Under the pieces are notes generated by a model. It was not told the DNA's origin and did no database searches. It worked only from the letters and a program-made list of their open reading frames with translations. From a virus: DNA of 54,025 bases. Shown piece after piece: positions 1 through 54,025 of the stretch (positions are counted from its first letter, which is position 1; every line of letters starts with the position of its first letter). A program made the position numbers and the translations under genes. The stretch is taken from the IMG/VR virus record IMGVR_UViG_3300008448_000113, positions 1 to 54,025 of that record. One strand, written 5' to 3'.

Positions 1-590
1 CCCATCGGAGTCATAGGGTCATCGGGATCTACGGGTCCAACGGGTGCAACGGGACCACAAACAATCACTGGAACCGCGGGTGTGCAGGGAGTTAGTGGTG
101 TTGCGGGTACTGCTGCGACGGGTGTACAAGGACCAACCGGACCTGTAGGTTCTACCGGACCAACGGGACCGTTGGGATATTCGGGTTCCACGGGCGTACA
201 GGGTATTACAGGTGTTACAGGGTCTACTGGACCATTAGGTTCAACAGGTCCAACGGGTGCAACAGGTGCGATAGGTCCGAGTGGACGGCAAGGAATTCAA
301 GGTATTACCGGTGTGATTGGTGTAACCGGTCCTTCTGGAGATATCGGTCCAACTGGACCCATAGGAATAACCGGACCAACTGGAGTAGGCCCCGCTGGGT
401 CAACTGGCCCTGTGGGAGAATCGGGACCGATAGGATCACAAGGAATTAGAGGAGCAACTGGACCTACCGGTGCGGCAGGACCATCGGGAAGTACAGGACC
501 AAACACATTCGGTGGTGCGGGAATTTCTGGACCAACGGGTGCAACGGGTGTCATCGGTGTAACAGGTCCAACAGGTGCACAAGGACGAAC
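1..590 (+). repeat. Collagen-like G-x-y coding repeats
   Basis: Tandem, degenerate 9-base periodic coding repeats give Gly at every third residue, dominated by GPTG, GSTG and GATG units. Such repeats form triple-helical shafts in viral and bacterial collagen-like proteins. Confidence 0.8.
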
Positions 591-1785
591 GGTATATTAT
601 GTTACCGGTGTTTGTGCGGCGGTCCACGCAAATGCAACCACAACGCATACCGACACAACAGTATATCACAGTGATACGTCAACTCCACATGGTAATTCTG
701 TTGCACATTCCAACATAACCATCGCAGGGTCACACGCTAATATCGCTGCATCACACACAGATTCAACAGCACATACGAACGCAACTACTACACACGGTGA
801 TGGTACCACAACGCACACAAATAGTAGTATTGCGTTTACAAACACGACTGCTCATAGTAACATTTCACCATCGCATAGTGATATTATCACTCACACAAAT
901 ATTTCCACAATTCACGGAGATGGTACACCACATACTAATATTGCGGCATCACACGCAAATGAAGCTGCGGTTTCACATACAGATAGTGCAACGCATTATG
1001 ATGGTGCTACGGAATTTGTTAATATTACCACACACTTCGATGTAGACCCATCACACGTAGATGGAGTACCTCACACAAACGTAAGTCCATTTCATGCAGA
1101 TGAAGCACCATCACATTCAAATTACGCAGCATCGCATGCAAATATCGCAGGTAATCATACCGATACAACCAATTTACACATAGATTACTATCTTGGTATT
1201 GACCCTGTTACGCACGGTGATACTCCTGCTAGTCACGCAGATATCACATCACCACATACAAATTATGCAGTACCGCATTCCGATGGGACTTCAAATCATT
1301 CAGATATAACAGTACCGCATTCCGATATCACAACGCATGCAAACACATATAGTACTCATTATGATCAAATAGCACATCAAGATACTGTAGCAAGTCATGC
1401 AAACTTTGTTGATCATTCTGATATCGTTGCTATACCACATTCCAATGAAACAACAAACTTTACAAATAGTGTTGTGCATACGGATATTCCTGCAACACAT
1501 ACTAATATTGCATCGCATGATGATATTACCATAACTCACACGGATATTGTGACACATACTAATATTACAGCGACTCACACCAATATAACGCCGTCACATG
1601 CAAATATATCTCCGTCGCATGCAAATGCAACACCACATACAAATATCAATATATCGCATGACGATATTACTATTACTCCAAGTCATACTAATGCAACACC
1701 ACACACAAATATTACCACCGCACACTCAAATGTAGCAGCATCGCATTCAAATGTCGCGGCATCACATTCGAATTCTACCACGTAA
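1..1785 (+). CDS. Collagen-like / [H/F]-x-[N/D] repeat tail fibre protein (5' truncated)
   Basis: The reading frame is open from base 1, so the start lies upstream; at least 594 residues are present. The first ~195 residues are collagen-like G-x-y triplets rich in GPTG and GSTG, as in many phage fibres. The rest, from about base 625, is a long array of short units carrying His-x-Asn or His-x-Asp (SHTD, AHTN, SHAN), about one per 6-8 residues, with occasional FVN or FTN in place of the His unit. No enzymatic domain is seen. By analogy with collagen-like phage proteins it is probably a fibrous virion adhesin; the His repeat array is not a family I can name. It is followed 5 bases later by a second collagen-like gene, and the repeat type recurs at 2680-5289. 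A GTG at 82 could be mistaken for the start, but repeats continue upstream of it. Confidence 0.75.
620..1776 (+). repeat. [H/F]-x-[N/D] repeat array, first fibre gene
   Basis: Degenerate coding repeats of roughly 18-27 bases encode His-x-Asn/Asp units separated by small or beta-branched residues (A, S, T, I, V, P). DNA identity between units is low while the His and Asn/Asp positions are kept, which points to selection on the protein. In some units Phe replaces His with Asn retained. Confidence 0.8.
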
Positions 1786-1790
1786 TCATT

Positions 1791-2639
1791 ATGCCACGTT
1801 TTTTTCCGCTTGGTACACCAACTACCGCTAGTATAGCCAAAGCAGCATTATTTGCGTTTACTGCAAGTATTGCTTTAAACGCAAATGTACTCACTGCATC
1901 ATTTGCTTCGGGTTCTGTTGGTGTGATGGGAGTTGGAGGACCAACCGGTCCACGAGGACCAACAGGAATATCTGCTTCTGGGTCCACTGGACCGACCGGT
2001 GCAACTGGACCAACGGGACCGGCAGGTGTAGGACCAACGGGACCGTCCGGTGTGATAGGAATAACGGGTATTACAGGAACCACAGGACCAACAGGATCTA
2101 CGGGTCCAACCGGTGCAACGGGACCAACCGGACCAACTGGAATAGTCGGTATTACAGGACCAGTTGGTCCAACGGGTATTGGGTCATTAATATCGGGAAG
2201 TACTGGTGTACAAGGTTCTACGGGAGCAACAGGTCCAACAGGTACACGAGGTGCAACGGGAGTAACAGCGGGTGTCATTGGTATTACTGGTGCTAGTGGA
2301 TTGGCAAATATTATTGGTCCTACGGGACCGGTAGGAGCAACAGGACCTACTACCATCGGTGGAACAGGACCAACCGGACCACAAGGGTCTGCAGGACCAG
2401 TTGGACCAACGGGACCGAGTGCAGACGCACCATTAACAGGTTCGTTGGGTGTTGGAGGTATTACGGGAATTCAAGGACCAACCGGAGCACAAGGTATTCG
2501 TGGAGCAGACGCAGGATGTCCAGCAGGAACCGTAGTATGTACGGGGTTATCCCCATCCAATACATCATTGTATGGATTGGTATGTGCAACATTACCAACT
2601 GGATGTGGTGGTAGTTTTACATGCCCACCGACAATCTAA
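1791..2639 (+). CDS. Collagen-like fibre protein with Cys-rich C-terminus
   Basis: This is a 282-residue protein. An Ala/Thr-rich N-terminal segment (about residues 1-45) precedes a collagen-like G-x-y shaft (about 45-240) rich in GPTG and GATG. A short C-terminal domain (about 243-282) contains six Cys residues and could form a disulfide-stabilised tip or trimerisation unit; that is inference. The ATG is six bases after the stop of the preceding fibre gene, so the two are probably co-translated. It lacks the [H/F]-x-[N/D] array of its neighbours. It is most likely a second virion fibre or a short fibre attached to the first; no specific receptor-binding fold can be recognised. Confidence 0.75.
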
Positions 2640-2679
2640 ACTACTTATATAAGATAAATTGATTACATCGGAGTGATAA

Positions 2680-5289
2680 ATGCCAAAAGCACCAGGCAGT
2701 GTATGGGTAAGTGGAACAGAATTTCATTTTGTCGATAATACGGGTGTAGAATACTACTATATCGGTACATCGGTAGGAACTCCTGCCGGTGCAGTGCCTG
2801 GTTCTATTTGGGTCGATAGTAGTGATTTTCATTATATCGATTCGTCGGGAACGGATAGATTAATTGCAAGTACCGACTTAGGAGCAGTATCAGGAGCACG
2901 ACCAGGATCAGTTTGGGTAGAAAGTACTTTTTGGAATTGGATATCATCGGGTACAAATAAAAGAAGAGGACACACTGATGTTGCTGCAAGTCATACCGAT
3001 TTAACAACTCCCGCCGCACATACAAATGCAACTACCGCATTTGTTAATTCTACTATACCCGCATCACATACCGATGGTACTACAGCTCACACCGATGCAA
3101 CTACCACGGCATCACATAGTGATGCCACTACAACACATACGGATTTAACTACCCCCGCATCGCATAGTGATGGTACAACCCCTCATAGTGACGGAACAAC
3201 CCCCGCATCGCACAGCGATGGTACCACACCACATAGTGATGCCACAACAACTGCGTCGCACAGTAATGCAACAACACCTCACAGTGACGGTACAACCCCT
3301 GCGTCACACAGTAATGCAACAACTGCACATAGTGACGGTACAACTCCTGCATCACACAGCAATGCAACAACTGCATTTGTTAATTCTACAATAACAGCAT
3401 CGCACAGTAATGCAACAACAGCATTTGTCAATTCCACCGTACCTGCATCACATAGTGACGGAACAACTCCACATAGTGATGCTACCACACCAGCATCGCA
3501 TAGCGATGGAACAACTCCGCATAGTAACGCCACAACAACTGCTTCACACAGTGATTTAACAACACCATTTGCTAATTCTACCACACCAGCGTCGCATAGT
3601 GACGCAACTACAACATTCGTTAATTCCACAATACCTGCATCACATAGTGACGGAACAACTCCACATAGTGATGCTACCACACCAGCATCGCATAGTGATG
3701 CGACGACATCACATAGTGATGCTACAACACCCGCGTCGCATACAAATTATGCAACGCATTCTAATATAAGTACTCCACATGCAAATGCCGCATCGTCGCA
3801 TAGTGATTTCGCATCACATTCAAACGTGGCAGCTTCACATGGAAACGTAACCGGACATGCAAATACAGCTGCATCACATACCAATTATGCAACACATGCC
3901 AATGCCCCATCGTCGCACGCTAATATTATAGCACACTCAAATCAAGCGGCAAGTCATACTAATTATGCTACACATGCAAATGAAGCACCTACACACACTA
4001 ATTATGCAATACACGCAAACACACCAGCCGATCATAGTAATACGTACACCCAACACGGAAATACTCCAGGAAGTCATTCCGATACAACTATTATTCACGT
4101 AGATTATTATTTTGGTTTTCCAGAAGAAGCTCACGGAGATGTTCCGGCCAGTCATGCAGACACTTCGATAACACACGACGATGGGCCAGCGTATCATAGT
4201 AATTATGCAGCACCTCATTCAAATTATGCATTACATGGTGATGATACAATCTTCCATTCGGATGATGCATCGCATGGTGACGATACAATCTTCCACACAA
4301 ATTATGCAACGCACGATGATTCTACAAATCCCCACACAAATTATGCAACGCATGGGGACGATACAATCTTCCACACAAATTATGCATCACACACAAACTC
4401 ATCTGATCCTCATGCAAATATCATAAATCATTCTGACGGAACTACACCACATGCAAATACTTCCCCGTCACATGGAAATCAAACACCGCATGGTGATGCA
4501 ACAACCAACCCAAGTCACACCAATATCAGTCCTTCGCATTCGGATGGAACAACACCGGCAAGTCACGCGAATATTGTAGCATCACACTCAGATATAACTA
4601 TAAATTCAAGCCATACAGATATTGCGGCATCACATGCAGACGCAACAACGAATCCAAGCCACACGGATGTTTTGGCATCACATACGGATGGAACAACACC
4701 AGCAAGTCATTCAAATATTAGTCCATCGCATGCAGACGCAACAACTAATCCGAGTCATGCAAATATTAGTCCATCGCACTCGGACGCAACAACGAATCCA
4801 AGCCATACTAACATTGTTGCATCGCACTCCGATGGAACAACACCGGCAAGTCATACAGATATTGCTGCGTCACATTCCAATGCAACAACGCCAGCAAGTC
4901 ATGCAAATATAGCATCTGCACACACCAACGCAACCACAAGTCCAAGTCATGCAAATATTACCCCGGCACACACCAACGCAACCACAAGTCCAAGTCACGC
5001 AGATATTGTCGCATCACATTCTGATGCGACAACACCGGCAAGTCACGCGGACATCGTTGCTTCGCACTCGGATGGAACAACCCCCGCAAGTCACACAGAT
5101 ATTGCCGCATCACACTCTGACGGAACAACACCGTCGAGTCACGCAAATATCGCAGCATCACATTCCGATATAACCATTAACCCAAGTCATACAGATATTG
5201 TTGCATCACACGCGGACGGAACAACCAATCCAAGTCACAGTGATGGAACTACGGTGCACAGTGACCAACCTGTACTTGTTGGGGCTTGA
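2680..5289 (+). CDS. Large [H/F]-x-[N/D] repeat fibre/adhesin protein
   Basis: This is an 869-residue protein. The N-terminal ~95 residues hold three related units of about 30-35 residues with a PGSVWV-type core (residues about 5-10, 39-44 and 74-79), perhaps an attachment domain. The rest, to near the C-terminus, is an uninterrupted array of units such as ASHSDGTTP, with His-x-Asp/Asn on the order of a hundred times. In several units Phe replaces His while Asn is kept (FVN, FAN). A non-repeat island around residues 465-490 resembles one in the first fibre gene (DYYFG versus DYYLG, followed by a conserved HGD-x-PASHAD run), so the two genes share a layout. It is followed by a promoter and a radical SAM/SPASM gene that may modify it. 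Virion fibre is the best guess; metal binding by the His array is an alternative. Confidence 0.75.
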   Translation: MPKAPGSVWVSGTEFHFVDNTGVEYYYIGTSVGTPAGAVPGSIWVDSSDFHYIDSSGTDRLIASTDLGAVSGARPGSVWVESTFWNWISSGTNKRRGHTDVAASHTDLTTPAAHTNATTAFVNSTIPASHTDGTTAHTDATTTASHSDATTTHTDLTTPASHSDGTTPHSDGTTPASHSDGTTPHSDATTTASHSNATTPHSDGTTPASHSNATTAHSDGTTPASHSNATTAFVNSTITASHSNATTAFVNSTVPASHSDGTTPHSDATTPASHSDGTTPHSNATTTASHSDLTTPFANSTTPASHSDATTTFVNSTIPASHSDGTTPHSDATTPASHSDATTSHSDATTPASHTNYATHSNISTPHANAASSHSDFASHSNVAASHGNVTGHANTAASHTNYATHANAPSSHANIIAHSNQAASHTNYATHANEAPTHTNYAIHANTPADHSNTYTQHGNTPGSHSDTTIIHVDYYFGFPEEAHGDVPASHADTSITHDDGPAYHSNYAAPHSNYALHGDDTIFHSDDASHGDDTIFHTNYATHDDSTNPHTNYATHGDDTIFHTNYASHTNSSDPHANIINHSDGTTPHANTSPSHGNQTPHGDATTNPSHTNISPSHSDGTTPASHANIVASHSDITINSSHTDIAASHADATTNPSHTDVLASHTDGTTPASHSNISPSHADATTNPSHANISPSHSDATTNPSHTNIVASHSDGTTPASHTDIAASHSNATTPASHANIASAHTNATTSPSHANITPAHTNATTSPSHADIVASHSDATTPASHADIVASHSDGTTPASHTDIAASHSDGTTPSSHANIAASHSDITINPSHTDIVASHADGTTNPSHSDGTTVHSDQPVLVGA
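2974..5262 (+). repeat. [H/F]-x-[N/D] repeat array, second large fibre gene
   Basis: Tandem degenerate coding repeats, often 21, 24 or 48 bases long, encode HSDGTTPAS-like units. Some adjacent units are near identical in DNA, implying recent expansion or recombination. Others differ at most synonymous positions, implying selection on the protein pattern. Confidence 0.8.
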
Positions 5290-5314
5290 CAAATAGTTAA
5301 CTTAGTAGTATATT
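5286..5314 (+). promoter_or_regulatory. Sigma70-like promoter before radical SAM gene
   Basis: TTGACA at 5286-5291 and TATATT at 5309-5314 are separated by exactly 17 bases, starting inside the last codons of the fibre gene. The initiation point would be about 25 bases upstream of the radical SAM start. Confidence 0.7.
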
Positions 5315-5346
5315 AAAGTTTGATTCATTAAAAGAGGTTTTATTAT

Positions 5347-6648
5347 ATGACAATTGAGTTAGAACCAGTTGGAGTAGTATGTAATTTAAGTTGTCCATAT
5401 TGCTATGAACATCCGATGCGTGATGCTGGAAACTTTCGGCATAAAACGTATAGCGTCGAAAAGATGTTACAGGGATTGGAACGTGAGGGTGGTCACTTCA
5501 CATTATTTGGTGGTGAACCATTATTAACGGATATTGACGATTTAGAAACCATTTTTAAATGGGGATACGAACGTTACGGTGGTAACGGTATCCAAACAAA
5601 TGGTACGTTAATAACCGAACGTCATATTGAAATGTTTAAAAAATATAAAGTGCACGTGGGTATTTCCGTGGACGGACCAGATGATATGAATGATACTCGT
5701 TGGGCTGGTTCCTTGGAAAAGACACGGGAATCCACACAGAAGTCCATGCATGCTATCAAACGATTGCTGGATGAAAAAATGTCAATGGGTATTATTATTA
5801 CTGTCCATAAAAAGAATGGATTGCCCAAGTATAGAGAACGATTTAAAAATTGGATTCGGGAATTAAAATCTTGGGGAGCAGACGGCGCACGATTACATCC
5901 GTTGGAAGTTGATCATAGTGCTGTTGGTGAGACGTTGGCATTGTCGTCTGAACAAAATATAGAATTTTTGTTGGACATGTGGGAATTTGAAATTTCCGAA
6001 TTGAAGGGAACATTTACCTTTGATATTTTCCGTGACGTAGATTATATGATGCGTGCAGCGGATAATAGTGCAACGTGTACATTCTTGGCATGTGACCCAT
6101 ACACAACACACGCAGTACAGGGAATTGATTCACAAGGTAATCAATCAAATTGTGGTCGTGGTAATAAAGACGGTATCAATTGGATTAAAGCCCAATATGA
6201 CGGATTTGAACGACAAATGGCATTGTATCACACCCCAGAAGAACATGGTGGTTGCCAAGGATGTAGATTCTTTGTAATGTGTAAGGGGCATTGTCCGGGT
6301 ACTGGATTGGATATGGATTGGAGAAATAAACCAGATTCGTGTCTAAGTTGGAAAGTTTCATTTGGTATTTATGAAAAGTTGATGTTGAAACGAGGTGAAA
6401 CACCGTTATCATTACATCCAGACTTAAAGAAATACGAAGAGTTAATGTTACACGGATTCAGCCGTGGGGTTGAATTACGTTTGTCTCAAATCAAAAAACA
6501 TTTGGAAACGGGATATAATCTCGACGCATATATAGAAGCAACATTGGAAAACATGAGACGAGGATTTCCAAAACCACACGCCGACCACACAGATAATACA
6601 GGCAAATATAAACAAGAGTATTTTGAGAAGTACGGTATAGAACTTTAA
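5347..6648 (+). CDS. Radical SAM/SPASM protein-modifying enzyme
   Basis: This 433-residue protein has the radical SAM [4Fe-4S] motif CxxxCxxC at C12, C16, C19 and a GGEP motif at 55-58. A SPASM-type cluster region follows with Cys at 244, 249, 269, 303, 306, 312, 316 and 332. SPASM enzymes usually modify ribosomal peptides or proteins (sactipeptides, cyclophanes, sulfatase maturation). No small precursor peptide is evident. Immediately upstream are fibre genes with hundreds of His-x-Asn/Asp sites, so those repeats are the inferred substrate. The C-terminal tail carries HADHTDNTGKY (411-421), a motif that occurs twice in the next gene. The ATG follows an AAGAGG site, and the gene has its own promoter. 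An anaerobic sulfatase-maturase-like role is an alternative, but no sulfatase is visible. Confidence 0.85.
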   Translation: MTIELEPVGVVCNLSCPYCYEHPMRDAGNFRHKTYSVEKMLQGLEREGGHFTLFGGEPLLTDIDDLETIFKWGYERYGGNGIQTNGTLITERHIEMFKKYKVHVGISVDGPDDMNDTRWAGSLEKTRESTQKSMHAIKRLLDEKMSMGIIITVHKKNGLPKYRERFKNWIRELKSWGADGARLHPLEVDHSAVGETLALSSEQNIEFLLDMWEFEISELKGTFTFDIFRDVDYMMRAADNSATCTFLACDPYTTHAVQGIDSQGNQSNCGRGNKDGINWIKAQYDGFERQMALYHTPEEHGGCQGCRFFVMCKGHCPGTGLDMDWRNKPDSCLSWKVSFGIYEKLMLKRGETPLSLHPDLKKYEELMLHGFSRGVELRLSQIKKHLETGYNLDAYIEATLENMRRGFPKPHADHTDNTGKYKQEYFEKYGIEL

Positions 6649-6666
6649 AACATAAGAGGATATGTT

Positions 6667-7050
6667 ATGGAAAACGGAATATTACACGCAGACCACATTG
6701 ACGAAACTGGTGCATACGCACGACGATTTCAAGTTGTTAAGGAGTTGGTAGACAATGGAACATTGACACAAATTCCAGAAGAATTTCGTGTAGGTGCAAC
6801 CGCATTATCACAGCAGGAAGTAGTTCCTGTTACACAAGAAAATTCCAAATTTTCATTTTATGATGAGTTTGGTCAAAAGCACGCAGACCACGTAGATGAA
6901 ACGGGTGAGTATCGTAAAGCATGGGAATCCATGTTTGGTCCTATGAACGGGGATAATAATGTATCATCCGAAGATACTCCTGCAAATACCGAATGGAAAT
7001 CGTTCCTACAACAGTTAATTGCAGAAGAAAAAGCAAAACTCAATATTTAA
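6667..7050 (+). CDS. Small protein with two HADHxDxTGxY motifs
   Basis: This is a 127-residue protein of unknown family, 18 bases after the radical SAM gene and preceded by an AAGAGG site. It contains HADHIDETGAY at residues 7-17 and HADHVDETGEY at 72-82, each followed by a positively charged, aromatic segment. A version of the same motif ends the radical SAM protein. It could be a substrate, a recognition partner or a scaffold for that enzyme; nothing in the sequence decides between these. The motif echoes the His-x-Asp units of the fibres. No signal peptide or membrane segment is seen. Confidence 0.65.
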   Translation: MENGILHADHIDETGAYARRFQVVKELVDNGTLTQIPEEFRVGATALSQQEVVPVTQENSKFSFYDEFGQKHADHVDETGEYRKAWESMFGPMNGDNNVSSEDTPANTEWKSFLQQLIAEEKAKLNI

Positions 7051-7066
7051 TTTTAACCCAAAGGTT

Positions 7067-8539
7067 ATGCAACGTTTAAATAGTGTATTACCAGATTGGA
7101 CACGAATACAGTGGACCAACATGGAAAATAAAATAAAGTATGGTCCAATTTTAAATTCCATAACACATGCGTGGAAACAAATTGAACGAATGTCTGTTGT
7201 ACACGATTTACGATCCTGTACATTAGATAGTATTAGTTCCACGGAACTTATAGCACTGACAGAAGAATACAAGAAATACGGTGTGTACATTGTTCCATTG
7301 GCAAAGGAAGGAATAACACACACATATTCTTCTACAACACAACCATATATTAACGGTAAACCCTATCGTTTGCGTGTGGTGTTTACAAAGTCGGAAGAAC
7401 TGGCACAAGAATTTTTCACGGTGTGGAATGCACCGGTGCTGGATAATTCCCGAATTGGTGAACTTCTTGGGTATCCAAAGTGTTGTACCGATTTTTATAA
7501 AAAGTATTGGGTTGATCAACGATTTGTAGATACTACGTGGGTAATGTCGGTTGATAAATTACCAATTGACGAAGAGGCACGAACCGTACATATTAAATCC
7601 GACACACCACCAGAATGTAATATTTTGTGGCGTTGGCAGGGTGTACGATTGGTTTCGCATTTACCATGTTCATTTGATTGTGAACATACGGTTGATATTG
7701 GTAGACGAAATGCAGAACTTGGACGTAAACTTGGATTCAATGCTGAAATGGATTTGGCATACGAGTTGTTGACTTGGCCTGTGGAATGGTCTGCGTTACA
7801 CGGTATTGCGGAAATTAAAACGCCAATCAACAAAGTATCCTCACGTACAGATATGACACCGTGGAAATACACAGTACAAAAACATAGTGATATGTATCCA
7901 GAAGATGGCGCATCGGGTACCATGTATCCGTACACAGAAAAGAAACTCAAGATTAAACCAATAACTACAACTAAGTCGTTTTTGAAATCACTTGAAGATA
8001 CATCTGTTTGGGAAGAAAACGGATTCCGTTACAAGGAAGCAATGGATCATTTTCACGAAGTGGTAGTTGAAGCAATTGGTAATATGAAGTATGTACCTTC
8101 GGGTAATGTCCTTGACCTTGGTTGTGGTAATGGTGTATTGTTAGGTCGTGTTGTTGGAGACAGAGCAGACTTAATTCCACATGGTGTTGAAATGGACCGT
8201 CAACGATGTATGTCGGCAGCAACCACTATCCATTGGGGATATTTCACGTTGGGTAATATATTCGACCTCAATACATGGAAGGAAGATTATTATAGTATGG
8301 TGCTGTTGATGCCAGGACGTTTGATGGAAACTGCAAAAGAAACGGCAGAGGCATTCAGAAAACAATTATACGATAAGACAGACTTACTACTTATTAATCT
8401 GACATGTGATTGGACTGTTAAGTATAAGACTATCGATAATATGATGGTGTTAACCGGTCTAGACAAAGATTGGGAACCGGCTGGTCCTGTTGTACATAGA
8501 AAGGATGATGTCGCTCAATTATTTAAGAGGAAAGTGTAA
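7067..8539 (+). CDS. CC-motif (DUF483-like) protein fused to class I methyltransferase
   Basis: The product is about 490 residues if it starts at the ATG at 7067, which has an AAAGG site just upstream; a TTG at 7019 would overlap the preceding gene. Around residues 130-145 an LGYPKCCxxFY stretch resembles DUF483-type proteins of unknown function. The C-terminal third has a Rossmann methyltransferase motif I (LDLGCGNG, near residue 349) and an acidic GVEMD segment, as in class I SAM-dependent methyltransferases. It sits in the radical SAM cluster, so protein or small-molecule methylation linked to fibre modification is possible. The substrate is unknown. The methyltransferase half is secure; the N-terminal assignment is tentative. 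Confidence 0.65.
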   Translation: MQRLNSVLPDWTRIQWTNMENKIKYGPILNSITHAWKQIERMSVVHDLRSCTLDSISSTELIALTEEYKKYGVYIVPLAKEGITHTYSSTTQPYINGKPYRLRVVFTKSEELAQEFFTVWNAPVLDNSRIGELLGYPKCCTDFYKKYWVDQRFVDTTWVMSVDKLPIDEEARTVHIKSDTPPECNILWRWQGVRLVSHLPCSFDCEHTVDIGRRNAELGRKLGFNAEMDLAYELLTWPVEWSALHGIAEIKTPINKVSSRTDMTPWKYTVQKHSDMYPEDGASGTMYPYTEKKLKIKPITTTKSFLKSLEDTSVWEENGFRYKEAMDHFHEVVVEAIGNMKYVPSGNVLDLGCGNGVLLGRVVGDRADLIPHGVEMDRQRCMSAATTIHWGYFTLGNIFDLNTWKEDYYSMVLLMPGRLMETAKETAEAFRKQLYDKTDLLLINLTCDWTVKYKTIDNMMVLTGLDKDWEPAGPVVHRKDDVAQLFKRKV

Positions 8540-8540
8540 T

Positions 8541-8759
8541 ATGAATGATATAATTCCTGTCCCACTAGCAGTAAAATTATTGATTGAGTCGCACAAAGAA
8601 AAAGTTGACCAATCATTAAAAAATCTCACCGACGCTAATTTGGAATTAATGCAAATGTTAAATTTGTTACCATCGGAAGGATGGAGATTAGACATAGATA
8701 ATTTCAGATACGTCCGTATACAGAGTACTTCTATTGATGAACCTACACCCGTCGAGTGA
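8541..8759 (+). CDS. Small hypothetical protein
   Basis: This is a 72-residue, mainly helical, charged protein. The ATG at 8541 follows the methyltransferase stop by one base and has an AAGAGG site upstream. Its 3' end overlaps the helicase gene by about 23 bases, so translation is probably coupled. I do not recognise the family. Confidence 0.6.
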   Translation: MNDIIPVPLAVKLLIESHKEKVDQSLKNLTDANLELMQMLNLLPSEGWRLDIDNFRYVRIQSTSIDEPTPVE

Positions 8760-10629
8760 ACGAGTAATCTTCACCTGGGGAAGATTTAAAGGACACTCCT
8801 TAGCACATGCTGCGAGGAGTGTTCCTTCGTATCTAGAATGGATGTCAGGTCAAGAAGGATTACCCGAAGCGTGGCGTATTGCTGCCGCAAAAACTTTATT
8901 GGGTGAGGATATCGATGATTTGGACTTACCAAGAACCAGTTCCCCTACCATATCTTATAAAAATTTACCAGATACAAAATCCGATACTGTCGAAGTCATT
9001 TTAGTTGATAAAAAGACGGCGGCTGTTATCATGCCATATAATAAAACTTTATTGGCAAAATTTAAATATGAAATTGATGGTCGTAAATGGAACAATGATG
9101 AAAAGCATTGGGAATTTCCAATTGTACATTTACCAAAGTTTTTTTCTGTATTTCCTGATGCAAAATGTAAACCTGACGTATTAAAGCGATTGGAAGAATT
9201 AAAAACTCGTCGTCAAGACTTGGATGAAATACGACAGCAAGAGGATACGGAATTTAAAATCAAGGGTATGAAGTTAGACTTATATCCCTATCAAAAGATT
9301 GGTGTACAATTTGTGGATAGAGCAGGAGGTCGTTGTCTTATTGCGGATGCACCTGGATTAGGTAAGACCGTACAAGCGATTGCATACGCACAACATCATA
9401 ATTTAAAAACTATTATTGTGTGTCCTTTGTCCGTGGTAATCAATTGGCAACGTGAAATTAAAAAGTTTACCGGAAAGGAGAGTACTATATGGGATTCAAA
9501 GGGGTATGACGGTAAACTCGGAAATCAATTTCATATTACACATTATGATGCTGTTTCTAAAAATAATCATTGGCTTCGTGACCAAAAGTTCGATTTACTT
9601 GTGTGTGACGAAGCAACCTATCTTAAGAACCGTCAAACAATTCGTGCAAAAAGTGTCTTGGGTTCATACAAAGAGCGAAGAAAATATCCAGGTATTAAAA
9701 CCAAGTATAGTATCTTTCTTACCGGAACTCCTGTCATGTCTCGTCCTATTGAGGCGTTTTCATTATTAAACTTTTTGGACAAAGAACGATTCAATAATTT
9801 TTATCATTTTGTAGAACGGTATGGTGGATGGAAAGGTGATGCTCCTCGTAACTTACAAGACCTCCACGATCGTACTAAAGATTTGGTCATACGTAGAAAG
9901 AAAAGTGAAGTATTAACCGAACTTCCATCAAAACAACGAAATGATTTGTACGTAGAATTATCAAAAGACGAAAACAAAGAATATCAAAAATTATTAAAAG
10001 AAGTATTTGGTAAATGGAAGTTGGAAGGAAGACCATCTGTCACCCATATGCCAAAACTACAAGCGTTTTTGATACAACAGAAAATGCCACGATTGATAGA
10101 AATGATTGATGAATTTCTAGATAACGATAGACCTATATTAATTTTTAGTTGTTATATTGCTCCCTTGAAGTATTTGTTAAATCATTATGGTGACAAAGCA
10201 GCAATATTAACGGGGGAAATGAATAGAAATGACCGTCAAGAAACTATCGATAAATTAACGAGTGGACAAGCCAAGGTAGGATTATTCAGTCTCCGTGCCG
10301 CGGGTATGGGTATCGATGGATTACAAAAAGTTATCGATACCGTTGTATTTATCGATATGGATTGGACACCAGCAAACCATGAACAGGCCGAGGACCGTAC
10401 ACACCGTATAGGACAAACCAATCAAGTGCAGGCGTACTATATGATGTGTCAGGATACGATAGACGAATATATGCGGGACATTCTACGGGAAAAACAACAA
10501 GTCGCTGACCTTATTGTTGACGGGGCTTTGGTCACCCCTGAAAGTAATAAATCGTTTTTTAAAGAATTTGTTCGTAGAATTAATAAGGTGTACGATGGTG
10601 GTTTTACCGAAGAAAATATCACAGACTGA
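8737..10629 (+). CDS. SNF2-family helicase/ATPase with N-terminal DUF3820-like and HARP-like segments
   Basis: This protein of about 630 residues has a Walker A APGLGKT near residue 207, DEAT (motif II) near 290, an LTGTP motif III, and a C-terminal QAEDRTHRIGQ motif VI, all diagnostic of SNF2/SWI2 ATPases. The first ~55 residues (WGRFKGHSL to YLEWM) resemble the short DUF3820/ExoX-C module. The next ~70 residues, up to a WxFP motif, resemble the HARP module of annealing helicases such as SMARCAL1. A role in fork remodelling or recombination, comparable to T4 UvsW or Dda, is inferred. ATG at 8737 is preferred over the adjacent TTG at 8734. Confidence 0.85.
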   Translation: MNLHPSSERVIFTWGRFKGHSLAHAARSVPSYLEWMSGQEGLPEAWRIAAAKTLLGEDIDDLDLPRTSSPTISYKNLPDTKSDTVEVILVDKKTAAVIMPYNKTLLAKFKYEIDGRKWNNDEKHWEFPIVHLPKFFSVFPDAKCKPDVLKRLEELKTRRQDLDEIRQQEDTEFKIKGMKLDLYPYQKIGVQFVDRAGGRCLIADAPGLGKTVQAIAYAQHHNLKTIIVCPLSVVINWQREIKKFTGKESTIWDSKGYDGKLGNQFHITHYDAVSKNNHWLRDQKFDLLVCDEATYLKNRQTIRAKSVLGSYKERRKYPGIKTKYSIFLTGTPVMSRPIEAFSLLNFLDKERFNNFYHFVERYGGWKGDAPRNLQDLHDRTKDLVIRRKKSEVLTELPSKQRNDLYVELSKDENKEYQKLLKEVFGKWKLEGRPSVTHMPKLQAFLIQQKMPRLIEMIDEFLDNDRPILIFSCYIAPLKYLLNHYGDKAAILTGEMNRNDRQETIDKLTSGQAKVGLFSLRAAGMGIDGLQKVIDTVVFIDMDWTPANHEQAEDRTHRIGQTNQVQAYYMMCQDTIDEYMRDILREKQQVADLIVDGALVTPESNKSFFKEFVRRINKVYDGGFTEENITD

Positions 10630-10641
10630 TATTTATATAAA
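10628..10641 (+). promoter_or_regulatory. Candidate late promoter element
   Basis: The 14-base element GATATTTATATAAA precedes the first baseplate gene by 26 bases. The identical 14-mer occurs at 50073-50086, before the exported-protein block. Its TATA-rich core resembles T4 late promoters, which lack a -35 box; the late assignment is inference. Confidence 0.45.
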
Positions 10642-10667
10642 GTATTTACAATATAAGGAGTTATTTT

Positions 10668-11414
10668 ATGTCAAATGTTACATTCCCTACGGAAATTATC
10701 GATTTACCAAGTAAAGGGAAATTTTATCCAGTAGGGCATCCACTGGCGTCTGGGCAAGTTGAGTTAAAATATATGACCGCCAAGGAAGAAGATATTTTAA
10801 CTTCTACAAATCTTATTCAAAAGGGTGTTGTTTTGGATAAACTAATCGATAGTTTGATTGTTACCAAAGGTGTTACCCACGAAGATTTTCTAATTGGGGA
10901 TTTAAACGCAGTCATGGTTGCAGCACGTATTCTTGGATACGGTAAGGACTACGAGATGTCGATTACGTGTCCTAAGTGTAATACAGAACAAGATCATGTT
11001 GTAGACTTAACTGAGTTGGATACAAAGGAATTATCCGAAGATGCAAGTTTGTCATTCAAACTACCAGCGAGTGGTAGGACGGTCAAAATTCAACTAATGA
11101 CACGTAAGTTGGAAAAAAATATAGATAAAGAATTAACGGCTATTAAGAAGGTGGGATTACAAGTAGAACCAGAAGCATCCACTCGTCTTCGTTATATTAT
11201 TTCGGAAGTTGATGGTGTTTCTGATCAAAAAACTATTCGTGAAACGGTAGAAAATATGTTAGTACGTGATACCAAGGCACTTCGTGACTTCTATAAGTCT
11301 GTCACGCCGGATGTACAATTTGAATCTATTTTTACATGTTCAAATTGTTCACATACCGATAAATTGCCAATCGGTATCGGCATTAACTTTTTTTGGCCTG
11401 ACGCAAGAGTATAG
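10668..11414 (+). CDS. 26: Baseplate hub protein, T4 gp26-like
   Basis: This is a 248-residue protein. It begins with a P-S-K-G-x-FYP motif, followed by an MTAKEEDIL segment and an AARILGYGKDY segment typical of T4-type gp26 hub proteins. Two CxxC pairs (CPKC near residue 104, CSNC near 223) could bind zinc. AAGGAG lies eight bases before the ATG. It opens the tail block and is followed by the tape-measure gene, as expected for hub assembly. The 3' end contains a T7 run, FFWPDARV and a stop that overlaps the frame of the next small gene. Confidence 0.75.
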   Translation: MSNVTFPTEIIDLPSKGKFYPVGHPLASGQVELKYMTAKEEDILTSTNLIQKGVVLDKLIDSLIVTKGVTHEDFLIGDLNAVMVAARILGYGKDYEMSITCPKCNTEQDHVVDLTELDTKELSEDASLSFKLPASGRTVKIQLMTRKLEKNIDKELTAIKKVGLQVEPEASTRLRYIISEVDGVSDQKTIRETVENMLVRDTKALRDFYKSVTPDVQFESIFTCSNCSHTDKLPIGIGINFFWPDARV

Positions 11415-11442
11415 GTTAGCGGTACATAAAGTCATTTTTTCT

Positions 11443-11589
11443 ATGATATATTATGGAAAGGGTGGCTTTACATTCCAAGATTTATATAATATGCCCGTGT
11501 TCTTGCGCGGCTTCTATTTGAAGGAAATGAACGACGCAGTAGAAAACCATAATGCAGAGATAGAAAAAATTAAAAATAAAACTAGATGA
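11443..11589 (+). CDS. gp51-like baseplate hub assembly protein, start unclear
   Basis: The product has a YYGKGGFTFQDLYNMP core followed by a basic-aromatic helix, typical of the small hub-assembly (gp51-like) proteins that follow gp26 in T4-like phages. The only ATG, at 11443, gives 48 residues and cuts off an apparently conserved segment (EYRLAVHKVIFS) that is open upstream in the same frame and overlaps the end of gp26. No GTG or TTG start exists between the gp26 region and 11443. A CTG at 11398 or a +1 frameshift from gp26 at a T7 run (11388-11394) could supply the N-terminus. Confidence 0.55.
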   Translation: MIYYGKGGFTFQDLYNMPVFLRGFYLKEMNDAVENHNAEIEKIKNKTR

Positions 11590-11597
11590 GATAATCA

Positions 11598-14321
11598 ATG
11601 GCGATAGATGATAATCTTGATTTTAGAGATCAAGTCAAAAAAGCAGAGTTTGAAAAACTAGCACAGAATTCCAGAAGTCTTGCCGCTAATCTATCAGCTG
11701 CCAGTAAAGAATCAAATAATTTTATACAACGGTTAATATTAAATAACAAAGCTATCTCTGCACAACAAAAATCTATCTCACAACAGTTAATCGCGGATAG
11801 AGCTCAATTAAGATTAAATACTGAACGGTCCCGTTTATTACAAGACGACAATAATAGATTAAAACGACTAATACAACAAAAAAAGGCAGAAGCTGAATTA
11901 ATAGCCACCACGGGAAGAGATTCTCGTGGACGATTTAGGGGTGCCGCTGACATCGATAGATTGTCTACCGAGGCCAACACATTAACGTCACAATACCAAG
12001 GTCAAGTTTTAACGCAACGATCGTTAATGGCAGAATCGGAAGGATTGGAACAAAGTATGAGTCAATCCGGTAAGGAATTAAAAGGTTTGAAGATGCAAGG
12101 CATCGCTATGGCTGCGCAAGAAATATCCAAGGTCATTAAACAGTTTGCCGATGCAATGGCACAATTGGTAAATCTTATATACAAAACACAACAAGATTTA
12201 ACAGTACAGATGGGTACTGCGACCGACGTATTGTTCGATGCGCAGATGAATGTTATACAATCGTACATGCCGTTTAGCGGTGGTCCAATACTTAATAGAG
12301 ATGAAATTGTAAATGCATTTTCGAGTTTTAAGAAAGAATTTGGAACAATATTATCGTCGGAAGAAGCAACACGTATTGCAGCGGAATCTAAAAGATTAGG
12401 TATTTCATCTGACACGTATGTAAAGGCTAGACGAGCATTCTTGGGAACTGGTAATGCAGAAACCGTTAGAATGCAAGCAATGGCAGAATTCCAGAAACAA
12501 GGATTATCTGCCGGCGCAGCATTACAATATGCGGCGGAAAATGCCGATTTATTAGCAATTGCCGGTGATAAATACGCAGATTCATTATTTAAAGCGGCAG
12601 CGGAATCCAAGAAGATTGGTGTTAATCTTCGTGATATAGAAAAATTTGCAAATAGTCTTGTTGGTGACTTTGAAGGATCATTAGAAAATTTCGCTGAATT
12701 AAGTGCCCTTGGTGTTGAGATGGACTTCAACAAATTGGCAGAAGCTGCGGCTACCGGTACACCGGAAGAAATGCAAGCGGTACTCAAAGAACAATTAAGT
12801 TTATCGGGTATTACTGGTGAAGAATTACAACGAAATCGACAACTTAGATTATCACTATCACAAACCACAGGTCTAGACGACGCAAGTATATTACGATTGG
12901 CGGGTGTTGTACAACAACCAACAGAACAAACGGTTGAAGAAAAACAAGTAACACTCCTATCCAGTATATCAGAAAACATAGCAAAACTAACTAGAATATT
13001 TGCTGTAGCGGCTGGTATAATTGGCGGTGGTCTTGCCGGATTTGCTGCTAGTGGAGGAAACCCATTTGGTGCGATAGTTGGTGCAATCACAGGTGGTTAT
13101 GCTGCTACGAAGTTTGCAACCGGTGGATTTGTACGTGGGGCAGGAACATCAACTAGTGATAGCATTCCTGCGATGTTATCTGATGGTGAATACGTATTAA
13201 ATGCTGGTGCGGTTAGAAGTTTGGGTGTTGATACATTGAATAGTTTAAATTCAATGAAACCAGACGGTATTTCTGACGATGACGATACCATGTATCTAAA
13301 ACGTGGTGGTCCGGTAAAGAAGAAACGGAAAGCAAAACTAGAAAAACCAACAGAACCACAACCTGAACAATTTACCTTACTTGGAAAAACCTACAATAGA
13401 ATCAATAAAGATATTCCAACGTGGGCGGAAAAGGCATTAATTTTATCAATTTCCGCTGCGGGACGAGTCGCATCAGCTTTTTCACAAGATCCAAAGGCCG
13501 ATATATTCAAACAAGCTGTATTGGACAGACGAACAAAACCATTCACAGAAAATGATTTTTCAGCTGAAATGTTGGACAGTTTGGCGATGTTATATGCTAC
13601 TCTACCAAAACCAAAAAATGCAATACGTGATTATAATAGTTACAAAAATGCAAAACAAATGCTTTCTGGCTTCGGTAATGTAGCAAAAAATATTAATGAG
13701 TGGGAACTGATAATAGGTAGAGCTAATATTAGTAAATCAAAGACCGGTGTAAAATTTTCCGACGTTTATGATTTTAATGATTATGAATCCTCTAAGTGGC
13801 TTTCGTCCAAGGGACGAAGTAAAGACGAAGGTATTCTTACCAAATGGGGACTCGACGTTGCGGGAAATAGAAAAATTGGGATATCAAATATAATGTCGTG
13901 GTTGGGTAGACGAGCATTACCTGGTGATGTGGGTGGGGTTCCCGTAGAAGTACAACTCAATAATGACCAATTAAAAGTTGCAAAAAGTCAATTGAAGTCT
14001 GTGGGATTACCGAAAAAACACGCAGGTGGACTTATCGGTGGTCAAGGTGAAGTACCTACCATGTTGGAGGCTGGTGAATTCGTAGTAAGCGCCAAAGCTA
14101 CACAAGCGTATGGAAGTGATATGTTAGGTAAAATAAATACTGGAGCATACGCACAGGAACAACCTGTTGTTAATAACAATGTAAAGGTTGACACTGGTCG
14201 ATTGGAAGCAAAAATGGACAATTTAGTTTCTGCAATACGATCCATGAAAGTTGAAATGAATGGTTATGAAGTTGGTCATGTCTCGTTTAATGAAGCACGT
14301 ACACCACTACGAGTAAGATAA
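11598..14321 (+). CDS. Tail tape measure protein
   Basis: This 907-residue protein starts with a long helical, Gln/Lys/Ala-rich coiled-coil region. It has a small hydrophobic Gly/Ala segment near residues 470-500. It contains two copies of the tape-measure signature GGF(V)xGxG-x-S-D-S-I-P-A-M-L-S-x-GEYVLNA (near residues 512-535) and AGGLIGGQGEVPTMLEAGEFVVS (near 808-830). It lies directly after the hub genes and before baseplate genes. Its length would set tail length. The role is secure by motif and context. Confidence 0.8.
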   Translation: MAIDDNLDFRDQVKKAEFEKLAQNSRSLAANLSAASKESNNFIQRLILNNKAISAQQKSISQQLIADRAQLRLNTERSRLLQDDNNRLKRLIQQKKAEAELIATTGRDSRGRFRGAADIDRLSTEANTLTSQYQGQVLTQRSLMAESEGLEQSMSQSGKELKGLKMQGIAMAAQEISKVIKQFADAMAQLVNLIYKTQQDLTVQMGTATDVLFDAQMNVIQSYMPFSGGPILNRDEIVNAFSSFKKEFGTILSSEEATRIAAESKRLGISSDTYVKARRAFLGTGNAETVRMQAMAEFQKQGLSAGAALQYAAENADLLAIAGDKYADSLFKAAAESKKIGVNLRDIEKFANSLVGDFEGSLENFAELSALGVEMDFNKLAEAAATGTPEEMQAVLKEQLSLSGITGEELQRNRQLRLSLSQTTGLDDASILRLAGVVQQPTEQTVEEKQVTLLSSISENIAKLTRIFAVAAGIIGGGLAGFAASGGNPFGAIVGAITGGYAATKFATGGFVRGAGTSTSDSIPAMLSDGEYVLNAGAVRSLGVDTLNSLNSMKPDGISDDDDTMYLKRGGPVKKKRKAKLEKPTEPQPEQFTLLGKTYNRINKDIPTWAEKALILSISAAGRVASAFSQDPKADIFKQAVLDRRTKPFTENDFSAEMLDSLAMLYATLPKPKNAIRDYNSYKNAKQMLSGFGNVAKNINEWELIIGRANISKSKTGVKFSDVYDFNDYESSKWLSSKGRSKDEGILTKWGLDVAGNRKIGISNIMSWLGRRALPGDVGGVPVEVQLNNDQLKVAKSQLKSVGLPKKHAGGLIGGQGEVPTMLEAGEFVVSAKATQAYGSDMLGKINTGAYAQEQPVVNNNVKVDTGRLEAKMDNLVSAIRSMKVEMNGYEVGHVSFNEARTPLRVR

Positions 14322-14322
14322 T

Positions 14323-16365
14323 ATGGCAAAAATCTTCAGTAAGATAGCAGAAAAAAATACAGGACTACAACAAGTATATAATGATTCTACTGTACAAGTG
14401 GAACCACTGAATTATATACGAAGTGTTATAACTAACACTCCAATGTCAACTGGAATTTTTGCAAACGATATTTTTCGTATTCAACGAATATATAACCTGT
14501 ACGCAACATCAGATAGACAGTATATCGAATTTACTGCAAATAAATTACGAATTGTTCCTATTGTACGTAAATCACGAACCAGTACAATTTATGACGCATT
14601 TCCTGCAAATGTAAATCCGTGGGGTCAACAAACTATCACCAATACACCTATTGCGGGTACGTTGATTGAAATCAAACCTGATAGTAAGGATATACCAGAA
14701 CCAAGTCTTATGCGACAAGACTCGCAGACATTACCGATTATATCCGGTCCACGAGATGAAAAACGATTAGTTAAATATTTGAAAACTTCCGAAGGATTAA
14801 AGTTTTTAGCACAACAACAAGTTTTACAAGCAGGAAATACATTCAAGCAAACACGACGATATAATCCATTGTCCGTTCCCTTAGCAACGGCAAAGTATAC
14901 GTTGGCGAGTCTAACAAACCCATTAGAACGTGTTAGTCGTATGTTATCGGTTGATATGCAAAGTAGTGCGGGTGGTATTCCACAGATGTTAGATGTATCC
15001 GATATAGCAGGACGATTACAACAAGAAACGGTACTGGGTAAACAACAACAATTACAAATACGATTTGTTGGTGGTCAACAACAAGGTAGTAACAGAAATA
15101 CCTTACTCGGACAGGTAATACGAACTGGAATTAATCGTGGTATACAAACCATAGCCAACCGTACCAATATTAAGTTTTTTGGTCGTAAAGTTAATCTAGG
15201 TCAGTTGGGGCGAAAGATTGGATCTTTAGCACAGACAGCACAAGCAATCAATCGAGCATTGACTATTGATAATGCAACGTTACGAGAAAATCAAACGGCA
15301 TATGATGCATTGATTCGTGATGAGTTATGGCCACTGGTAAAAAATAAAGATGGAATTAAAATTAATTTCTTTATTGAAAAGAAAAATTATGTAGAACGTG
15401 CACAAAAGTCATTAGATTTGGCAAAGTTACGTGGGAAGTTGCATAATAACTTTTTCACTAAACCATATCCATCGATAGAAGAAGATTATAGAAGTTCCGA
15501 TTCGTACACAGAAGATGTACAAACCGATGTAGGATCTATAAATGGTGTTGTTAGTGCACGATATATGAAAGATCCTATGAATTTTGACGAATCTGGTAAA
15601 CCTGTTTTTACACCACGATTATTGGATGGTAAGCATTCCGACGAAGATTTTATAAAATTTAAAATTATAGTTCCCACTCTATATGATGAAGGAATTTATT
15701 TTCGTGCATTTATTCAAGATTTTAAACACGAAGCGAAGGGTGAATACGATGAACAAAGATATGTTGGTCGTCCTGAACGATTCGTGGTATATAAGGGTAT
15801 GAGTCGTTCTGTATCTTTTTCATTATACTTGACAGCGTTTTCCAAAGATGAATTATCCGCTGTGTGGGTTCGTGCAAATATGTTGAATAAACTCGTGTAT
15901 CCAGTTAATTCTCGTGGAGGATATATGACTCCTCCGTTAGTAAAGATGACACTTGGAAATATTTTGGTAGATCAACCTGGATATGTTACCGACATTAATA
16001 TGGATTTGTCGGATTCTACATGGGATATCGATGCGGAAGTAACACAATTCGTCAAACTCACAATCAATTTTAGTTTGTTGGAAAAGAATTTTATTACGCA
16101 AACAAATGCAAATCCGGTAGCAGGAACAGATTTGTTCGCAAATCAATTGATAACAGAACAACTGGACAAAACACCAATATTATCTAGAGATCTTGGAATC
16201 AATATAAACTTACCACAAATTGATTTACGACCAACAAATGATCCTCTCTCACAAGAAAATCTTAGGTCTGATATACAGGCAACAATACAGAACCGTAATG
16301 ATAGAATAGCAAAGGAAGCTATAAAACAAGCTGATAGAATTAACAATCTCCTAAGTAGAGCATAA
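14323..16365 (+). CDS. Baseplate / tail tube-associated structural protein
   Basis: This is a 680-residue protein starting one base after the tape-measure stop. The C-terminal half (about 430-600) contains a beta-rich region with VSFSLYLTAF, YMTPPLVKMTLG and WDIDAEVTQFVKLTINFSLL. That pattern resembles tail-tube or baseplate-cap folds (T4 gp48/gp54 type). The exact T4 counterpart is uncertain. Context between the tape measure and a LysM baseplate protein supports a structural role. Confidence 0.6.
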   Translation: MAKIFSKIAEKNTGLQQVYNDSTVQVEPLNYIRSVITNTPMSTGIFANDIFRIQRIYNLYATSDRQYIEFTANKLRIVPIVRKSRTSTIYDAFPANVNPWGQQTITNTPIAGTLIEIKPDSKDIPEPSLMRQDSQTLPIISGPRDEKRLVKYLKTSEGLKFLAQQQVLQAGNTFKQTRRYNPLSVPLATAKYTLASLTNPLERVSRMLSVDMQSSAGGIPQMLDVSDIAGRLQQETVLGKQQQLQIRFVGGQQQGSNRNTLLGQVIRTGINRGIQTIANRTNIKFFGRKVNLGQLGRKIGSLAQTAQAINRALTIDNATLRENQTAYDALIRDELWPLVKNKDGIKINFFIEKKNYVERAQKSLDLAKLRGKLHNNFFTKPYPSIEEDYRSSDSYTEDVQTDVGSINGVVSARYMKDPMNFDESGKPVFTPRLLDGKHSDEDFIKFKIIVPTLYDEGIYFRAFIQDFKHEAKGEYDEQRYVGRPERFVVYKGMSRSVSFSLYLTAFSKDELSAVWVRANMLNKLVYPVNSRGGYMTPPLVKMTLGNILVDQPGYVTDINMDLSDSTWDIDAEVTQFVKLTINFSLLEKNFITQTNANPVAGTDLFANQLITEQLDKTPILSRDLGININLPQIDLRPTNDPLSQENLRSDIQATIQNRNDRIAKEAIKQADRINNLLSRA

Positions 16366-16367
16366 CT

Positions 16368-16637
16368 ATGGAAAACAAATACATATCGGATTTACAGGTT
16401 GAAAAAACGTTGGAAGGTAAATCATACTATACCACGGTAATACCATCGCAAGTACAACGAGATTTGTTTGAATTTTCTATTGTAACTAGAGGAATTCAAC
16501 GATTTGATAATCTTGCGTACAAGTATTACAAAGATGCTAGTAAGTGGTGGATTATTGCAAAAGCGAATAATATGGTTGATGGGAATCTATTTATTGAACC
16601 TGGGACACGTATAGTCATTCCATCAGTAGGTTTATAA
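16368..16637 (+). CDS. LysM-like baseplate protein (gp53 / gpX type)
   Basis: This is an 89-residue protein. It has the compact LysM-like pattern of short tail proteins: RFDNLAYKYYKDASKWWIIAKANN, then a PGTRIVIP strand at the end. Such proteins (P2 gpX; the LysM-like part of T4 gp53) sit in baseplates. It is closely packed, two bases after one structural gene and two before the next. Confidence 0.7.
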   Translation: MENKYISDLQVEKTLEGKSYYTTVIPSQVQRDLFEFSIVTRGIQRFDNLAYKYYKDASKWWIIAKANNMVDGNLFIEPGTRIVIPSVGL

Positions 16638-16638
16638 T

Positions 16639-19173
16639 ATGTCAATTGGTTCACCGTTTGAAAAGTTTAATGTCTTTGATGAAGATATACAAAAAGAATT
16701 AGAAGCTCGTCGATTGTCCGACAATCTTGTAGAAATTAGAACGCCATTTTTACGATATACTACAACGGTAGAGTTTCCTACCGCACAATGGTACACAGAC
16801 TTAGCTAAAAAAGCTGGTGCTACGGACGCATTTAATTACATAGCACCATACGATTTGGGAAGATACGCTGGATGTAAGTTCTTCACACTCGGTGTTCATG
16901 GATTGGATGACGATAAATCTCTGTTTGATAGTATGTACGGAGTGCAAGATAATTCTGGATTAATTGTAGGTACTACATATTCGCAAGAAGATAATACACA
17001 ACGTCTGGTCAGAACTAGTCAATTTGGTAATTCAGTTACAAAACTAGACCAACGATTCGACTCACCACAATCATATCCACCACCAGGAATAGAAAGTGCT
17101 ACCGTTGAACGATTACGAAACGGAAATGTGTTGAAGTTTATGGTAAATGTTGTCTGTTATACAAAACAACAATTAGACATGTTGGAATTATTGGCATTTT
17201 CACCTGGAATGACTTGTGTGTTAGAGTGGGGAAATCTTATATCTACTCCATTTGGTGAAAAAGGATTACGTAAAGATAGAATATTGAATTTCAGAAATGT
17301 ACGTGATACTGAACTTGGGTTGGATTATTGGATAAAGTTGATGACCGGTGGATTACGCCGTCGTGGAGCTTCCAAAGGTGCTCGTAGTTTATTTATAGAC
17401 GCGGTATGTAAACCAAACAATTATCATTATGATTATGCAATTGCAAGAATTGCAAATGTAAAAACAGAAGTTGCAAATAACAAGTATAGTACAACGGTAA
17501 TTGCGTATGGTGTGGCAGATAACATCATGCATATATCTGCATACGCAACAAATAACTCAGATTTTGCAGAAGAACCAAACAATAAAGAAAACACATACAT
17601 CACATCTATTCGTGAGTATTTTGCTCCACGGTCGAAGTTTAATTATTTATTGAACAACATGGTACAAGATACGCAGATTGTAAAGTTTGATGAACCTGAC
17701 AATGCCAATGAAGTAACTGGACCTGGTGCCGCTGCGGGAGCGGGAACACCAACCAATGACTTGGGACAAGAACAAACATTTTACATTACACTAAAAAAGT
17801 TTATAGAATATTTTATTAATAATCCAGAAGATGGAGTAGCTAAAATAGTAAACGCATCACTTAATATAAGTGATAGTGTCAATACAAAAAATAATAGAAA
17901 TGATAGCGTGGAATTATTGGTGGATGTTACCGATTTAAAAATTGGGTATAATGAATTGCTAAGGTCAACCGATCCGTCAACAATTTTGATTGTAAATAAA
18001 CGTGCGATGGATAGGGCAGATATATCAAAGACGGTAAAGGAATATCTGAACACCCAAACACAAAAAGTACAAACGAGTAACAATAAAAAACCACTTGTCA
18101 GTAAAATAGAAGGTAATCAATTTCTTCAAGTAGAACCGGATGGAAATCCCTCTGGAGTTGCATCGGCTGCAACCGGTATTTGGTTGAATAGTAAAATGAT
18201 ACAAGAGGTATTTTTACAAGCACGAACATTTCATGAAGCTATGGAAACCATATTGAATAGAATAAATTCTGCAACCGAAGGGTATTGGGATTTAGGATTG
18301 ATGTATGACGAAGAATATTCTGCTTTTAGAATTGTTGATGGTAATTTAAAAGAATTTCCAAAAGCACCGCAGAAGATATACACATTCAATAAAAGATTAC
18401 CAAATAATCCAACATCACAAGGAGTTGAAGGGCCTGAGGTATTGGATATAAAGATTAATATGGATTACCCCAAACTATTAATTTCGCAGTTGGGTATATC
18501 CGCATTGAGTAATTCTTCGGGAAATCCAGATAGAAAAGATTTAAATTTTGCAAGAAATCCATTACTTGGACCTAGACTATGGGACATATTTAGAAAAGAA
18601 CAACCGTTCGATAAGTCTAGAAGCAAAACACAACAAACTCCACCACCGAGTAATGTTGCGAGTAAAGTTGATGAGTTTGTAAAATCCACGTTGAAAAATT
18701 CTCTATATGATGATGTCCGTACAAATTTAACCCGACAACTAAATATAGCGGGATTTGATACATTACCAATCAACACTAGACAAGCATTGACTTCGATATT
18801 TTCCATACAACGTCCTCTTACACAAGACGAAGCACGGGGATTTTTAAATATCATTCAATCCGATGATTTAACTATCAGTCAAGTTAATGCTATCAAAGTT
18901 GTATTGGGATTACGATCCGAAGCGATTATAAAACAAGCGAAGAAATTAGAATATAATAGTTGGGATGGTTTTGAGTTTACTTTGGCACGTGTAACAAAAG
19001 CAGATGTGTCGAATCAAATAAAAACTGTGAAGAATAATATTAAAAATAGTGAAACATCCTTATTAAATTTAATTAATGGTAGATCTGCATCGACAGTACA
19101 ACCACCACCAAATCAAAATGAATTGCGACCAAACACGCAACCAGCAGGTGGTTTACCTGGAGCAATTAGGTAA
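16639..19173 (+). CDS. Large baseplate structural protein
   Basis: This is an 844-residue protein with no enzymatic motif that I recognise. It is Asn/Thr-rich with alternating beta segments. A TCVLEWGN stretch lies near residues 194-201, and the C-terminal tail is proline-rich. Position between the LysM-like protein and a lysozyme-containing hub protein argues for a baseplate hub or wedge component. No confident T4 equivalent can be given. Confidence 0.6.
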   Translation: MSIGSPFEKFNVFDEDIQKELEARRLSDNLVEIRTPFLRYTTTVEFPTAQWYTDLAKKAGATDAFNYIAPYDLGRYAGCKFFTLGVHGLDDDKSLFDSMYGVQDNSGLIVGTTYSQEDNTQRLVRTSQFGNSVTKLDQRFDSPQSYPPPGIESATVERLRNGNVLKFMVNVVCYTKQQLDMLELLAFSPGMTCVLEWGNLISTPFGEKGLRKDRILNFRNVRDTELGLDYWIKLMTGGLRRRGASKGARSLFIDAVCKPNNYHYDYAIARIANVKTEVANNKYSTTVIAYGVADNIMHISAYATNNSDFAEEPNNKENTYITSIREYFAPRSKFNYLLNNMVQDTQIVKFDEPDNANEVTGPGAAAGAGTPTNDLGQEQTFYITLKKFIEYFINNPEDGVAKIVNASLNISDSVNTKNNRNDSVELLVDVTDLKIGYNELLRSTDPSTILIVNKRAMDRADISKTVKEYLNTQTQKVQTSNNKKPLVSKIEGNQFLQVEPDGNPSGVASAATGIWLNSKMIQEVFLQARTFHEAMETILNRINSATEGYWDLGLMYDEEYSAFRIVDGNLKEFPKAPQKIYTFNKRLPNNPTSQGVEGPEVLDIKINMDYPKLLISQLGISALSNSSGNPDRKDLNFARNPLLGPRLWDIFRKEQPFDKSRSKTQQTPPPSNVASKVDEFVKSTLKNSLYDDVRTNLTRQLNIAGFDTLPINTRQALTSIFSIQRPLTQDEARGFLNIIQSDDLTISQVNAIKVVLGLRSEAIIKQAKKLEYNSWDGFEFTLARVTKADVSNQIKTVKNNIKNSETSLLNLINGRSASTVQPPPNQNELRPNTQPAGGLPGAIR

Positions 19174-19179
19174 TAAATT

Positions 19180-20565
19180 ATGGCGAATAAATCAACTACA
19201 GTACCATCACTCAGTGACTTAACAGTACAACAGATATTAGATGTCATGCGACCAAACGGACAAGTATTGGCTGTTGGCAAATACCAAGCAATACCTGTAA
19301 CATTTAAAGCATGGGTATCCGAAAAAAATATACCAAAAGATTCTGTATTTAATTCTAGTCTCCAAGAACAACTGGGGGATTGGTTGATTGCCGGAAAACG
19401 ACCCAAAATAGGAAGATTTGTAAATGGTGATCCATCTGTAACTGTAGAAGAAGCACAATTAGAATTAGCAAAAGAATTTGCTTCTGTACCTGTTCCATAT
19501 GCATTATATAGACCAAAGGGTGCTGGTGGAAAGAGTGATCCTGGTGGTCCTGTTGAAAAAGGACAATCTTACTATTACGGACTAGCTGGAAATAGGGCCG
19601 CATCCTCCATTGAAAAATATCAAAACGCTTTGTTACAGGCAAAAGCAGCAGGAAGTCTTGATTCTTTAAAAACGTTTATTGCTAGAGGAGAAGGTACATA
19701 TGATGCGTTAAATAGAGGTAGAGCTGGAGATACGAGTACTTATTCCCCGGAATATTATAACGCATTGTCAAGGGCGGGTGCTGCAAATCAACCAATATCG
19801 CAACCTACGACACCAACTACACAACCTACTACAACGATACCGACTACACGATATACGCAACAGGTTCCAAACTATAACGATTATATAGAAAAAATTTATA
19901 AAAATCCATTTAGAACAGATAGAGATGTACAAAATGAAGTGTTAAATCGAGAACTCCCGTTGTTTAAACAGTATTTATCAAACCTTCGTGGAGTAAACTA
20001 TTCTGCAAATGCTATCGGTAATAACTTAACGATAATTACTGATCAAGATTTACAGGGGGATTTGTTGTTGATAGATGGTATCAATGCAACACAAGCAAAA
20101 AAGCAAGAACAAGTAAAAACTTTGGTGGACGATAAATTAAAGGCATTTACACCGGACGCCAAGTATTCACTTATTAATTCAAAGTTGTTTGAAATGTTTC
20201 CTGATAATATGCGAAATAAAATAGCAGAAAATTCTGCAGACGGGGGTGCATCTCCAAATTATTCACATGCGTGGAGAGCACCTGGTAAATTATCCGTCAC
20301 AGCAGATTTTACTATATCTGGTATTTCTGGATTACGAATCGGTCAAATATTTTGGATTGATCGTATATCGGAAGCATATCGACAATATGGGGCATTTCAA
20401 TTATTTGGATTAACGGAAAAAATAGATATTAGTCAGGGATGGACAACATCGATACATTCACGATTTAATGCACTACCACGTAAATCCGGAGCACAATATT
20501 TGATAGATAGTACACAAAACGGTTCTAGTACGGAAACAGCCACACAATCCACGATAAGAAATTAA
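19180..20565 (+). CDS. Hub protein with circularly permuted lysozyme-like domain
   Basis: This is a 461-residue protein. Residues 13-105 match the second half of a phage muramidase-like domain: LTVQQILDVM, AVGKYQAIPVTF, a KRPxxGRF segment and an AKEFASV helix. The part normally found first, with the candidate catalytic Glu in GEGTYDALNRG (170-180), comes after it, joined by a Gly/Pro-rich linker. The order is therefore permuted relative to the usual domain. After a Thr/Pro/Gln linker (about 205-230), the C-terminal ~200 residues form a beta-rich segment (SVTADFTISGISGLRIGQIFWIDRI) resembling tail-hub/late-control D proteins. A T4 gp5-like role, puncturing the cell wall at the baseplate, is inferred. 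Confidence 0.65.
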   Translation: MANKSTTVPSLSDLTVQQILDVMRPNGQVLAVGKYQAIPVTFKAWVSEKNIPKDSVFNSSLQEQLGDWLIAGKRPKIGRFVNGDPSVTVEEAQLELAKEFASVPVPYALYRPKGAGGKSDPGGPVEKGQSYYYGLAGNRAASSIEKYQNALLQAKAAGSLDSLKTFIARGEGTYDALNRGRAGDTSTYSPEYYNALSRAGAANQPISQPTTPTTQPTTTIPTTRYTQQVPNYNDYIEKIYKNPFRTDRDVQNEVLNRELPLFKQYLSNLRGVNYSANAIGNNLTIITDQDLQGDLLLIDGINATQAKKQEQVKTLVDDKLKAFTPDAKYSLINSKLFEMFPDNMRNKIAENSADGGASPNYSHAWRAPGKLSVTADFTISGISGLRIGQIFWIDRISEAYRQYGAFQLFGLTEKIDISQGWTTSIHSRFNALPRKSGAQYLIDSTQNGSSTETATQSTIRN

Positions 20566-20566
20566 T

Positions 20567-20983
20567 ATGGCAGAAAATATACCATTAAATATATACAACG
20601 TACTGGGTGACACCAACGTTAAACAAAAGATGACGCAGGTGTTACGTAATACACAGTCTAGTATAACGGAAGAAGATAAACTTGCTGGTATTAAGGTGAG
20701 ATATTTTGCTAGATATAAAGCAGATACGCGTGGAAGTATATATGAACTGAGTTATAACGATTATATACAAATAGAAGATAATCCATTATTTCAGAAAGTT
20801 GAAATAAATTGGATTATAAAAGGACGTTTGCAAGATACCGTCTTGACTTTTTATGATGGTAGTAGTATAATAGTAAAGGGTGTAATATCACAAAATCAAG
20901 CACTATTGGCTATCGCAAATGAACGAGTACCTGGAATTATACAACATTTGCAAAATCATATGGAGTATTGGGTGGGGGAATAA
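20567..20983 (+). CDS. Hypothetical baseplate-block protein
   Basis: This is a 138-residue protein, one base after the hub gene, whose TAA overlaps the next ATG (TAATG). It is a mixed alpha/beta protein with no recognised motif. Its position at the end of the baseplate block suggests a virion or assembly role, but that is context only. Confidence 0.55.
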   Translation: MAENIPLNIYNVLGDTNVKQKMTQVLRNTQSSITEEDKLAGIKVRYFARYKADTRGSIYELSYNDYIQIEDNPLFQKVEINWIIKGRLQDTVLTFYDGSSIIVKGVISQNQALLAIANERVPGIIQHLQNHMEYWVGE

Positions 20984-22296
20984 TGATTGTTCAATCTGGT
21001 TATGACTTGGAACGTGTACAACGTAAATTAGAAAATGAGGTGTCATATGTGACGCCTATTTTTGTCGATCAACATCTACATCCGTGTTTAAACGAACTTT
21101 CGTCACTACATATTCTATTTGATGATAACGAGTACGTATGCATTCCATTTAACCATCCCGATGGAATTCCACTGACTATCGATGTAACTAACGCGAAAAA
21201 AATTGTAACTCTATATAAACGAGAGATACTACATGCGTTTCCTGAATTAAATCAAACAAAAGTCGAGGATGCGGCCACCATATTACATCTGGCGTCGGAA
21301 ACTATACCTGAAGTTCGTGAGTATTATACACCAACCATCCAAAGAACACTCCAGCAATTTAAGTTCAAAAATTTACATCTTAGTGTACCACTGGTGGTTT
21401 GGATGGAATATGCCCATAAGTTATTGGCATATGTTAGGGACACATATAAGAAAGAACGACCCATTGCATACAAGTTTATCAGCGATACAGTTATACCGAC
21501 ACTAACAACAATCGAACAATCGGGTATGCATATTAATCCAACCTTAATACAAGAGCATTTTGGTGAGGAGATACGACGATATCATAAAAATCATATGATA
21601 CATACCGTGTATAACCCATACACATCCACTGGACGACCCAGTAATAAACACGGTGGTATTAACTTTGCAGCGTTGAACAAAACCGATGGTGTACGTAAGA
21701 TATTCGATAGTCGATTTGGTGATGATGGACTTCTTATTCAACTGGATTATGAGGCATTCCATCTTCGATTGGTAGCAAATCAACTACAATACAAATTACC
21801 GTCTACTTCGGTTCACACATATCTAGCAGAACAGTACTACGGAACCAAAGATATTACTACCGAACAGTATGAAAAGTCAAAACAACGTACATTTGCACTT
21901 ATGTATGGAATGCAGGATGACGATGGAAACGTGGAATTCTTTCGTAAGGTAAAAAACTATACAAATGACTTGTGGGAAGTGTATGAAGACTTGGGATTTG
22001 TAGTAGGAAGTTACAATAAAAGAGTTATGGTCGATAATCCTACGCCAAACAAGGTATTTAACTACACGGTACAGTGGATGGAAACGGCAGAAGCAATGAC
22101 TCGTATTTCCGCAGTATGTGACTTCCTAAAGGATTCATTAACGAAACCTATATTGTACACATATGACGCTTTATTGCTTGACCTACATCGTTCTGAAACG
22201 GCTCTGCTACCACGAATTCGATATCTCATGGAAGGTGATACCTATCCGACACGAATGTACAAAGGTAAAACATATGATGAATTAATTTCTCTATAA
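20983..22296 (+). CDS. Short family A DNA polymerase-like protein
   Basis: The product is 437 residues with ATG at 20983 overlapping the previous stop. The C-terminal half carries family A polymerase motifs. Before motif A there is YNPYTSTGRPSN...NFAALNKTDG; motif A is LDYEAFHLRLVA, with Asp near residue 254 and His where Glu is usual. Motif B is SKQRTFALMYG, with the conserved Lys and Tyr-Gly. Motif C is YTYDALLL, keeping the Asp but not the usual His-Asp-Glu. No 3'-5' exonuclease motifs are apparent in the ~160-residue N-terminal part. The phage also encodes a full family B polymerase at 34680-37202, so this may be a repair or accessory polymerase, or a divergent remnant. Confidence 0.65.
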   Translation: MIVQSGYDLERVQRKLENEVSYVTPIFVDQHLHPCLNELSSLHILFDDNEYVCIPFNHPDGIPLTIDVTNAKKIVTLYKREILHAFPELNQTKVEDAATILHLASETIPEVREYYTPTIQRTLQQFKFKNLHLSVPLVVWMEYAHKLLAYVRDTYKKERPIAYKFISDTVIPTLTTIEQSGMHINPTLIQEHFGEEIRRYHKNHMIHTVYNPYTSTGRPSNKHGGINFAALNKTDGVRKIFDSRFGDDGLLIQLDYEAFHLRLVANQLQYKLPSTSVHTYLAEQYYGTKDITTEQYEKSKQRTFALMYGMQDDDGNVEFFRKVKNYTNDLWEVYEDLGFVVGSYNKRVMVDNPTPNKVFNYTVQWMETAEAMTRISAVCDFLKDSLTKPILYTYDALLLDLHRSETALLPRIRYLMEGDTYPTRMYKGKTYDELISL

Positions 22297-22370
22297 ATTT
22301 AAGTTTGTAACTCATTTTATATATTTATTTAAAGTTGTTTAGTAGGTTATTTACCTCTAATGAGTTGCAT

Positions 22371-22772
22371 ATGAGTCTAGACACACAATTATTATGTACT
22401 TTTTGCGCAAAGGGTGATATAGATACCACGGTTCAAGAAATTAAAAAAGTATATAAATTAGCATTTAATTCTGTATATGTATTGAACAACGCGGATGACG
22501 ATAATCAAGTTATTTTGACGTATAATATTGATTTACGTAGTAATGCTACGGAATCTTCTGTCCCATCAACAATATCTGTGCATAGAAAAAAACAAACGAA
22601 TACAATTTACACCATCAACGCAATTAATAAGTTAATTGAAGAGAAAAATGGTGGAGTATTGGACAAATCATATAAAATAGATTGGAATGAATTGCAAAAT
22701 ACAGTATTAGTAACTGCTTACGGTCGTTTAAAAAAAGTAAATACTAAAATTTCTCATATTATAACTCTCTAA
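22371..22772 (+). CDS. Hypothetical protein upstream of gp32-like gene
   Basis: This is a 133-residue protein from ATG 22371; a TTG at 22335 would add 12 residues but has no better ribosome binding site. A SLDTQLLCTFC start is followed by mixed alpha/beta sequence. I do not recognise a function. It is separated from the polymerase-like gene by a 74-base AT-rich gap and precedes the single-stranded DNA-binding protein gene. Confidence 0.55.
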   Translation: MSLDTQLLCTFCAKGDIDTTVQEIKKVYKLAFNSVYVLNNADDDNQVILTYNIDLRSNATESSVPSTISVHRKKQTNTIYTINAINKLIEEKNGGVLDKSYKIDWNELQNTVLVTAYGRLKKVNTKISHIITL

Positions 22773-22776
22773 ACAC

Positions 22777-22805
22777 TTGACAAATATAGGTACCCCCATT
22801 ACCTT
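22777..22805 (+). promoter_or_regulatory. Candidate promoter of the ssDNA-binding protein gene
   Basis: TTGACA (22777-22782) and a weaker TACCTT (22800-22805) are 17 bases apart. A CCCCAT/ATGGGG inverted repeat (22794-22799 and 22811-22816) brackets the -10 region. A direct repeat of AAACTCTA precedes the AAGGAG site, which could be an autoregulatory leader as in T4 gene 32. Confidence 0.45.
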
Positions 22806-22857
22806 TAATCATGGGGAATTTAAACCCAATAAACTCTAAACTCTAAGGAGACAAATT

Positions 22858-23667
22858 ATGCCATTGGATTTTAATGCACTAAAAGCTAAACTCAACACGT
22901 TTACTAAGCAGTCTGACCGTAGTGAAGCAATTTGGAAGCCCACCGAAGGTAAGACCACGATTCGTATTGTTCCGTGGAAGGGGAACCGAGATAACCCGTT
23001 TATCGAACTGTATTTCCATTATCTTGGTAACAAAACCTATATCTCCCCACTGTCATTTGGTCGTCGTGACCCCATCGCAGAATTCGCAGATAAGTTGGTA
23101 GAGGATGCACGCCGTGAAGGTCGTGAGGCAGAAAAGGCTGCGTGGAAGCAGGCATCTGCTTTCCGTCCGAAACTTCGTACGTATATTCCTATCATTGTTC
23201 GTGGTGAGGAAAGTAAGGGAGTACGATTCTTCTCGTTTGGTAAGACGGTGTATCAGGACCTTCTGTCGTACATCGCAGATCCTGATTATGGTGATATCAC
23301 GGACCCTAAGATGGGTCGTGATGTGGTGGTGGAATACGTCCCACAGGAAAAGTCGGATACAAACTTCGCCAAGACTTCTGTCAAGGTAAAGCCCAATCAG
23401 ACACCTGTTGTTGCTGATACGGATTTGGCATCGAAGATTCTTGAGGACCAACCCGATATCATGACTCTATATAAGGAACCTTCCTACGAAGAACTTCGTG
23501 TTGTTCTTGAGAAGTATCTTGACCCCGATATGACTGAACCTGTTGCGAAGGGTTCACCGGAAGTAGCTAGTGTATCGGCAAAGACATTGGATGTAAAGGC
23601 CGAGATTTCCGAATCCGCCGTTGTTAAGAATGCATTGGATGAATTTGATAAACTTTTCGATAACTAA
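22858..23667 (+). CDS. 32: Single-stranded DNA-binding protein, gp32-like
   Basis: This is a 269-residue protein. A basic LAST-like N-terminus (ALKAKLNTFTKQ) is followed by a WKPTEGKTTIRIVPWK stretch, a FHYLG segment, an OB-fold-type core and an acidic C-terminal tail ending NALDEFDKLFDN, the layout of T4 gp32. The Cys ligands of the T4 zinc site are absent. It lies directly upstream of UvsX, its functional partner. A strong AAGGAG site precedes the ATG. Codon choice is noticeably richer in G/C third positions than in neighbouring genes, as expected for high expression. Confidence 0.85.
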   Translation: MPLDFNALKAKLNTFTKQSDRSEAIWKPTEGKTTIRIVPWKGNRDNPFIELYFHYLGNKTYISPLSFGRRDPIAEFADKLVEDARREGREAEKAAWKQASAFRPKLRTYIPIIVRGEESKGVRFFSFGKTVYQDLLSYIADPDYGDITDPKMGRDVVVEYVPQEKSDTNFAKTSVKVKPNQTPVVADTDLASKILEDQPDIMTLYKEPSYEELRVVLEKYLDPDMTEPVAKGSPEVASVSAKTLDVKAEISESAVVKNALDEFDKLFDN

Positions 23668-23672
23668 TCGTT

Positions 23673-24836
23673 ATGTCAGTAGAAAAGAAAACAAAGAAAC
23701 CAGTCCCCGCAGCGGACAGAGATGAACTTGCACAATTGATTGCAGATTCACTCAATAAGTTAAATAAGGATTCAGACCAAGTTGCATATTTCTTGGATGG
23801 TCGTGAAGAAACACCAACCGACTTTACAGATTTTATTTCTACCGGTGCAACAATGCTGGACATCGCGGTTAGTAACCGAATGGACGGTGGAATTGCCGTG
23901 GGGCGTATTACCGAACTCACTGGTCTTGAGGGATCTGGTAAGTCGTTGGTTGGTGCACAACTCATCGCTAATACACAGAAACGTGGTGGTGTTGCAGTAT
24001 TGATTGATACTGAGACAGCAGTAAATCCCGAATTCTTCCGAGCAGTCGGGATTGATATGAATAAATTGGTATATGTACACCTTTCTACAGTAGAAGACAT
24101 TTTCGATGCCATTACAAACATTATTGAGAAAGTTCGAAGTGGTAAAGACAAGGATAAACTCGTCACAATCATCGTGGACTCAGTTGCAGCAGCTTCTACC
24201 AAAAAAGAAATGGAAGCCGATTTTGGAAAAGACGGATATGCTACAGATAAAGCAATCATTATCTCCAAAGCGATGCGTAAGATTACAGGACTTCTTGGAC
24301 GAGAACGAATCGCACTAGTTTTTACCAATCAGTTACGTCAGAAGATGAACGCACCAGCGTTCAGTGACCCGTGGACTACTTCGGGTGGTAAAGCAATCGC
24401 ATTCCACGCATCAACGCGTATTCGATTGTCGTTACTTGGAAAAATTCAAGATAGTAACAAAAATGTAATTGGTGTTGATGTGAAAGCATCAATTATCAAA
24501 AACCGTTTGGGTCCACCGCATCGTACCGCCGAATTCAAGATATATTTTGATCGTGGTATTGATGATTATGGTAGTTGGTTGGATGTCATGAAGGATAACG
24601 GATTGGTTAAACAATCGGGTGCGTGGTATACGTTGGTAGACGAAACAACAGGGGAAGAATTGAAATTTCAATCAAAGGATTTCCCAAAGCTACTGGAAGA
24701 AGACAAGGCACGTAAACGATTGATTTATGAAAAGATTTGTAATGTACTAATCATGAAGTACCGTACTGAATATGATCCTGATAAGTTCACCGTAGATACC
24801 GGTGACGATGATGTTAAACAACTTCTACTGGATTAA
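23673..24836 (+). CDS. uvsX: RecA-like recombinase UvsX
   Basis: This is a 387-residue protein. Walker A GLEGSGKS lies near residues 85-92, a VLIDTET segment follows, VTIIVDSVAA serves as Walker B, and an FTNQLRQKM stretch fits the DNA-binding L2 region. These are hallmarks of T4 UvsX. It follows gp32 by five bases and would catalyse strand exchange for recombination-dependent replication. No UvsY is obvious, though the next small gene is in the right area. Confidence 0.9.
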   Translation: MSVEKKTKKPVPAADRDELAQLIADSLNKLNKDSDQVAYFLDGREETPTDFTDFISTGATMLDIAVSNRMDGGIAVGRITELTGLEGSGKSLVGAQLIANTQKRGGVAVLIDTETAVNPEFFRAVGIDMNKLVYVHLSTVEDIFDAITNIIEKVRSGKDKDKLVTIIVDSVAAASTKKEMEADFGKDGYATDKAIIISKAMRKITGLLGRERIALVFTNQLRQKMNAPAFSDPWTTSGGKAIAFHASTRIRLSLLGKIQDSNKNVIGVDVKASIIKNRLGPPHRTAEFKIYFDRGIDDYGSWLDVMKDNGLVKQSGAWYTLVDETTGEELKFQSKDFPKLLEEDKARKRLIYEKICNVLIMKYRTEYDPDKFTVDTGDDDVKQLLLD

Positions 24837-24839
24837 TAT

Positions 24840-25097
24840 ATGTCCGAAGATTTTATTATCGGTGCAATGAAAGCATTTGAAAATGCAAACGGTGATATTG
24901 ATAAATTCGAATTATACTTGCGTAGAAATGTAATGACTATGCAAAAACAAGTATCAACGGTGAGTAATCCACTACCATCTGAGGAAGACATAGATTTGAC
25001 TCCTGAGTTGGCTGAAGAATTGGCACAGTTGGATTTGGATAACATGAGTGATGAAGATATCATGACTTACGCACGTAAACTCGGATTATCAATATAA
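24840..25097 (+). CDS. Small acidic hypothetical protein
   Basis: This is an 85-residue protein, strongly acidic in its C-terminal half and predicted helical. It sits three bases after uvsX and one base before the RNase H gene. It is shorter than T4 UvsY and shows no clear similarity to it. A recombination or replication accessory role is inferred only from position. Confidence 0.6.
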   Translation: MSEDFIIGAMKAFENANGDIDKFELYLRRNVMTMQKQVSTVSNPLPSEEDIDLTPELAEELAQLDLDNMSDEDIMTYARKLGLSI

Positions 25098-25098
25098 C

Positions 25099-26163
25099 AT
25101 GACGGATCTAAATAAGTTATTTAAAGAAATGCAATTTGAAAATATCCAGCAGGAGGGCATGGGCTACAACAGCCGTGTCCTCCTGGTGGATGCATTGAAT
25201 ACATTTCTTCGTAGTTATGCGGCAATTCCAACATTGGATGATAATGGAAACCATATTGGTGGAATGACAGGATTTCTACGAAGTATCGGTGCAGTGATTC
25301 GTGATTTTAAACCAACACGAGTTGTTGTTGTATTCGATGGAAAGGGTGGAAGTCAACGTAGACGTAAGATTTATTCTGACTATAAATCAAATCGAAAACC
25401 ACCCACACGGCTCAACCGTCAATATGATATGACGACTGAGCAACAAGAAATTGAAAATATGAAGTATCAATTGGTTTCGTTAATAGAGATGTTGGAATGC
25501 CTACCTCTTACAGTATTTACTATGGATAACATCGAAGCAGACGATGTTATTGCATATGCATCGGAATTAATCACCGCACAAGGTGGACAGTCTATTATCT
25601 ATTCAACAGATAAAGATTTTTTGCAAATGATTACCGATAGTGTAAAGGTTTACAATCCTGTGAAGAAAAAAACATTCGACATTAATACCGTGGTAGAAGA
25701 CTATGGAGTACATCCCAATAATTTTGTTTTTTATCGTGCACTTATGGGCGATAAAAGTGACAACATCGGAGGAATCAAAGGAGCAGGTGAAAAAACGCTC
25801 CTCAAGATCGTCCCGGAATTGGTACAATCATCTATAATTGTTGATACAAAATTTATAGAACAAAAATATCAAGATATTAAAAAGAAACCAAAGTTAGTCG
25901 AAAGCATTTTAGAAAACGAAGATATTGTTGATCGTAATTTGCAATTGATGCAATTGCGTGATGTAAATATTTCTACTGATTCTAAAATGAAAATTGTTCA
26001 TAAGTTAGATACTGTTAAAGCAGATTTACGTAAAATGGACTTGACAAAGTTAATGATTCGTAGTAAGATCATGAGTAACTTCCCAAATTATGATATTTGG
26101 TTAACTACGACATTTGCACCACTAACGAGGTTTATAAATGGTTCCGATAGTAGCAAATCCTAA
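25099..26163 (+). CDS. rnh: RNase H / 5'-3' flap exonuclease
   Basis: This is a 354-residue protein of the FEN/T4 RNase H family. LLVDALN near residue 30, VVVFDGKGG, NIEADDVIAYA, YSTDKDFLQ and the GDKSDNIGGIKGAGEKT helix-hairpin-helix region are the conserved acidic-cluster and DNA-binding motifs. It would remove RNA primers from lagging-strand fragments. It overlaps the helicase gene by 26 bases, which suggests coupled expression. Confidence 0.85.
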   Translation: MTDLNKLFKEMQFENIQQEGMGYNSRVLLVDALNTFLRSYAAIPTLDDNGNHIGGMTGFLRSIGAVIRDFKPTRVVVVFDGKGGSQRRRKIYSDYKSNRKPPTRLNRQYDMTTEQQEIENMKYQLVSLIEMLECLPLTVFTMDNIEADDVIAYASELITAQGGQSIIYSTDKDFLQMITDSVKVYNPVKKKTFDINTVVEDYGVHPNNFVFYRALMGDKSDNIGGIKGAGEKTLLKIVPELVQSSIIVDTKFIEQKYQDIKKKPKLVESILENEDIVDRNLQLMQLRDVNISTDSKMKIVHKLDTVKADLRKMDLTKLMIRSKIMSNFPNYDIWLTTTFAPLTRFINGSDSSKS

Positions 26164-27541
26164 TTATGACAGTAATGTAGATAATCTCTCCAAATATGGA
26201 ATTGAGTTTCAGACAAAGGTTCTGGCTTCGATTATATCTGCACCAGAATTTCTGGAACAATCCTTTGATGTTATTAATCCATATTTCTTTGATAGTGACT
26301 CGGGTCGATGGGTAGCAAAGAAAGCACTTAATTATTATAACGAATATCGTGCCCTCCCCACACTAGAATATTTTAAACTTGAATTAACTACTGAAACCGA
26401 TGGCGCTCTTCGTGCCGGTGTTGTTGAGCTATTGCGTAAAGCAATCGTCAAAGTAAAAGATACAGATTTAGATTATATCCGTGACAGATTTCTTGATTTT
26501 GCAAGAAACCAATCGTTGAAGTCTGCTATTGTTAAGTCTGTTGATCTTCTAAAAGAAGGTAAGTATGATTCAATTAAAACGTTGGTTGACCACGCATTAC
26601 GTAGTGGTCAACCAAAACATATTGGGTTGAATTGGAGTGAAGATGTAGAAGCACGACTGCAACGAGTATCTCGTGATACGGTACCAACTGGATGGGATGT
26701 AATCGATTCCATTACGGGTGGTGGTCTTGCTGGTGGTGAATTGGGTGTTATTGCCGCCCCTTCTGGTATTGGTAAGAGTTGGGCACTATCGACTATCGGT
26801 GCAAATGCACTTAGTAAGGGAAAGTGTGTTGTTCATTACACATTGGAATTGAATGAAAATTATGTTGGTATTCGATATGATACTATCTTCACAGGAATTG
26901 AACCTGGAAATATTCCCGATAATGTACAACAAGTAAAAGATGTGGTTGATAACGTTCCTGGTAGTCTCATCATTAGATACTACCCAGCAAAGAGTGCAAC
27001 GTGTCATTCATTATTGGCACACACGCAGCAGTTGATTGCCTTGGGACATAAACCAGATTTGATGTTGGTTGACTACGCAGACCTTCTTCGTGCATCGGAA
27101 CGTGTAGATGCACGTTATCAAGAACTTGGTGCAATTTACGAAGAACTTCGTGGAATTGCTGGTGAGTTGAATATCCCCGTGTGGACCGCATCACAAACAC
27201 AAAGATCCAGTATCCAAGATGATGTAATTCAAGCAGATAAAATTGCAGAAAGTTATCAAAAAATCATGACAGCTGACTTGGTTATCTCACTGAGTCGTAA
27301 GCTAGAAGATAAGGTCAATAAGACGGGTCGTGCTCATATTATCAAGAATCGATTTGGTGCTGACGGACAAACATTCCCTGTTGTGATGGATACAAGTATC
27401 GGCCAAATACAGATTTACGACGATAAGTCATCAAAGGGTATCTTGTTGAAGAAACAGATGGATACACAAGCATCCGAAGAAAAGAATAATTTACGAAAGA
27501 AGTTAGCAGAAATGACGGGACTGGAATCTCTTGATGAATAG
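26138..27541 (+). CDS. 41: Replicative DNA helicase, gp41/DnaB type
   Basis: This is a 467-residue protein with a RecA-like core. Walker A APSGIGKS lies near 207-214, and LMLVDYADLL is Walker B. WTASQTQRSS follows as the H3 region, and GRAHIIKNRFGADG as H4. The N-terminal ~150 residues form the helical domain typical of DnaB/gp41. The ATG has an ACGAGG site and lies inside the end of the RNase H gene. It would drive fork unwinding; no separate gp61 primase is visible in this window. Confidence 0.88.
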   Translation: MVPIVANPNYDSNVDNLSKYGIEFQTKVLASIISAPEFLEQSFDVINPYFFDSDSGRWVAKKALNYYNEYRALPTLEYFKLELTTETDGALRAGVVELLRKAIVKVKDTDLDYIRDRFLDFARNQSLKSAIVKSVDLLKEGKYDSIKTLVDHALRSGQPKHIGLNWSEDVEARLQRVSRDTVPTGWDVIDSITGGGLAGGELGVIAAPSGIGKSWALSTIGANALSKGKCVVHYTLELNENYVGIRYDTIFTGIEPGNIPDNVQQVKDVVDNVPGSLIIRYYPAKSATCHSLLAHTQQLIALGHKPDLMLVDYADLLRASERVDARYQELGAIYEELRGIAGELNIPVWTASQTQRSSIQDDVIQADKIAESYQKIMTADLVISLSRKLEDKVNKTGRAHIIKNRFGADGQTFPVVMDTSIGQIQIYDDKSSKGILLKKQMDTQASEEKNNLRKKLAEMTGLESLDE

Positions 27542-27616
27542 GTAACAGATAATTTTTTCAGTAACGAGCACACTATTTATTTTTCCATAGAACCTTAACA
27601 GAGTTGGAGTAGAACG

Positions 27617-29467
27617 ATGCAGTTGGAAGCCAAGATTTTAAGTGATATTACAGTTTTTATGAAGTATGCAAAATATAATCCAGAATTACAAAGACGAGAA
27701 AATTGGAAAGAATTAATTGATAGAAATAAACAAATGCATTTGGAAAAATTTCCAAATCTAACAGATGAAATTGAACAAGCATATCAATATGTCTACGATA
27801 AAAAAATACTTCCTAGCATGCGTTCACTTCAGTTTGCTGGCAAGCCTATTGCTATTAACAATGCTCGGCTTTATAACTGTTGTTTTCTTCCTATTGATCA
27901 TGTTGATGCGTTCTCCGAAGTCATGTTCCTCTTGCTATCAGGAACGGGAGTCGGTTATTCTGTACAACGCCACCATGTAGAACAACTTCCTGAAATTAAT
28001 AAACCAACGAAGTCTCGTCGTTATTTAGTTGGTGACAGTATTGAAGGTTGGGCGGATGCGGTAAAGGTATTAGTTACTGCATATATGAAAGGAAAGGCAT
28101 TACCTGTATATGATTTTAGCGATGTTCGTCCAAAGGGTGCAATGTTACTAACGAGTGGTGGTAAGGCGCCTGGTCCAGAACCACTTAAGGATTGTTTACA
28201 TAATGTTCAAAAAATTCTCGACCGTAAAAACAATGGTGAAAAACTCACCACAATTGAAGTCCACGATATTTTATGTTACATTGCTGACGCTGTTCTTGCT
28301 GGTGGAATTCGACGTTCTGCTATGATTTCGTTGTTCGATATTGACGACGATGATATGTTGACTTGTAAGTTTGGTAATTGGTGGGAAACAGCACCACAAC
28401 GAGGTCGTGCAAATAATTCAGCAGTGATTGTTAGGTCGAAAGTTGAAGAAGAAGTATTTTTTGATTTGTGGAAGAAGATTGAAAAGAGTGGTTCTGGTGA
28501 ACCTGGTTTCTTCTTCACAAATGATAAGGATTGGGGAATGAATCCTTGTGCAGAAATTTCACTTCGTCCATTCCAATTCTGTAACTTGACTACTATTAAT
28601 GCAGGTAATGTAGAAACACAAGATGACTTAAATGCTCGTGCAAAAGCAGCAGCATTTATTGGAACACTACAAGCAAGTTATACAAACTTTCACTACTTAC
28701 GAGATATATGGAAAAAGACCACGGAGAAGGAAGCACTCGTCGGCGTGAGTATGACGGGCATTGCTTCGGGTGCGGTATTGTCCTTGGATCTCAAGGCAGC
28801 GGCAAGTGTGGTAAAGGACGAGAATGCACGGGTTGCTGCCCTGATTGGAACGAATCCTGCCGCACGTTCTACTACAGTGAAGCCGGAGGGTACTTCGTCA
28901 TTGGTTCTCGGCACATCATCTGGCATTCATGCATGGCATAACGAGCATTACATTCGTCGTATTCGTGTCGGTAAGAATGAAAGTATCTATTCGTATTTGA
29001 AGATTAATCATCCAGAATTGTTGGAAGATGAATTCTTTAAACCAAATCTCCAAGCAGTTATCGGTGTTCCACAACGTGCGCCGGAAGGTTCTGTAACACG
29101 AAAAGAGTCTGCGTTAGACTTGTTGAAGCGTGTATCGAAGGTTTGGAAAGAATGGGTGAAACCAGGACATCGTAAGGGTGCCAATAAGAACAATGTGTCT
29201 GTAACGGTATCCATTAAGGATGGTGAATGGCAAGAAGTCGGTGAATGGATGTGGAATAATCGTGAAAACTTCACGGCACTATCCGTACTACCATTTAGTG
29301 ACCACTCGTACATCCAGGCACCATTCGAAGATATCACCAAAGAACAATATGATGAAATGGTAACTCATATACACGATATTAATTTGGATGATGTTATTGA
29401 ATTGGGTGATGATACCAATTTACAGGGTGAAGTAGCATGCGCAGCAGGAGCATGTGAAGTCGTATGA
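27617..29467 (+). CDS. nrdJ: Adenosylcobalamin-dependent (class II) ribonucleotide reductase
   Basis: This is a 616-residue protein. It has PSMRSLQFAG, NNARLYNCCF, NPCAEISLRPFQFCNLTTIN, and the STTVKPEGTSSLVLGTSSGIHAW region, all class II reductase landmarks. The C-terminus ends in a CAAGAC Cys pair that would be re-reduced by thioredoxin. No small-subunit gene is nearby, consistent with a monomeric B12-dependent triphosphate reductase. A thioredoxin-like gene lies about 1.5 kb downstream. It would supply dNTPs and depends on cobalamin available in the host. It overlaps the glycosyltransferase gene by ATGA. Confidence 0.85.
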   Translation: MQLEAKILSDITVFMKYAKYNPELQRRENWKELIDRNKQMHLEKFPNLTDEIEQAYQYVYDKKILPSMRSLQFAGKPIAINNARLYNCCFLPIDHVDAFSEVMFLLLSGTGVGYSVQRHHVEQLPEINKPTKSRRYLVGDSIEGWADAVKVLVTAYMKGKALPVYDFSDVRPKGAMLLTSGGKAPGPEPLKDCLHNVQKILDRKNNGEKLTTIEVHDILCYIADAVLAGGIRRSAMISLFDIDDDDMLTCKFGNWWETAPQRGRANNSAVIVRSKVEEEVFFDLWKKIEKSGSGEPGFFFTNDKDWGMNPCAEISLRPFQFCNLTTINAGNVETQDDLNARAKAAAFIGTLQASYTNFHYLRDIWKKTTEKEALVGVSMTGIASGAVLSLDLKAAASVVKDENARVAALIGTNPAARSTTVKPEGTSSLVLGTSSGIHAWHNEHYIRRIRVGKNESIYSYLKINHPELLEDEFFKPNLQAVIGVPQRAPEGSVTRKESALDLLKRVSKVWKEWVKPGHRKGANKNNVSVTVSIKDGEWQEVGEWMWNNRENFTALSVLPFSDHSYIQAPFEDITKEQYDEMVTHIHDINLDDVIELGDDTNLQGEVACAAGACEVV

Positions 29468-30177
29468 AATTAAAAGATTTGGTCACCATTGTTATTCCTT
29501 GTAAAAACGAAGAAAAATACATCGGACACTTGTTGGCAGATTTATTTCTTTCGTGGGAAATTGGGGGAGTGCGAATTATCATCGCCGACGCTAACTCCAC
29601 TGACAATACAAGAAATATTATCAATGATTGGTCACATGGACTGAACATTGAGATAATCGAAGGGGGTACAGTTTCCGAAGGAAGAAACAATGGTGCCAAA
29701 TTAGTTACAACTCCTTATATCCTTTTCCTAGACGCCGATGTTCGTTTTTTCAACAATTATGCTGTGTTTGATGCTGTCCAAAGTATCCACAAAGAACAAT
29801 TAGATTTAATAACTTGTAGTCCAAAAAATTATGGAACTGAGTGGCAAGCTTCATTATTGTTCTATTTGTTTGGTTTATTCAATAAAATATTCACAAAATT
29901 TACACCATTTGCAATCGGCGCATTTTTCTTAACACGCCGTAGTACATTTGAAAAGTTTGGTGGATTTCCTAACAAATATGATACATCCGAAGATTATATA
30001 CTTAGTAAACAATATAATTCGAAAAAATTTAAAATTATGAATCACTATTTCGGTCAAGATGAACGCCGATTTAAAAAGTTAGGTTATTTTGGAATGATAC
30101 GGTATATGACAATAAACTTCTTCAACCGAAATAACCTAGCACATTTTGAAAAAGCTAAGGTTAACTACTGGAACTAA
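29464..30177 (+). CDS. Family 2 glycosyltransferase
   Basis: This is a 237-residue GT-A protein. It starts with VTIVIPCKNEEKYI, has IIIADANSTDNT, then SEGRNNGAK and FLDADVRF (the DxD equivalent). A hydrophobic stretch near residues 135-165 may contact the membrane. ATG overlaps the reductase stop. The acceptor is unknown; it could decorate host surface glycans, a virion protein or DNA. It is adjacent to an LpxH-like phosphoesterase. Confidence 0.8.
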   Translation: MKLKDLVTIVIPCKNEEKYIGHLLADLFLSWEIGGVRIIIADANSTDNTRNIINDWSHGLNIEIIEGGTVSEGRNNGAKLVTTPYILFLDADVRFFNNYAVFDAVQSIHKEQLDLITCSPKNYGTEWQASLLFYLFGLFNKIFTKFTPFAIGAFFLTRRSTFEKFGGFPNKYDTSEDYILSKQYNSKKFKIMNHYFGQDERRFKKLGYFGMIRYMTINFFNRNNLAHFEKAKVNYWN

Positions 30178-30179
30178 CT

Positions 30180-30920
30180 ATGACACGATATAAGGCAATA
30201 ATTGTATCTGATGTACATTTGGGAACAGACGACAGTAAAGCTATGGAGTTCTTAGATTTTTTAAACAATCACCACACAGACATTCTAATTATCAATGGTG
30301 ACTTTGTAGATGGATGGGCTATTGCCAGAGGAAATAAGTGGCGTTCCAAACATACAAAGGTTATTTCGAAAGTATTAGATATTTCTCGTAAGATTCCTGT
30401 AATATGGATTCGTGGAAATCATGATGAATTTCTCCATGATTTCATGCATATGCATTTAGGAAAATTACAAGTAGAAGAACATTATATTTTGGATTTAGGT
30501 GCAGGAAAGAAATATTTTATTTTCCACGGTGATATTCTAGATGTATTTATTACCAAGTGGAAATGGTTGGCAAAGATTGGTGGTGTAGGATATGGATTGG
30601 CATTGAAGATGAATACGTTGTATAATAAATGGAGAGCGTGGAGAGGATTACCGTACTATTCCATTTCTAAAGATATCAAACGTGGTGTCAAAGCAGCAGT
30701 AAACTACATCACAGATTTTGAAGTTAGTGCTATTAAGTTAGCAGAACAGCATAATTGTGATGGTGTGATTTGTGGTCATATTCATCACGCGGAGAATAGA
30801 CAAATAGCTGGTAAGCATTATCTTAATTCGGGTGATTGGGTAGAAAGTATGACCGCTATTTTAGTAGATCAAAATAATAATATAGAAATTAAAGAGTTTC
30901 ATGTGAGGGATAAAAAATGA
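30180..30920 (+). CDS. Calcineurin-like metallophosphoesterase, LpxH-like
   Basis: This is a 246-residue protein with the full metallophosphoesterase set: VSDVHLG, INGDFVDGW, RGNHDEF, HGD and CGHIHHAE. Overall layout and the HLGTDDSKAMEFLDFL start resemble UDP-2,3-diacylglucosamine hydrolases of lipid A synthesis. Whether it acts on lipid precursors or nucleotides cannot be told from sequence. It follows the glycosyltransferase by two bases and overlaps the thioredoxin gene by four. Confidence 0.8.
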   Translation: MTRYKAIIVSDVHLGTDDSKAMEFLDFLNNHHTDILIINGDFVDGWAIARGNKWRSKHTKVISKVLDISRKIPVIWIRGNHDEFLHDFMHMHLGKLQVEEHYILDLGAGKKYFIFHGDILDVFITKWKWLAKIGGVGYGLALKMNTLYNKWRAWRGLPYYSISKDIKRGVKAAVNYITDFEVSAIKLAEQHNCDGVICGHIHHAENRQIAGKHYLNSGDWVESMTAILVDQNNNIEIKEFHVRDKK

Positions 30921-31183
30921 TTACAGTTAAAAGATTTACCGCACCGTGGTGTGCTCCGTGTCGTATGTTGGGTCCGATGTTTAAGCAAATGGAACAGGAC
31001 ATGCCCGATGTTAAGTTTGAAACTATCGACGTAGATGAATTTCCAGAGCAAGCATCCGAACAAGGTGTTAGGTCTGTACCAACGGTATTGGTGCACAGTA
31101 GTACTACGGATAAGACAATTAGTTTGGTAGGCGCTAATTCCAAAACAGCATATTTAAATGCTATGGAGGCTGTCCAACTATGA
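30917..31183 (+). CDS. Thioredoxin
   Basis: This is an 88-residue thioredoxin-fold protein with the WCAPC active site near residues 11-15 and the cis-Pro segment SVPTV near 54-58. It is shorter than host thioredoxin (~105 residues). It probably reduces the class II ribonucleotide reductase encoded upstream. ATGA overlaps occur at both ends of the gene. Confidence 0.85.
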   Translation: MITVKRFTAPWCAPCRMLGPMFKQMEQDMPDVKFETIDVDEFPEQASEQGVRSVPTVLVHSSTTDKTISLVGANSKTAYLNAMEAVQL

Positions 31184-31599
31184 AGGTAAAAAAGTTAGTT
31201 GAACATGCAGTTATACCTGTAAAAGCACATGCTGGTGATTTGGGCTATGATTTATTCGCATCGGATCAGGTCAGTATCTACGCTGGAGATACAGTATTAA
31301 TTTCTACGGGGATTGCTATCCAGTTCCCAGAGGGATACGGTGGTTTGATTCGTGACCGTTCATCTATAGCAACTAAACGAAAGTTATTTACGGTTGCTGG
31401 TGTTATTGATAACGGGTATACGGGGGAAATTAAAATCGCACTTCATAACTCTACGGAAAACTTCCAAACTATTTATAGGGGTGACAAAATTGCACAGTTG
31501 ATTTTAATTCCAACTGTAAATTTTGATGTAGAGGAAGTCACAGATATTTCATCGAACGATGGGAGGAACGACAGTGGATTCGGTTCAACAGGAAAATGA
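31180..31599 (+). CDS. dut: dUTPase
   Basis: This is a 139-residue trimeric-type dUTPase. Conserved motifs are AGDLGYDLFAS, RDRSSIATK, AGVIDNGYTGE, GDKIAQLIL and a C-terminal GRNDSGFGSTG. It hydrolyses dUTP to dUMP, keeping uracil out of phage DNA and feeding thymidylate synthesis. Its end overlaps the Fe-S carrier gene. Confidence 0.92.
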   Translation: MKVKKLVEHAVIPVKAHAGDLGYDLFASDQVSIYAGDTVLISTGIAIQFPEGYGGLIRDRSSIATKRKLFTVAGVIDNGYTGEIKIALHNSTENFQTIYRGDKIAQLILIPTVNFDVEEVTDISSNDGRNDSGFGSTGK

Positions 31600-31924
31600 A
31601 GTTAGTGTGACACTAACCAGCGCAGCATTACGAGAACTGGAAATGTTTTCTCAAATTGAAAATACACAATATTTCCGAATCTCTGTATTACCTGGTGGGT
31701 GTTCTGGATTCAAATACGATTTTAATATCATCAATAGTCCGGAAGAAGATGACATTGTATTAGAGCAATCTAACGGATTAAAAATTGTAGTAGACCCATT
31801 TTCTAGTTCATATTTGGATGGTACATTGGTACATTATGTCAAGGAAATGACGCGTTCTGGTTTCACATTTCAAAATCCAAACGCCACTGCAAAATGTGGA
31901 TGTGGATCGAGTTTTACGGCATAG
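31574..31924 (+). CDS. A-type iron-sulfur cluster carrier (IscA/ErpA-like)
   Basis: This is a 116-residue protein. VTLTSAALREL, ISVLPGGCSGFKYDF and the C-terminal CGCGSSF contain the three conserved Cys of HesB/IscA proteins. GTG at 31574 is chosen because GGGAGGA lies seven bases upstream; the in-frame ATG at 31559 has no site. It overlaps dut by 26 bases. It could help assemble clusters in phage Fe-S enzymes such as the radical SAM protein, which is inference. Confidence 0.82.
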   Translation: MDSVQQENEVSVTLTSAALRELEMFSQIENTQYFRISVLPGGCSGFKYDFNIINSPEEDDIVLEQSNGLKIVVDPFSSSYLDGTLVHYVKEMTRSGFTFQNPNATAKCGCGSSFTA

Positions 31925-31931
31925 GTGATAT

Positions 31932-32504
31932 ATGAAAACTGGTGAAATGAAATGGGCATTTGCAACACCAATTCTCGAATTTAATTTAAACGAATATCTA
32001 ACACCACAGTTGAGCAAAAGTCTTATAAATATGGGACGTTCTGACAACACATTGGTGGACGGTATACGTGGTACTGAAAATCCAAAAAATTTACCTGAGT
32101 GCAAGCATTTATATAGTGTATTTCAAAAATGTGTAGACGAATATTCCGAGAAAATAGGAATCACTACCAGCGTAATATTTGAAAGTTGGATGAATATATT
32201 ATCCAAAGGTGGATCTGTTGGTGTACACCGACATTACGACAGTGTAATCAGTGCGGCATTTTACCCTTATGTAGAACCTAACAGTGCTCCTCTAATATTT
32301 GTAAGTCCGTTAGAGGGATTTCGTATGATGGACGTAAACGCTTCAAAACCTCACGCAATAGGTACATACACATCCAATGTGTTAAATGTGGAACCAGCTA
32401 CAGGAAAATTAGTTTTGTTTCCGAGTTGGATACAACATTATGTACCACCAAATAAATCAAGTTTACGTGTGACATTAAGTTTTAATACAAGATTTGCTAA
32501 ATGA
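31932..32504 (+). CDS. 2-oxoglutarate/Fe(II) oxygenase-like protein
   Basis: This is a 190-residue protein of the phage 2OG-Fe(II) oxygenase type. The HRHYD segment (near residues 99-103) supplies the His-x-Asp-like ligand pair, and LVLFPSWIQHYV followed by SLRVTLSFN supplies the distal His and the 2OG-binding Arg. Substrate unknown; related phage enzymes are suspected to hydroxylate proteins or nucleobases. It starts seven bases after the Fe-S carrier gene. Confidence 0.75.
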   Translation: MKTGEMKWAFATPILEFNLNEYLTPQLSKSLINMGRSDNTLVDGIRGTENPKNLPECKHLYSVFQKCVDEYSEKIGITTSVIFESWMNILSKGGSVGVHRHYDSVISAAFYPYVEPNSAPLIFVSPLEGFRMMDVNASKPHAIGTYTSNVLNVEPATGKLVLFPSWIQHYVPPNKSSLRVTLSFNTRFAK

Positions 32505-32519
32505 TACTCTTTTTTTCAG

Positions 32520-32897
32520 ATGCCACAGAAGAAAGATAAAAAACAAACAACAAATAAAATTGAGCAAACCGTTTCTAGTATACTAACAAGACTAAATCTT
32601 CCATTCGAAGAACAAGTTGCGGTAGATAAATACACCGTTGACTTTTTAGTGGACAATAAGTATATTGTAGAGTGTTATGGAGATTTTTGGCATTGCAATC
32701 CACAACAATATACATCTTCCTATTTCAATAAAGGTAAAAGGAAAACGGCGGAAGAAATTTGGAAACGAGATAAAGAACGAAAGGAAAAGTTTGAACAACT
32801 TGGGTATAAATTTTTATGTATATGGGAAAGTGATATACGTAAAGACCCAAAAATAGTAAAATCAAAAATTAAACGATATATTAAATTGGATGAATAG
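32520..32897 (+). CDS. Vsr-like / PD-(D/E)XK endonuclease
   Basis: This is a 125-residue protein with YTVDFLVDNKYIVECYGDFWHCNP, a VSR-type catalytic core with the acidic Asp-Val-Glu pattern and WH motif, then KRDKERKEKFEQLGYKFLCIWE as in Vsr and related homing enzymes. No good ribosome binding site lies before the ATG; the 15-base gap is T-rich. It could be a free-standing homing endonuclease or a repair nickase. No intron is visible near it. Confidence 0.75.
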   Translation: MPQKKDKKQTTNKIEQTVSSILTRLNLPFEEQVAVDKYTVDFLVDNKYIVECYGDFWHCNPQQYTSSYFNKGKRKTAEEIWKRDKERKEKFEQLGYKFLCIWESDIRKDPKIVKSKIKRYIKLDE

Positions 32898-32900
32898 GTT

Positions 32901-33338
32901 ATGAGAATATTACTATTTGGTTTACCAGGATCAGGTAAAACAACATTAGCGGAAGAACTTATCAAGTTACTTCCCAACACAGCACATTTAAATGCGGATG
33001 CAGTACGAAAGGCATTCGATGATTGGGATTTCTCACCGGCTGGTCGAGCACGACAGGCACTTCGTATGAGAACAATGGCTGATGATTTATTAAAAAACGA
33101 AAATGTAAATTATGTTGTTGCGGACTTCGTAGCCCCAACCGCAGAACTTCGTGCTATCTATGAACCACAGTTTTCTGTGTGGATGGATACAATTGAAGAA
33201 GGTAGATTTGAAGATACCAATAAGGCATGGCGAGTACCTACCAACAACGAATACAATGATCGTATTACACAATTTAATCCCGTAGAGGAAGAGGCACAAC
33301 GAGTATGCAATTTAATTCAAAAGCACCAACAGGGTTGA
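32901..33338 (+). CDS. Adenylylsulfate kinase-like P-loop kinase
   Basis: This is a 145-residue protein. GLPGSGKTT at residues 7-15 is the P-loop, NADAVRKAFDDWDFS matches the APS-kinase DGDxxR region in a divergent form, and ADFVAPTAELR matches the CysC IAPxxxxR region. It is shorter than CysC (~190-200). It overlaps an adenylyltransferase gene by 34 bases, and a sulfotransferase-like gene follows, which favours a sulfate-activation role. A polynucleotide-kinase-like role is the alternative. Confidence 0.7.
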   Translation: MRILLFGLPGSGKTTLAEELIKLLPNTAHLNADAVRKAFDDWDFSPAGRARQALRMRTMADDLLKNENVNYVVADFVAPTAELRAIYEPQFSVWMDTIEEGRFEDTNKAWRVPTNNEYNDRITQFNPVEEEAQRVCNLIQKHQQG

Positions 33339-33661
33339 TGATTGGTCGGTTTCAACCGTGGCACAAGGGTCACCGTACATTATTTGAGAAGATACTAGAA
33401 AAGGAAGGTCAGGTATGTATCTGTATTCGTGACACACAAGGTACCAGTGAAAAGGATCCTTTGGATGCAAACACGGTAGCTAAACGCATTGACGAAGATT
33501 TAATTACAAGTTACGAAGGAAAGTATCAGATTGTTATGATGCCCAATATTACCGGCGTATATTATGGTCGTGATGTCGGTTATAAAGTTGAACAAATTAA
33601 ATTGGGTGAAGAAATCGAATCTATCAGCGCAACGCAAATTAGAAAAGAATTGGGAATCTAA
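33305..33661 (+). CDS. HxGH nucleotidyltransferase (NMNAT/cytidylyltransferase-like)
   Basis: This is a 118-residue protein. GRFQPWHKGH (residues 14-23) and a C-terminal ISATQIRK are the hallmark motifs of this superfamily, as in NadM and TagD. It is short. The substrate could be NMN, a pantetheine or cytidyl donor, or, given its neighbours, something linked to sulfate activation; ATP sulfurylase shares the HxGH motif but is much larger. ATG lies inside the kinase gene. Confidence 0.75.
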   Translation: MQFNSKAPTGLMIGRFQPWHKGHRTLFEKILEKEGQVCICIRDTQGTSEKDPLDANTVAKRIDEDLITSYEGKYQIVMMPNITGVYYGRDVGYKVEQIKLGEEIESISATQIRKELGI

Positions 33662-34425
33662 TGTATTGTTTACTAAGTTTACCCAGGGCAGGAAGTATTG
33701 CTACGTATTCTTGGATGGTTGAGTCGTTGGGGATTGCATATCCACAATATAAAGAAGTTTCTGATTTAATTTCACAAGAAGCTACTCATCCACGATTAAT
33801 TCAAAAAATAGCAGAAACTTTTGAAGAAATCGATACGAGTAAAAAAATCTATGCTGGTGTAAAGAAAACATACAATGATTTGGAACAAACCCTCATGCCG
33901 TACAATTATTATTATGATTTACGATTGTACGAGACATTAACTAAACTAAAACCTTTACCTGTTGTTAGTTTAAAAGTAGGTAAGAACTATGCTATCATGG
34001 ATAAATTTATTTCTAATTCTGATTACAAGTGTATAGTTCTGACTAGAAAGGATGTCAAAAAACAATTTTTGAGTTTTATTGTATCTACACAAACACAAAC
34101 ATATCATGGAAATCGTGAGGCTATCTTTGAAAAAAGAAAACGATTTGAAAAAATTGAAATACACCCAGCAATGTTTTCTAGATGGTTTGATTGGTCATTA
34201 AAATTACATAGACTCAAATCAATAACAAACCATGTATTTTATTTAGAAGATATAGAAAAGAATCCAAATTTCTTTCTCAATTCGTTGGGGTTACCTAGCA
34301 TAGAAATACACGACAAAGTAATACAAAAAACGAAAGATACGGATTTTATGAAGTACATAAAAAATCCAGATGTGTTTGAAAAAACGTGGAATGAATATTA
34401 TGGAATATACAGAGGAATAATATAA
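33661..34425 (+). CDS. Sulfotransferase-like protein
   Basis: This is a 254-residue protein. The N-terminal LLSLPRAGS (residues 4-12) resembles the 5'-phosphosulfate loop of sulfotransferases, and CIVLTRKDVKKQFLS (about 125-139) resembles the 3'-phosphate-binding Arg-Lys/Ser segment. The middle FSRWFDWSLKLHRL helix and FYLEDI strand also fit the family. It starts at the adenylyltransferase stop (ATG overlap). The acceptor is unknown. The call rests on motifs and on the APS-kinase-like neighbour. Confidence 0.6.
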   Translation: MYCLLSLPRAGSIATYSWMVESLGIAYPQYKEVSDLISQEATHPRLIQKIAETFEEIDTSKKIYAGVKKTYNDLEQTLMPYNYYYDLRLYETLTKLKPLPVVSLKVGKNYAIMDKFISNSDYKCIVLTRKDVKKQFLSFIVSTQTQTYHGNREAIFEKRKRFEKIEIHPAMFSRWFDWSLKLHRLKSITNHVFYLEDIEKNPNFFLNSLGLPSIEIHDKVIQKTKDTDFMKYIKNPDVFEKTWNEYYGIYRGII

Positions 34426-34640
34426 TGGTACATGTAAAACGACATATAGCAAAAACAATTAGTTGGCGAATAATTGGTACAATAGACACAATGATATTAG
34501 CTGGATTAATATCTGGTGATTGGAAAATCGGTGTATCTGTTGGTGGAGCAGAAGTATTAACTAAAATGGTATTATACTTTTTACATGAACGAGTTTGGTA
34601 CAATTGGATTACTTTTGGAGTTGACAAAAAGGCAGACTGA
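34425..34640 (+). CDS. DUF2061 membrane protein
   Basis: This is a 71-residue protein with RHIAKTISWRIIGTIDT at the start, then a hydrophobic segment, and LTKMVLYFLHERVWYNW, the signature of DUF2061. One or two membrane segments are expected. Its function is unknown. Its location next to sulfur-activation-like genes is noted. The polymerase promoter begins within its last codons. Confidence 0.8.
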   Translation: MVHVKRHIAKTISWRIIGTIDTMILAGLISGDWKIGVSVGGAEVLTKMVLYFLHERVWYNWITFGVDKKAD

Positions 34641-34649
34641 TGGTATATT
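34621..34649 (+). promoter_or_regulatory. Promoter of DNA polymerase gene
   Basis: TTGACA (34621-34626), 17-base spacer, TATATT (34644-34649). The -35 box lies inside the DUF2061 coding sequence and the -10 just after its stop. Confidence 0.7.
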
Positions 34650-34652
34650 GAA

Positions 34653-34678
34653 GGAGATTATTTACAGGAGAAATCTCT
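34653..34678 (+). promoter_or_regulatory. Leader hairpin over the polymerase ribosome binding site
   Basis: GAGATT (34654-34659) pairs with AATCTC (34672-34677), with a possible G-T pair outside. The 12-base loop contains AGGAG (34666-34670), the likely Shine-Dalgarno sequence of the GTG-started polymerase gene. T4 gp43 represses itself by binding a hairpin at its own leader; similar autoregulation here is inference. Confidence 0.45.
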
Positions 34679-34679
34679 A

Positions 34680-37202
34680 GTGTATCAAAATATTTATGTT
34701 GAAGACGGGGAGGGGCGGGGTACAGTACATCTTTGGGATGACCAGAGTGGATATACCACCCTCCCCTTTGCACAGTTTGACTACGCATATAAACCAGACA
34801 GAAGTGGTAATATGCTGAGCATGACGGGTGTACGTGTTAATAAAACAAAGTATTATAAGTTTGATGATCAGTCTATGTTTGAAACTGACATTCCGCGTGA
34901 AACTCGTGTGCTTACAGATTTGTATCTGGAAGATGATAATCCATCTACGGGGCATACGGTTATGTTTTTTGACATTGAGGTGTCGATGGAAAACGGCATT
35001 CCCAATATCGAAAACCCAAATAATGAAGTTACCGCTATTACTTTGTATGATAGTGTGACTAAGCAATATAATGTATTTGTTCTTGATAAGACCGGTTCTC
35101 GCAAAAGTTTCACGAAGGATAATATTGAAACTTATTTCTTTGATAATGAAATTGATTTATTGTACAAATTCGTTGATGTATACGAAGCAATTAATCCTAC
35201 CATTATTACTGGATGGAACAGTGATTACTTCGACGTACCGTATTTGTATAACCGTTTGAAGCAACAGTGCGGTAATAGTATTGCGAATCGATTGTCACCG
35301 ATTGGTAAATTAAAGTATTCTAAATTCCGTAAGAAGTGGATGATTGCGGGTGTTTCTTCGTTGGATTATCTAGACTTGTACAAGAAGTTTACTTATGGTC
35401 AGCAACAGAATTATCGTCTTGATACTATCGGTCGTATTGAGGTGGGTATGGGAAAGGTTGAATACGAAGGTTCTCTTGATGAATTGTTTAGAACTGACCT
35501 AGATAAGTTTATTGAGTACAACGTACAAGACGTTCGTATTATTGTTGAAATTGACAAGAAGATGAAATTGATTGAACTTGTCCGTGGTATTTGCCACGTT
35601 GGGCATGTGCAATACGAAGACTATTGCTACAGTTCTAAGTTTCTTGAAGGTACCATTATTACTTATCTCCACCGTAAGGGAATTGTGGTAAGCAATAAAC
35701 CTGCCGATGGACGGCAGTTAATGAACGAACGAGTAGAAAATGATGATGAAGGATTTACGGGTGCGTATGTAAAACCTCCGATACCTGGATTGTATGATTG
35801 GGTGTATTCATTGGACTTGCAGTCTCTTTATCCATCAATCATTATGTCACTGAATATTTCTCCAGAAACCAAGGTTGGATTCGTTACGAATTGGGATGTG
35901 GAAAAACATCGTAACGGTGATATTGATTTGTATCTTGTTCGTGATAAGGAAACAGATGATATTACACGATTGAACCGTGACATGTTTACGAAGTTTATGA
36001 CGGATATGAATTATTATATCAGTTCCAACGGTGTATTGTATGACGCCAACAAAACAGGTATTATTCCTGAGGTGCTTGACCGATGGTTTGCGGAACGAGT
36101 CGAGTATAAAAACTTGATGAAGAAGTATAAAAATGAAGGAAACGTGGAACTGGCGGAGTTTTACGATAGACGCCAACATATTCAAAAGATTTTCTTGAAC
36201 TCACTCTATGGTGTGTTGGGTCTTCCTATTTTCCGTTTCTTTGATATCGATAATGCATTGGCGGTTACTGCAACGGGACAAGATGTTATTAAGAACAGTG
36301 CAGATTATGCGAACAAGTTATATAACGATCGATTGAAAGATGATAAGGATTATTGTATTTACATTGATACGGACTCGTTGTATTTCTCATCCAAACCACT
36401 GATACCAACCAGTAAGGAGCCGAAAGAATTTACCATCAATTTGGCTCGTGTTGTCGAACGAAAGTTGAACGACTACTATAATGACATGTCAAAAGAATTG
36501 TTCTTTTGTGACAAGCATCGGTTTTATATCAAAGGTGAATCTGTAGCAAGTAAGGGACTGTGGATTGCCAAGAAACGATATGCGATGAACGTTGTATACG
36601 ATTTGGAATCAAATCTGGACGTTGATAATAAAATTAAAGTTAAAGGATTGGATGTTGTACGTTCTACGTTCCCACCCGCGTTTCGTGAATTCATGAACAA
36701 AGTACTTAAAAGTGTATTGGGTGGTATTGGTAAACAAGAAATGGATGCTACGGTACTTGATTTCCGTTCTGGATTGGATGCTCGTCCATATATTGATGTC
36801 GCACGTAATACATCCATCAAAAATATTTCCGAGTATGAGAAGGGTGCTGGAAACAAACTTGGCGAGTTCAAGAAAGGTACACCTGCACACGTTAAGGCAG
36901 CGATAACATACAATAGAATGTTGAAGCACTTTGAGATACAGAATCGATATGAAAAGATTTCCGATGGTGAAAAAATCAAGTACGTATATCTCAAAAATAA
37001 TCCGTGGAACTTAGAAACGATTGCGGTGAAGGGTTATAACGATCCAAAAGAAATTATAGATATCGCAGAGACATATATTGATTACGAAGCATTGTTTGAA
37101 AACGAATTAAAAAAGAAGCTGGAAGATTTCTATAATGCATTGGGGTGGGGATTACTACCCACCGACGTAAACCAAAAAGCAGAAGAATTTTTCTCATTTT
37201 AA
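34680..37202 (+). CDS. 43: Family B DNA polymerase, gp43-like
   Basis: This 840-residue replicative polymerase has 3'-5' exonuclease motif FFDIEVS (Asp near 98) and polymerase motif A SLDLQSLYPSIIM (about 379-391). KIFLNSLYGVLG is motif B and IYIDTDSLYF motif C (DTD near 562). Start is GTG at 34680 after AGGAG. No intein is inserted. It has its own promoter and a hairpin over its ribosome binding site. It works with the clamp and clamp loader encoded at 41456-47365. Confidence 0.92.
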   Translation: MYQNIYVEDGEGRGTVHLWDDQSGYTTLPFAQFDYAYKPDRSGNMLSMTGVRVNKTKYYKFDDQSMFETDIPRETRVLTDLYLEDDNPSTGHTVMFFDIEVSMENGIPNIENPNNEVTAITLYDSVTKQYNVFVLDKTGSRKSFTKDNIETYFFDNEIDLLYKFVDVYEAINPTIITGWNSDYFDVPYLYNRLKQQCGNSIANRLSPIGKLKYSKFRKKWMIAGVSSLDYLDLYKKFTYGQQQNYRLDTIGRIEVGMGKVEYEGSLDELFRTDLDKFIEYNVQDVRIIVEIDKKMKLIELVRGICHVGHVQYEDYCYSSKFLEGTIITYLHRKGIVVSNKPADGRQLMNERVENDDEGFTGAYVKPPIPGLYDWVYSLDLQSLYPSIIMSLNISPETKVGFVTNWDVEKHRNGDIDLYLVRDKETDDITRLNRDMFTKFMTDMNYYISSNGVLYDANKTGIIPEVLDRWFAERVEYKNLMKKYKNEGNVELAEFYDRRQHIQKIFLNSLYGVLGLPIFRFFDIDNALAVTATGQDVIKNSADYANKLYNDRLKDDKDYCIYIDTDSLYFSSKPLIPTSKEPKEFTINLARVVERKLNDYYNDMSKELFFCDKHRFYIKGESVASKGLWIAKKRYAMNVVYDLESNLDVDNKIKVKGLDVVRSTFPPAFREFMNKVLKSVLGGIGKQEMDATVLDFRSGLDARPYIDVARNTSIKNISEYEKGAGNKLGEFKKGTPAHVKAAITYNRMLKHFEIQNRYEKISDGEKIKYVYLKNNPWNLETIAVKGYNDPKEIIDIAETYIDYEALFENELKKKLEDFYNALGWGLLPTDVNQKAEEFFSF

Positions 37203-37211
37203 GAGGTTACT

Positions 37212-38009
37212 ATGAAAGATATCGAACGACAAAACAAAATAACATTTTACAGAATAGATAAGAATAAAGCTATTCCTGGGTGGAATGTACGGGCAGCATC
37301 ACCGAAACGTGATTGGATGGATATTCACAATCACATGTATCGTTGTCTGCCAATGGCAATTGCTAATCAAAATGGTTGGGTAATCGAATGTCCCTGTGAT
37401 ATTAGTGCCGTGTGGTTTGGTGGATTAGACACCGCGTCCATGCACTTCTGGTTAGATAAAGAATTTAATGTACCCAATCCGTGGGTAAAGTGTCACTTCT
37501 TAGGTGGTATAATCACGTTTGAATTTGATTTCATTATCAGAACCAGCGAAAAAACAAATCTTTTGGTTAGAGGTGCTCCGAACTTTTTCATAGATGGTTT
37601 ACATCCACTGGAAGGTGTTGTTGAAACCGATTGGTTAAACTTTACATTTACTATGAATTGGAAAGTAACACAACCAAATAAAATTGTTACGTTTAGAAAG
37701 GGAGATCCTATTTGCTTTGTTCAGCCTGTTCCGCATAATTACTCTGAGACGTTCGATTTTGAAATAGACCACTTAGAAAACAATCCATTTATGAAAGAAC
37801 AGCATACCGAGTGGCATAACAAACGTATGGAATTTAGTAATAATCGTAAAATTGGAATTGAAAATCGTAAGTGGCAAAAAGATTATTTTGAAGGGCGGGA
37901 CGTAAAAACTGGAACAACTCAAAATAGTGAAATTCATAGTACTAAATTGTATTTATCTGATCCTGTAGACCAAAAATTACCACAAAAACGATTAAATATA
38001 GTTAAATAA
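37212..38009 (+). CDS. DUF6065-family protein
   Basis: This is a 265-residue protein. CLPMAIANQNGWVI near residues 45-60, then a beta-rich region with FWLDKEFNVPNPW, FDFIIRT and a C-terminal FRKGDPICFVQPV segment, matches the DUF6065 family of phages and bacteria. The function is unknown. An AAGAGG site precedes the ATG, and it is the last gene before the ligase promoter. Confidence 0.65.
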   Translation: MKDIERQNKITFYRIDKNKAIPGWNVRAASPKRDWMDIHNHMYRCLPMAIANQNGWVIECPCDISAVWFGGLDTASMHFWLDKEFNVPNPWVKCHFLGGIITFEFDFIIRTSEKTNLLVRGAPNFFIDGLHPLEGVVETDWLNFTFTMNWKVTQPNKIVTFRKGDPICFVQPVPHNYSETFDFEIDHLENNPFMKEQHTEWHNKRMEFSNNRKIGIENRKWQKDYFEGRDVKTGTTQNSEIHSTKLYLSDPVDQKLPQKRLNIVK

Positions 38010-38012
38010 TAC

Positions 38013-38041
38013 TTGACAAACTAATAAGATTGTATTATATT
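38013..38041 (+). promoter_or_regulatory. Promoter of DNA ligase gene
   Basis: TTGACA (38013-38018), 17-base spacer, TATATT (38036-38041), about 25 bases before the GTG start of the ligase. Confidence 0.72.
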
Positions 38042-38066
38042 ACAGTATCCCAAATAAGGAGAATTT

Positions 38067-39179
38067 GTGAATATTATCAAAACTAGCGATTGGTATGTTT
38101 CTGAGAACAAGGCTGGACTATTGAAGTTTTGGCGTGTACACATTCTTGAATCCAAGAAAGTAAATACTAAGGAGTATTTTACACAGACCGAATGGTATCA
38201 ACTTACCAAAACTGGACGAGAAACTAAGCGTCAACTTTCCGAACCATATTTCGCAGAACCCACAAATGTGGGTAGGGCAAACGAACGAGATAGTTATAAT
38301 CAGGCAGAATTTGAATACGATGCTATTATCAAAAAGCAACGTGACAAGGGATTCCAACTTCCTGGTGAAAAGGTACAGGCATACCCTATGCCGATGTTGG
38401 CGCATAAGTTCAAAGACCACATTGGTAAGGTTGAATGGCCTGTACTCACGCAACCGAAACTTAATGGTATGCGTATGTTGTTTGATGGTTTGGAAGGATG
38501 GAGCCGTGGAAACAAGCAGGTGATTCCCGATGTGATTAAGCATCTTGCTTTCGATACGGCTGGGTTTATTCTTGACGGTGAACTAATGCTTCCGGGTAAT
38601 CAGCTTCTACAAGAAAGTATGAAGGCAATCAAGAAGTATCGCCCTGAACTTTCTCCGAAGTTGGAATACCACGTATATGATATCGTGGATAGTGAACTTC
38701 CGTATGCAAAACGATATCAGTTGATTCTTGATATCTGTCATAACGCACCTGAGAACATTAAGATTGTTCCGGCTGATTTGTGTAATTCGGAAGCAGAAGT
38801 GTATAAAATGCATAAAACGTATGTGAAGGAAGGATTTGAAGGTACCATGATTCGTGATATGGATATGCATTACGAAATTGGTAAACGTTCATATTCACTA
38901 CTTAAACTAAAGGATTTTGTCGATGCTGAATATCGTATTGTTGATATTATTGATGGTGATGGAAGCGATAAGAATCTCGCCATTTTTGTTCTCGAAAACA
39001 ATGCTGGACAACATTTTAATTGTCGTCCTGAAGGATCGCAAGAGAATCGTAGAGAACTTTACAAGAGCCGCTCTAAGTTAATTGGTAAATATCTCACCGT
39101 TCGTTATCAAGAGTTGAGTAAGGATGATATTCCTATTTTTCCTGTTGGTGTATCCATTCGTGAATGGGGTGAGTTTTAA
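38067..39179 (+). CDS. ATP-dependent DNA ligase
   Basis: This 370-residue protein has a KLNGMR nucleotidyl-lysine motif I (Lys near residue 131), ILDGEL (motif III), VYDIV, EGFEGTMIRD (motif IV) and LLKLKDF (motif V), followed by an OB-like domain. The first ~65 residues resemble a WGR-like module. Start GTG follows AAGGAG by five bases. It would seal nicks in replication and recombination. Its TAA overlaps the next ATG. Confidence 0.88.
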   Translation: MNIIKTSDWYVSENKAGLLKFWRVHILESKKVNTKEYFTQTEWYQLTKTGRETKRQLSEPYFAEPTNVGRANERDSYNQAEFEYDAIIKKQRDKGFQLPGEKVQAYPMPMLAHKFKDHIGKVEWPVLTQPKLNGMRMLFDGLEGWSRGNKQVIPDVIKHLAFDTAGFILDGELMLPGNQLLQESMKAIKKYRPELSPKLEYHVYDIVDSELPYAKRYQLILDICHNAPENIKIVPADLCNSEAEVYKMHKTYVKEGFEGTMIRDMDMHYEIGKRSYSLLKLKDFVDAEYRIVDIIDGDGSDKNLAIFVLENNAGQHFNCRPEGSQENRRELYKSRSKLIGKYLTVRYQELSKDDIPIFPVGVSIREWGEF

Positions 39180-39274
39180 TGGATATGAATAAATTACAAA
39201 TTATCGCTCTACGATTGTCGGTGATTATGTTTTTATTGGTGTTCTGGATTGGTGTATTTAAGTTGGTCTTTTGA
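39179..39274 (+). CDS. 31-residue single-span membrane peptide
   Basis: ATG at 39179 overlaps the ligase stop (TAATG). The product has a short basic N-terminus and one hydrophobic segment (VIMFLLVFWIGVF). The function is unknown. Size, overlap and a clear membrane span support a real gene, but no strong ribosome binding site is needed if it is coupled to the ligase. Confidence 0.5.
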   Translation: MDMNKLQIIALRLSVIMFLLVFWIGVFKLVF

Positions 39275-39281
39275 TAAAAAT

Positions 39282-39403
39282 TGCGGTGCAGTCGGTCGGG
39301 ACGACGGTGGGAGTGGATATACGGGCGCTACCCGAGGTTACAACCACACTACGCTAGCCAAGGACTTAGGGAAACCTATGTGGGGTTCGAATCCCCCACC
39401 GCA
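39282..39403 (+). ncRNA. tRNA-like element with long internal insertion
   Basis: TGCGGTG (39282-39288) pairs perfectly with CACCGCA (39397-39403) as a 7-bp acceptor stem. GTCG/CGAC (39291-39294, 39302-39305) with a 7-base GG-containing loop fits a D-arm, and GGGG-TTCGAAT-CCCC (39382-39396) is a textbook T-arm. Between them are about 75 bases, including CGGG/CCCG and TAGG-GAAA-CCTA hairpins, but no standard anticodon arm I can place; the total of 122 bases is too long for an ordinary tRNA. It could be a tRNA with an insertion, a decayed tRNA, or another structured RNA. It ends about 15 bases before the next gene. Confidence 0.4.
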
Positions 39404-39418
39404 TCTATGGAGGTAATT

Positions 39419-39604
39419 ATGGAAAAGAAATATTGTAAAATATGTGAACGGATGGTATTTTGGAAAGATGTTCCAATCGTCACCATGCCAAGTGGTAAAA
39501 CATATCGATTGGGGTGCTCCGGTGGTAACTCCACACACTTTTGTGAGAAAGGTGGTTCATCACATCACGATGATATGGAATGTAAATGCTTGGAGGAAAA
39601 GTAA
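39419..39604 (+). CDS. Com-like zinc-finger protein upstream of Mom-like gene
   Basis: This is a 61-residue protein starting KYCKICERMVFWKD, with further Cys at about residues 33, 42, 55 and 57 and a His-rich middle. Size, the CKxC opening followed by F and D, and position directly before a Mom-like gene (TAA overlapping its ATG) resemble phage Mu Com, a zinc-binding activator of mom translation. The Com assignment is inference from size, motif and context. GGAGG precedes the ATG. Confidence 0.55.
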   Translation: MEKKYCKICERMVFWKDVPIVTMPSGKTYRLGCSGGNSTHFCEKGGSSHHDDMECKCLEEK

Positions 39605-40188
39605 TGGCGTTACAAGGTTATTGGGTGGAACATATATCATTTTCTGATACAGTTAGAAAATTTCTATTGAAGTGGCATTATTCAAATTATGCAAATGTCC
39701 AAGAAAAGGAGACGTTTGGTCTATTTAGAGAAGGAACATTCCTACCAGAATTGGTGGGTGTTTGCGTTTATACAAGACCAGCAGGTGCCAACGCAGCGAA
39801 AAAATATTATCCAAAAGATCCAGATAAATGTTTAGAACTACGTAGACTGTGTTTGATTGATGACACACCAAAAAATGCAGAAAGTTTTTTTGTTGGTAGA
39901 ACACTACGATGGTTACGAAAGAATTCAAATTGGAAATTCGTTGTTAGTTATGCAGACGAGATGCAGGGACACAAAGGAACAATATATCGTGCATCAAATT
40001 TTAAATACGAAGGTATGACCGGTGAGGGTACTACTTTATTGGTAGATGGTAAATCATTTCATATTAGAACTCTGACCATGTTGGATAGACCATATGGTGT
40101 AGAAATTAATAATAGATATAAACGGGGAGACCCTGGAATACAAGTGGTTAAAACTAAAGCAAAACACATTTACACATATAAGTTATAA
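39604..40188 (+). CDS. Mom-like DNA-modification protein, copy 1
   Basis: This is a 194-residue protein with ATG overlapping the Com-like stop. KWHYSNYAN, then ELVGVCVYTRPAGANA, LELRRLCLIDDTPKNAESFFVG, FVVSYADEMQGHKGTIYRASNFKYEG are the recurrent Mom-family (GNAT-fold) blocks. Mom of phage Mu converts adenine to an acetamido derivative that blocks restriction. A paralogue is at 45445-46257. Chemistry on this phage's DNA is inferred, not shown. Confidence 0.75.
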   Translation: MALQGYWVEHISFSDTVRKFLLKWHYSNYANVQEKETFGLFREGTFLPELVGVCVYTRPAGANAAKKYYPKDPDKCLELRRLCLIDDTPKNAESFFVGRTLRWLRKNSNWKFVVSYADEMQGHKGTIYRASNFKYEGMTGEGTTLLVDGKSFHIRTLTMLDRPYGVEINNRYKRGDPGIQVVKTKAKHIYTYKL

Positions 40189-40196
40189 GAGGTCAT

Positions 40197-41060
40197 ATGG
40201 AAATTGATTACAGTAGAATTTTACAACCACAAGAAGATGGTTATGATGTACAGGTATATCAAGAAATTAAAAAACAAAAAGGATTTGTAAAGAAAGAATT
40301 TTCGGGTATACCAAAACGTTTTGATAATAACATCTATGTTCATTCTTGGAAAAAGAATGAATTAGCTACACCATTTGTTCCTGCAACACACCCATATTTT
40401 GATGTACTTGAGCAGGAAGCAAAGTTAGCAACTCCATTAGAATACAAAACACTTATCGGTCTTGTTGATGTGTTATCTTCGATTGAATGTCTAAATGGAA
40501 ATGAGTTTTCTTGTCAGAATGCAGCGGTAGAATATCCACACGCATGGATTGTCATGGCACCAATCAATAATCAACCAGCGATAACAATACGTAATATGTT
40601 ACATGAAATGTTACACTGGAAGTTTACAGCATTAGGATTTGGTAAGGGATGTACTCCCGAAGTATTTGACATGTTACATCACAACAATGAGTTTGTATTA
40701 AATCCAATCGATGAATTACATCATTCGATTGTAAACAGTTATGCTGATACAGCACAACCCGCAGTAGGTAAAAAAGCAACTGGTAGACCAATTAGTGCGA
40801 GCATTCACGCATATGGTTCGTTTTTGGGAGAAGCGCACGTTGCATTGAAATTTGCACGACACGATTTTAAGAAAAATTATAATTGGTTTGGGTATGCAAA
40901 GAAGTGGGGTAGTCGTCTTGAGGAGTCTATGGATGCATTGCTACGAGGAGCAAAAACAACACCGAAGGGTGCGCAGTTACTATTGGGAATGTACAAGTGG
41001 ACAAAGCAATTTGAAGAAGAATACACAGACACAGTAAAGACATTGAGTAAACTATTATAA
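40197..41060 (+). CDS. HExxH-motif protein, possible peptide beta-hydroxylase-like
   Basis: This is a 287-residue protein. IRNMLHEMLHWKFTALG places HExxH at residues 136-140. A later RPISASIHAYGSFLGEAHVAL (197-217) resembles the conserved Arg-Pro / Gly-Ala-Phe-Leu-x-x-Ala block of HExxH proteins linked to peptide modification (aKG-HExxH type), which often accompany radical SAM/SPASM enzymes. A generic zinc metalloprotease is the alternative. AAGAGG precedes the ATG. No signal peptide is present. Confidence 0.5.
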   Translation: MEIDYSRILQPQEDGYDVQVYQEIKKQKGFVKKEFSGIPKRFDNNIYVHSWKKNELATPFVPATHPYFDVLEQEAKLATPLEYKTLIGLVDVLSSIECLNGNEFSCQNAAVEYPHAWIVMAPINNQPAITIRNMLHEMLHWKFTALGFGKGCTPEVFDMLHHNNEFVLNPIDELHHSIVNSYADTAQPAVGKKATGRPISASIHAYGSFLGEAHVALKFARHDFKKNYNWFGYAKKWGSRLEESMDALLRGAKTTPKGAQLLLGMYKWTKQFEEEYTDTVKTLSKLL

Positions 41061-41071
41061 TGGAGTAATCA

Positions 41072-41434
41072 ATGGGAATGTTCGATGAAATTCGGGTAGA
41101 GCATATTTTACCTGGTGAAACGGAAATTACGGATACTTGGTATCAAACGAAATCACTTGAGAACGTAATGGCTAGATATGTTATTACTGCTAAGGGTGAA
41201 TTATATGAAGATAGATGGGATTACGAATGGGTGGAAGATTCCAATCATTTCTTAAAAGGATATTTAAATAAAATAGAAGACAGTTATCGTCGTGAGTACT
41301 TGACAAACTTCCACGGGGATATTATATTTTATACAAGTAAACCGATGAACGAAAATCGTATATGGCGTGATTATCACGCACGTTTTACGAATGGAAAATT
41401 ATCTAATATTTGGTACGAAGATAAACAATACTAA
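41072..41434 (+). CDS. Conserved phage hypothetical protein
   Basis: This is a 120-residue protein beginning MGMFDEIRV, then WYQTKSLENVMARYVITAKGELYED. This opening is common in small phage proteins of unknown function. The promoter for the sliding clamp lies inside its 3' third. Confidence 0.65.
   Translation: MGMFDEIRVEHILPGETEITDTWYQTKSLENVMARYVITAKGELYEDRWDYEWVEDSNHFLKGYLNKIEDSYRREYLTNFHGDIIFYTSKPMNENRIWRDYHARFTNGKLSNIWYEDKQY
41300..41328 (+). promoter_or_regulatory. Intragenic promoter for sliding clamp
   Basis: TTGACA (41300-41305), 17-base spacer, TATATT (41323-41328), all within the coding sequence of the preceding gene and about 130 bases before the clamp ATG. Confidence 0.6.
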
Positions 41435-41455
41435 ACAATTAAGAGGTTAAAGGTT

Positions 41456-42175
41456 ATGGAAAAGTCAAAGTTGGAAAAGTTTATTGTGAAGTACGCACTT
41501 GGTGGTTCATGTGAAAGTGTACTGTGGAAGTCGGATGGTAATGATATTACCGTACGAGTTATTTCCGATGATAAGAATGTTTTGGGAATCGTAACTGTCA
41601 AGGATGTACGGTTGGAGGAAGGTGATTATGGTATCTTTGATACCAAGCAGTTGTCTTCAATGCTGTCTGTATTGAGTGATTCCATCACAGTAACACCACG
41701 GAAGAACTCTGGAAAGACTTCCGCTATTCATATCACCGATAGTGTTGTGAAGGTTGATTACGTGCTGGCAGATGCAGCGGTAATTCCCAATGCTCCTGAC
41801 TTGAAGCAGTTGCCAAACTTCGAAGTAGAAATTCAACTGGACCAGAAGTTTATCAATACCTTTCTTAAGGCAAAGGGCGCTCTCTCCGATGTAGAGACGT
41901 TTACGGTTCTGAGCGATGGAACCACGGCAAGTATTGTTCTTGGATACTCAGACATGAATACTAACCGTATCACACTGGATGTTGATACTACACACAATGC
42001 AAAGATTAATCCTATTAATTTCTCGGCACGATATCTAAAGGAAATCCTTTCGGCAAATCGTGAATCCACTGGTGGTGTATTGAAGGTTAGTAGTAAGGGA
42101 CTTGCATACGTAAAGTTCGGACTTACAGAATATAACACAGATTATTACCTCGTACAAATTCAGTCTGCTTCCTAA
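41456..42175 (+). CDS. 45: Sliding clamp, gp45-like
   Basis: This is a 239-residue protein with gp45-type length and layout: LEKFIVKYALGG start, a TVKDVRLEEGDYGIFDTKQLSSMLSVL segment, and a C-terminal AYVKFGLTEYNTDYYLVQI. It is a processivity factor for gp43 and, in T4, also an activator of late transcription. AAGAGG lies upstream. Third-position G/C is raised, consistent with high expression. Confidence 0.85.
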   Translation: MEKSKLEKFIVKYALGGSCESVLWKSDGNDITVRVISDDKNVLGIVTVKDVRLEEGDYGIFDTKQLSSMLSVLSDSITVTPRKNSGKTSAIHITDSVVKVDYVLADAAVIPNAPDLKQLPNFEVEIQLDQKFINTFLKAKGALSDVETFTVLSDGTTASIVLGYSDMNTNRITLDVDTTHNAKINPINFSARYLKEILSANRESTGGVLKVSSKGLAYVKFGLTEYNTDYYLVQIQSAS

Positions 42176-43608
42176 TGTCATTTTTTGATTTTGATAGTGT
42201 AGAAACACCAACCGCACACACATCCCCTTCGGTGAAAAAACCACCGAAGGGTGGTATCGTGTTGAATAACAATGCCACCGATTTCTTTAGTGGTGAAGGT
42301 GCTTCATTTGACTTTGATATAGAAAAACAAAAGTTTGTTAACCACATGGATTTTTTGAAAAATCAATCCGTGCAAGAAAATACACTATACAAAAAATGGA
42401 AAGAACTGACTACCGATTTCAATAATACAAAAGATATTCAGTCGGCACAAATCGTTGAAGCAAAGATTTGGAAGCCAACGGATATCATGAATAAAGATTT
42501 AACTATAAAAGAACTACAAGAACTTTCACCGGAAGTTGTTATCGTAGAACCAGATGATTCGACATTTTCTGATTGGAAATATCTTCGTGTCATGTGCTCG
42601 ACGTTTGAGTTTACGGCAAATCCTGGTAGACTGATTCGTATTCTTATCAGAGATAAAAATTCTGGTAAATATCTTGGTGTATGTGCATTGGGTTCTGATG
42701 TCGCATCGGTTGGTGTTCGTGACAAATGGATTGGGTGGACAAAGGAAAATAAATTTAACGATGGACTACTTAACTGTACGTCTATTGGTACAACGATTGT
42801 ACCAACACAACCGTTTGGATATAATTTCTTAGGTGGTAAACTTGTTGCATCACTATTAACAACGGAGTCTGTCCGTAATTATTGGAAGGCTAAGTTTGGT
42901 AATACACTCGTAGGTTTAACAACAACGTCATTATATGGTTCGCATAGTATGTATCAACGTATCCCGTTCTGGAAAGAATTGGGAGTGACGGCTGGTAAGA
43001 TTGCTCTTAAGCCCGATGATGATATTTTTCAAGAATGGGCCAACTATCTCAAGGTAAATCATTCCGAAGGATTCGACAGAGCAACCATTCCATACGTTGG
43101 TGAAATTACACAAAAGGATAATATTTGGATTTGTGAAGACGAATTTATTAGAATCACAGCACCAACACGAGAACAGTTAATTGCAACGTTAGAAGCGGAC
43201 AATTATTCTGTACACAGTAATGGTGAGGTGTATGATAAGAAGTCGAGACACAAGTTCCCACCGACAGGACCAAAACAGCAAACCATGTTATTGTTGTTTA
43301 AGATTTTGGATGTGAAGTCTACGGAATATCAACACGGATTTCAACGGGGTGTGTATTTTGCACCGATATATGAAAATACACGAGAATACCTACGAAAAGA
43401 AATCGATGAAAGTCAACTAATTTTATCCGATAAGTTAAAAAATGATGTTGATAGTGTAATGTCTTGGTGGCGAGAAAAAGCCATTAAACGGTACATAAAC
43501 TTATACGAAAATAACAGATTGAATGGTGGTACATTGTATTATCGGAAGATGGTACAGATGAACTGGGATGAAGCTAAACTTACATATTTGGGTGAGGTGG
43601 GTAGATAA
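42175..43608 (+). CDS. DUF4338/DruA-like protein between clamp and clamp loader
   Basis: This is a 477-residue protein. The central part has KYLGVCALGSD, then VRDKWIGWTKENKF, a TIVPTQPFGYNFLGGKLVASLL block, YWKAKFGNTLVGLTTTSLYGS and FWKELGVTAGK. This series resembles DUF4338, the fold of DruA in Druantia defence, in a divergent form. The function in phages is unknown. Context between gp45 and gp44 suggests a replication-linked DNA role. ATG overlaps the clamp stop. Confidence 0.6.
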   Translation: MSFFDFDSVETPTAHTSPSVKKPPKGGIVLNNNATDFFSGEGASFDFDIEKQKFVNHMDFLKNQSVQENTLYKKWKELTTDFNNTKDIQSAQIVEAKIWKPTDIMNKDLTIKELQELSPEVVIVEPDDSTFSDWKYLRVMCSTFEFTANPGRLIRILIRDKNSGKYLGVCALGSDVASVGVRDKWIGWTKENKFNDGLLNCTSIGTTIVPTQPFGYNFLGGKLVASLLTTESVRNYWKAKFGNTLVGLTTTSLYGSHSMYQRIPFWKELGVTAGKIALKPDDDIFQEWANYLKVNHSEGFDRATIPYVGEITQKDNIWICEDEFIRITAPTREQLIATLEADNYSVHSNGEVYDKKSRHKFPPTGPKQQTMLLLFKILDVKSTEYQHGFQRGVYFAPIYENTREYLRKEIDESQLILSDKLKNDVDSVMSWWREKAIKRYINLYENNRLNGGTLYYRKMVQMNWDEAKLTYLGEVGR

Positions 43609-44519
43609 TGGAACATACACTTTGGTGCGAAAAGTATCGTCCCGATACGTTGGAAAATTATATCGGGAATGAGCATGTAAAGACTAAACTCACACAGTTT
43701 ATTCAAGAACAAGATATTCCACATCTACTATTTTGTGGTACTGCTGGTACTGGTAAGACTACTGCTGCAAAGATACTGATAAAAAATATTGATTGTGATT
43801 ATCTGTTTATCAATGCGTCCGATGAAAACTCCGTGGATACGATTCGTACGAAGATTAAAAACTTCGCTGCTACCATGAGTTTCAAACCATTAAAAATTAT
43901 TGTACTGGACGAGGCGGACTACATTACACCACAGGCACAAGCAGCACTTCGTAATCTAATGGAAGTATTTAGTAAAAATACAAGATTTATCCTGACTTGT
44001 AATTACGTAGAACGTATCATTGACCCCTTGATTAGTCGGTCACAAGTGTTTAAATTAACACCACCGTCAAAGAAAGAAGTGGCAGTGCATTTAATGAAGA
44101 TATTGGAGAAAGAACATGTTGTATATGATAAGTCAGTTATCGCAGCCTTGGTTAACGCGTATTATCCAGATATTCGCCGGATTCTTAATAATTCGCAAAA
44201 TCAAACAAGTGGCGGAAAGCTGCAACTGAATGTAGAAGAAATAATCGCTGGTGATTATAAATTGAAGGTCTTGGATGTTTTGATGGGAAACCTCCCATTG
44301 AAAGATAAGATTAATGAAATAAGACAGATTGTAGCAGATAGTAATGTAAAGGATTTTACTGAACTGTATAGATTATTGTTTGATAAGGTAACTGATTACG
44401 CACCGACAAAAATACCACATAGTATTAGAGAAATCGCTGAAGGACAGTTTCGTGATAATTTTGTAGTAGATAAGGAAATTACTTTTGTAGCAACGTTATA
44501 TAACATTTTAAATAGTTAA
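43608..44519 (+). CDS. 44: Clamp loader large subunit, gp44-like
   Basis: This is a 303-residue AAA+ protein. GTAGTGKTTAAK (about 44-55) is Walker A, VLDEADY (near 99-105) is Walker B, LTCNYVERIIDPLISRSQ is the sensor/SRC region. It loads gp45 together with gp62, a candidate for which is at 46931-47365. ATG overlaps the preceding stop. Confidence 0.9.
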   Translation: MEHTLWCEKYRPDTLENYIGNEHVKTKLTQFIQEQDIPHLLFCGTAGTGKTTAAKILIKNIDCDYLFINASDENSVDTIRTKIKNFAATMSFKPLKIIVLDEADYITPQAQAALRNLMEVFSKNTRFILTCNYVERIIDPLISRSQVFKLTPPSKKEVAVHLMKILEKEHVVYDKSVIAALVNAYYPDIRRILNNSQNQTSGGKLQLNVEEIIAGDYKLKVLDVLMGNLPLKDKINEIRQIVADSNVKDFTELYRLLFDKVTDYAPTKIPHSIREIAEGQFRDNFVVDKEITFVATLYNILNS

Positions 44520-44528
44520 GAGGTAGGT

Positions 44529-44834
44529 ATGTCAAATAATCGTTTCAACGGACCACCGCAGCAACCACAGTTTAATTTTGATATTTCACAGGCAGACGAT
44601 GTAACGTGTGAACGGTGTGGTAATTATACATTCGAACAAGTTGTCTTGATGAAGAAGGTATCCGCACTGGTATCACCGACAGGGAAAGATGCCGTGGTTC
44701 CCATTCCAACATTTTCTTGTAATGCATGTGGACACATCAATCGTGGATTTCTACCGGTAACTCCAAAAGGAATGAATGAAGAAAATGCACCAGAAGCAGA
44801 ACCATCGAAGCCAACTCTTATACTGGAAAAGTAA
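44529..44834 (+). CDS. Small zinc-ribbon protein
   Basis: This is a 101-residue protein. Two Cys pairs, CERC near residue 27 and CNAC near 66, form a probable zinc ribbon. The C-terminal tail is acidic and Pro-rich. The function is unknown; similar small zinc proteins are frequent in T4-like replication regions. Confidence 0.65.
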   Translation: MSNNRFNGPPQQPQFNFDISQADDVTCERCGNYTFEQVVLMKKVSALVSPTGKDAVVPIPTFSCNACGHINRGFLPVTPKGMNEENAPEAEPSKPTLILEK

Positions 44835-44837
44835 TTT

Positions 44838-45437
44838 ATGGCAAAATCAAAAGTAACCACCCCGATTGAAAACGTAGGTAGTGCACAGAATATTATTACG
44901 AACGGATCTTCTATTCGTGATATGGGTATTTACTATCTGTGTGATGAATTTAATAGTAATACCGCACGTGACGTTGTTACTTGGATTTTAGATAGTAACC
45001 TACAGAAGCATAAAACACCTGATCACTTAACTCTGATGATTACTAGTTACGGTGGTGATTTGACGGCGGCGTTTTCTATTATCGATATAATGCGTGGAAG
45101 TGCAATTCCGATTAAAACCGTTGGTCTTGGTGTTATTGCATCGGCTGGACTACTGACATTTATTTCTGGTCAAAAGGGAAGTCGTATCATTACGCCAAAC
45201 ACCAGTATCTTGTCACATCAGTGGTCGTGGGGTCAGGCAGGAAAGGAACATGAACTTGTCGCCACGATGCGTGAGTTCGAATTGACTACGACTCGTATGA
45301 TTAATCATTACAAGAAATGCACTGGACTTCCTGAAAAGACTATTCGTGAACGACTTCTTCCCCCGCAGGATGTATGGTTGTCACCGCAAGAAGCTAAAAA
45401 GTATAAGTTGTGTGACATTGTAAAGGATATTAAGTGA
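44838..45437 (+). CDS. clpP: ClpP-like serine protease
   Basis: This is a 199-residue protein. The MITSYGGD oxyanion strand, the nucleophile in VIASAG (Ser near 102), and the LSHQWSW His (near 127) follow ClpP order. The NTARDVVTWILD and KHKTPDHLTL segments also fit. It would need a ClpX/ClpA partner, which could be the host's. In some phages ClpP-type proteases act in capsid maturation, but there is no capsid gene here. Confidence 0.8.
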   Translation: MAKSKVTTPIENVGSAQNIITNGSSIRDMGIYYLCDEFNSNTARDVVTWILDSNLQKHKTPDHLTLMITSYGGDLTAAFSIIDIMRGSAIPIKTVGLGVIASAGLLTFISGQKGSRIITPNTSILSHQWSWGQAGKEHELVATMREFELTTTRMINHYKKCTGLPEKTIRERLLPPQDVWLSPQEAKKYKLCDIVKDIK

Positions 45438-45444
45438 GGATTTG

Positions 45445-46257
45445 ATGGAACAATCCTATGTCAACACTTCCCGTGTTACAGTGAGAGAAATCAGTAAAGC
45501 TGTAGCACGGGAGTTTGTGCAGAAACATCACTACACTCGTAAGTTTAGTTCTACCAGATATGCACTCGGTGTCTTTTATAAAGAGGATTCCGACCATATG
45601 TTTTTTTCTGGTGATAATGAAACACTCATTGGGTGTATGACATATGGACACCCTGTTAGTAATCGAACGGTGGATAGTATCGCAGATGGAATTCAACTAG
45701 ATGAAGTATTGGAACTAACTAGATTGGTATGTTTGGATGGGTATGGTAAAAATCTAGAAAGTTATGTGATTGGTCAATCGTTTGAATGGTTGAAGAAAAA
45801 TGATACACGGGTAAAAGTCTTGGTCAGTTACGCAGATCCAGAACAATCGCATACTGGTGGAATATATCGTGCAACAAACTGGTTGTATCAAGGGTGTGGA
45901 GCATCGAAGTTAATGCCAGACTATTCTATAAAATTGGAAGAAACTGGTATGTGGATACACTCACGAACCGTTAGTGCAAAATTTGGTAATAAATCTATAG
46001 AAAACCTTGCTAGGGTAATCGGTCATACATTCTGGCGGAAGGAGGAAACTTCCAAGCATCGTTATATATATTTTCTATGTAATAAAAAAGAAAAGAAATA
46101 CTTATTAACAAGACTTAAAATGCCTATTATTGATTTTAAGAATACGAAACCCGTAGTACAATTAATACAAAAGGTTTGGGTCAAGGATAACACGGTTGAT
46201 AGTATTGAAGTCTTGCAGGGTGTAGACAATGGATGGAAACCACAAAATTATATATAA
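45445..46257 (+). CDS. Mom-like DNA-modification protein, copy 2
   Basis: This is a 270-residue protein from ATG 45445, with TGAGGA upstream; an adjacent TTG at 45442 is less likely. VQKHHYTRKFSS, LIGCMTYGHPVS, LELTRLVCLDGYGKNLESYVIGQSFEWL and LVSYADPEQSHTGGIYRATNWLYQG repeat the Mom-family blocks seen at 39604-40188. The C-terminal ~100 residues are extra and basic. It has no Com-like gene upstream. Confidence 0.75.
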   Translation: MEQSYVNTSRVTVREISKAVAREFVQKHHYTRKFSSTRYALGVFYKEDSDHMFFSGDNETLIGCMTYGHPVSNRTVDSIADGIQLDEVLELTRLVCLDGYGKNLESYVIGQSFEWLKKNDTRVKVLVSYADPEQSHTGGIYRATNWLYQGCGASKLMPDYSIKLEETGMWIHSRTVSAKFGNKSIENLARVIGHTFWRKEETSKHRYIYFLCNKKEKKYLLTRLKMPIIDFKNTKPVVQLIQKVWVKDNTVDSIEVLQGVDNGWKPQNYI

Positions 46258-46268
46258 CGGAAAACCGT

Positions 46269-46931
46269 ATGAAAGTAGCTATTGTTTCGACACCTAGAAC
46301 TTGTTCTAGTATTTTAGGTGGGATATTTGCCAAGAAATATAACCTAACCGATATGTCTGAAATTTTTACATCGGCGGAAACCTCTGATGACGCAGCAAAC
46401 TTATTGGAAACATTAAAAACTACAGACAACTACGTGGTAAAAATAACTACTACATCTCTAACAGATTTCACAGATGTATTTCAATATAACACATTTCCTT
46501 GGGAAATCTTTGATAAAATTGTATTAACAGAAAGAACCAATAAATTACAACAAGTTGCAAGTTGGTTAGCACTCAATACAGCACAGAAAAGTGGTAAGAA
46601 ATCTGCCTTGGATATAAATCAGTTTGTTGCAGAGACATTAGGAACTGATGTGGATTTGGAATGTGACACACATCAAATTAATAATATTGTAAATAATATA
46701 AATTTCTATTATGATAATACAAAACCACACTTATTGTCATTGAACTTACCAACGTGTGTAGTTACACATGAATTGATGCAACTACCAAAGGACGAAGTAA
46801 TAATACAATTAAATCAAATACTAAATGAAACTGTAATGTTGGAAGATATTGACAATTCAATACAAAGTAACATAGATTATACATCGTTGATTGTGAAGTA
46901 CGAACTTGAAAAATTAATATCGGAATTATAA
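46269..46931 (+). CDS. Second sulfotransferase-like protein
   Basis: This is a 220-residue protein from ATG 46269; an ATG at 46233 adds 12 residues that precede the fold. VAIVSTPRTCSS (residues 3-14) looks like the sulfate-donor P-loop and FDKIVLTERTNKLQQVASWL like the 3'-phosphate-binding helix. The identity is tentative. It lies away from the kinase/adenylyltransferase cluster. Confidence 0.5.
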   Translation: MKVAIVSTPRTCSSILGGIFAKKYNLTDMSEIFTSAETSDDAANLLETLKTTDNYVVKITTTSLTDFTDVFQYNTFPWEIFDKIVLTERTNKLQQVASWLALNTAQKSGKKSALDINQFVAETLGTDVDLECDTHQINNIVNNINFYYDNTKPHLLSLNLPTCVVTHELMQLPKDEVIIQLNQILNETVMLEDIDNSIQSNIDYTSLIVKYELEKLISEL

Positions 46932-47365
46932 TGTCAACTAAAGGGTTATTCGAACATATAGATGCAATCTACACAAATCAAAAAGTAGATTATTTTGATA
47001 CGTTAACTGATGCGGATAAGAAGTCATATAACAACTACATGGTGAATAGATTTCTTAGTATGAATCCGCATCAGTTACCATTTGTAAATGAACTACAAAA
47101 ATACACACTAGATACAAAAACACATTATCTGTTTTTCAGTCAAGTAATTCCTCGTGGTAAGCAGTATAACAAATACATAAAAAAGACAAAGGAAGTAAAA
47201 TACGAAGAATGGTTGATAGAGATAGTGTCACGGCACTACGAGGTATCAACAGACGAAGCACGAGAATATTTGGAAATTTATTATAAGCAGGACAAAGACG
47301 CATTGAGAAAACTGTGTCAGATGTATGGAATTGATAATAAACAGTTAAAGAAAGCTAAGTTATGA
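46931..47365 (+). CDS. 62: Clamp loader small subunit, gp62-like
   Basis: This is a 144-residue protein. LFEHIDAIYTNQKVDYFDTL, then YNNYMVNRFLSMNP, PFVNELQKY and a YLFFSQVIPRGKQYNKYIKK segment, matches the pattern of T4-like gp62 (VNRFLSM is typical). It would pair with gp44. ATG overlaps the preceding stop, and its own stop overlaps the deaminase ATG. Confidence 0.7.
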   Translation: MSTKGLFEHIDAIYTNQKVDYFDTLTDADKKSYNNYMVNRFLSMNPHQLPFVNELQKYTLDTKTHYLFFSQVIPRGKQYNKYIKKTKEVKYEEWLIEIVSRHYEVSTDEAREYLEIYYKQDKDALRKLCQMYGIDNKQLKKAKL

Positions 47366-47808
47366 TGTGGGAACAATATTTCAGAAACATTACAAATGAA
47401 GTAAAAAAGAAATCAAAAGATAAATACACACAAATTGGCGCATTGATTGTTGGATTGGATAATGAAATTGTGTCATCGGGATATAATTCGTTTCCACGAG
47501 GAATAGCGGATGATAAGAATGATAGGCAAGAACGACCTGAAAAGTATTATTGGTTTGAACACGCTGAACGAAATGCTATTTACAATGCGGCAAGAATTGG
47601 CGTATCCACTAAAGGTTGTACGATGTACCTTACGTGTAGCATACCTTGTGCTGATTGCAGTCGCGGTATTATCAATGCTGGTATTACCAAGATAGTGTGT
47701 GAAAAGAATCCATCGTTCGGAGCATCCGGTAATATGTGGGATGAACATGCAAAACGTAGTTTAATTATGTTTGAAGAAGCAGGAGTGGAGATTAAATATT
47801 ATGAGTAA
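47362..47808 (+). CDS. dCMP deaminase
   Basis: This is a 148-residue zinc-dependent deaminase. HAERNA (near residues 67-72) and PCADC (95-99) give the His/Glu/Cys/Cys site. It converts dCMP to dUMP, which, with dUTPase, feeds thymidylate synthesis. ATGATG at the start overlaps the gp62-like stop. Confidence 0.9.
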   Translation: MMWEQYFRNITNEVKKKSKDKYTQIGALIVGLDNEIVSSGYNSFPRGIADDKNDRQERPEKYYWFEHAERNAIYNAARIGVSTKGCTMYLTCSIPCADCSRGIINAGITKIVCEKNPSFGASGNMWDEHAKRSLIMFEEAGVEIKYYE

Positions 47809-48049
47809 TGGTAAAGGTGATACACCACGGCCACTCAGTGTGGACCAACAAACATTCTCAAGTAATTGGGATAGAATCTTTAATAGTACGTGTGAGTATA
47901 GTGGATTACCTAATACGTCGAGTTATGACGAATCGGATAAAGAATATAATGAGATTCGTGCGTCTGGTTTGTTCTGGGAGTTATTTCCTGAATTAACTGG
48001 ACATTGGGAAACCGATAAATCCGAATGGAAACGTGTGTACAAATCATGA
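47801..48049 (+). CDS. Conserved small phage protein (SNGKGD type)
   Basis: This is an 82-residue protein. It begins MSNGKGDTPRP and has an NWDRIF motif. Proteins with this opening are common in phages; function unknown. It overlaps the deaminase gene by eight bases. Confidence 0.65.
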   Translation: MSNGKGDTPRPLSVDQQTFSSNWDRIFNSTCEYSGLPNTSSYDESDKEYNEIRASGLFWELFPELTGHWETDKSEWKRVYKS

Positions 48050-48279
48050 GTATTTACCAAGCAAAGAAAGTGGGTAATACTCCATCTGGTAGTAAATATA
48101 TTATATTACAAGATGGTCCAAAATCCTTTCATATTTCGGTAGCAAAGGGTGATAACCTAATATATGACCATTTTCATGATCCACCGAACTTGGACTTCTT
48201 AGATAATAATATATTATTATTGGAAGAAGAATTATATAATAAATTTCCAGTTGGTTCGGGATTAGATATACACGCATAA
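48046..48279 (+). CDS. Small hypothetical protein
   Basis: This is a 77-residue protein from ATG 48046, overlapping the previous stop (ATGA). It is acidic, with no recognised motif. The terminator/promoter element begins at its stop codon. Confidence 0.55.
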   Translation: MSIYQAKKVGNTPSGSKYIILQDGPKSFHISVAKGDNLIYDHFHDPPNLDFLDNNILLLEEELYNKFPVGSGLDIHA

Positions 48280-48304
48280 CCCCTTGATTTTTGAGGGGTT
48301 TTGT
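48278..48304 (+). terminator. Intrinsic terminator overlapping a promoter
   Basis: AACCCC (48278-48283) pairs with GGGGTT (48295-48300), followed by a T run. The loop contains the TTGATT -35 box of the downstream promoter. Confidence 0.65.
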
Positions 48305-48312
48305 GTTATATT
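48284..48312 (+). promoter_or_regulatory. Promoter embedded in terminator
   Basis: TTGATT (48284-48289), 17-base spacer, TATATT (48307-48312). The -35 lies in the terminator loop, and the -10 is just after the T run. Confidence 0.6.
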
Positions 48313-48339
48313 ACATACATACATTTCTGTGAGGCTTCT

Positions 48340-48741
48340 ATGATGAAAGAAATACGGGCACCTGGTTTTGTTGTTTACGAGAACGGTGGATATGATCGTG
48401 ACCTTGCCAAGCAAAGTGTTGGTCAAGGTTGGTCGGGATTGATTGATGAAATCTTTGATTTGAAGGAATCGCTTAATCTCTCCAACGTTCGTATTGTTCA
48501 AGTCAAAGAAAAGTACGCGGGACTTCGGGTCTACATTGACCTGTATTCGTCTGACGAAAACGATCCAGTGTATAAATTTGAAAAGTTTCTCCATGATACG
48601 GAACTACGGAGTTTCAAGATTTGTGAAACTTGTGGGAAACCTGGTGCGGTACGAGGTCATGGTTGGTATTATACGTCCTGTGACGAACATGCACGAAATG
48701 GTGACCTTCCGCATGGAGATGATGATGCCGAAGAAAACTAA
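48340..48741 (+). CDS. Zinc-finger-like hypothetical protein
   Basis: This is a 133-residue protein. ICETCGKPGAVRGHGWYYTSCDEH near residues 91-114 could bind zinc. The N-terminal part has a KEKYAGLRVYID segment seen in phage proteins of unknown function. ATG at 48340 or 48343 follows a GTGAGG site. Confidence 0.6.
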   Translation: MMKEIRAPGFVVYENGGYDRDLAKQSVGQGWSGLIDEIFDLKESLNLSNVRIVQVKEKYAGLRVYIDLYSSDENDPVYKFEKFLHDTELRSFKICETCGKPGAVRGHGWYYTSCDEHARNGDLPHGDDDAEEN

Positions 48742-48955
48742 ACCAACCGACTTGCAGTTGAAGTTTACAGGTAAAATGAGTGTCCTTATCGAACTGGAAG
48801 GATATGGTCCGTTGGAATTTCGGGTAAATGATTTAGACGTAGTGAAGAAGGTTGCGGCGGTTATACTCGACGTAACTGATAATATCACCACCGTAAATTC
48901 CTACGGTAAACGTGAACAGAAAAATATGCAGAAACTACTGGATGGTATCGAATGA
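48725..48955 (+). CDS. Small hypothetical protein
   Basis: This is a 76-residue protein with PKKTKPTDLQLKFTGKMSVLIELEGYG, a compact alpha/beta fold with no known family. Of several in-frame ATGs (48713-48725), 48725 lies six bases after GGAG. It overlaps the neighbours on both sides. Confidence 0.55.
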   Translation: MPKKTKPTDLQLKFTGKMSVLIELEGYGPLEFRVNDLDVVKKVAAVILDVTDNITTVNSYGKREQKNMQKLLDGIE

Positions 48956-49857
48956 ATAAGATTAGTTACTCACAGTACTCGCTGTGGGCAAATTGTCCAC
49001 TCTCGTGGAAGTTGAAGTATGTTGATGGTCATAAGTTTGATGACTCGTCAATCAATACTGTATTCGGTACTGCTATGCATGAAGTCATCCAAGAATGGTT
49101 GGAACAATACCACTATGCGGGAAAGGACACACAGGCAAAGAGTGTTGACTTGGGTGAACCGTTGAAGCAGAAGTTTATTACATTGTTTCAAGAAAACACT
49201 ACAGTCGATGCAAATGGGAACAAAGTATTCTTGTGTGATAAGAAAACTTTGATGGAGTTTTACAACCAAGGGTGTGAGATTTTATCCTATATTCAACAGC
49301 ATCGTCATAAGATTTTCCCGTCAAAAGATACCGCGCTTGCTGGTATTGAATATCCTATTGAAACGGAAGTTCGTCCTGGTGTAACGTTTATTGGTTATGT
49401 GGATATTATTACCAAGAATGAAAAGACGGGAAAGGTTACAATTATCGATTTGAAGACTTCACGGTCTGGATGGACACAGGCACAGAAAAGTGACCATATC
49501 AAACTAAACCAAATCTTATTGTATAAGAAGTTTATTTCTGAAAAGTTTAACACTCCATTAGAATTGATTGGGACCGAGTTTATTATTCTCAAGCGTACTA
49601 TTAGTGAGAACAGTCCATATCCCATTCCTCGTGTGAGTACCTTTGAACCGTCCAACGGAAAACCCTCAGTTAATCGTGCGTGGGGACATATCGAAGCGTT
49701 TTTGAATGAGTGTTTTGACGGAGAAGGAAATTATCGTACCGATTTGATTAAAGCAACACCTAGTAAAGACGCGTGTAAGTATTGTGTGTATAAGGATAAG
49801 GAAGTGTATTGTTCCGATTCATTTTACAAAATCAAAAAAGTTAAAGTACTTACATGA
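48952..49857 (+). CDS. PD-(D/E)XK nuclease, RecB/Cas4-like
   Basis: This is a 301-residue protein. SYSQYSLWANCPLSWKLKYV at the start, GTAMHEVIQEWL (motif I), GYVDII and VTIIDLKTS (the D and DxK catalytic pair) and a QILLYKKF helix define a RecB-type nuclease. One Cys near residue 15 and a C-terminal CxxC...C group (CKYC, VYC) match the four-Cys Fe-S arrangement of Cas4/AddB nucleases. A role in recombination or end processing is likely. Confidence 0.82.
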   Translation: MNKISYSQYSLWANCPLSWKLKYVDGHKFDDSSINTVFGTAMHEVIQEWLEQYHYAGKDTQAKSVDLGEPLKQKFITLFQENTTVDANGNKVFLCDKKTLMEFYNQGCEILSYIQQHRHKIFPSKDTALAGIEYPIETEVRPGVTFIGYVDIITKNEKTGKVTIIDLKTSRSGWTQAQKSDHIKLNQILLYKKFISEKFNTPLELIGTEFIILKRTISENSPYPIPRVSTFEPSNGKPSVNRAWGHIEAFLNECFDGEGNYRTDLIKATPSKDACKYCVYKDKEVYCSDSFYKIKKVKVLT

Positions 49858-50069
49858 AATATTTTACCATAATGGAACCCACATCGTTATCGGACAGTAC
49901 ACCAATATATACAACCTATTCGGAAGAAGAAATTTTAAATATGTATTGGAATTATTGGTATGACGCGATGTGTAAAAAATTTGGAAAAGACGAAGTTGAT
50001 AGTAAATATTCCACACGAGATTGTATTGATGATTGGATTATTGTAAATTGGGCATGGGAAGCTACATGA
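49854..50069 (+). CDS. Small hypothetical protein, aromatic-rich
   Basis: This is a 71-residue protein. It is rich in Trp and Tyr with a YSEEEILNMYWNYWYDAM stretch, a pattern seen in small T4-like proteins of unknown function. ATGA overlaps the nuclease stop. Confidence 0.6.
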   Translation: MKYFTIMEPTSLSDSTPIYTTYSEEEILNMYWNYWYDAMCKKFGKDEVDSKYSTRDCIDDWIIVNWAWEAT

Positions 50070-50072
50070 TTT

Positions 50073-50086
50073 GATATTTATATAAA
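50073..50086 (+). promoter_or_regulatory. Candidate late promoter element
   Basis: The same 14-mer GATATTTATATAAA as at 10628-10641, 38 bases before the lipoprotein gene. Confidence 0.45.
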
Positions 50087-50124
50087 CCAAAGGTTATATT
50101 AATAAATAACCAGAGGTTTAATGT

Positions 50125-50796
50125 ATGTTTCATCAAAAATTTTCGAAGCAGACGAAAAGTATAACTGGGTTATCGTTAATATTAGGGTTGGTTTTGTACG
50201 CATGTTCAGATACACCCACAGGATCGGGGAATCCAACAACGCCACCGCCGGATGATTCTGGAGTATCATTTTCGATGTTGTCTAGCATCATCACCGCTAC
50301 AGATACAAACATTAATATTCGTGTGTCATGGAAAGCTCCAAATGATCCATTCGGTGCACCGGAATTTTACAGACATACAATGGTTGCTTCAAAGGTTGTA
50401 ACGGATTCTACCACTGGAAATTTACCTAACCTCAAACAGGTAAATGGATTAGTTGACACCGTTAGAATTTCATTGAAAAAGATAAATGATACGGTTACAC
50501 TTACTTCTAGTATATGGTCAGTCCGTCGAGGTTTGCAATCCACAACTCCTGGAACTGGGAAACTTTTTGTGAGACGAGGTGATAGAGCACCACTACCACC
50601 TGATTCTATTAAGGTGGATACAATTGTGATACCGGCCGCACCCATAATAGGAGGTACGTCATCTATCCTATTTCCAAAAAATACAGCGGCACTGATAAAT
50701 GAACAGTCATACAACTCTATGTTTGGAAGTTATAAAAATGGAGTGAGTATGTACAAGTCGGGAAACACTACGTATTTAACGATTATTCCACAATAG
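50125..50796 (+). CDS. Phage lipoprotein
   Basis: This is a 223-residue protein. It has a basic N-terminus, a hydrophobic helix and a lipobox with Cys near residue 27 (LYAC), then a Pro/Thr/Gly-rich linker and a beta-rich domain. It is the first of a run of exported proteins. Function is unknown. Confidence 0.7.
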   Translation: MFHQKFSKQTKSITGLSLILGLVLYACSDTPTGSGNPTTPPPDDSGVSFSMLSSIITATDTNINIRVSWKAPNDPFGAPEFYRHTMVASKVVTDSTTGNLPNLKQVNGLVDTVRISLKKINDTVTLTSSIWSVRRGLQSTTPGTGKLFVRRGDRAPLPPDSIKVDTIVIPAAPIIGGTSSILFPKNTAALINEQSYNSMFGSYKNGVSMYKSGNTTYLTIIPQ

Positions 50797-50812
50797 CATT
50801 TACGAGGTTATT

Positions 50813-51433
50813 ATGAAATGGTTATATAGTATTATTTTAGCATTTGCATTTTCTACTACTGTAGACGCACAGCCGATTAGACCGGTGGCATCGGTTAGTA
50901 TGTTAACTGCCTCTCGACAGATTGCGTTTCAGCTACGCTGGACGCAACGAGAGGCAGTAGACAGTACAATGGTAGCAGTGTTTTTATCTAAAGATACAGT
51001 TCCAATCTTGTATAGACGAACACAGTCGCCGGACACTATTCGATTTACTATTCCAACTGATACGACGACCTATCGGTTTTTATTGGTAAATGTTCGTAGA
51101 AACATTGTAAGTCCGCCGGCAAATGTGAATTTCTATTTTGATGCAGATAAGTATTACGTTCCAAGTGGATTGTCGGTGTATCCAAAAACCATTACTATTG
51201 ATTCGACTAGTACAACACGACAGGTACAGTTTTGCGCCTTCATTAAGTTTGCAGACGGTACTACGGTGATACGAGATAGAGATCTAACCATCCCAAAGTG
51301 TATTGATTATTACAATACAATTCCTGTGGAGCAACGTTCTACTGGTGGAGCAAAGCAACGGGTGGCAAATAAAATGTGTTTGTCGTGGACAACTACCGGT
51401 GGAACCATTGAGAACGAAGTGTGTTCAGGTTAA
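50813..51433 (+). CDS. Secreted beta-rich protein
   Basis: This is a 206-residue protein. A signal peptide (about residues 1-19, cleavage after DAQ or near) is followed by a beta-rich domain with a few Cys residues in the C-terminal half, likely an exported or periplasmic fold. No family is recognised. It overlaps the next gene by 13 bases. Confidence 0.65.
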   Translation: MKWLYSIILAFAFSTTVDAQPIRPVASVSMLTASRQIAFQLRWTQREAVDSTMVAVFLSKDTVPILYRRTQSPDTIRFTIPTDTTTYRFLLVNVRRNIVSPPANVNFYFDADKYYVPSGLSVYPKTITIDSTSTTRQVQFCAFIKFADGTTVIRDRDLTIPKCIDYYNTIPVEQRSTGGAKQRVANKMCLSWTTTGGTIENEVCSG

Positions 51434-51747
51434 AGTCGCTGGTGTTTTTGTTGGCAATCCAAACTACCGCCGTGAAAGTGGTATATTCATATAACCGTAA
51501 AGTATATGATAGTTTAGAAATCATCGTGAACAAAAATGAAAAAACAATCCACCAAAAAAATTATAAATTATTTACCGATATCGATTCAACTAATATTGGC
51601 TATGCTACAAAAGCTGATAAGGTTGAGGTAATATTACGGGGATACAAAAAAGATTTATATTGTTACCCACACATCGATAGGTTGCAGTACCCATATTACA
51701 GAATATCATATGGTTTGAATTTTGAATGTGTAAAACTTAAAACTTAA
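51421..51747 (+). CDS. Small exported protein
   Basis: This is a 108-residue protein from GTG 51421. A hydrophobic N-terminal segment (LKSLVFLLAIQTTAV) fits a signal peptide. Tyr- and Lys-rich mature part. It lies between other exported genes; function unknown. Confidence 0.5.
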   Translation: MFRLKSLVFLLAIQTTAVKVVYSYNRKVYDSLEIIVNKNEKTIHQKNYKLFTDIDSTNIGYATKADKVEVILRGYKKDLYCYPHIDRLQYPYYRISYGLNFECVKLKT

Positions 51748-51756
51748 GAGGAAGTT

Positions 51757-52254
51757 ATGAAATCAGTAATGAAGTTTATGGCAATTGTAGGAGCAGTACT
51801 TATAGGTGTAGCATGTGCAGATGAAGGTCCAACACGCCCATATGTTGTGCATTATAGAAATGGAAAGCTGGATACCGTCTTTCTTCAAAAGACTGACACG
51901 TTGGTAAAGACCAAGACCGATACAATAAATAATGTAATTGTACGAACGGACACGGTTATCATTACTCGTACAAACACCGACACCGTGGTTAAGACAGTTA
52001 CCAAAACCGATACGTTGCGATTGGTTCGTGTGGATACCGTCAATAAAATAGTCACTCGTACCGACACGGTATATGTACCAAAGATTGTAACGAGAGTGGA
52101 TACGTTACGTATTACGAAGGTGGATACCGTACGGGTTCCAACGATTGTTGTTCGGGTCGATACCGTTCGTATTACAAAAGTAGATACACTACGATTGTAT
52201 TGTACAGCGGTAAACCCCGCAGGGAATTTGAATTGTAGTGATAAGAAACCCTAA
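51757..52254 (+). CDS. Lipoprotein with D-T-[V/L] repeats
   Basis: This is a 165-residue protein. The lipobox GVAC (Cys near residue 20) is followed by EGPTRPY. Residues about 38-145 are repeats of a [K/R]-x-D-T-[V/L] unit spaced 7-13 residues apart, with alternating Val/Thr/Arg. This suggests an extended beta or fibrous rod tethered to a membrane. A short Cys-containing tail ends the protein. The function is unknown; an outer-membrane spanin or surface-exclusion role are possibilities only. Confidence 0.65.
   Translation: MKSVMKFMAIVGAVLIGVACADEGPTRPYVVHYRNGKLDTVFLQKTDTLVKTKTDTINNVIVRTDTVIITRTNTDTVVKTVTKTDTLRLVRVDTVNKIVTRTDTVYVPKIVTRVDTLRITKVDTVRVPTIVVRVDTVRITKVDTLRLYCTAVNPAGNLNCSDKKP
51870..52190 (+). 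repeat. D-T-[V/L] coding repeats
   Basis: Degenerate tandem repeats encode KTDTL, RTDTV, RVDTV and KVDTL units within the lipoprotein gene. Confidence 0.6.
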
Positions 52255-52277
52255 TAATATATTATAATTTAGTACCC

Positions 52278-52306
52278 TTGACAAAATCCCTTACTTTGAT
52301 TATATT
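52278..52306 (+). promoter_or_regulatory. Promoter of small gene and lipoprotein gene
   Basis: TTGACA (52278-52283), 17-base spacer, TATATT (52301-52306). Confidence 0.7.
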
Positions 52307-52321
52307 CAAGGTAAGGGATTT
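52284..52321 (+). promoter_or_regulatory. Perfect 11-bp inverted repeat bracketing the -10 box
   Basis: AAATCCCTTAC (52284-52294) and GTAAGGGATTT (52311-52321) are exact inverted copies with a 16-base interval holding the -10 box. The left arm lies in the promoter spacer. No T run follows, so an operator fits better than a terminator. Confidence 0.5.
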
Positions 52322-52342
52322 AAGTTTAATACAAGGTCCGAT

Positions 52343-52465
52343 ATGAACCAACAGTGGTATCAGTTTCACCAACAGGAAATAACCACAACTACCAGCGCAT
52401 CATTTCATTATACAACAACGGAAGATGTCGTATTTCTTCCCGTACTAAATGTAGAACAGGAGTAA
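52343..52465 (+). CDS. 40-residue hypothetical protein
   Basis: ATG at 52343 follows AAGG by six bases and the promoter by about 37. The product is Gln/Thr-rich with no recognised motif. It ends two bases before the lipoprotein ATG, and its last codons (CAGGAG) supply that gene's ribosome binding site. Confidence 0.45.
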   Translation: MNQQWYQFHQQEITTTTSASFHYTTTEDVVFLPVLNVEQE

Positions 52466-52467
52466 CT

Positions 52468-52692
52468 ATGATTCGTACCATTCTTTTTGCACTAGTGGTC
52501 GTTACTACGGGATGTATGGACAAGAGTAACCCACGTAAGGGTACCGTGTACTGCCCGAGCGCCCCACCAGTTGTCGTGGATAGCGCCGTTCATCATTGGA
52601 ATGACCGTGACGGGTTGTATGTGTACACCACACAAACGTCTACTGCGTTCCCGCTTCGTTTCTCACCGTCATGTTCGTTCCGGTGGGATTAA
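52468..52692 (+). CDS. Small lipoprotein
   Basis: This is a 74-residue protein. MIRTILFALVVVTTGC is a lipoprotein signal with Cys near residue 16. The mature part is short with two further Cys residues. The ATG follows AGGAG. Such small lipoproteins can be outer spanins, but no inner-membrane partner is evident. Confidence 0.6.
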   Translation: MIRTILFALVVVTTGCMDKSNPRKGTVYCPSAPPVVVDSAVHHWNDRDGLYVYTTQTSTAFPLRFSPSCSFRWD

Positions 52693-52694
52693 AC

Positions 52695-53303
52695 ATGGAA
52701 AACCCAATGGTGAATTACCAAAAGATTATCAAGGAAACGGCAAGTAATCACTATAACGTGCGGGATGAATTCAAGAACAATACCGTACAGGAAAATATCG
52801 CCATCTGTAATAAAGACCGCTTGAAGTTTTCCGTAGGTTGTATTAATATTACCGGAGAACTCAACATTGGCATGATGCTGCGTTCGGCGTGTTTGTTTGG
52901 GGCAGAGAACTTCTATATCTTTGGACGCAATAAGTTTGATAAGCGTAGCACGGTAGGTGCCGAGAATTATATTAATATCGTCCAATATGTGTTTGATGAC
53001 CCGATCCACGCCGACATGCAGATTGCCCAAAAGCTACTGGATGTAAAGAAGATGATGGAGCATACGATTGTGTTGTGTGATACGGGTGGGCATGAAATCG
53101 GTAAATACACCACATGGAACTACTTCAGGGAACAGAACCCGTTGTTTATTTTCGGTTCAGAAAGTCATGGTATTCCGAGTGCAGTCAGCGAACAATTCAA
53201 GAACAAAGTGAGTATCCCGCAACGTGGGGTCATGCGTTCATTTAATGTATCGGCAGCCATGAACATCATCTGTTGGGACTACGTTAAGGAAATGCATCTA
53301 TGA
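52695..53303 (+). CDS. SpoU/TrmH-family 2'-O-methyltransferase
   Basis: This is a 202-residue protein. GELNIGMMLRSACLFGAENFYIFGR, PLFIFGSESHGIP and VSIPQRGVMRSFNVSAAMNI are the three SPOUT motifs of TrmH-type RNA ribose methyltransferases. The target may be tRNA or rRNA. ATG 52695 is chosen, just after the preceding stop; an upstream ATG at 52671 would add eight residues. Confidence 0.82.
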   Translation: MENPMVNYQKIIKETASNHYNVRDEFKNNTVQENIAICNKDRLKFSVGCINITGELNIGMMLRSACLFGAENFYIFGRNKFDKRSTVGAENYINIVQYVFDDPIHADMQIAQKLLDVKKMMEHTIVLCDTGGHEIGKYTTWNYFREQNPLFIFGSESHGIPSAVSEQFKNKVSIPQRGVMRSFNVSAAMNIICWDYVKEMHL

Positions 53304-53464
53304 GTGGACGTGCGGCACGGGCAGCAAAGCAACGGAAGATGAACTCCATCAACGACGAACTGCTTTGGAAGCATAGTCACTATATAATTCATTCTCCCAA
53401 ACTAATATGGATGGATTGGAATGATTTCAATAAAGAGGAATGTACTGATGAAACCAGAACTTAA
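53300..53464 (+). CDS. 54-residue hypothetical protein
   Basis: ATG at 53300 overlaps the methyltransferase stop (ATGA). The basic N-terminus (SGRAARAAKQRKM) is followed by a Trp-rich part. It overlaps the next small gene. No family is recognised. Confidence 0.5.
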   Translation: MSGRAARAAKQRKMNSINDELLWKHSHYIIHSPKLIWMDWNDFNKEECTDETRT

Positions 53465-53600
53465 AGAAGTATTAATCAAGGTATATACATCTTCTCTTGA
53501 AGCACACAATCGTCGTTGGGAATATTTGACCTTACCATTGGATGAACGATTTACACTTATACAGGAATATATCGATGAGAAAAGAACTTTGTTATCATGA
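53448..53600 (+). CDS. 50-residue hypothetical protein
   Basis: ATG at 53448 follows AGAGGA by six bases. The product is helical and charged, with no recognised motif. It overlaps the genes on both sides, as is common in such small-gene clusters. Confidence 0.5.
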   Translation: MKPELKEVLIKVYTSSLEAHNRRWEYLTLPLDERFTLIQEYIDEKRTLLS

Positions 53601-53835
53601 CGAGCTTTGGTATGCCTGTAGAAAGTGTATGGCAGAACTTCGTGTGTGGAAAGAGTATGATAAGTTGAAAAACGAATTGGAAATCGAACGGAGCAAGCGG
53701 AAGCAGATTGAAGAGTTGTATGATAATTTGAAAGCCGATGTTGCTCCACTCATTAAAGCCGCAAAGGAATTGAACGAGAGTTACGAAGATGCTTATGTGG
53801 TAAACAAGGTTCGGAGAGCGGTGAAGAATCTCTAA
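53575..53835 (+). CDS. Coiled-coil hypothetical protein
   Basis: This is an 86-residue protein from ATG 53575, with CAGGA upstream. A CYHDELWYACRKC segment near the start could bind a metal; a coiled coil follows (KLKNELEIERSKRKQIEEL). The function is unknown. Confidence 0.55.
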   Translation: MRKELCYHDELWYACRKCMAELRVWKEYDKLKNELEIERSKRKQIEELYDNLKADVAPLIKAAKELNESYEDAYVVNKVRRAVKNL

Positions 53836-53851
53836 TTAAATCTTATATAAT

Positions 53852-53877
53852 ACCCCACTTGACAACGGTGGGGTTTT
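53852..53877 (+). terminator. Intrinsic terminator overlapping a promoter
   Basis: ACCCCAC (53852-53858) pairs with GTGGGGT (53868-53874), followed by TTT. The loop contains the TTGACA -35 box. Confidence 0.65.
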
Positions 53878-53887
53878 GTATTATATT
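53859..53887 (+). promoter_or_regulatory. Promoter embedded in terminator
   Basis: TTGACA (53859-53864), 17-base spacer, TATATT (53882-53887). The -35 is in the terminator loop and the -10 follows the T run. Confidence 0.7.
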
Positions 53888-53912
53888 TAGGTATACTTAA
53901 CAAGGACAGAGC

Positions 53913-54025
53913 ATGACACTTGAACAACTTGCTGAAATTATTGATAGAATGCGAAACCGTAGTACGTGGGATATGTACAAAGACCTTACCGTAGCGGTTG
54001 TTACCGATGAACCATCCGCCGGTCC
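53913..54025 (+). CDS. Hypothetical protein (3' truncated by window end)
   Basis: ATG at 53913 follows AAGGACA. The frame is open to the end of the window (37 codons). The visible part is MTLEQLAEIIDRMR and a mixed segment; too little to assign. Confidence 0.5.
   Translation, partial: MTLEQLAEIIDRMRNRSTWDMYKDLTVAVVTDEPSAG

Follow-up and report, generated by a model that had tools for sequence, protein, structure and literature searches.

Three-residue cyclophane-forming enzymes (3-CyFEs: XncB, OscB/GrrM, MscB, YxdB, HaaB, YhhB; triceptides) are radical SAM/SPASM proteins which link an aromatic residue at position i to the residue at i+2; the documented bonds run from Trp or Phe to the C-beta of Asn or Asp, from Tyr to the C-beta of Asp, and from C2 of His to the C-beta of Ala or Arg (PMC11002830). 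ChlB has been described as a multiple cyclophane synthase of the radical SAM type, whose HExxH partner hydroxylates Asp and His but needs a preinstalled cyclophane to do so (PMC12636437). Radical SAM genes are also carried by Campylobacter phages (PMC2853527). In the His-Xaa-Ser system (HxsA/B/C/D) His-x-residue repeats likewise lie beside radical SAM genes. The anaerobic sulfatase maturases (anSME) act on one Cys or Ser in a CxPxR-type motif. We know of no RiPP-type radical modification of viral structural proteins, and a literature search from which subscription journals were mostly excluded found nothing on radical SAM chemistry on phage fibres, so that an unpublished or paywalled report is possible.

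The locus described here lies in a 54-kb virus record, whose whole length of 54,025 nucleotides is referred to below as the window; by the annotation of its open reading frames it comes from a tailed phage whose replication genes are T4-like and which has a baseplate protein of T4 type. A cassette of six genes fills its first 8.5 kb (Table 1). Our overall best explanation, which we consider likely, is that this module makes heavily cross-linked fibre proteins by means of three-residue cyclophanes. The locus resembles the 3-CyFE systems in having a radical SAM/SPASM enzyme and an aromatic residue two positions ahead of its partner; it differs from them in that they act on short RiPP precursors carrying one motif or a few, whereas the substrates proposed here are predicted phage structural proteins with up to ~100, and in that the window enzyme family falls under every NCBIfam cut-off.

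Table 1. Coordinates in the window of the six cassette genes and of the motif-bearing tail of the enzyme
Feature	Position	Strand	Remarks
Fibre A	1..1785	+	Gly-X-Y (collagen-like) region preceding the [H/F]-x-[N/D] array, which lies at ~625-1773; 57 motifs; gene truncated at its 5' end by the window edge; proposed substrate
Collagen-like protein, 282 aa, without array	1791..2639	+	Between the fibre A and fibre B genes
Fibre B, 869 aa	2680..5289	+	Three PGS[V/I]WV repeats at ~2692-2970, then array at ~2971-5265; 102 motifs, 97 with His; proposed substrate
Radical SAM/SPASM enzyme, 433 aa	5347..6648	+	CX3CX2C at 5380-5403; SPASM CX2CX5CX3C at 6253-6294; proposed cyclophane synthase
HADHTD (H-x-D twice) in the C-terminal enzyme tail	6577..6594	+	Tail predicted to be disordered
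Small protein, 127 aa	6667..7050	+	Two conserved HADH[I/V]DETGxY motifs, at 6685-6702 and 6880-6897
DUF483 domain fused to class I SAM-dependent methyltransferase domain	7019..8539	+	GYPKCC at 7469-7486; conserved enzyme partner

A preliminary description of this DNA had claimed that two fibre genes encode arrays in which His precedes Asn or Asp by two residues, about once per seven residues, that Phe can stand in for His while the partner residue is kept, and that the SPASM enzyme follows right after the second array. Counting bore this out. Asn or Asp stood at +2 after 150/150 His of the two arrays, with His occupying 53 of the 57 fibre A motifs; nine Phe sites obeyed the same rule; and the fibre B stop and the enzyme open reading frame were separated by 57 bases. 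The interval of seven holds as an average, the motifs being spaced alternately by 6 and 7 or alternately by 7 and 9 residues. Shuffled sequences of equal composition gave on average 8.9 motifs for fibre A and 14.6 for fibre B, with maxima of 17 and 25. Over the array regions the rule held for 9/17 Phe and 0/21 Tyr. The His-Xaa-Ser system differs here in that its X3 is Ser, whereas X3 is Asn or Asp at every array His of the window, and in having two dedicated radical SAM enzymes; no Hxs model was among the 25 matches listed for the window enzyme, and HxsB gave a marginal match (2.4e-5) in one relative. Neither fibre B nor the small protein had a convincing match in Pfam, PHROGs or NCBIfam.

Among 118 nonredundant arrays, Asn or Asp was found at +2 after 97.5% of His, 38.9% of Phe, 30.2% of Tyr and 20.5% of Trp residues, and after 2-9% of each of the sixteen other residues; the figure for His is partly guaranteed by array selection, whereas those for Phe, Tyr and Trp are free of that bias. 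When orthologous fibres were aligned, the Asn or Asp was kept in 156/160 cases of replacement of His by Phe, Tyr or Trp and in 25/108 cases of replacement by any other residue (pairwise counts in both instances, and thus non-independent). Information around His in 112 nonredundant arrays amounted to 1.97 bits at +2 and 0.57 bits at the next position, and motif spacing in the same arrays was mostly 3 to 10 residues, differing between groups. Both the enrichment and the substitutions agree with the earlier claim that the constraint is one of aromatic-x-Asn/Asp and goes beyond metal binding. The constraint is therefore local and dependent on an aromatic side chain, a requirement of three-residue cyclophane chemistry but not of metal binding or a fixed repeat fold. 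The arrays might instead be unmodified metal-binding or low-complexity shaft repeats, with the radical SAM gene serving something else; His/Asp-rich sequence can bind metals, and T4 long-tail-fibre tips have His-x-His iron sites. Yet Phe, Tyr and Trp replace His while Asn or Asp stays, for which reason we rejected a metal-binding array and regard this explanation as very improbable. We give hardly any credence to the proposal that the spacing reflects a repeat fold, either a trimeric coiled coil or a beta-solenoid, with His and Asn/Asp as structural positions. The alternating spacing in the window would suit such a fold, and some unrelated fibres do have coiled-coil-type H-A-D heptads; nevertheless, the spacing over the family is variable and group-dependent and strong information is confined to +2, and a coiled-coil or solenoid register was rejected on these grounds.

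The window enzyme matched Pfam PF04055 (2.1e-16) and had the CX3CX2C motif and the full eight-Cys SPASM set by which, with its two auxiliary clusters, the radical SAM/SPASM superfamily is recognized; CX3CX2C and eight Cys of the SPASM region were invariant in a 42-row alignment. Neither it nor its relatives reached the cut-off of any NCBIfam model, and the family is uncurated, with a sharp score gap between it and generic radical SAM proteins. With the models for the known cyclophane maturases XyeB, GrrM, FxsB, YhhB, AmcB and DynA, the best scores of the window enzyme were 42-77 bits against cut-offs of 310-450, and its relatives scored likewise; the enzyme may work like those families, but it is not to be filed as one of them. 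Its closest named relatives by tblastn were encoded by phiLo, phiMa and Cumys, three phages of Thermus thermophilus (48-51% identity over ~390 residues). No Campylobacter phage was among the tblastn matches, and kinship with the radical SAM genes of those phages was rejected. The three Thermus phages resemble the window in the enzyme family (46-51% identity), the H-x-D array proteins and a DUF483 neighbour, and phiMa and Cumys also in the N-terminal module of the fibre; they differ in a motif spacing of 4-5 and in using Asp almost exclusively. Their deposited annotation gives hypothetical, sulfatase regulator or rSAM protein, and in the accessible part of the phiLo/phiMa paper we found no claim of fibre modification (PMC6452258). 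Searches of IMG/VR yielded 23 close loci, with further ones found by profile, and in contigs of GTDB genomes a scan found 80 loci, of which 69 had the family enzyme, in Acidobacteriota, Bacteroidota, Myxococcota, Pseudomonadota, Actinomycetota, Bacillota, Chloroflexota, Planctomycetota and others. Altogether, family members were seen in three Thermus phages, at 69 loci of bacterial genomes and on >50 further viral contigs. A tree of 107 nonredundant members had many deep lineages; it put 48/49 bacterial rows into one group amid phage rows, with moderate support, and placed the window enzyme in a seven-row phage clade. Beside the Bradyrhizobium relatives there was a RiPP radical SAM C-methyltransferase (TIGR03975).

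Arrays were present at nearly all enzyme loci with enough flanking DNA. At loci with both, array and enzyme were ≤200 bp apart in 88/110 and on the same strand in 108/110; the gene immediately before that of the enzyme in phiMa and Cumys encodes a fibre in which H-x-D/N motifs number 53-54, and phiLo has three array genes at a distance of 4-10 kb from the enzyme. Some bacterial members, for example at the Bradyrhizobium loci, were without an obvious array neighbour. For the converse test, IMG/VR was searched, blind to the enzyme, for DNA patterns of spaced H-x-[N/D] codons; among the hits, genuine arrays were told apart from coiled-coil heptads and from simple tandem repeats, and whole records were then searched with the family profile. 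The family enzyme occurred in 57/66 viral records with genuine arrays (10/12 + 43/50 + 4/4) and in 0/63 controls, two of which had weak generic matches; the corresponding Fisher p of ~4e-27 overstates independence because of kinship between the records, although the family tree has many deep lineages. With nothing but the automatic array criterion the count was 57/72; six records with simple tandem repeats or coiled coils were removed by eye to leave 66, and the enzyme was found in 0/6 of these. The nine array records that lacked the family gene were fragments of 4.6-29.7 kb. A spurious co-occurrence was tested by the enzyme-blind scans together with the controls, and rejected. The preliminary description had suggested a homology search for phages carrying both genes, which were found together in phiLo, phiMa and Cumys and in the 57 array records just counted, and had held that fibres consistently occurring without a radical SAM gene would speak against its proposal; the array records gave the opposite result. 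As with the 3-CyFE/triceptide maturases, then, the enzyme has aromatic-x-X3 motifs, in which X3 is often Asn or Asp, encoded nearby. The nearly one-to-one occurrence of array and enzyme across unrelated phages, and in many bacteria as well, argues further against unmodified repeats, and the absence of the enzyme from the heptad-type arrays tested argues against the motifs as mere positions in a repeat fold.

The motif also occurs in the enzymes themselves, again contrary to unmodified metal-binding repeats. At least two H-x-[N/D] motifs were present in the short C-terminal tail of 51/93 enzymes, often of the form HGDSPHGDSHGDHTD; His was part of H-x-[N/D] at 276/348 positions in the tails and at 82/976 in the core. 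The small protein, with its HADHIDETG and HADHVDETG motifs, is kept in relatives, as is its place between the enzyme and the DUF483 gene. Probably the H-x-D tail of the enzyme and the small HADHxDETG protein are self-substrates or docking elements; an adaptor or minor substrate is a possible role for the small protein. The HADHTD of the enzyme tail, the small protein gene and the DUF483-methyltransferase gene had gone unmentioned in the preliminary description.

An AlphaFold model of the enzyme (mean pLDDT 85.6) was matched most closely by two solved folds that were tied, anSMEcpe (Z 27.4, rmsd 3.2, 328 residues) and ChlB (Z 27.1, rmsd 3.0, 324 residues), followed by a sactipeptide maturase (Z 22.9). 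With ChlB/ChlBH the system has in common not only this fold but also several motifs per substrate and, at sister loci, an HExxH beta-hydroxylase beside or fused to family members; it differs in sequence (17% identity), in the DUF483-methyltransferase that is the partner in the window, and in the predicted substrate, a fibre versus the peptide of ChlB. An alphaKG-HExxH peptide beta-hydroxylase was fused to the enzyme in Nannocystis (TIGR04267, 4.9e-23) and, as judged by motif, adjoined or was fused to it at ~33/69 bacterial loci; TIGR04267 was over its cut-off in 4/37 array-phage records, and the window contained no match to an HExxH hydroxylase. The presence of ChlB among the closest folds and of these adjacent hydroxylases points to the three-residue cyclophane chemistry that had been predicted from the sequence at the outset. 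The known 3-CyFEs already cover each aromatic side chain seen in the arrays. Because of the ChlB fold, the HExxH hydroxylase partners, the known 3-CyFE bonds and the TIGR03975 neighbour taken together, a cyclophane between C2 of His and C-beta of Asp or Asn is our best prediction; the accessible literature yielded no report of a His-to-Asp or His-to-Asn cyclophane made by the enzyme family.

The main chemical rival is oxidation of the anSME type, because the fold match is equal. More broadly, the enzyme might carry out another radical reaction on H-x-[N/D]: C-beta oxidation, as anSME does on Cys or Ser, epimerisation, or a link from a His nitrogen to C-beta. The association of enzyme and substrate is independent of the chemistry, the SPASM cluster arrangement is shared with anSME, which was the best sub-cutoff NCBIfam match of the window enzyme, and by the predicted model a protein that is not a cyclophane enzyme is as close in fold as one that is. 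From the anaerobic sulfatase maturases themselves the window enzyme differs in scoring 80 bits with their model TIGR03942 against a cut-off of 349, and there was no sulfatase among the annotated window open reading frames. Plain oxidation or epimerisation of Asp or Asn needs no aromatic residue at -2, yet His, Phe, Tyr and Trp are uniquely enriched there; the co-occurring HExxH hydroxylases are of the kind that acts after cyclophane formation; and by composition the window arrays have no Cys for thioethers. We therefore think another radical reaction unlikely. A link between enzyme and fibre motifs had been offered as an inference in the preliminary description; it is now backed by the co-occurrence, the +2 rule, the substitutions, the C-terminal tails, the fold and the hydroxylase neighbours, and the enzyme very probably acts on the fibre motifs. 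The product is probably a cyclophane.

Under the cyclophane explanation, the enzyme would remove, by means of SAM and its [4Fe-4S] cluster, a hydrogen from C-beta of the Asp or Asn in H/F/Y/W-x-[N/D]. The C-beta radical would then bond to the ring of the aromatic residue two positions before it; 2 H would be lost in all, and each motif would gain one three-residue cyclophane. In this phage the reaction would take in up to ~159 motifs of two fibre proteins, and a shaft that lacks a hydrophobic core would turn into a string of rigid rings resisting unfolding and proteases. Stiffening is suggested by composition, by position among tail genes in Cumys and by analogy, and our opinion on it as the role of the modification is evenly balanced. 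Some ~100 modifications per chain within a lytic cycle would be demanding, and radical SAM enzymes are oxygen-sensitive; both points count against the explanation, as do the sub-cutoff NCBIfam scores, the equally close anSME fold, the array records and bacterial loci in which one of the two partners was not found, the missing precedent for a His-to-Asp or His-to-Asn cyclophane, and the non-independence of counts over related sequences. If it is correct, RiPP-type radical chemistry is used in virion assembly and RiPP maturases are tied to a structural role; the rigidity, heat stability and protease resistance of tail fibres could come from covalent cyclophanes rather than trimeric folds; an uncurated radical SAM family gains a clear substrate rule, aromatic-x-Asn/Asp; and a natural enzyme apparently processing ~100 sites per chain would be useful for stiff protein polymers. 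On balance we incline to the wider view that these proteins represent a widespread and undescribed class of poly-cyclophane structural proteins, in which phage fibre shafts would consist of dozens to a hundred enzyme-made rings and have rigidity without a conventional fold, and which bacteria would share through large repeat proteins and small precursors. Because phiMa and Cumys grow on T. thermophilus HB8, the idea is directly testable.

Two further components accompany the enzyme. A DUF483 gene comes after it in phiLo, phiMa and Cumys and follows or neighbours it in many relatives, and a DUF483-like domain appears fused to it in several bacteria (open reading frames of ~700 aa). A model of the window DUF483 protein matched solved structures in its C-terminal class I methyltransferase domain only (Z up to 15.8); the protein probably assists maturation as an accessory factor. 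The N-terminal module of fibre B was 38-40% identical to fibres of the Thermus phages phiMa and Cumys, and in at least 16 divergent array proteins a conserved N-terminal module of PGS[V/I]WV-type repeats stood ahead of the array; it is a candidate for attachment to the virion or for recognition by the enzyme.

The family radical SAM enzyme was also found in bacterial genomes (loci L252-L320), where an αKG-HExxH hydroxylase was a frequent companion. Small H-x-D precursors adjoined the enzyme at loci L256, L270 and L284, and large proteins with H-x-D C-terminal tails did so at L264 and L286; these bacterial loci apparently represent a RiPP-like family without a name. Some phages (viral records L025, L340, L345, L372 and L391) carried a tandem pair of family radical SAM genes, and some of the enzymes of these phages had a long H-G-D-H-T-D tail, with as many as 19 motifs.

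A DUF483 domain, with an invariant GxPxCC motif in the window protein and its relatives, accompanied the family enzyme. Its fusion partner in the window was a methyltransferase, and in bacteria an equivalent domain was joined to the radical SAM enzyme itself. When a model of the window protein was compared with solved structures, a comparison that barely tested the DUF483 domain, that domain matched no solved fold.

Three mutually related arrays with the pattern HNDT[T/S]FVNSHTDT (L335, L343 and L384) lay in records of 6-30 kb in which the family enzyme was not found, possibly because the records are truncated or because this variant is served by a different enzyme. A distinct class of coiled-coil-like tail-fibre heptads, THADVVL, occurred in L040, L047 and L087, without a radical SAM of the window enzyme's family; there H-A-D arises from heptad register, making these fibres a trap for searches by motif alone.

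The phage that carries the fibre cassette also has a Mom-like DNA modification gene, which suggests that its virion DNA is modified.

Coordinates of features in the window
Feature	Position	Strand	Match
Radical SAM/SPASM enzyme	5347-6648	+	
DUF483-methyltransferase fusion (class I, SAM-dependent)	7019-8539	+	
Mom-like gene	45442-46257		phrog_1384, 5e-49

Follow-up and report, generated by a model that had tools for sequence, protein, structure and literature searches.

A radical SAM (rSAM) enzyme encoded in 54,025 nt of viral DNA (the window, i.e., the whole stretch that was analysed) carries on its C-terminal tail a peptide motif, HADH-x-D-x-T-G-x-Y, which appears twice more in the protein encoded by the next gene, and this raises the question of what such a motif does there. 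The window has the gene content of a T4-like tailed phage (T4_baseplate, UvsX-like, DnaB-like helicase and phage DNA polymerase). A six-frame search found three exact copies of the motif in the window, all on the plus strand (Table 1), and no fourth copy elsewhere, compared with a number expected from composition of about 5e-7. The preliminary description of this DNA was correct in reporting a motif common to the rSAM C-terminus and the following gene, while some of its details need adjustment: residues 411–421 of the enzyme do carry HADHTDNTGKY, but 12 further residues follow before the protein ends, and the 127 aa protein has two copies, the second of which is not at its end. The two H-x-D units, described as overlapping, are adjacent triplets (HAD and HxD).

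Table 1. Positions of the genes and motif copies of the rSAM gene cluster within the window.
Feature	Position	Strand	Remarks
Collagen-like fibre protein	82..1785	+	53 H-x-[D/N] units, counted in the frame open from base 1; extends beyond the window start
869 aa fibre-like protein	2680..5289	+	97 H-x-[D/N] units; presumed main substrate
433 aa radical SAM/SPASM enzyme	5347..6648	+	Pfam PF04055, 61 bits; AlphaFold; Foldseek; invariant cysteines
Motif copy 1, HADHTDNTGKY	6577..6609	+	Residues 411–421 of the rSAM enzyme, flexible C-terminal tail
127 aa small protein, clade-specific	6667..7050	+	Largely disordered, three predicted helices
Motif copy 2, HADHIDETGAY	6685..6717	+	Residues 7–17 of the small protein
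Motif copy 3, HADHVDETGEY	6880..6912	+	Residues 72–82 of the small protein
DUF483 domain fused to methyltransferase-like domain	7067..8539	+	PF04467, 28.2 bits (cut-off 25)

Many of the viral contigs are near-duplicates, and the HADH clade amounts to about eight distinct versions. Across these eight genomes no copy departs from H-A-D-H, D, G and Y, and only T or S occupies position 8, while the codons differ synonymously at every invariant position. The copies share only ~50% DNA identity over 22 codons, indicating that the duplication is old and has been maintained by selection. Judged from the sequences, the motif is maintained at the protein level and is not a recent repeat. The module extends beyond HADHxDxTGxY, with a short predicted helix after the motif in each copy. 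A scan of the back-translated motif against 2.9 million viral contigs matched 14. In 13 of these the same rSAM gene is accompanied by exactly three copies, arranged as in the window; the fourteenth, with a single antisense match and without an rSAM gene, was taken as chance. Across the viral contigs the motif thus tracks the rSAM gene perfectly (13 contigs), and the opposite pattern, a motif widespread away from any rSAM gene, was looked for in the 2.9 million contigs and is absent apart from that one match. The compositional expectation, the conservation and the distribution together rule out chance or low complexity. In the converse scan of viral contigs, the fibre repeat of the clade was found in 13, with the enzyme in 12 of them; the sequence of the thirteenth stops 27 bases past the fibre gene, and this was taken as the contig end.

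The enzyme belongs to the radical SAM superfamily and has a SPASM domain, as judged by its cluster motif, cysteines, PF04055 match and fold. The CxxxCxxC motif (C12, C16, C19) is invariant among 51 relatives, as are the cysteines assigned to auxiliary clusters (C244, C249, C269, C303, C306, C312, C316 and C332), and the AlphaFold model (pLDDT 87) has anSME (4k37) and ChlB (9gm3) as its top Foldseek matches. Against curated maturase models the enzyme scores ~80 bits at best, where the cut-offs are mostly 300 or more, and the NCBIfam cyclophane maturases match at about 40–80 bits without reaching their cut-offs of 310–450. Falling so far below every curated maturase cut-off, the family appears to be unnamed. 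Relatives with 38–82% identity occur in viral contigs, in three Thermus phages (phiLo, Cumys and phiMa) and in bacteria, where about 69 genomes from many phyla have one. The first genome scan, which used the single protein as query, gave no match, and the 69 bacterial relatives were recovered with an alignment query; with 27 viral relatives they make up the 96 used in the counts below.

The only published account of the family found in the open-access literature (subscription journals may hold others) is the 'rSAM module' of Thermus phages Cumys and phiMa, consisting of an rSAM, a DUF483 protein and an unknown gene, for which DNA modification was proposed; the main text mentions neither histidine nor HxD (PMC11437467). 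The module is of the same family (46–49% identity to the window rSAM) with the same DUF483 partner, its unknown gene encodes an H-x-D repeat protein, and the rSAM tail ends in HGDYTDHGDAPHGDHWDG. It differs in having neither the TGxY extension nor the 127 aa protein.

The DUF483 protein of the window exceeds the Pfam gathering score, and its ATG start (position 7067) agrees with the starts of homologues, the listed TTG at 7019 being too early. A profile made from seven family sequences served to find the other members, of which those of L109 and L028 fall below the Pfam cut-off. Of the 96 rSAM relatives, 92 have a DUF483-type protein next to them or fused to them, and the four exceptions all lie at contig edges; the figure is 0 of 67 for control rSAM loci, which are low-scoring rSAM matches from the same scans and not a designed control set. 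The two proteins are fused into one in many bacteria (L048, L050, L051, L063 and others), implying a tight complex. The C-terminal methyltransferase-like domain, which is missing from the 312 aa Thermus version, could methylate Asp or an intermediate. Searches for solved-structure relatives gave none that were convincing for the DUF483 protein or the 127 aa protein. In Bradyrhizobium, Sphingomonas and Paraburkholderia (L095, L100 and L103), two more conserved genes, for proteins of about 330–390 aa and about 630–690 aa, lie beside the rSAM–DUF483 pair, with no H-x-D repeat protein nearby.

Repeat proteins are the third element of the arrangement. A dense repeat protein, defined as one with at least five H-x-[D/N] units in 60 residues and encoded within 6 kb of the rSAM gene, accompanies 69 of the 96 relatives (25/27 viral and 44/69 bacterial) but only 3 of the 67 controls. 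The two viral exceptions are contig fragments. The remaining 25 of 69 bacterial relatives (Bradyrhizobium, Nannocystis and others) have no such protein nearby, which counts against the fibre crosslinking proposed below. This arrangement of an rSAM and a repeat protein across phages and bacteria appears to be an undescribed protein-modification system. In the window, two collagen-like fibre proteins (82–2639) are encoded upstream of the H-x-D fibre, and the first, which also has H-x-[D/N] units, is a probable further substrate. The bacterial repeat proteins of L114 (12829–13302) and L073 (12749–13345) begin with export-signal-like sequences (a twin-arginine-like 'SRRQ' and a hydrophobic run), which suggests a surface location. 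Two of the bacterial relatives that lack a dense repeat protein do have, near the rSAM and DUF483 genes, short proteins ending in HIDF and HIDI (L109, 12670–12969; L070, 4713–4952), which may be single-site substrates; that of L109 has a weak match to an NHLP-clan RiPP precursor model (E 0.006).

Within the repeat stretches of the clade fibres, D or N occupies the second position after 783 of 784 His residues and after 203 of 224 Phe residues (for Phe, shuffled mean 45, maximum 67). When the repeat regions were first delimited more strictly, x-N followed Phe in 110 cases and x-D in five. F-x-N takes the place of H-x-[D/N] in the same register as the H units (L005–L011), and Y-x-D is common in the bacterial relatives. 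Spacings between H-x-[D/N] and F-x-N units are almost all odd (5, 7, 9, 11), with 684 odd and nine even in the fibres of L005, L007, L008, L009 and L011. These aromatic-x-[D/N] units match the acceptor motifs of triceptides, in which C4-Phe is linked to Asn, C3-Tyr to Asp, C7-Trp to Asn/Asp and C2-His to Ala/Arg (PMC11002830), and the match speaks for crosslinking of the fibres. The i,i+2 links listed in that review do not include His-to-Asp or His-to-Asn, and this weighs on the other side.

We propose that the operon is a phage fibre-maturation system, in which the rSAM/SPASM enzyme and its DUF483 partner would act on the aromatic-x-[D/N] triplets (H-x-D, H-x-N and F-x-N) of the fibre. The most likely reaction would link the ring of the aromatic residue (i) to the C-beta of the Asp or Asn two positions further on (i+2), giving a three-residue cyclophane, and such crosslinks may produce a rigid, 'stapled' fibre. 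The HADHxDxTGxY core, being two back-to-back triplets (HAD and HxD), would be a dedicated acceptor-like tag, presented in cis on the flexible tail of the enzyme and in trans, in two copies, on the small protein. The tag probably fills the same substrate site and is itself modified, and might prime the enzyme or the DUF483 complex or dock it on the substrate. Two of the roles suggested in the preliminary description, automodification site and docking tag, are thus combined in this proposal. We consider this account as a whole, with the fibre triplets crosslinked by rSAM and DUF483 and the motif a modified tag that primes or docks, to have slightly better than even prospects.

Known maturation systems share parts of this arrangement. 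The triceptide maturases (XncB, OscB/GrrM, MscB/FxsB, YxdB, HaaB, YhhB and AmcB) likewise combine an rSAM/SPASM architecture with an aromatic-x-residue acceptor, and YhhB, AmcB, DynA and GrrM are among the best profile matches of the window rSAM. Their precursors are short peptides with a leader, whereas the phage repeat proteins near the rSAM genes are fibre-like and about 170–870 aa long. Fibres of phages and surface-like proteins of bacteria are the presumed substrates here, many of them running to several hundred residues and containing tens of units, and the window system adds a DUF483 partner and acceptor-like units on the tail of the enzyme itself. The His-Xaa-Ser (Hxs) system, mentioned in PMC9062424, has histidine-x-residue repeats in HxsA together with the rSAM proteins HxsB and HxsC. 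The third residue here is D or N rather than S, the window has a single rSAM with DUF483, the full Hxs set (H-x-S repeats with HxsB, HxsC and HxsD) is not present, and HxsB is not among the best 25 matches. The closest neighbour in both sequence and fold is anSME (TIGR03942, 80 bits; Foldseek 4k37), but the score lies far below the equivalog cut-off of 349, no sulfatase was seen in the neighbourhood, and the acceptor context of the window system is H-x-D.

The preliminary description had likened the motif to the H-x-D repeats of the fibre, and the likeness is borne out in distant relatives, where rSAM C-terminal tails with H-x-D units recur. Among the family rSAMs, 24 of 97 have at least two such units within their last 45 residues; the proportion is 5 of 1536 for other proteins of the same loci, and 1 of 172 control rSAM-like ORFs has an H-x-D tail. 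Examples include HGDAPHGDAPHGDAPHGDAPHGDA, HGDWHGDHTDHGDSPHGDRG and HGDAPHGDAPHGDA, in addition to the Cumys tail. The feature is scattered on the tree, with 6 changes by parsimony (many forks are weakly supported), and so has been gained or lost several times. A back-to-back hexapeptide, H-x-D-H-x-[D/N], occurs in 19 of 23 tails, its first x being mostly Gly or Ala. No back-to-back H-x-[D/N] pair was found in the HADH-clade fibres, ruling out that the motif was copied from the clade's own fibre; the tail is thus more than a duplicated fibre segment. From its sequence it looks like a dedicated, substrate-like signal. In the window clade the tail has been extended by x-[T/S]-G-x-Y and a helix, with two more copies on the small protein. 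That the motif is always threefold beside the rSAM gene, together with the result of the converse scan, argues for its being a tag. The AlphaFold model can be taken in two ways: pLDDT is under 50 at residues 412–423, so that the motif is flexible, as expected of an acceptor or docking peptide, yet it is not confidently docked, which counts against the tag, though at the depth of this model the result favours neither a substrate nor a docking role. With 73 of 97 relatives having no such tail, it must be dispensable for the core reaction.

The small protein was predicted to be mostly disordered (a low-confidence prediction, pLDDT 58), with two of its three short helices closely following the motifs. 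It had no match in the phage collection and none outside the clade among all loci examined, and no trans small protein was found near the other lineages whose rSAM tails have H-x-D units. A string of motif, helix, motif, helix in a disordered chain fits the main rival, namely that the tag is purely a docking or adaptor peptide, an unmodified mimic lying in a groove of DUF483 or of the rSAM, with the small protein bridging complexes or tethering the enzyme to the fibre. Conservation of the tail hexapeptide in its own right, when it is missing from the fibre units of the clade, agrees with docking, as does that of the T/S-G-x-Y and helix extension, which exceeds what an acceptor needs. The tails of other lineages, however, share just the H-x-D units in varied surroundings (HGDAPHGDAPHGDA, HGDYTDHGDAPHGDHWDG), like repeated acceptor sites, and we regard docking alone as unlikely.

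Three further explanations fit less well than crosslinking with a tag. The preliminary description had suggested that the motif might be the true precursor substrate, and the position of the 127 aa protein adjoining the rSAM gene, with two conserved acceptor-like motifs and variable linkers, resembles that of a RiPP-like precursor; the tail would then be an auto-modified relic and the fibre incidental. Some bacterial relatives do have short repeat proteins (69–109 aa) or the HIDF-ending protein with its weak NHLP-clan match. The small protein is nevertheless confined to one clade while most relatives have repeat proteins alongside the enzyme (long H-x-[D/N] fibres lie beside it across the viral ones), and transporter or protease neighbours were not noticed, so that it is not favoured as the sole substrate and this explanation is improbable. 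The long tail fibres of T4 bind iron at His-x-His sites, and His and Asp are good ligands. If H-x-D were a metal-binding motif, with the tail and the small protein binding or delivering metal and the rSAM acting elsewhere, the x-D-x-T-G-x-Y part could be seen, from its sequence, as loosely calcium-loop-like, but F-x-N in the same register cannot bind metal in that way, which argues against plain metal binding, and the presence of the repeats follows the rSAM–DUF483 pair; we give this little credence. Modification of DNA by the rSAM–DUF483 module is the least credible, for although it was suggested for Cumys and phiMa from cyanobacterial neighbours (PMC11437467), the Thermus phages have no deazapurine genes, as its authors note, and the adjacent Cumys_13 is a 343 aa protein with 54 H-x-D units, the same units that occur in the enzyme tail.

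A broader form of the proposed fibre crosslinking, that phages of distant hosts staple their fibres by dozens of aromatic-to-Asp/Asn crosslinks and that an H-[G/A]-D-H-x-D self-tag, crosslinked in cis and, in this clade, also in trans on the two-site small protein, primes or regulates maturation, is advanced tentatively and is rather doubtful as a whole. If fibre crosslinking is correct, the structural fibres of virions would bear a RiPP-type modification, and no precedent for using radical SAM chemistry in this way was found in the open-access literature searched. It would give DUF483 a function, account for the H-x-D repeat proteins found in many bacteria and phages, and extend the known crosslinks to His-to-Asp/Asn. 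A self-tag also makes one ask how an enzyme of this kind can recognise tens of sites. The proposal is directly testable, since three cultured Thermus phages (phiLo, phiMa and Cumys) carry the system.

No T4-type late promoter adjoins the operon, its consensus being no commoner than chance, and the best promoter match is a sigma-70-like site at 5286–5314, a type of site that is not enriched over shuffled sequences. A different phage rSAM (25% identity), found in L170 (9905–11329), lies directly downstream of a HAN/ANxAF-type repeat protein (6742–9885), and is possibly an unrelated rSAM–fibre pair.
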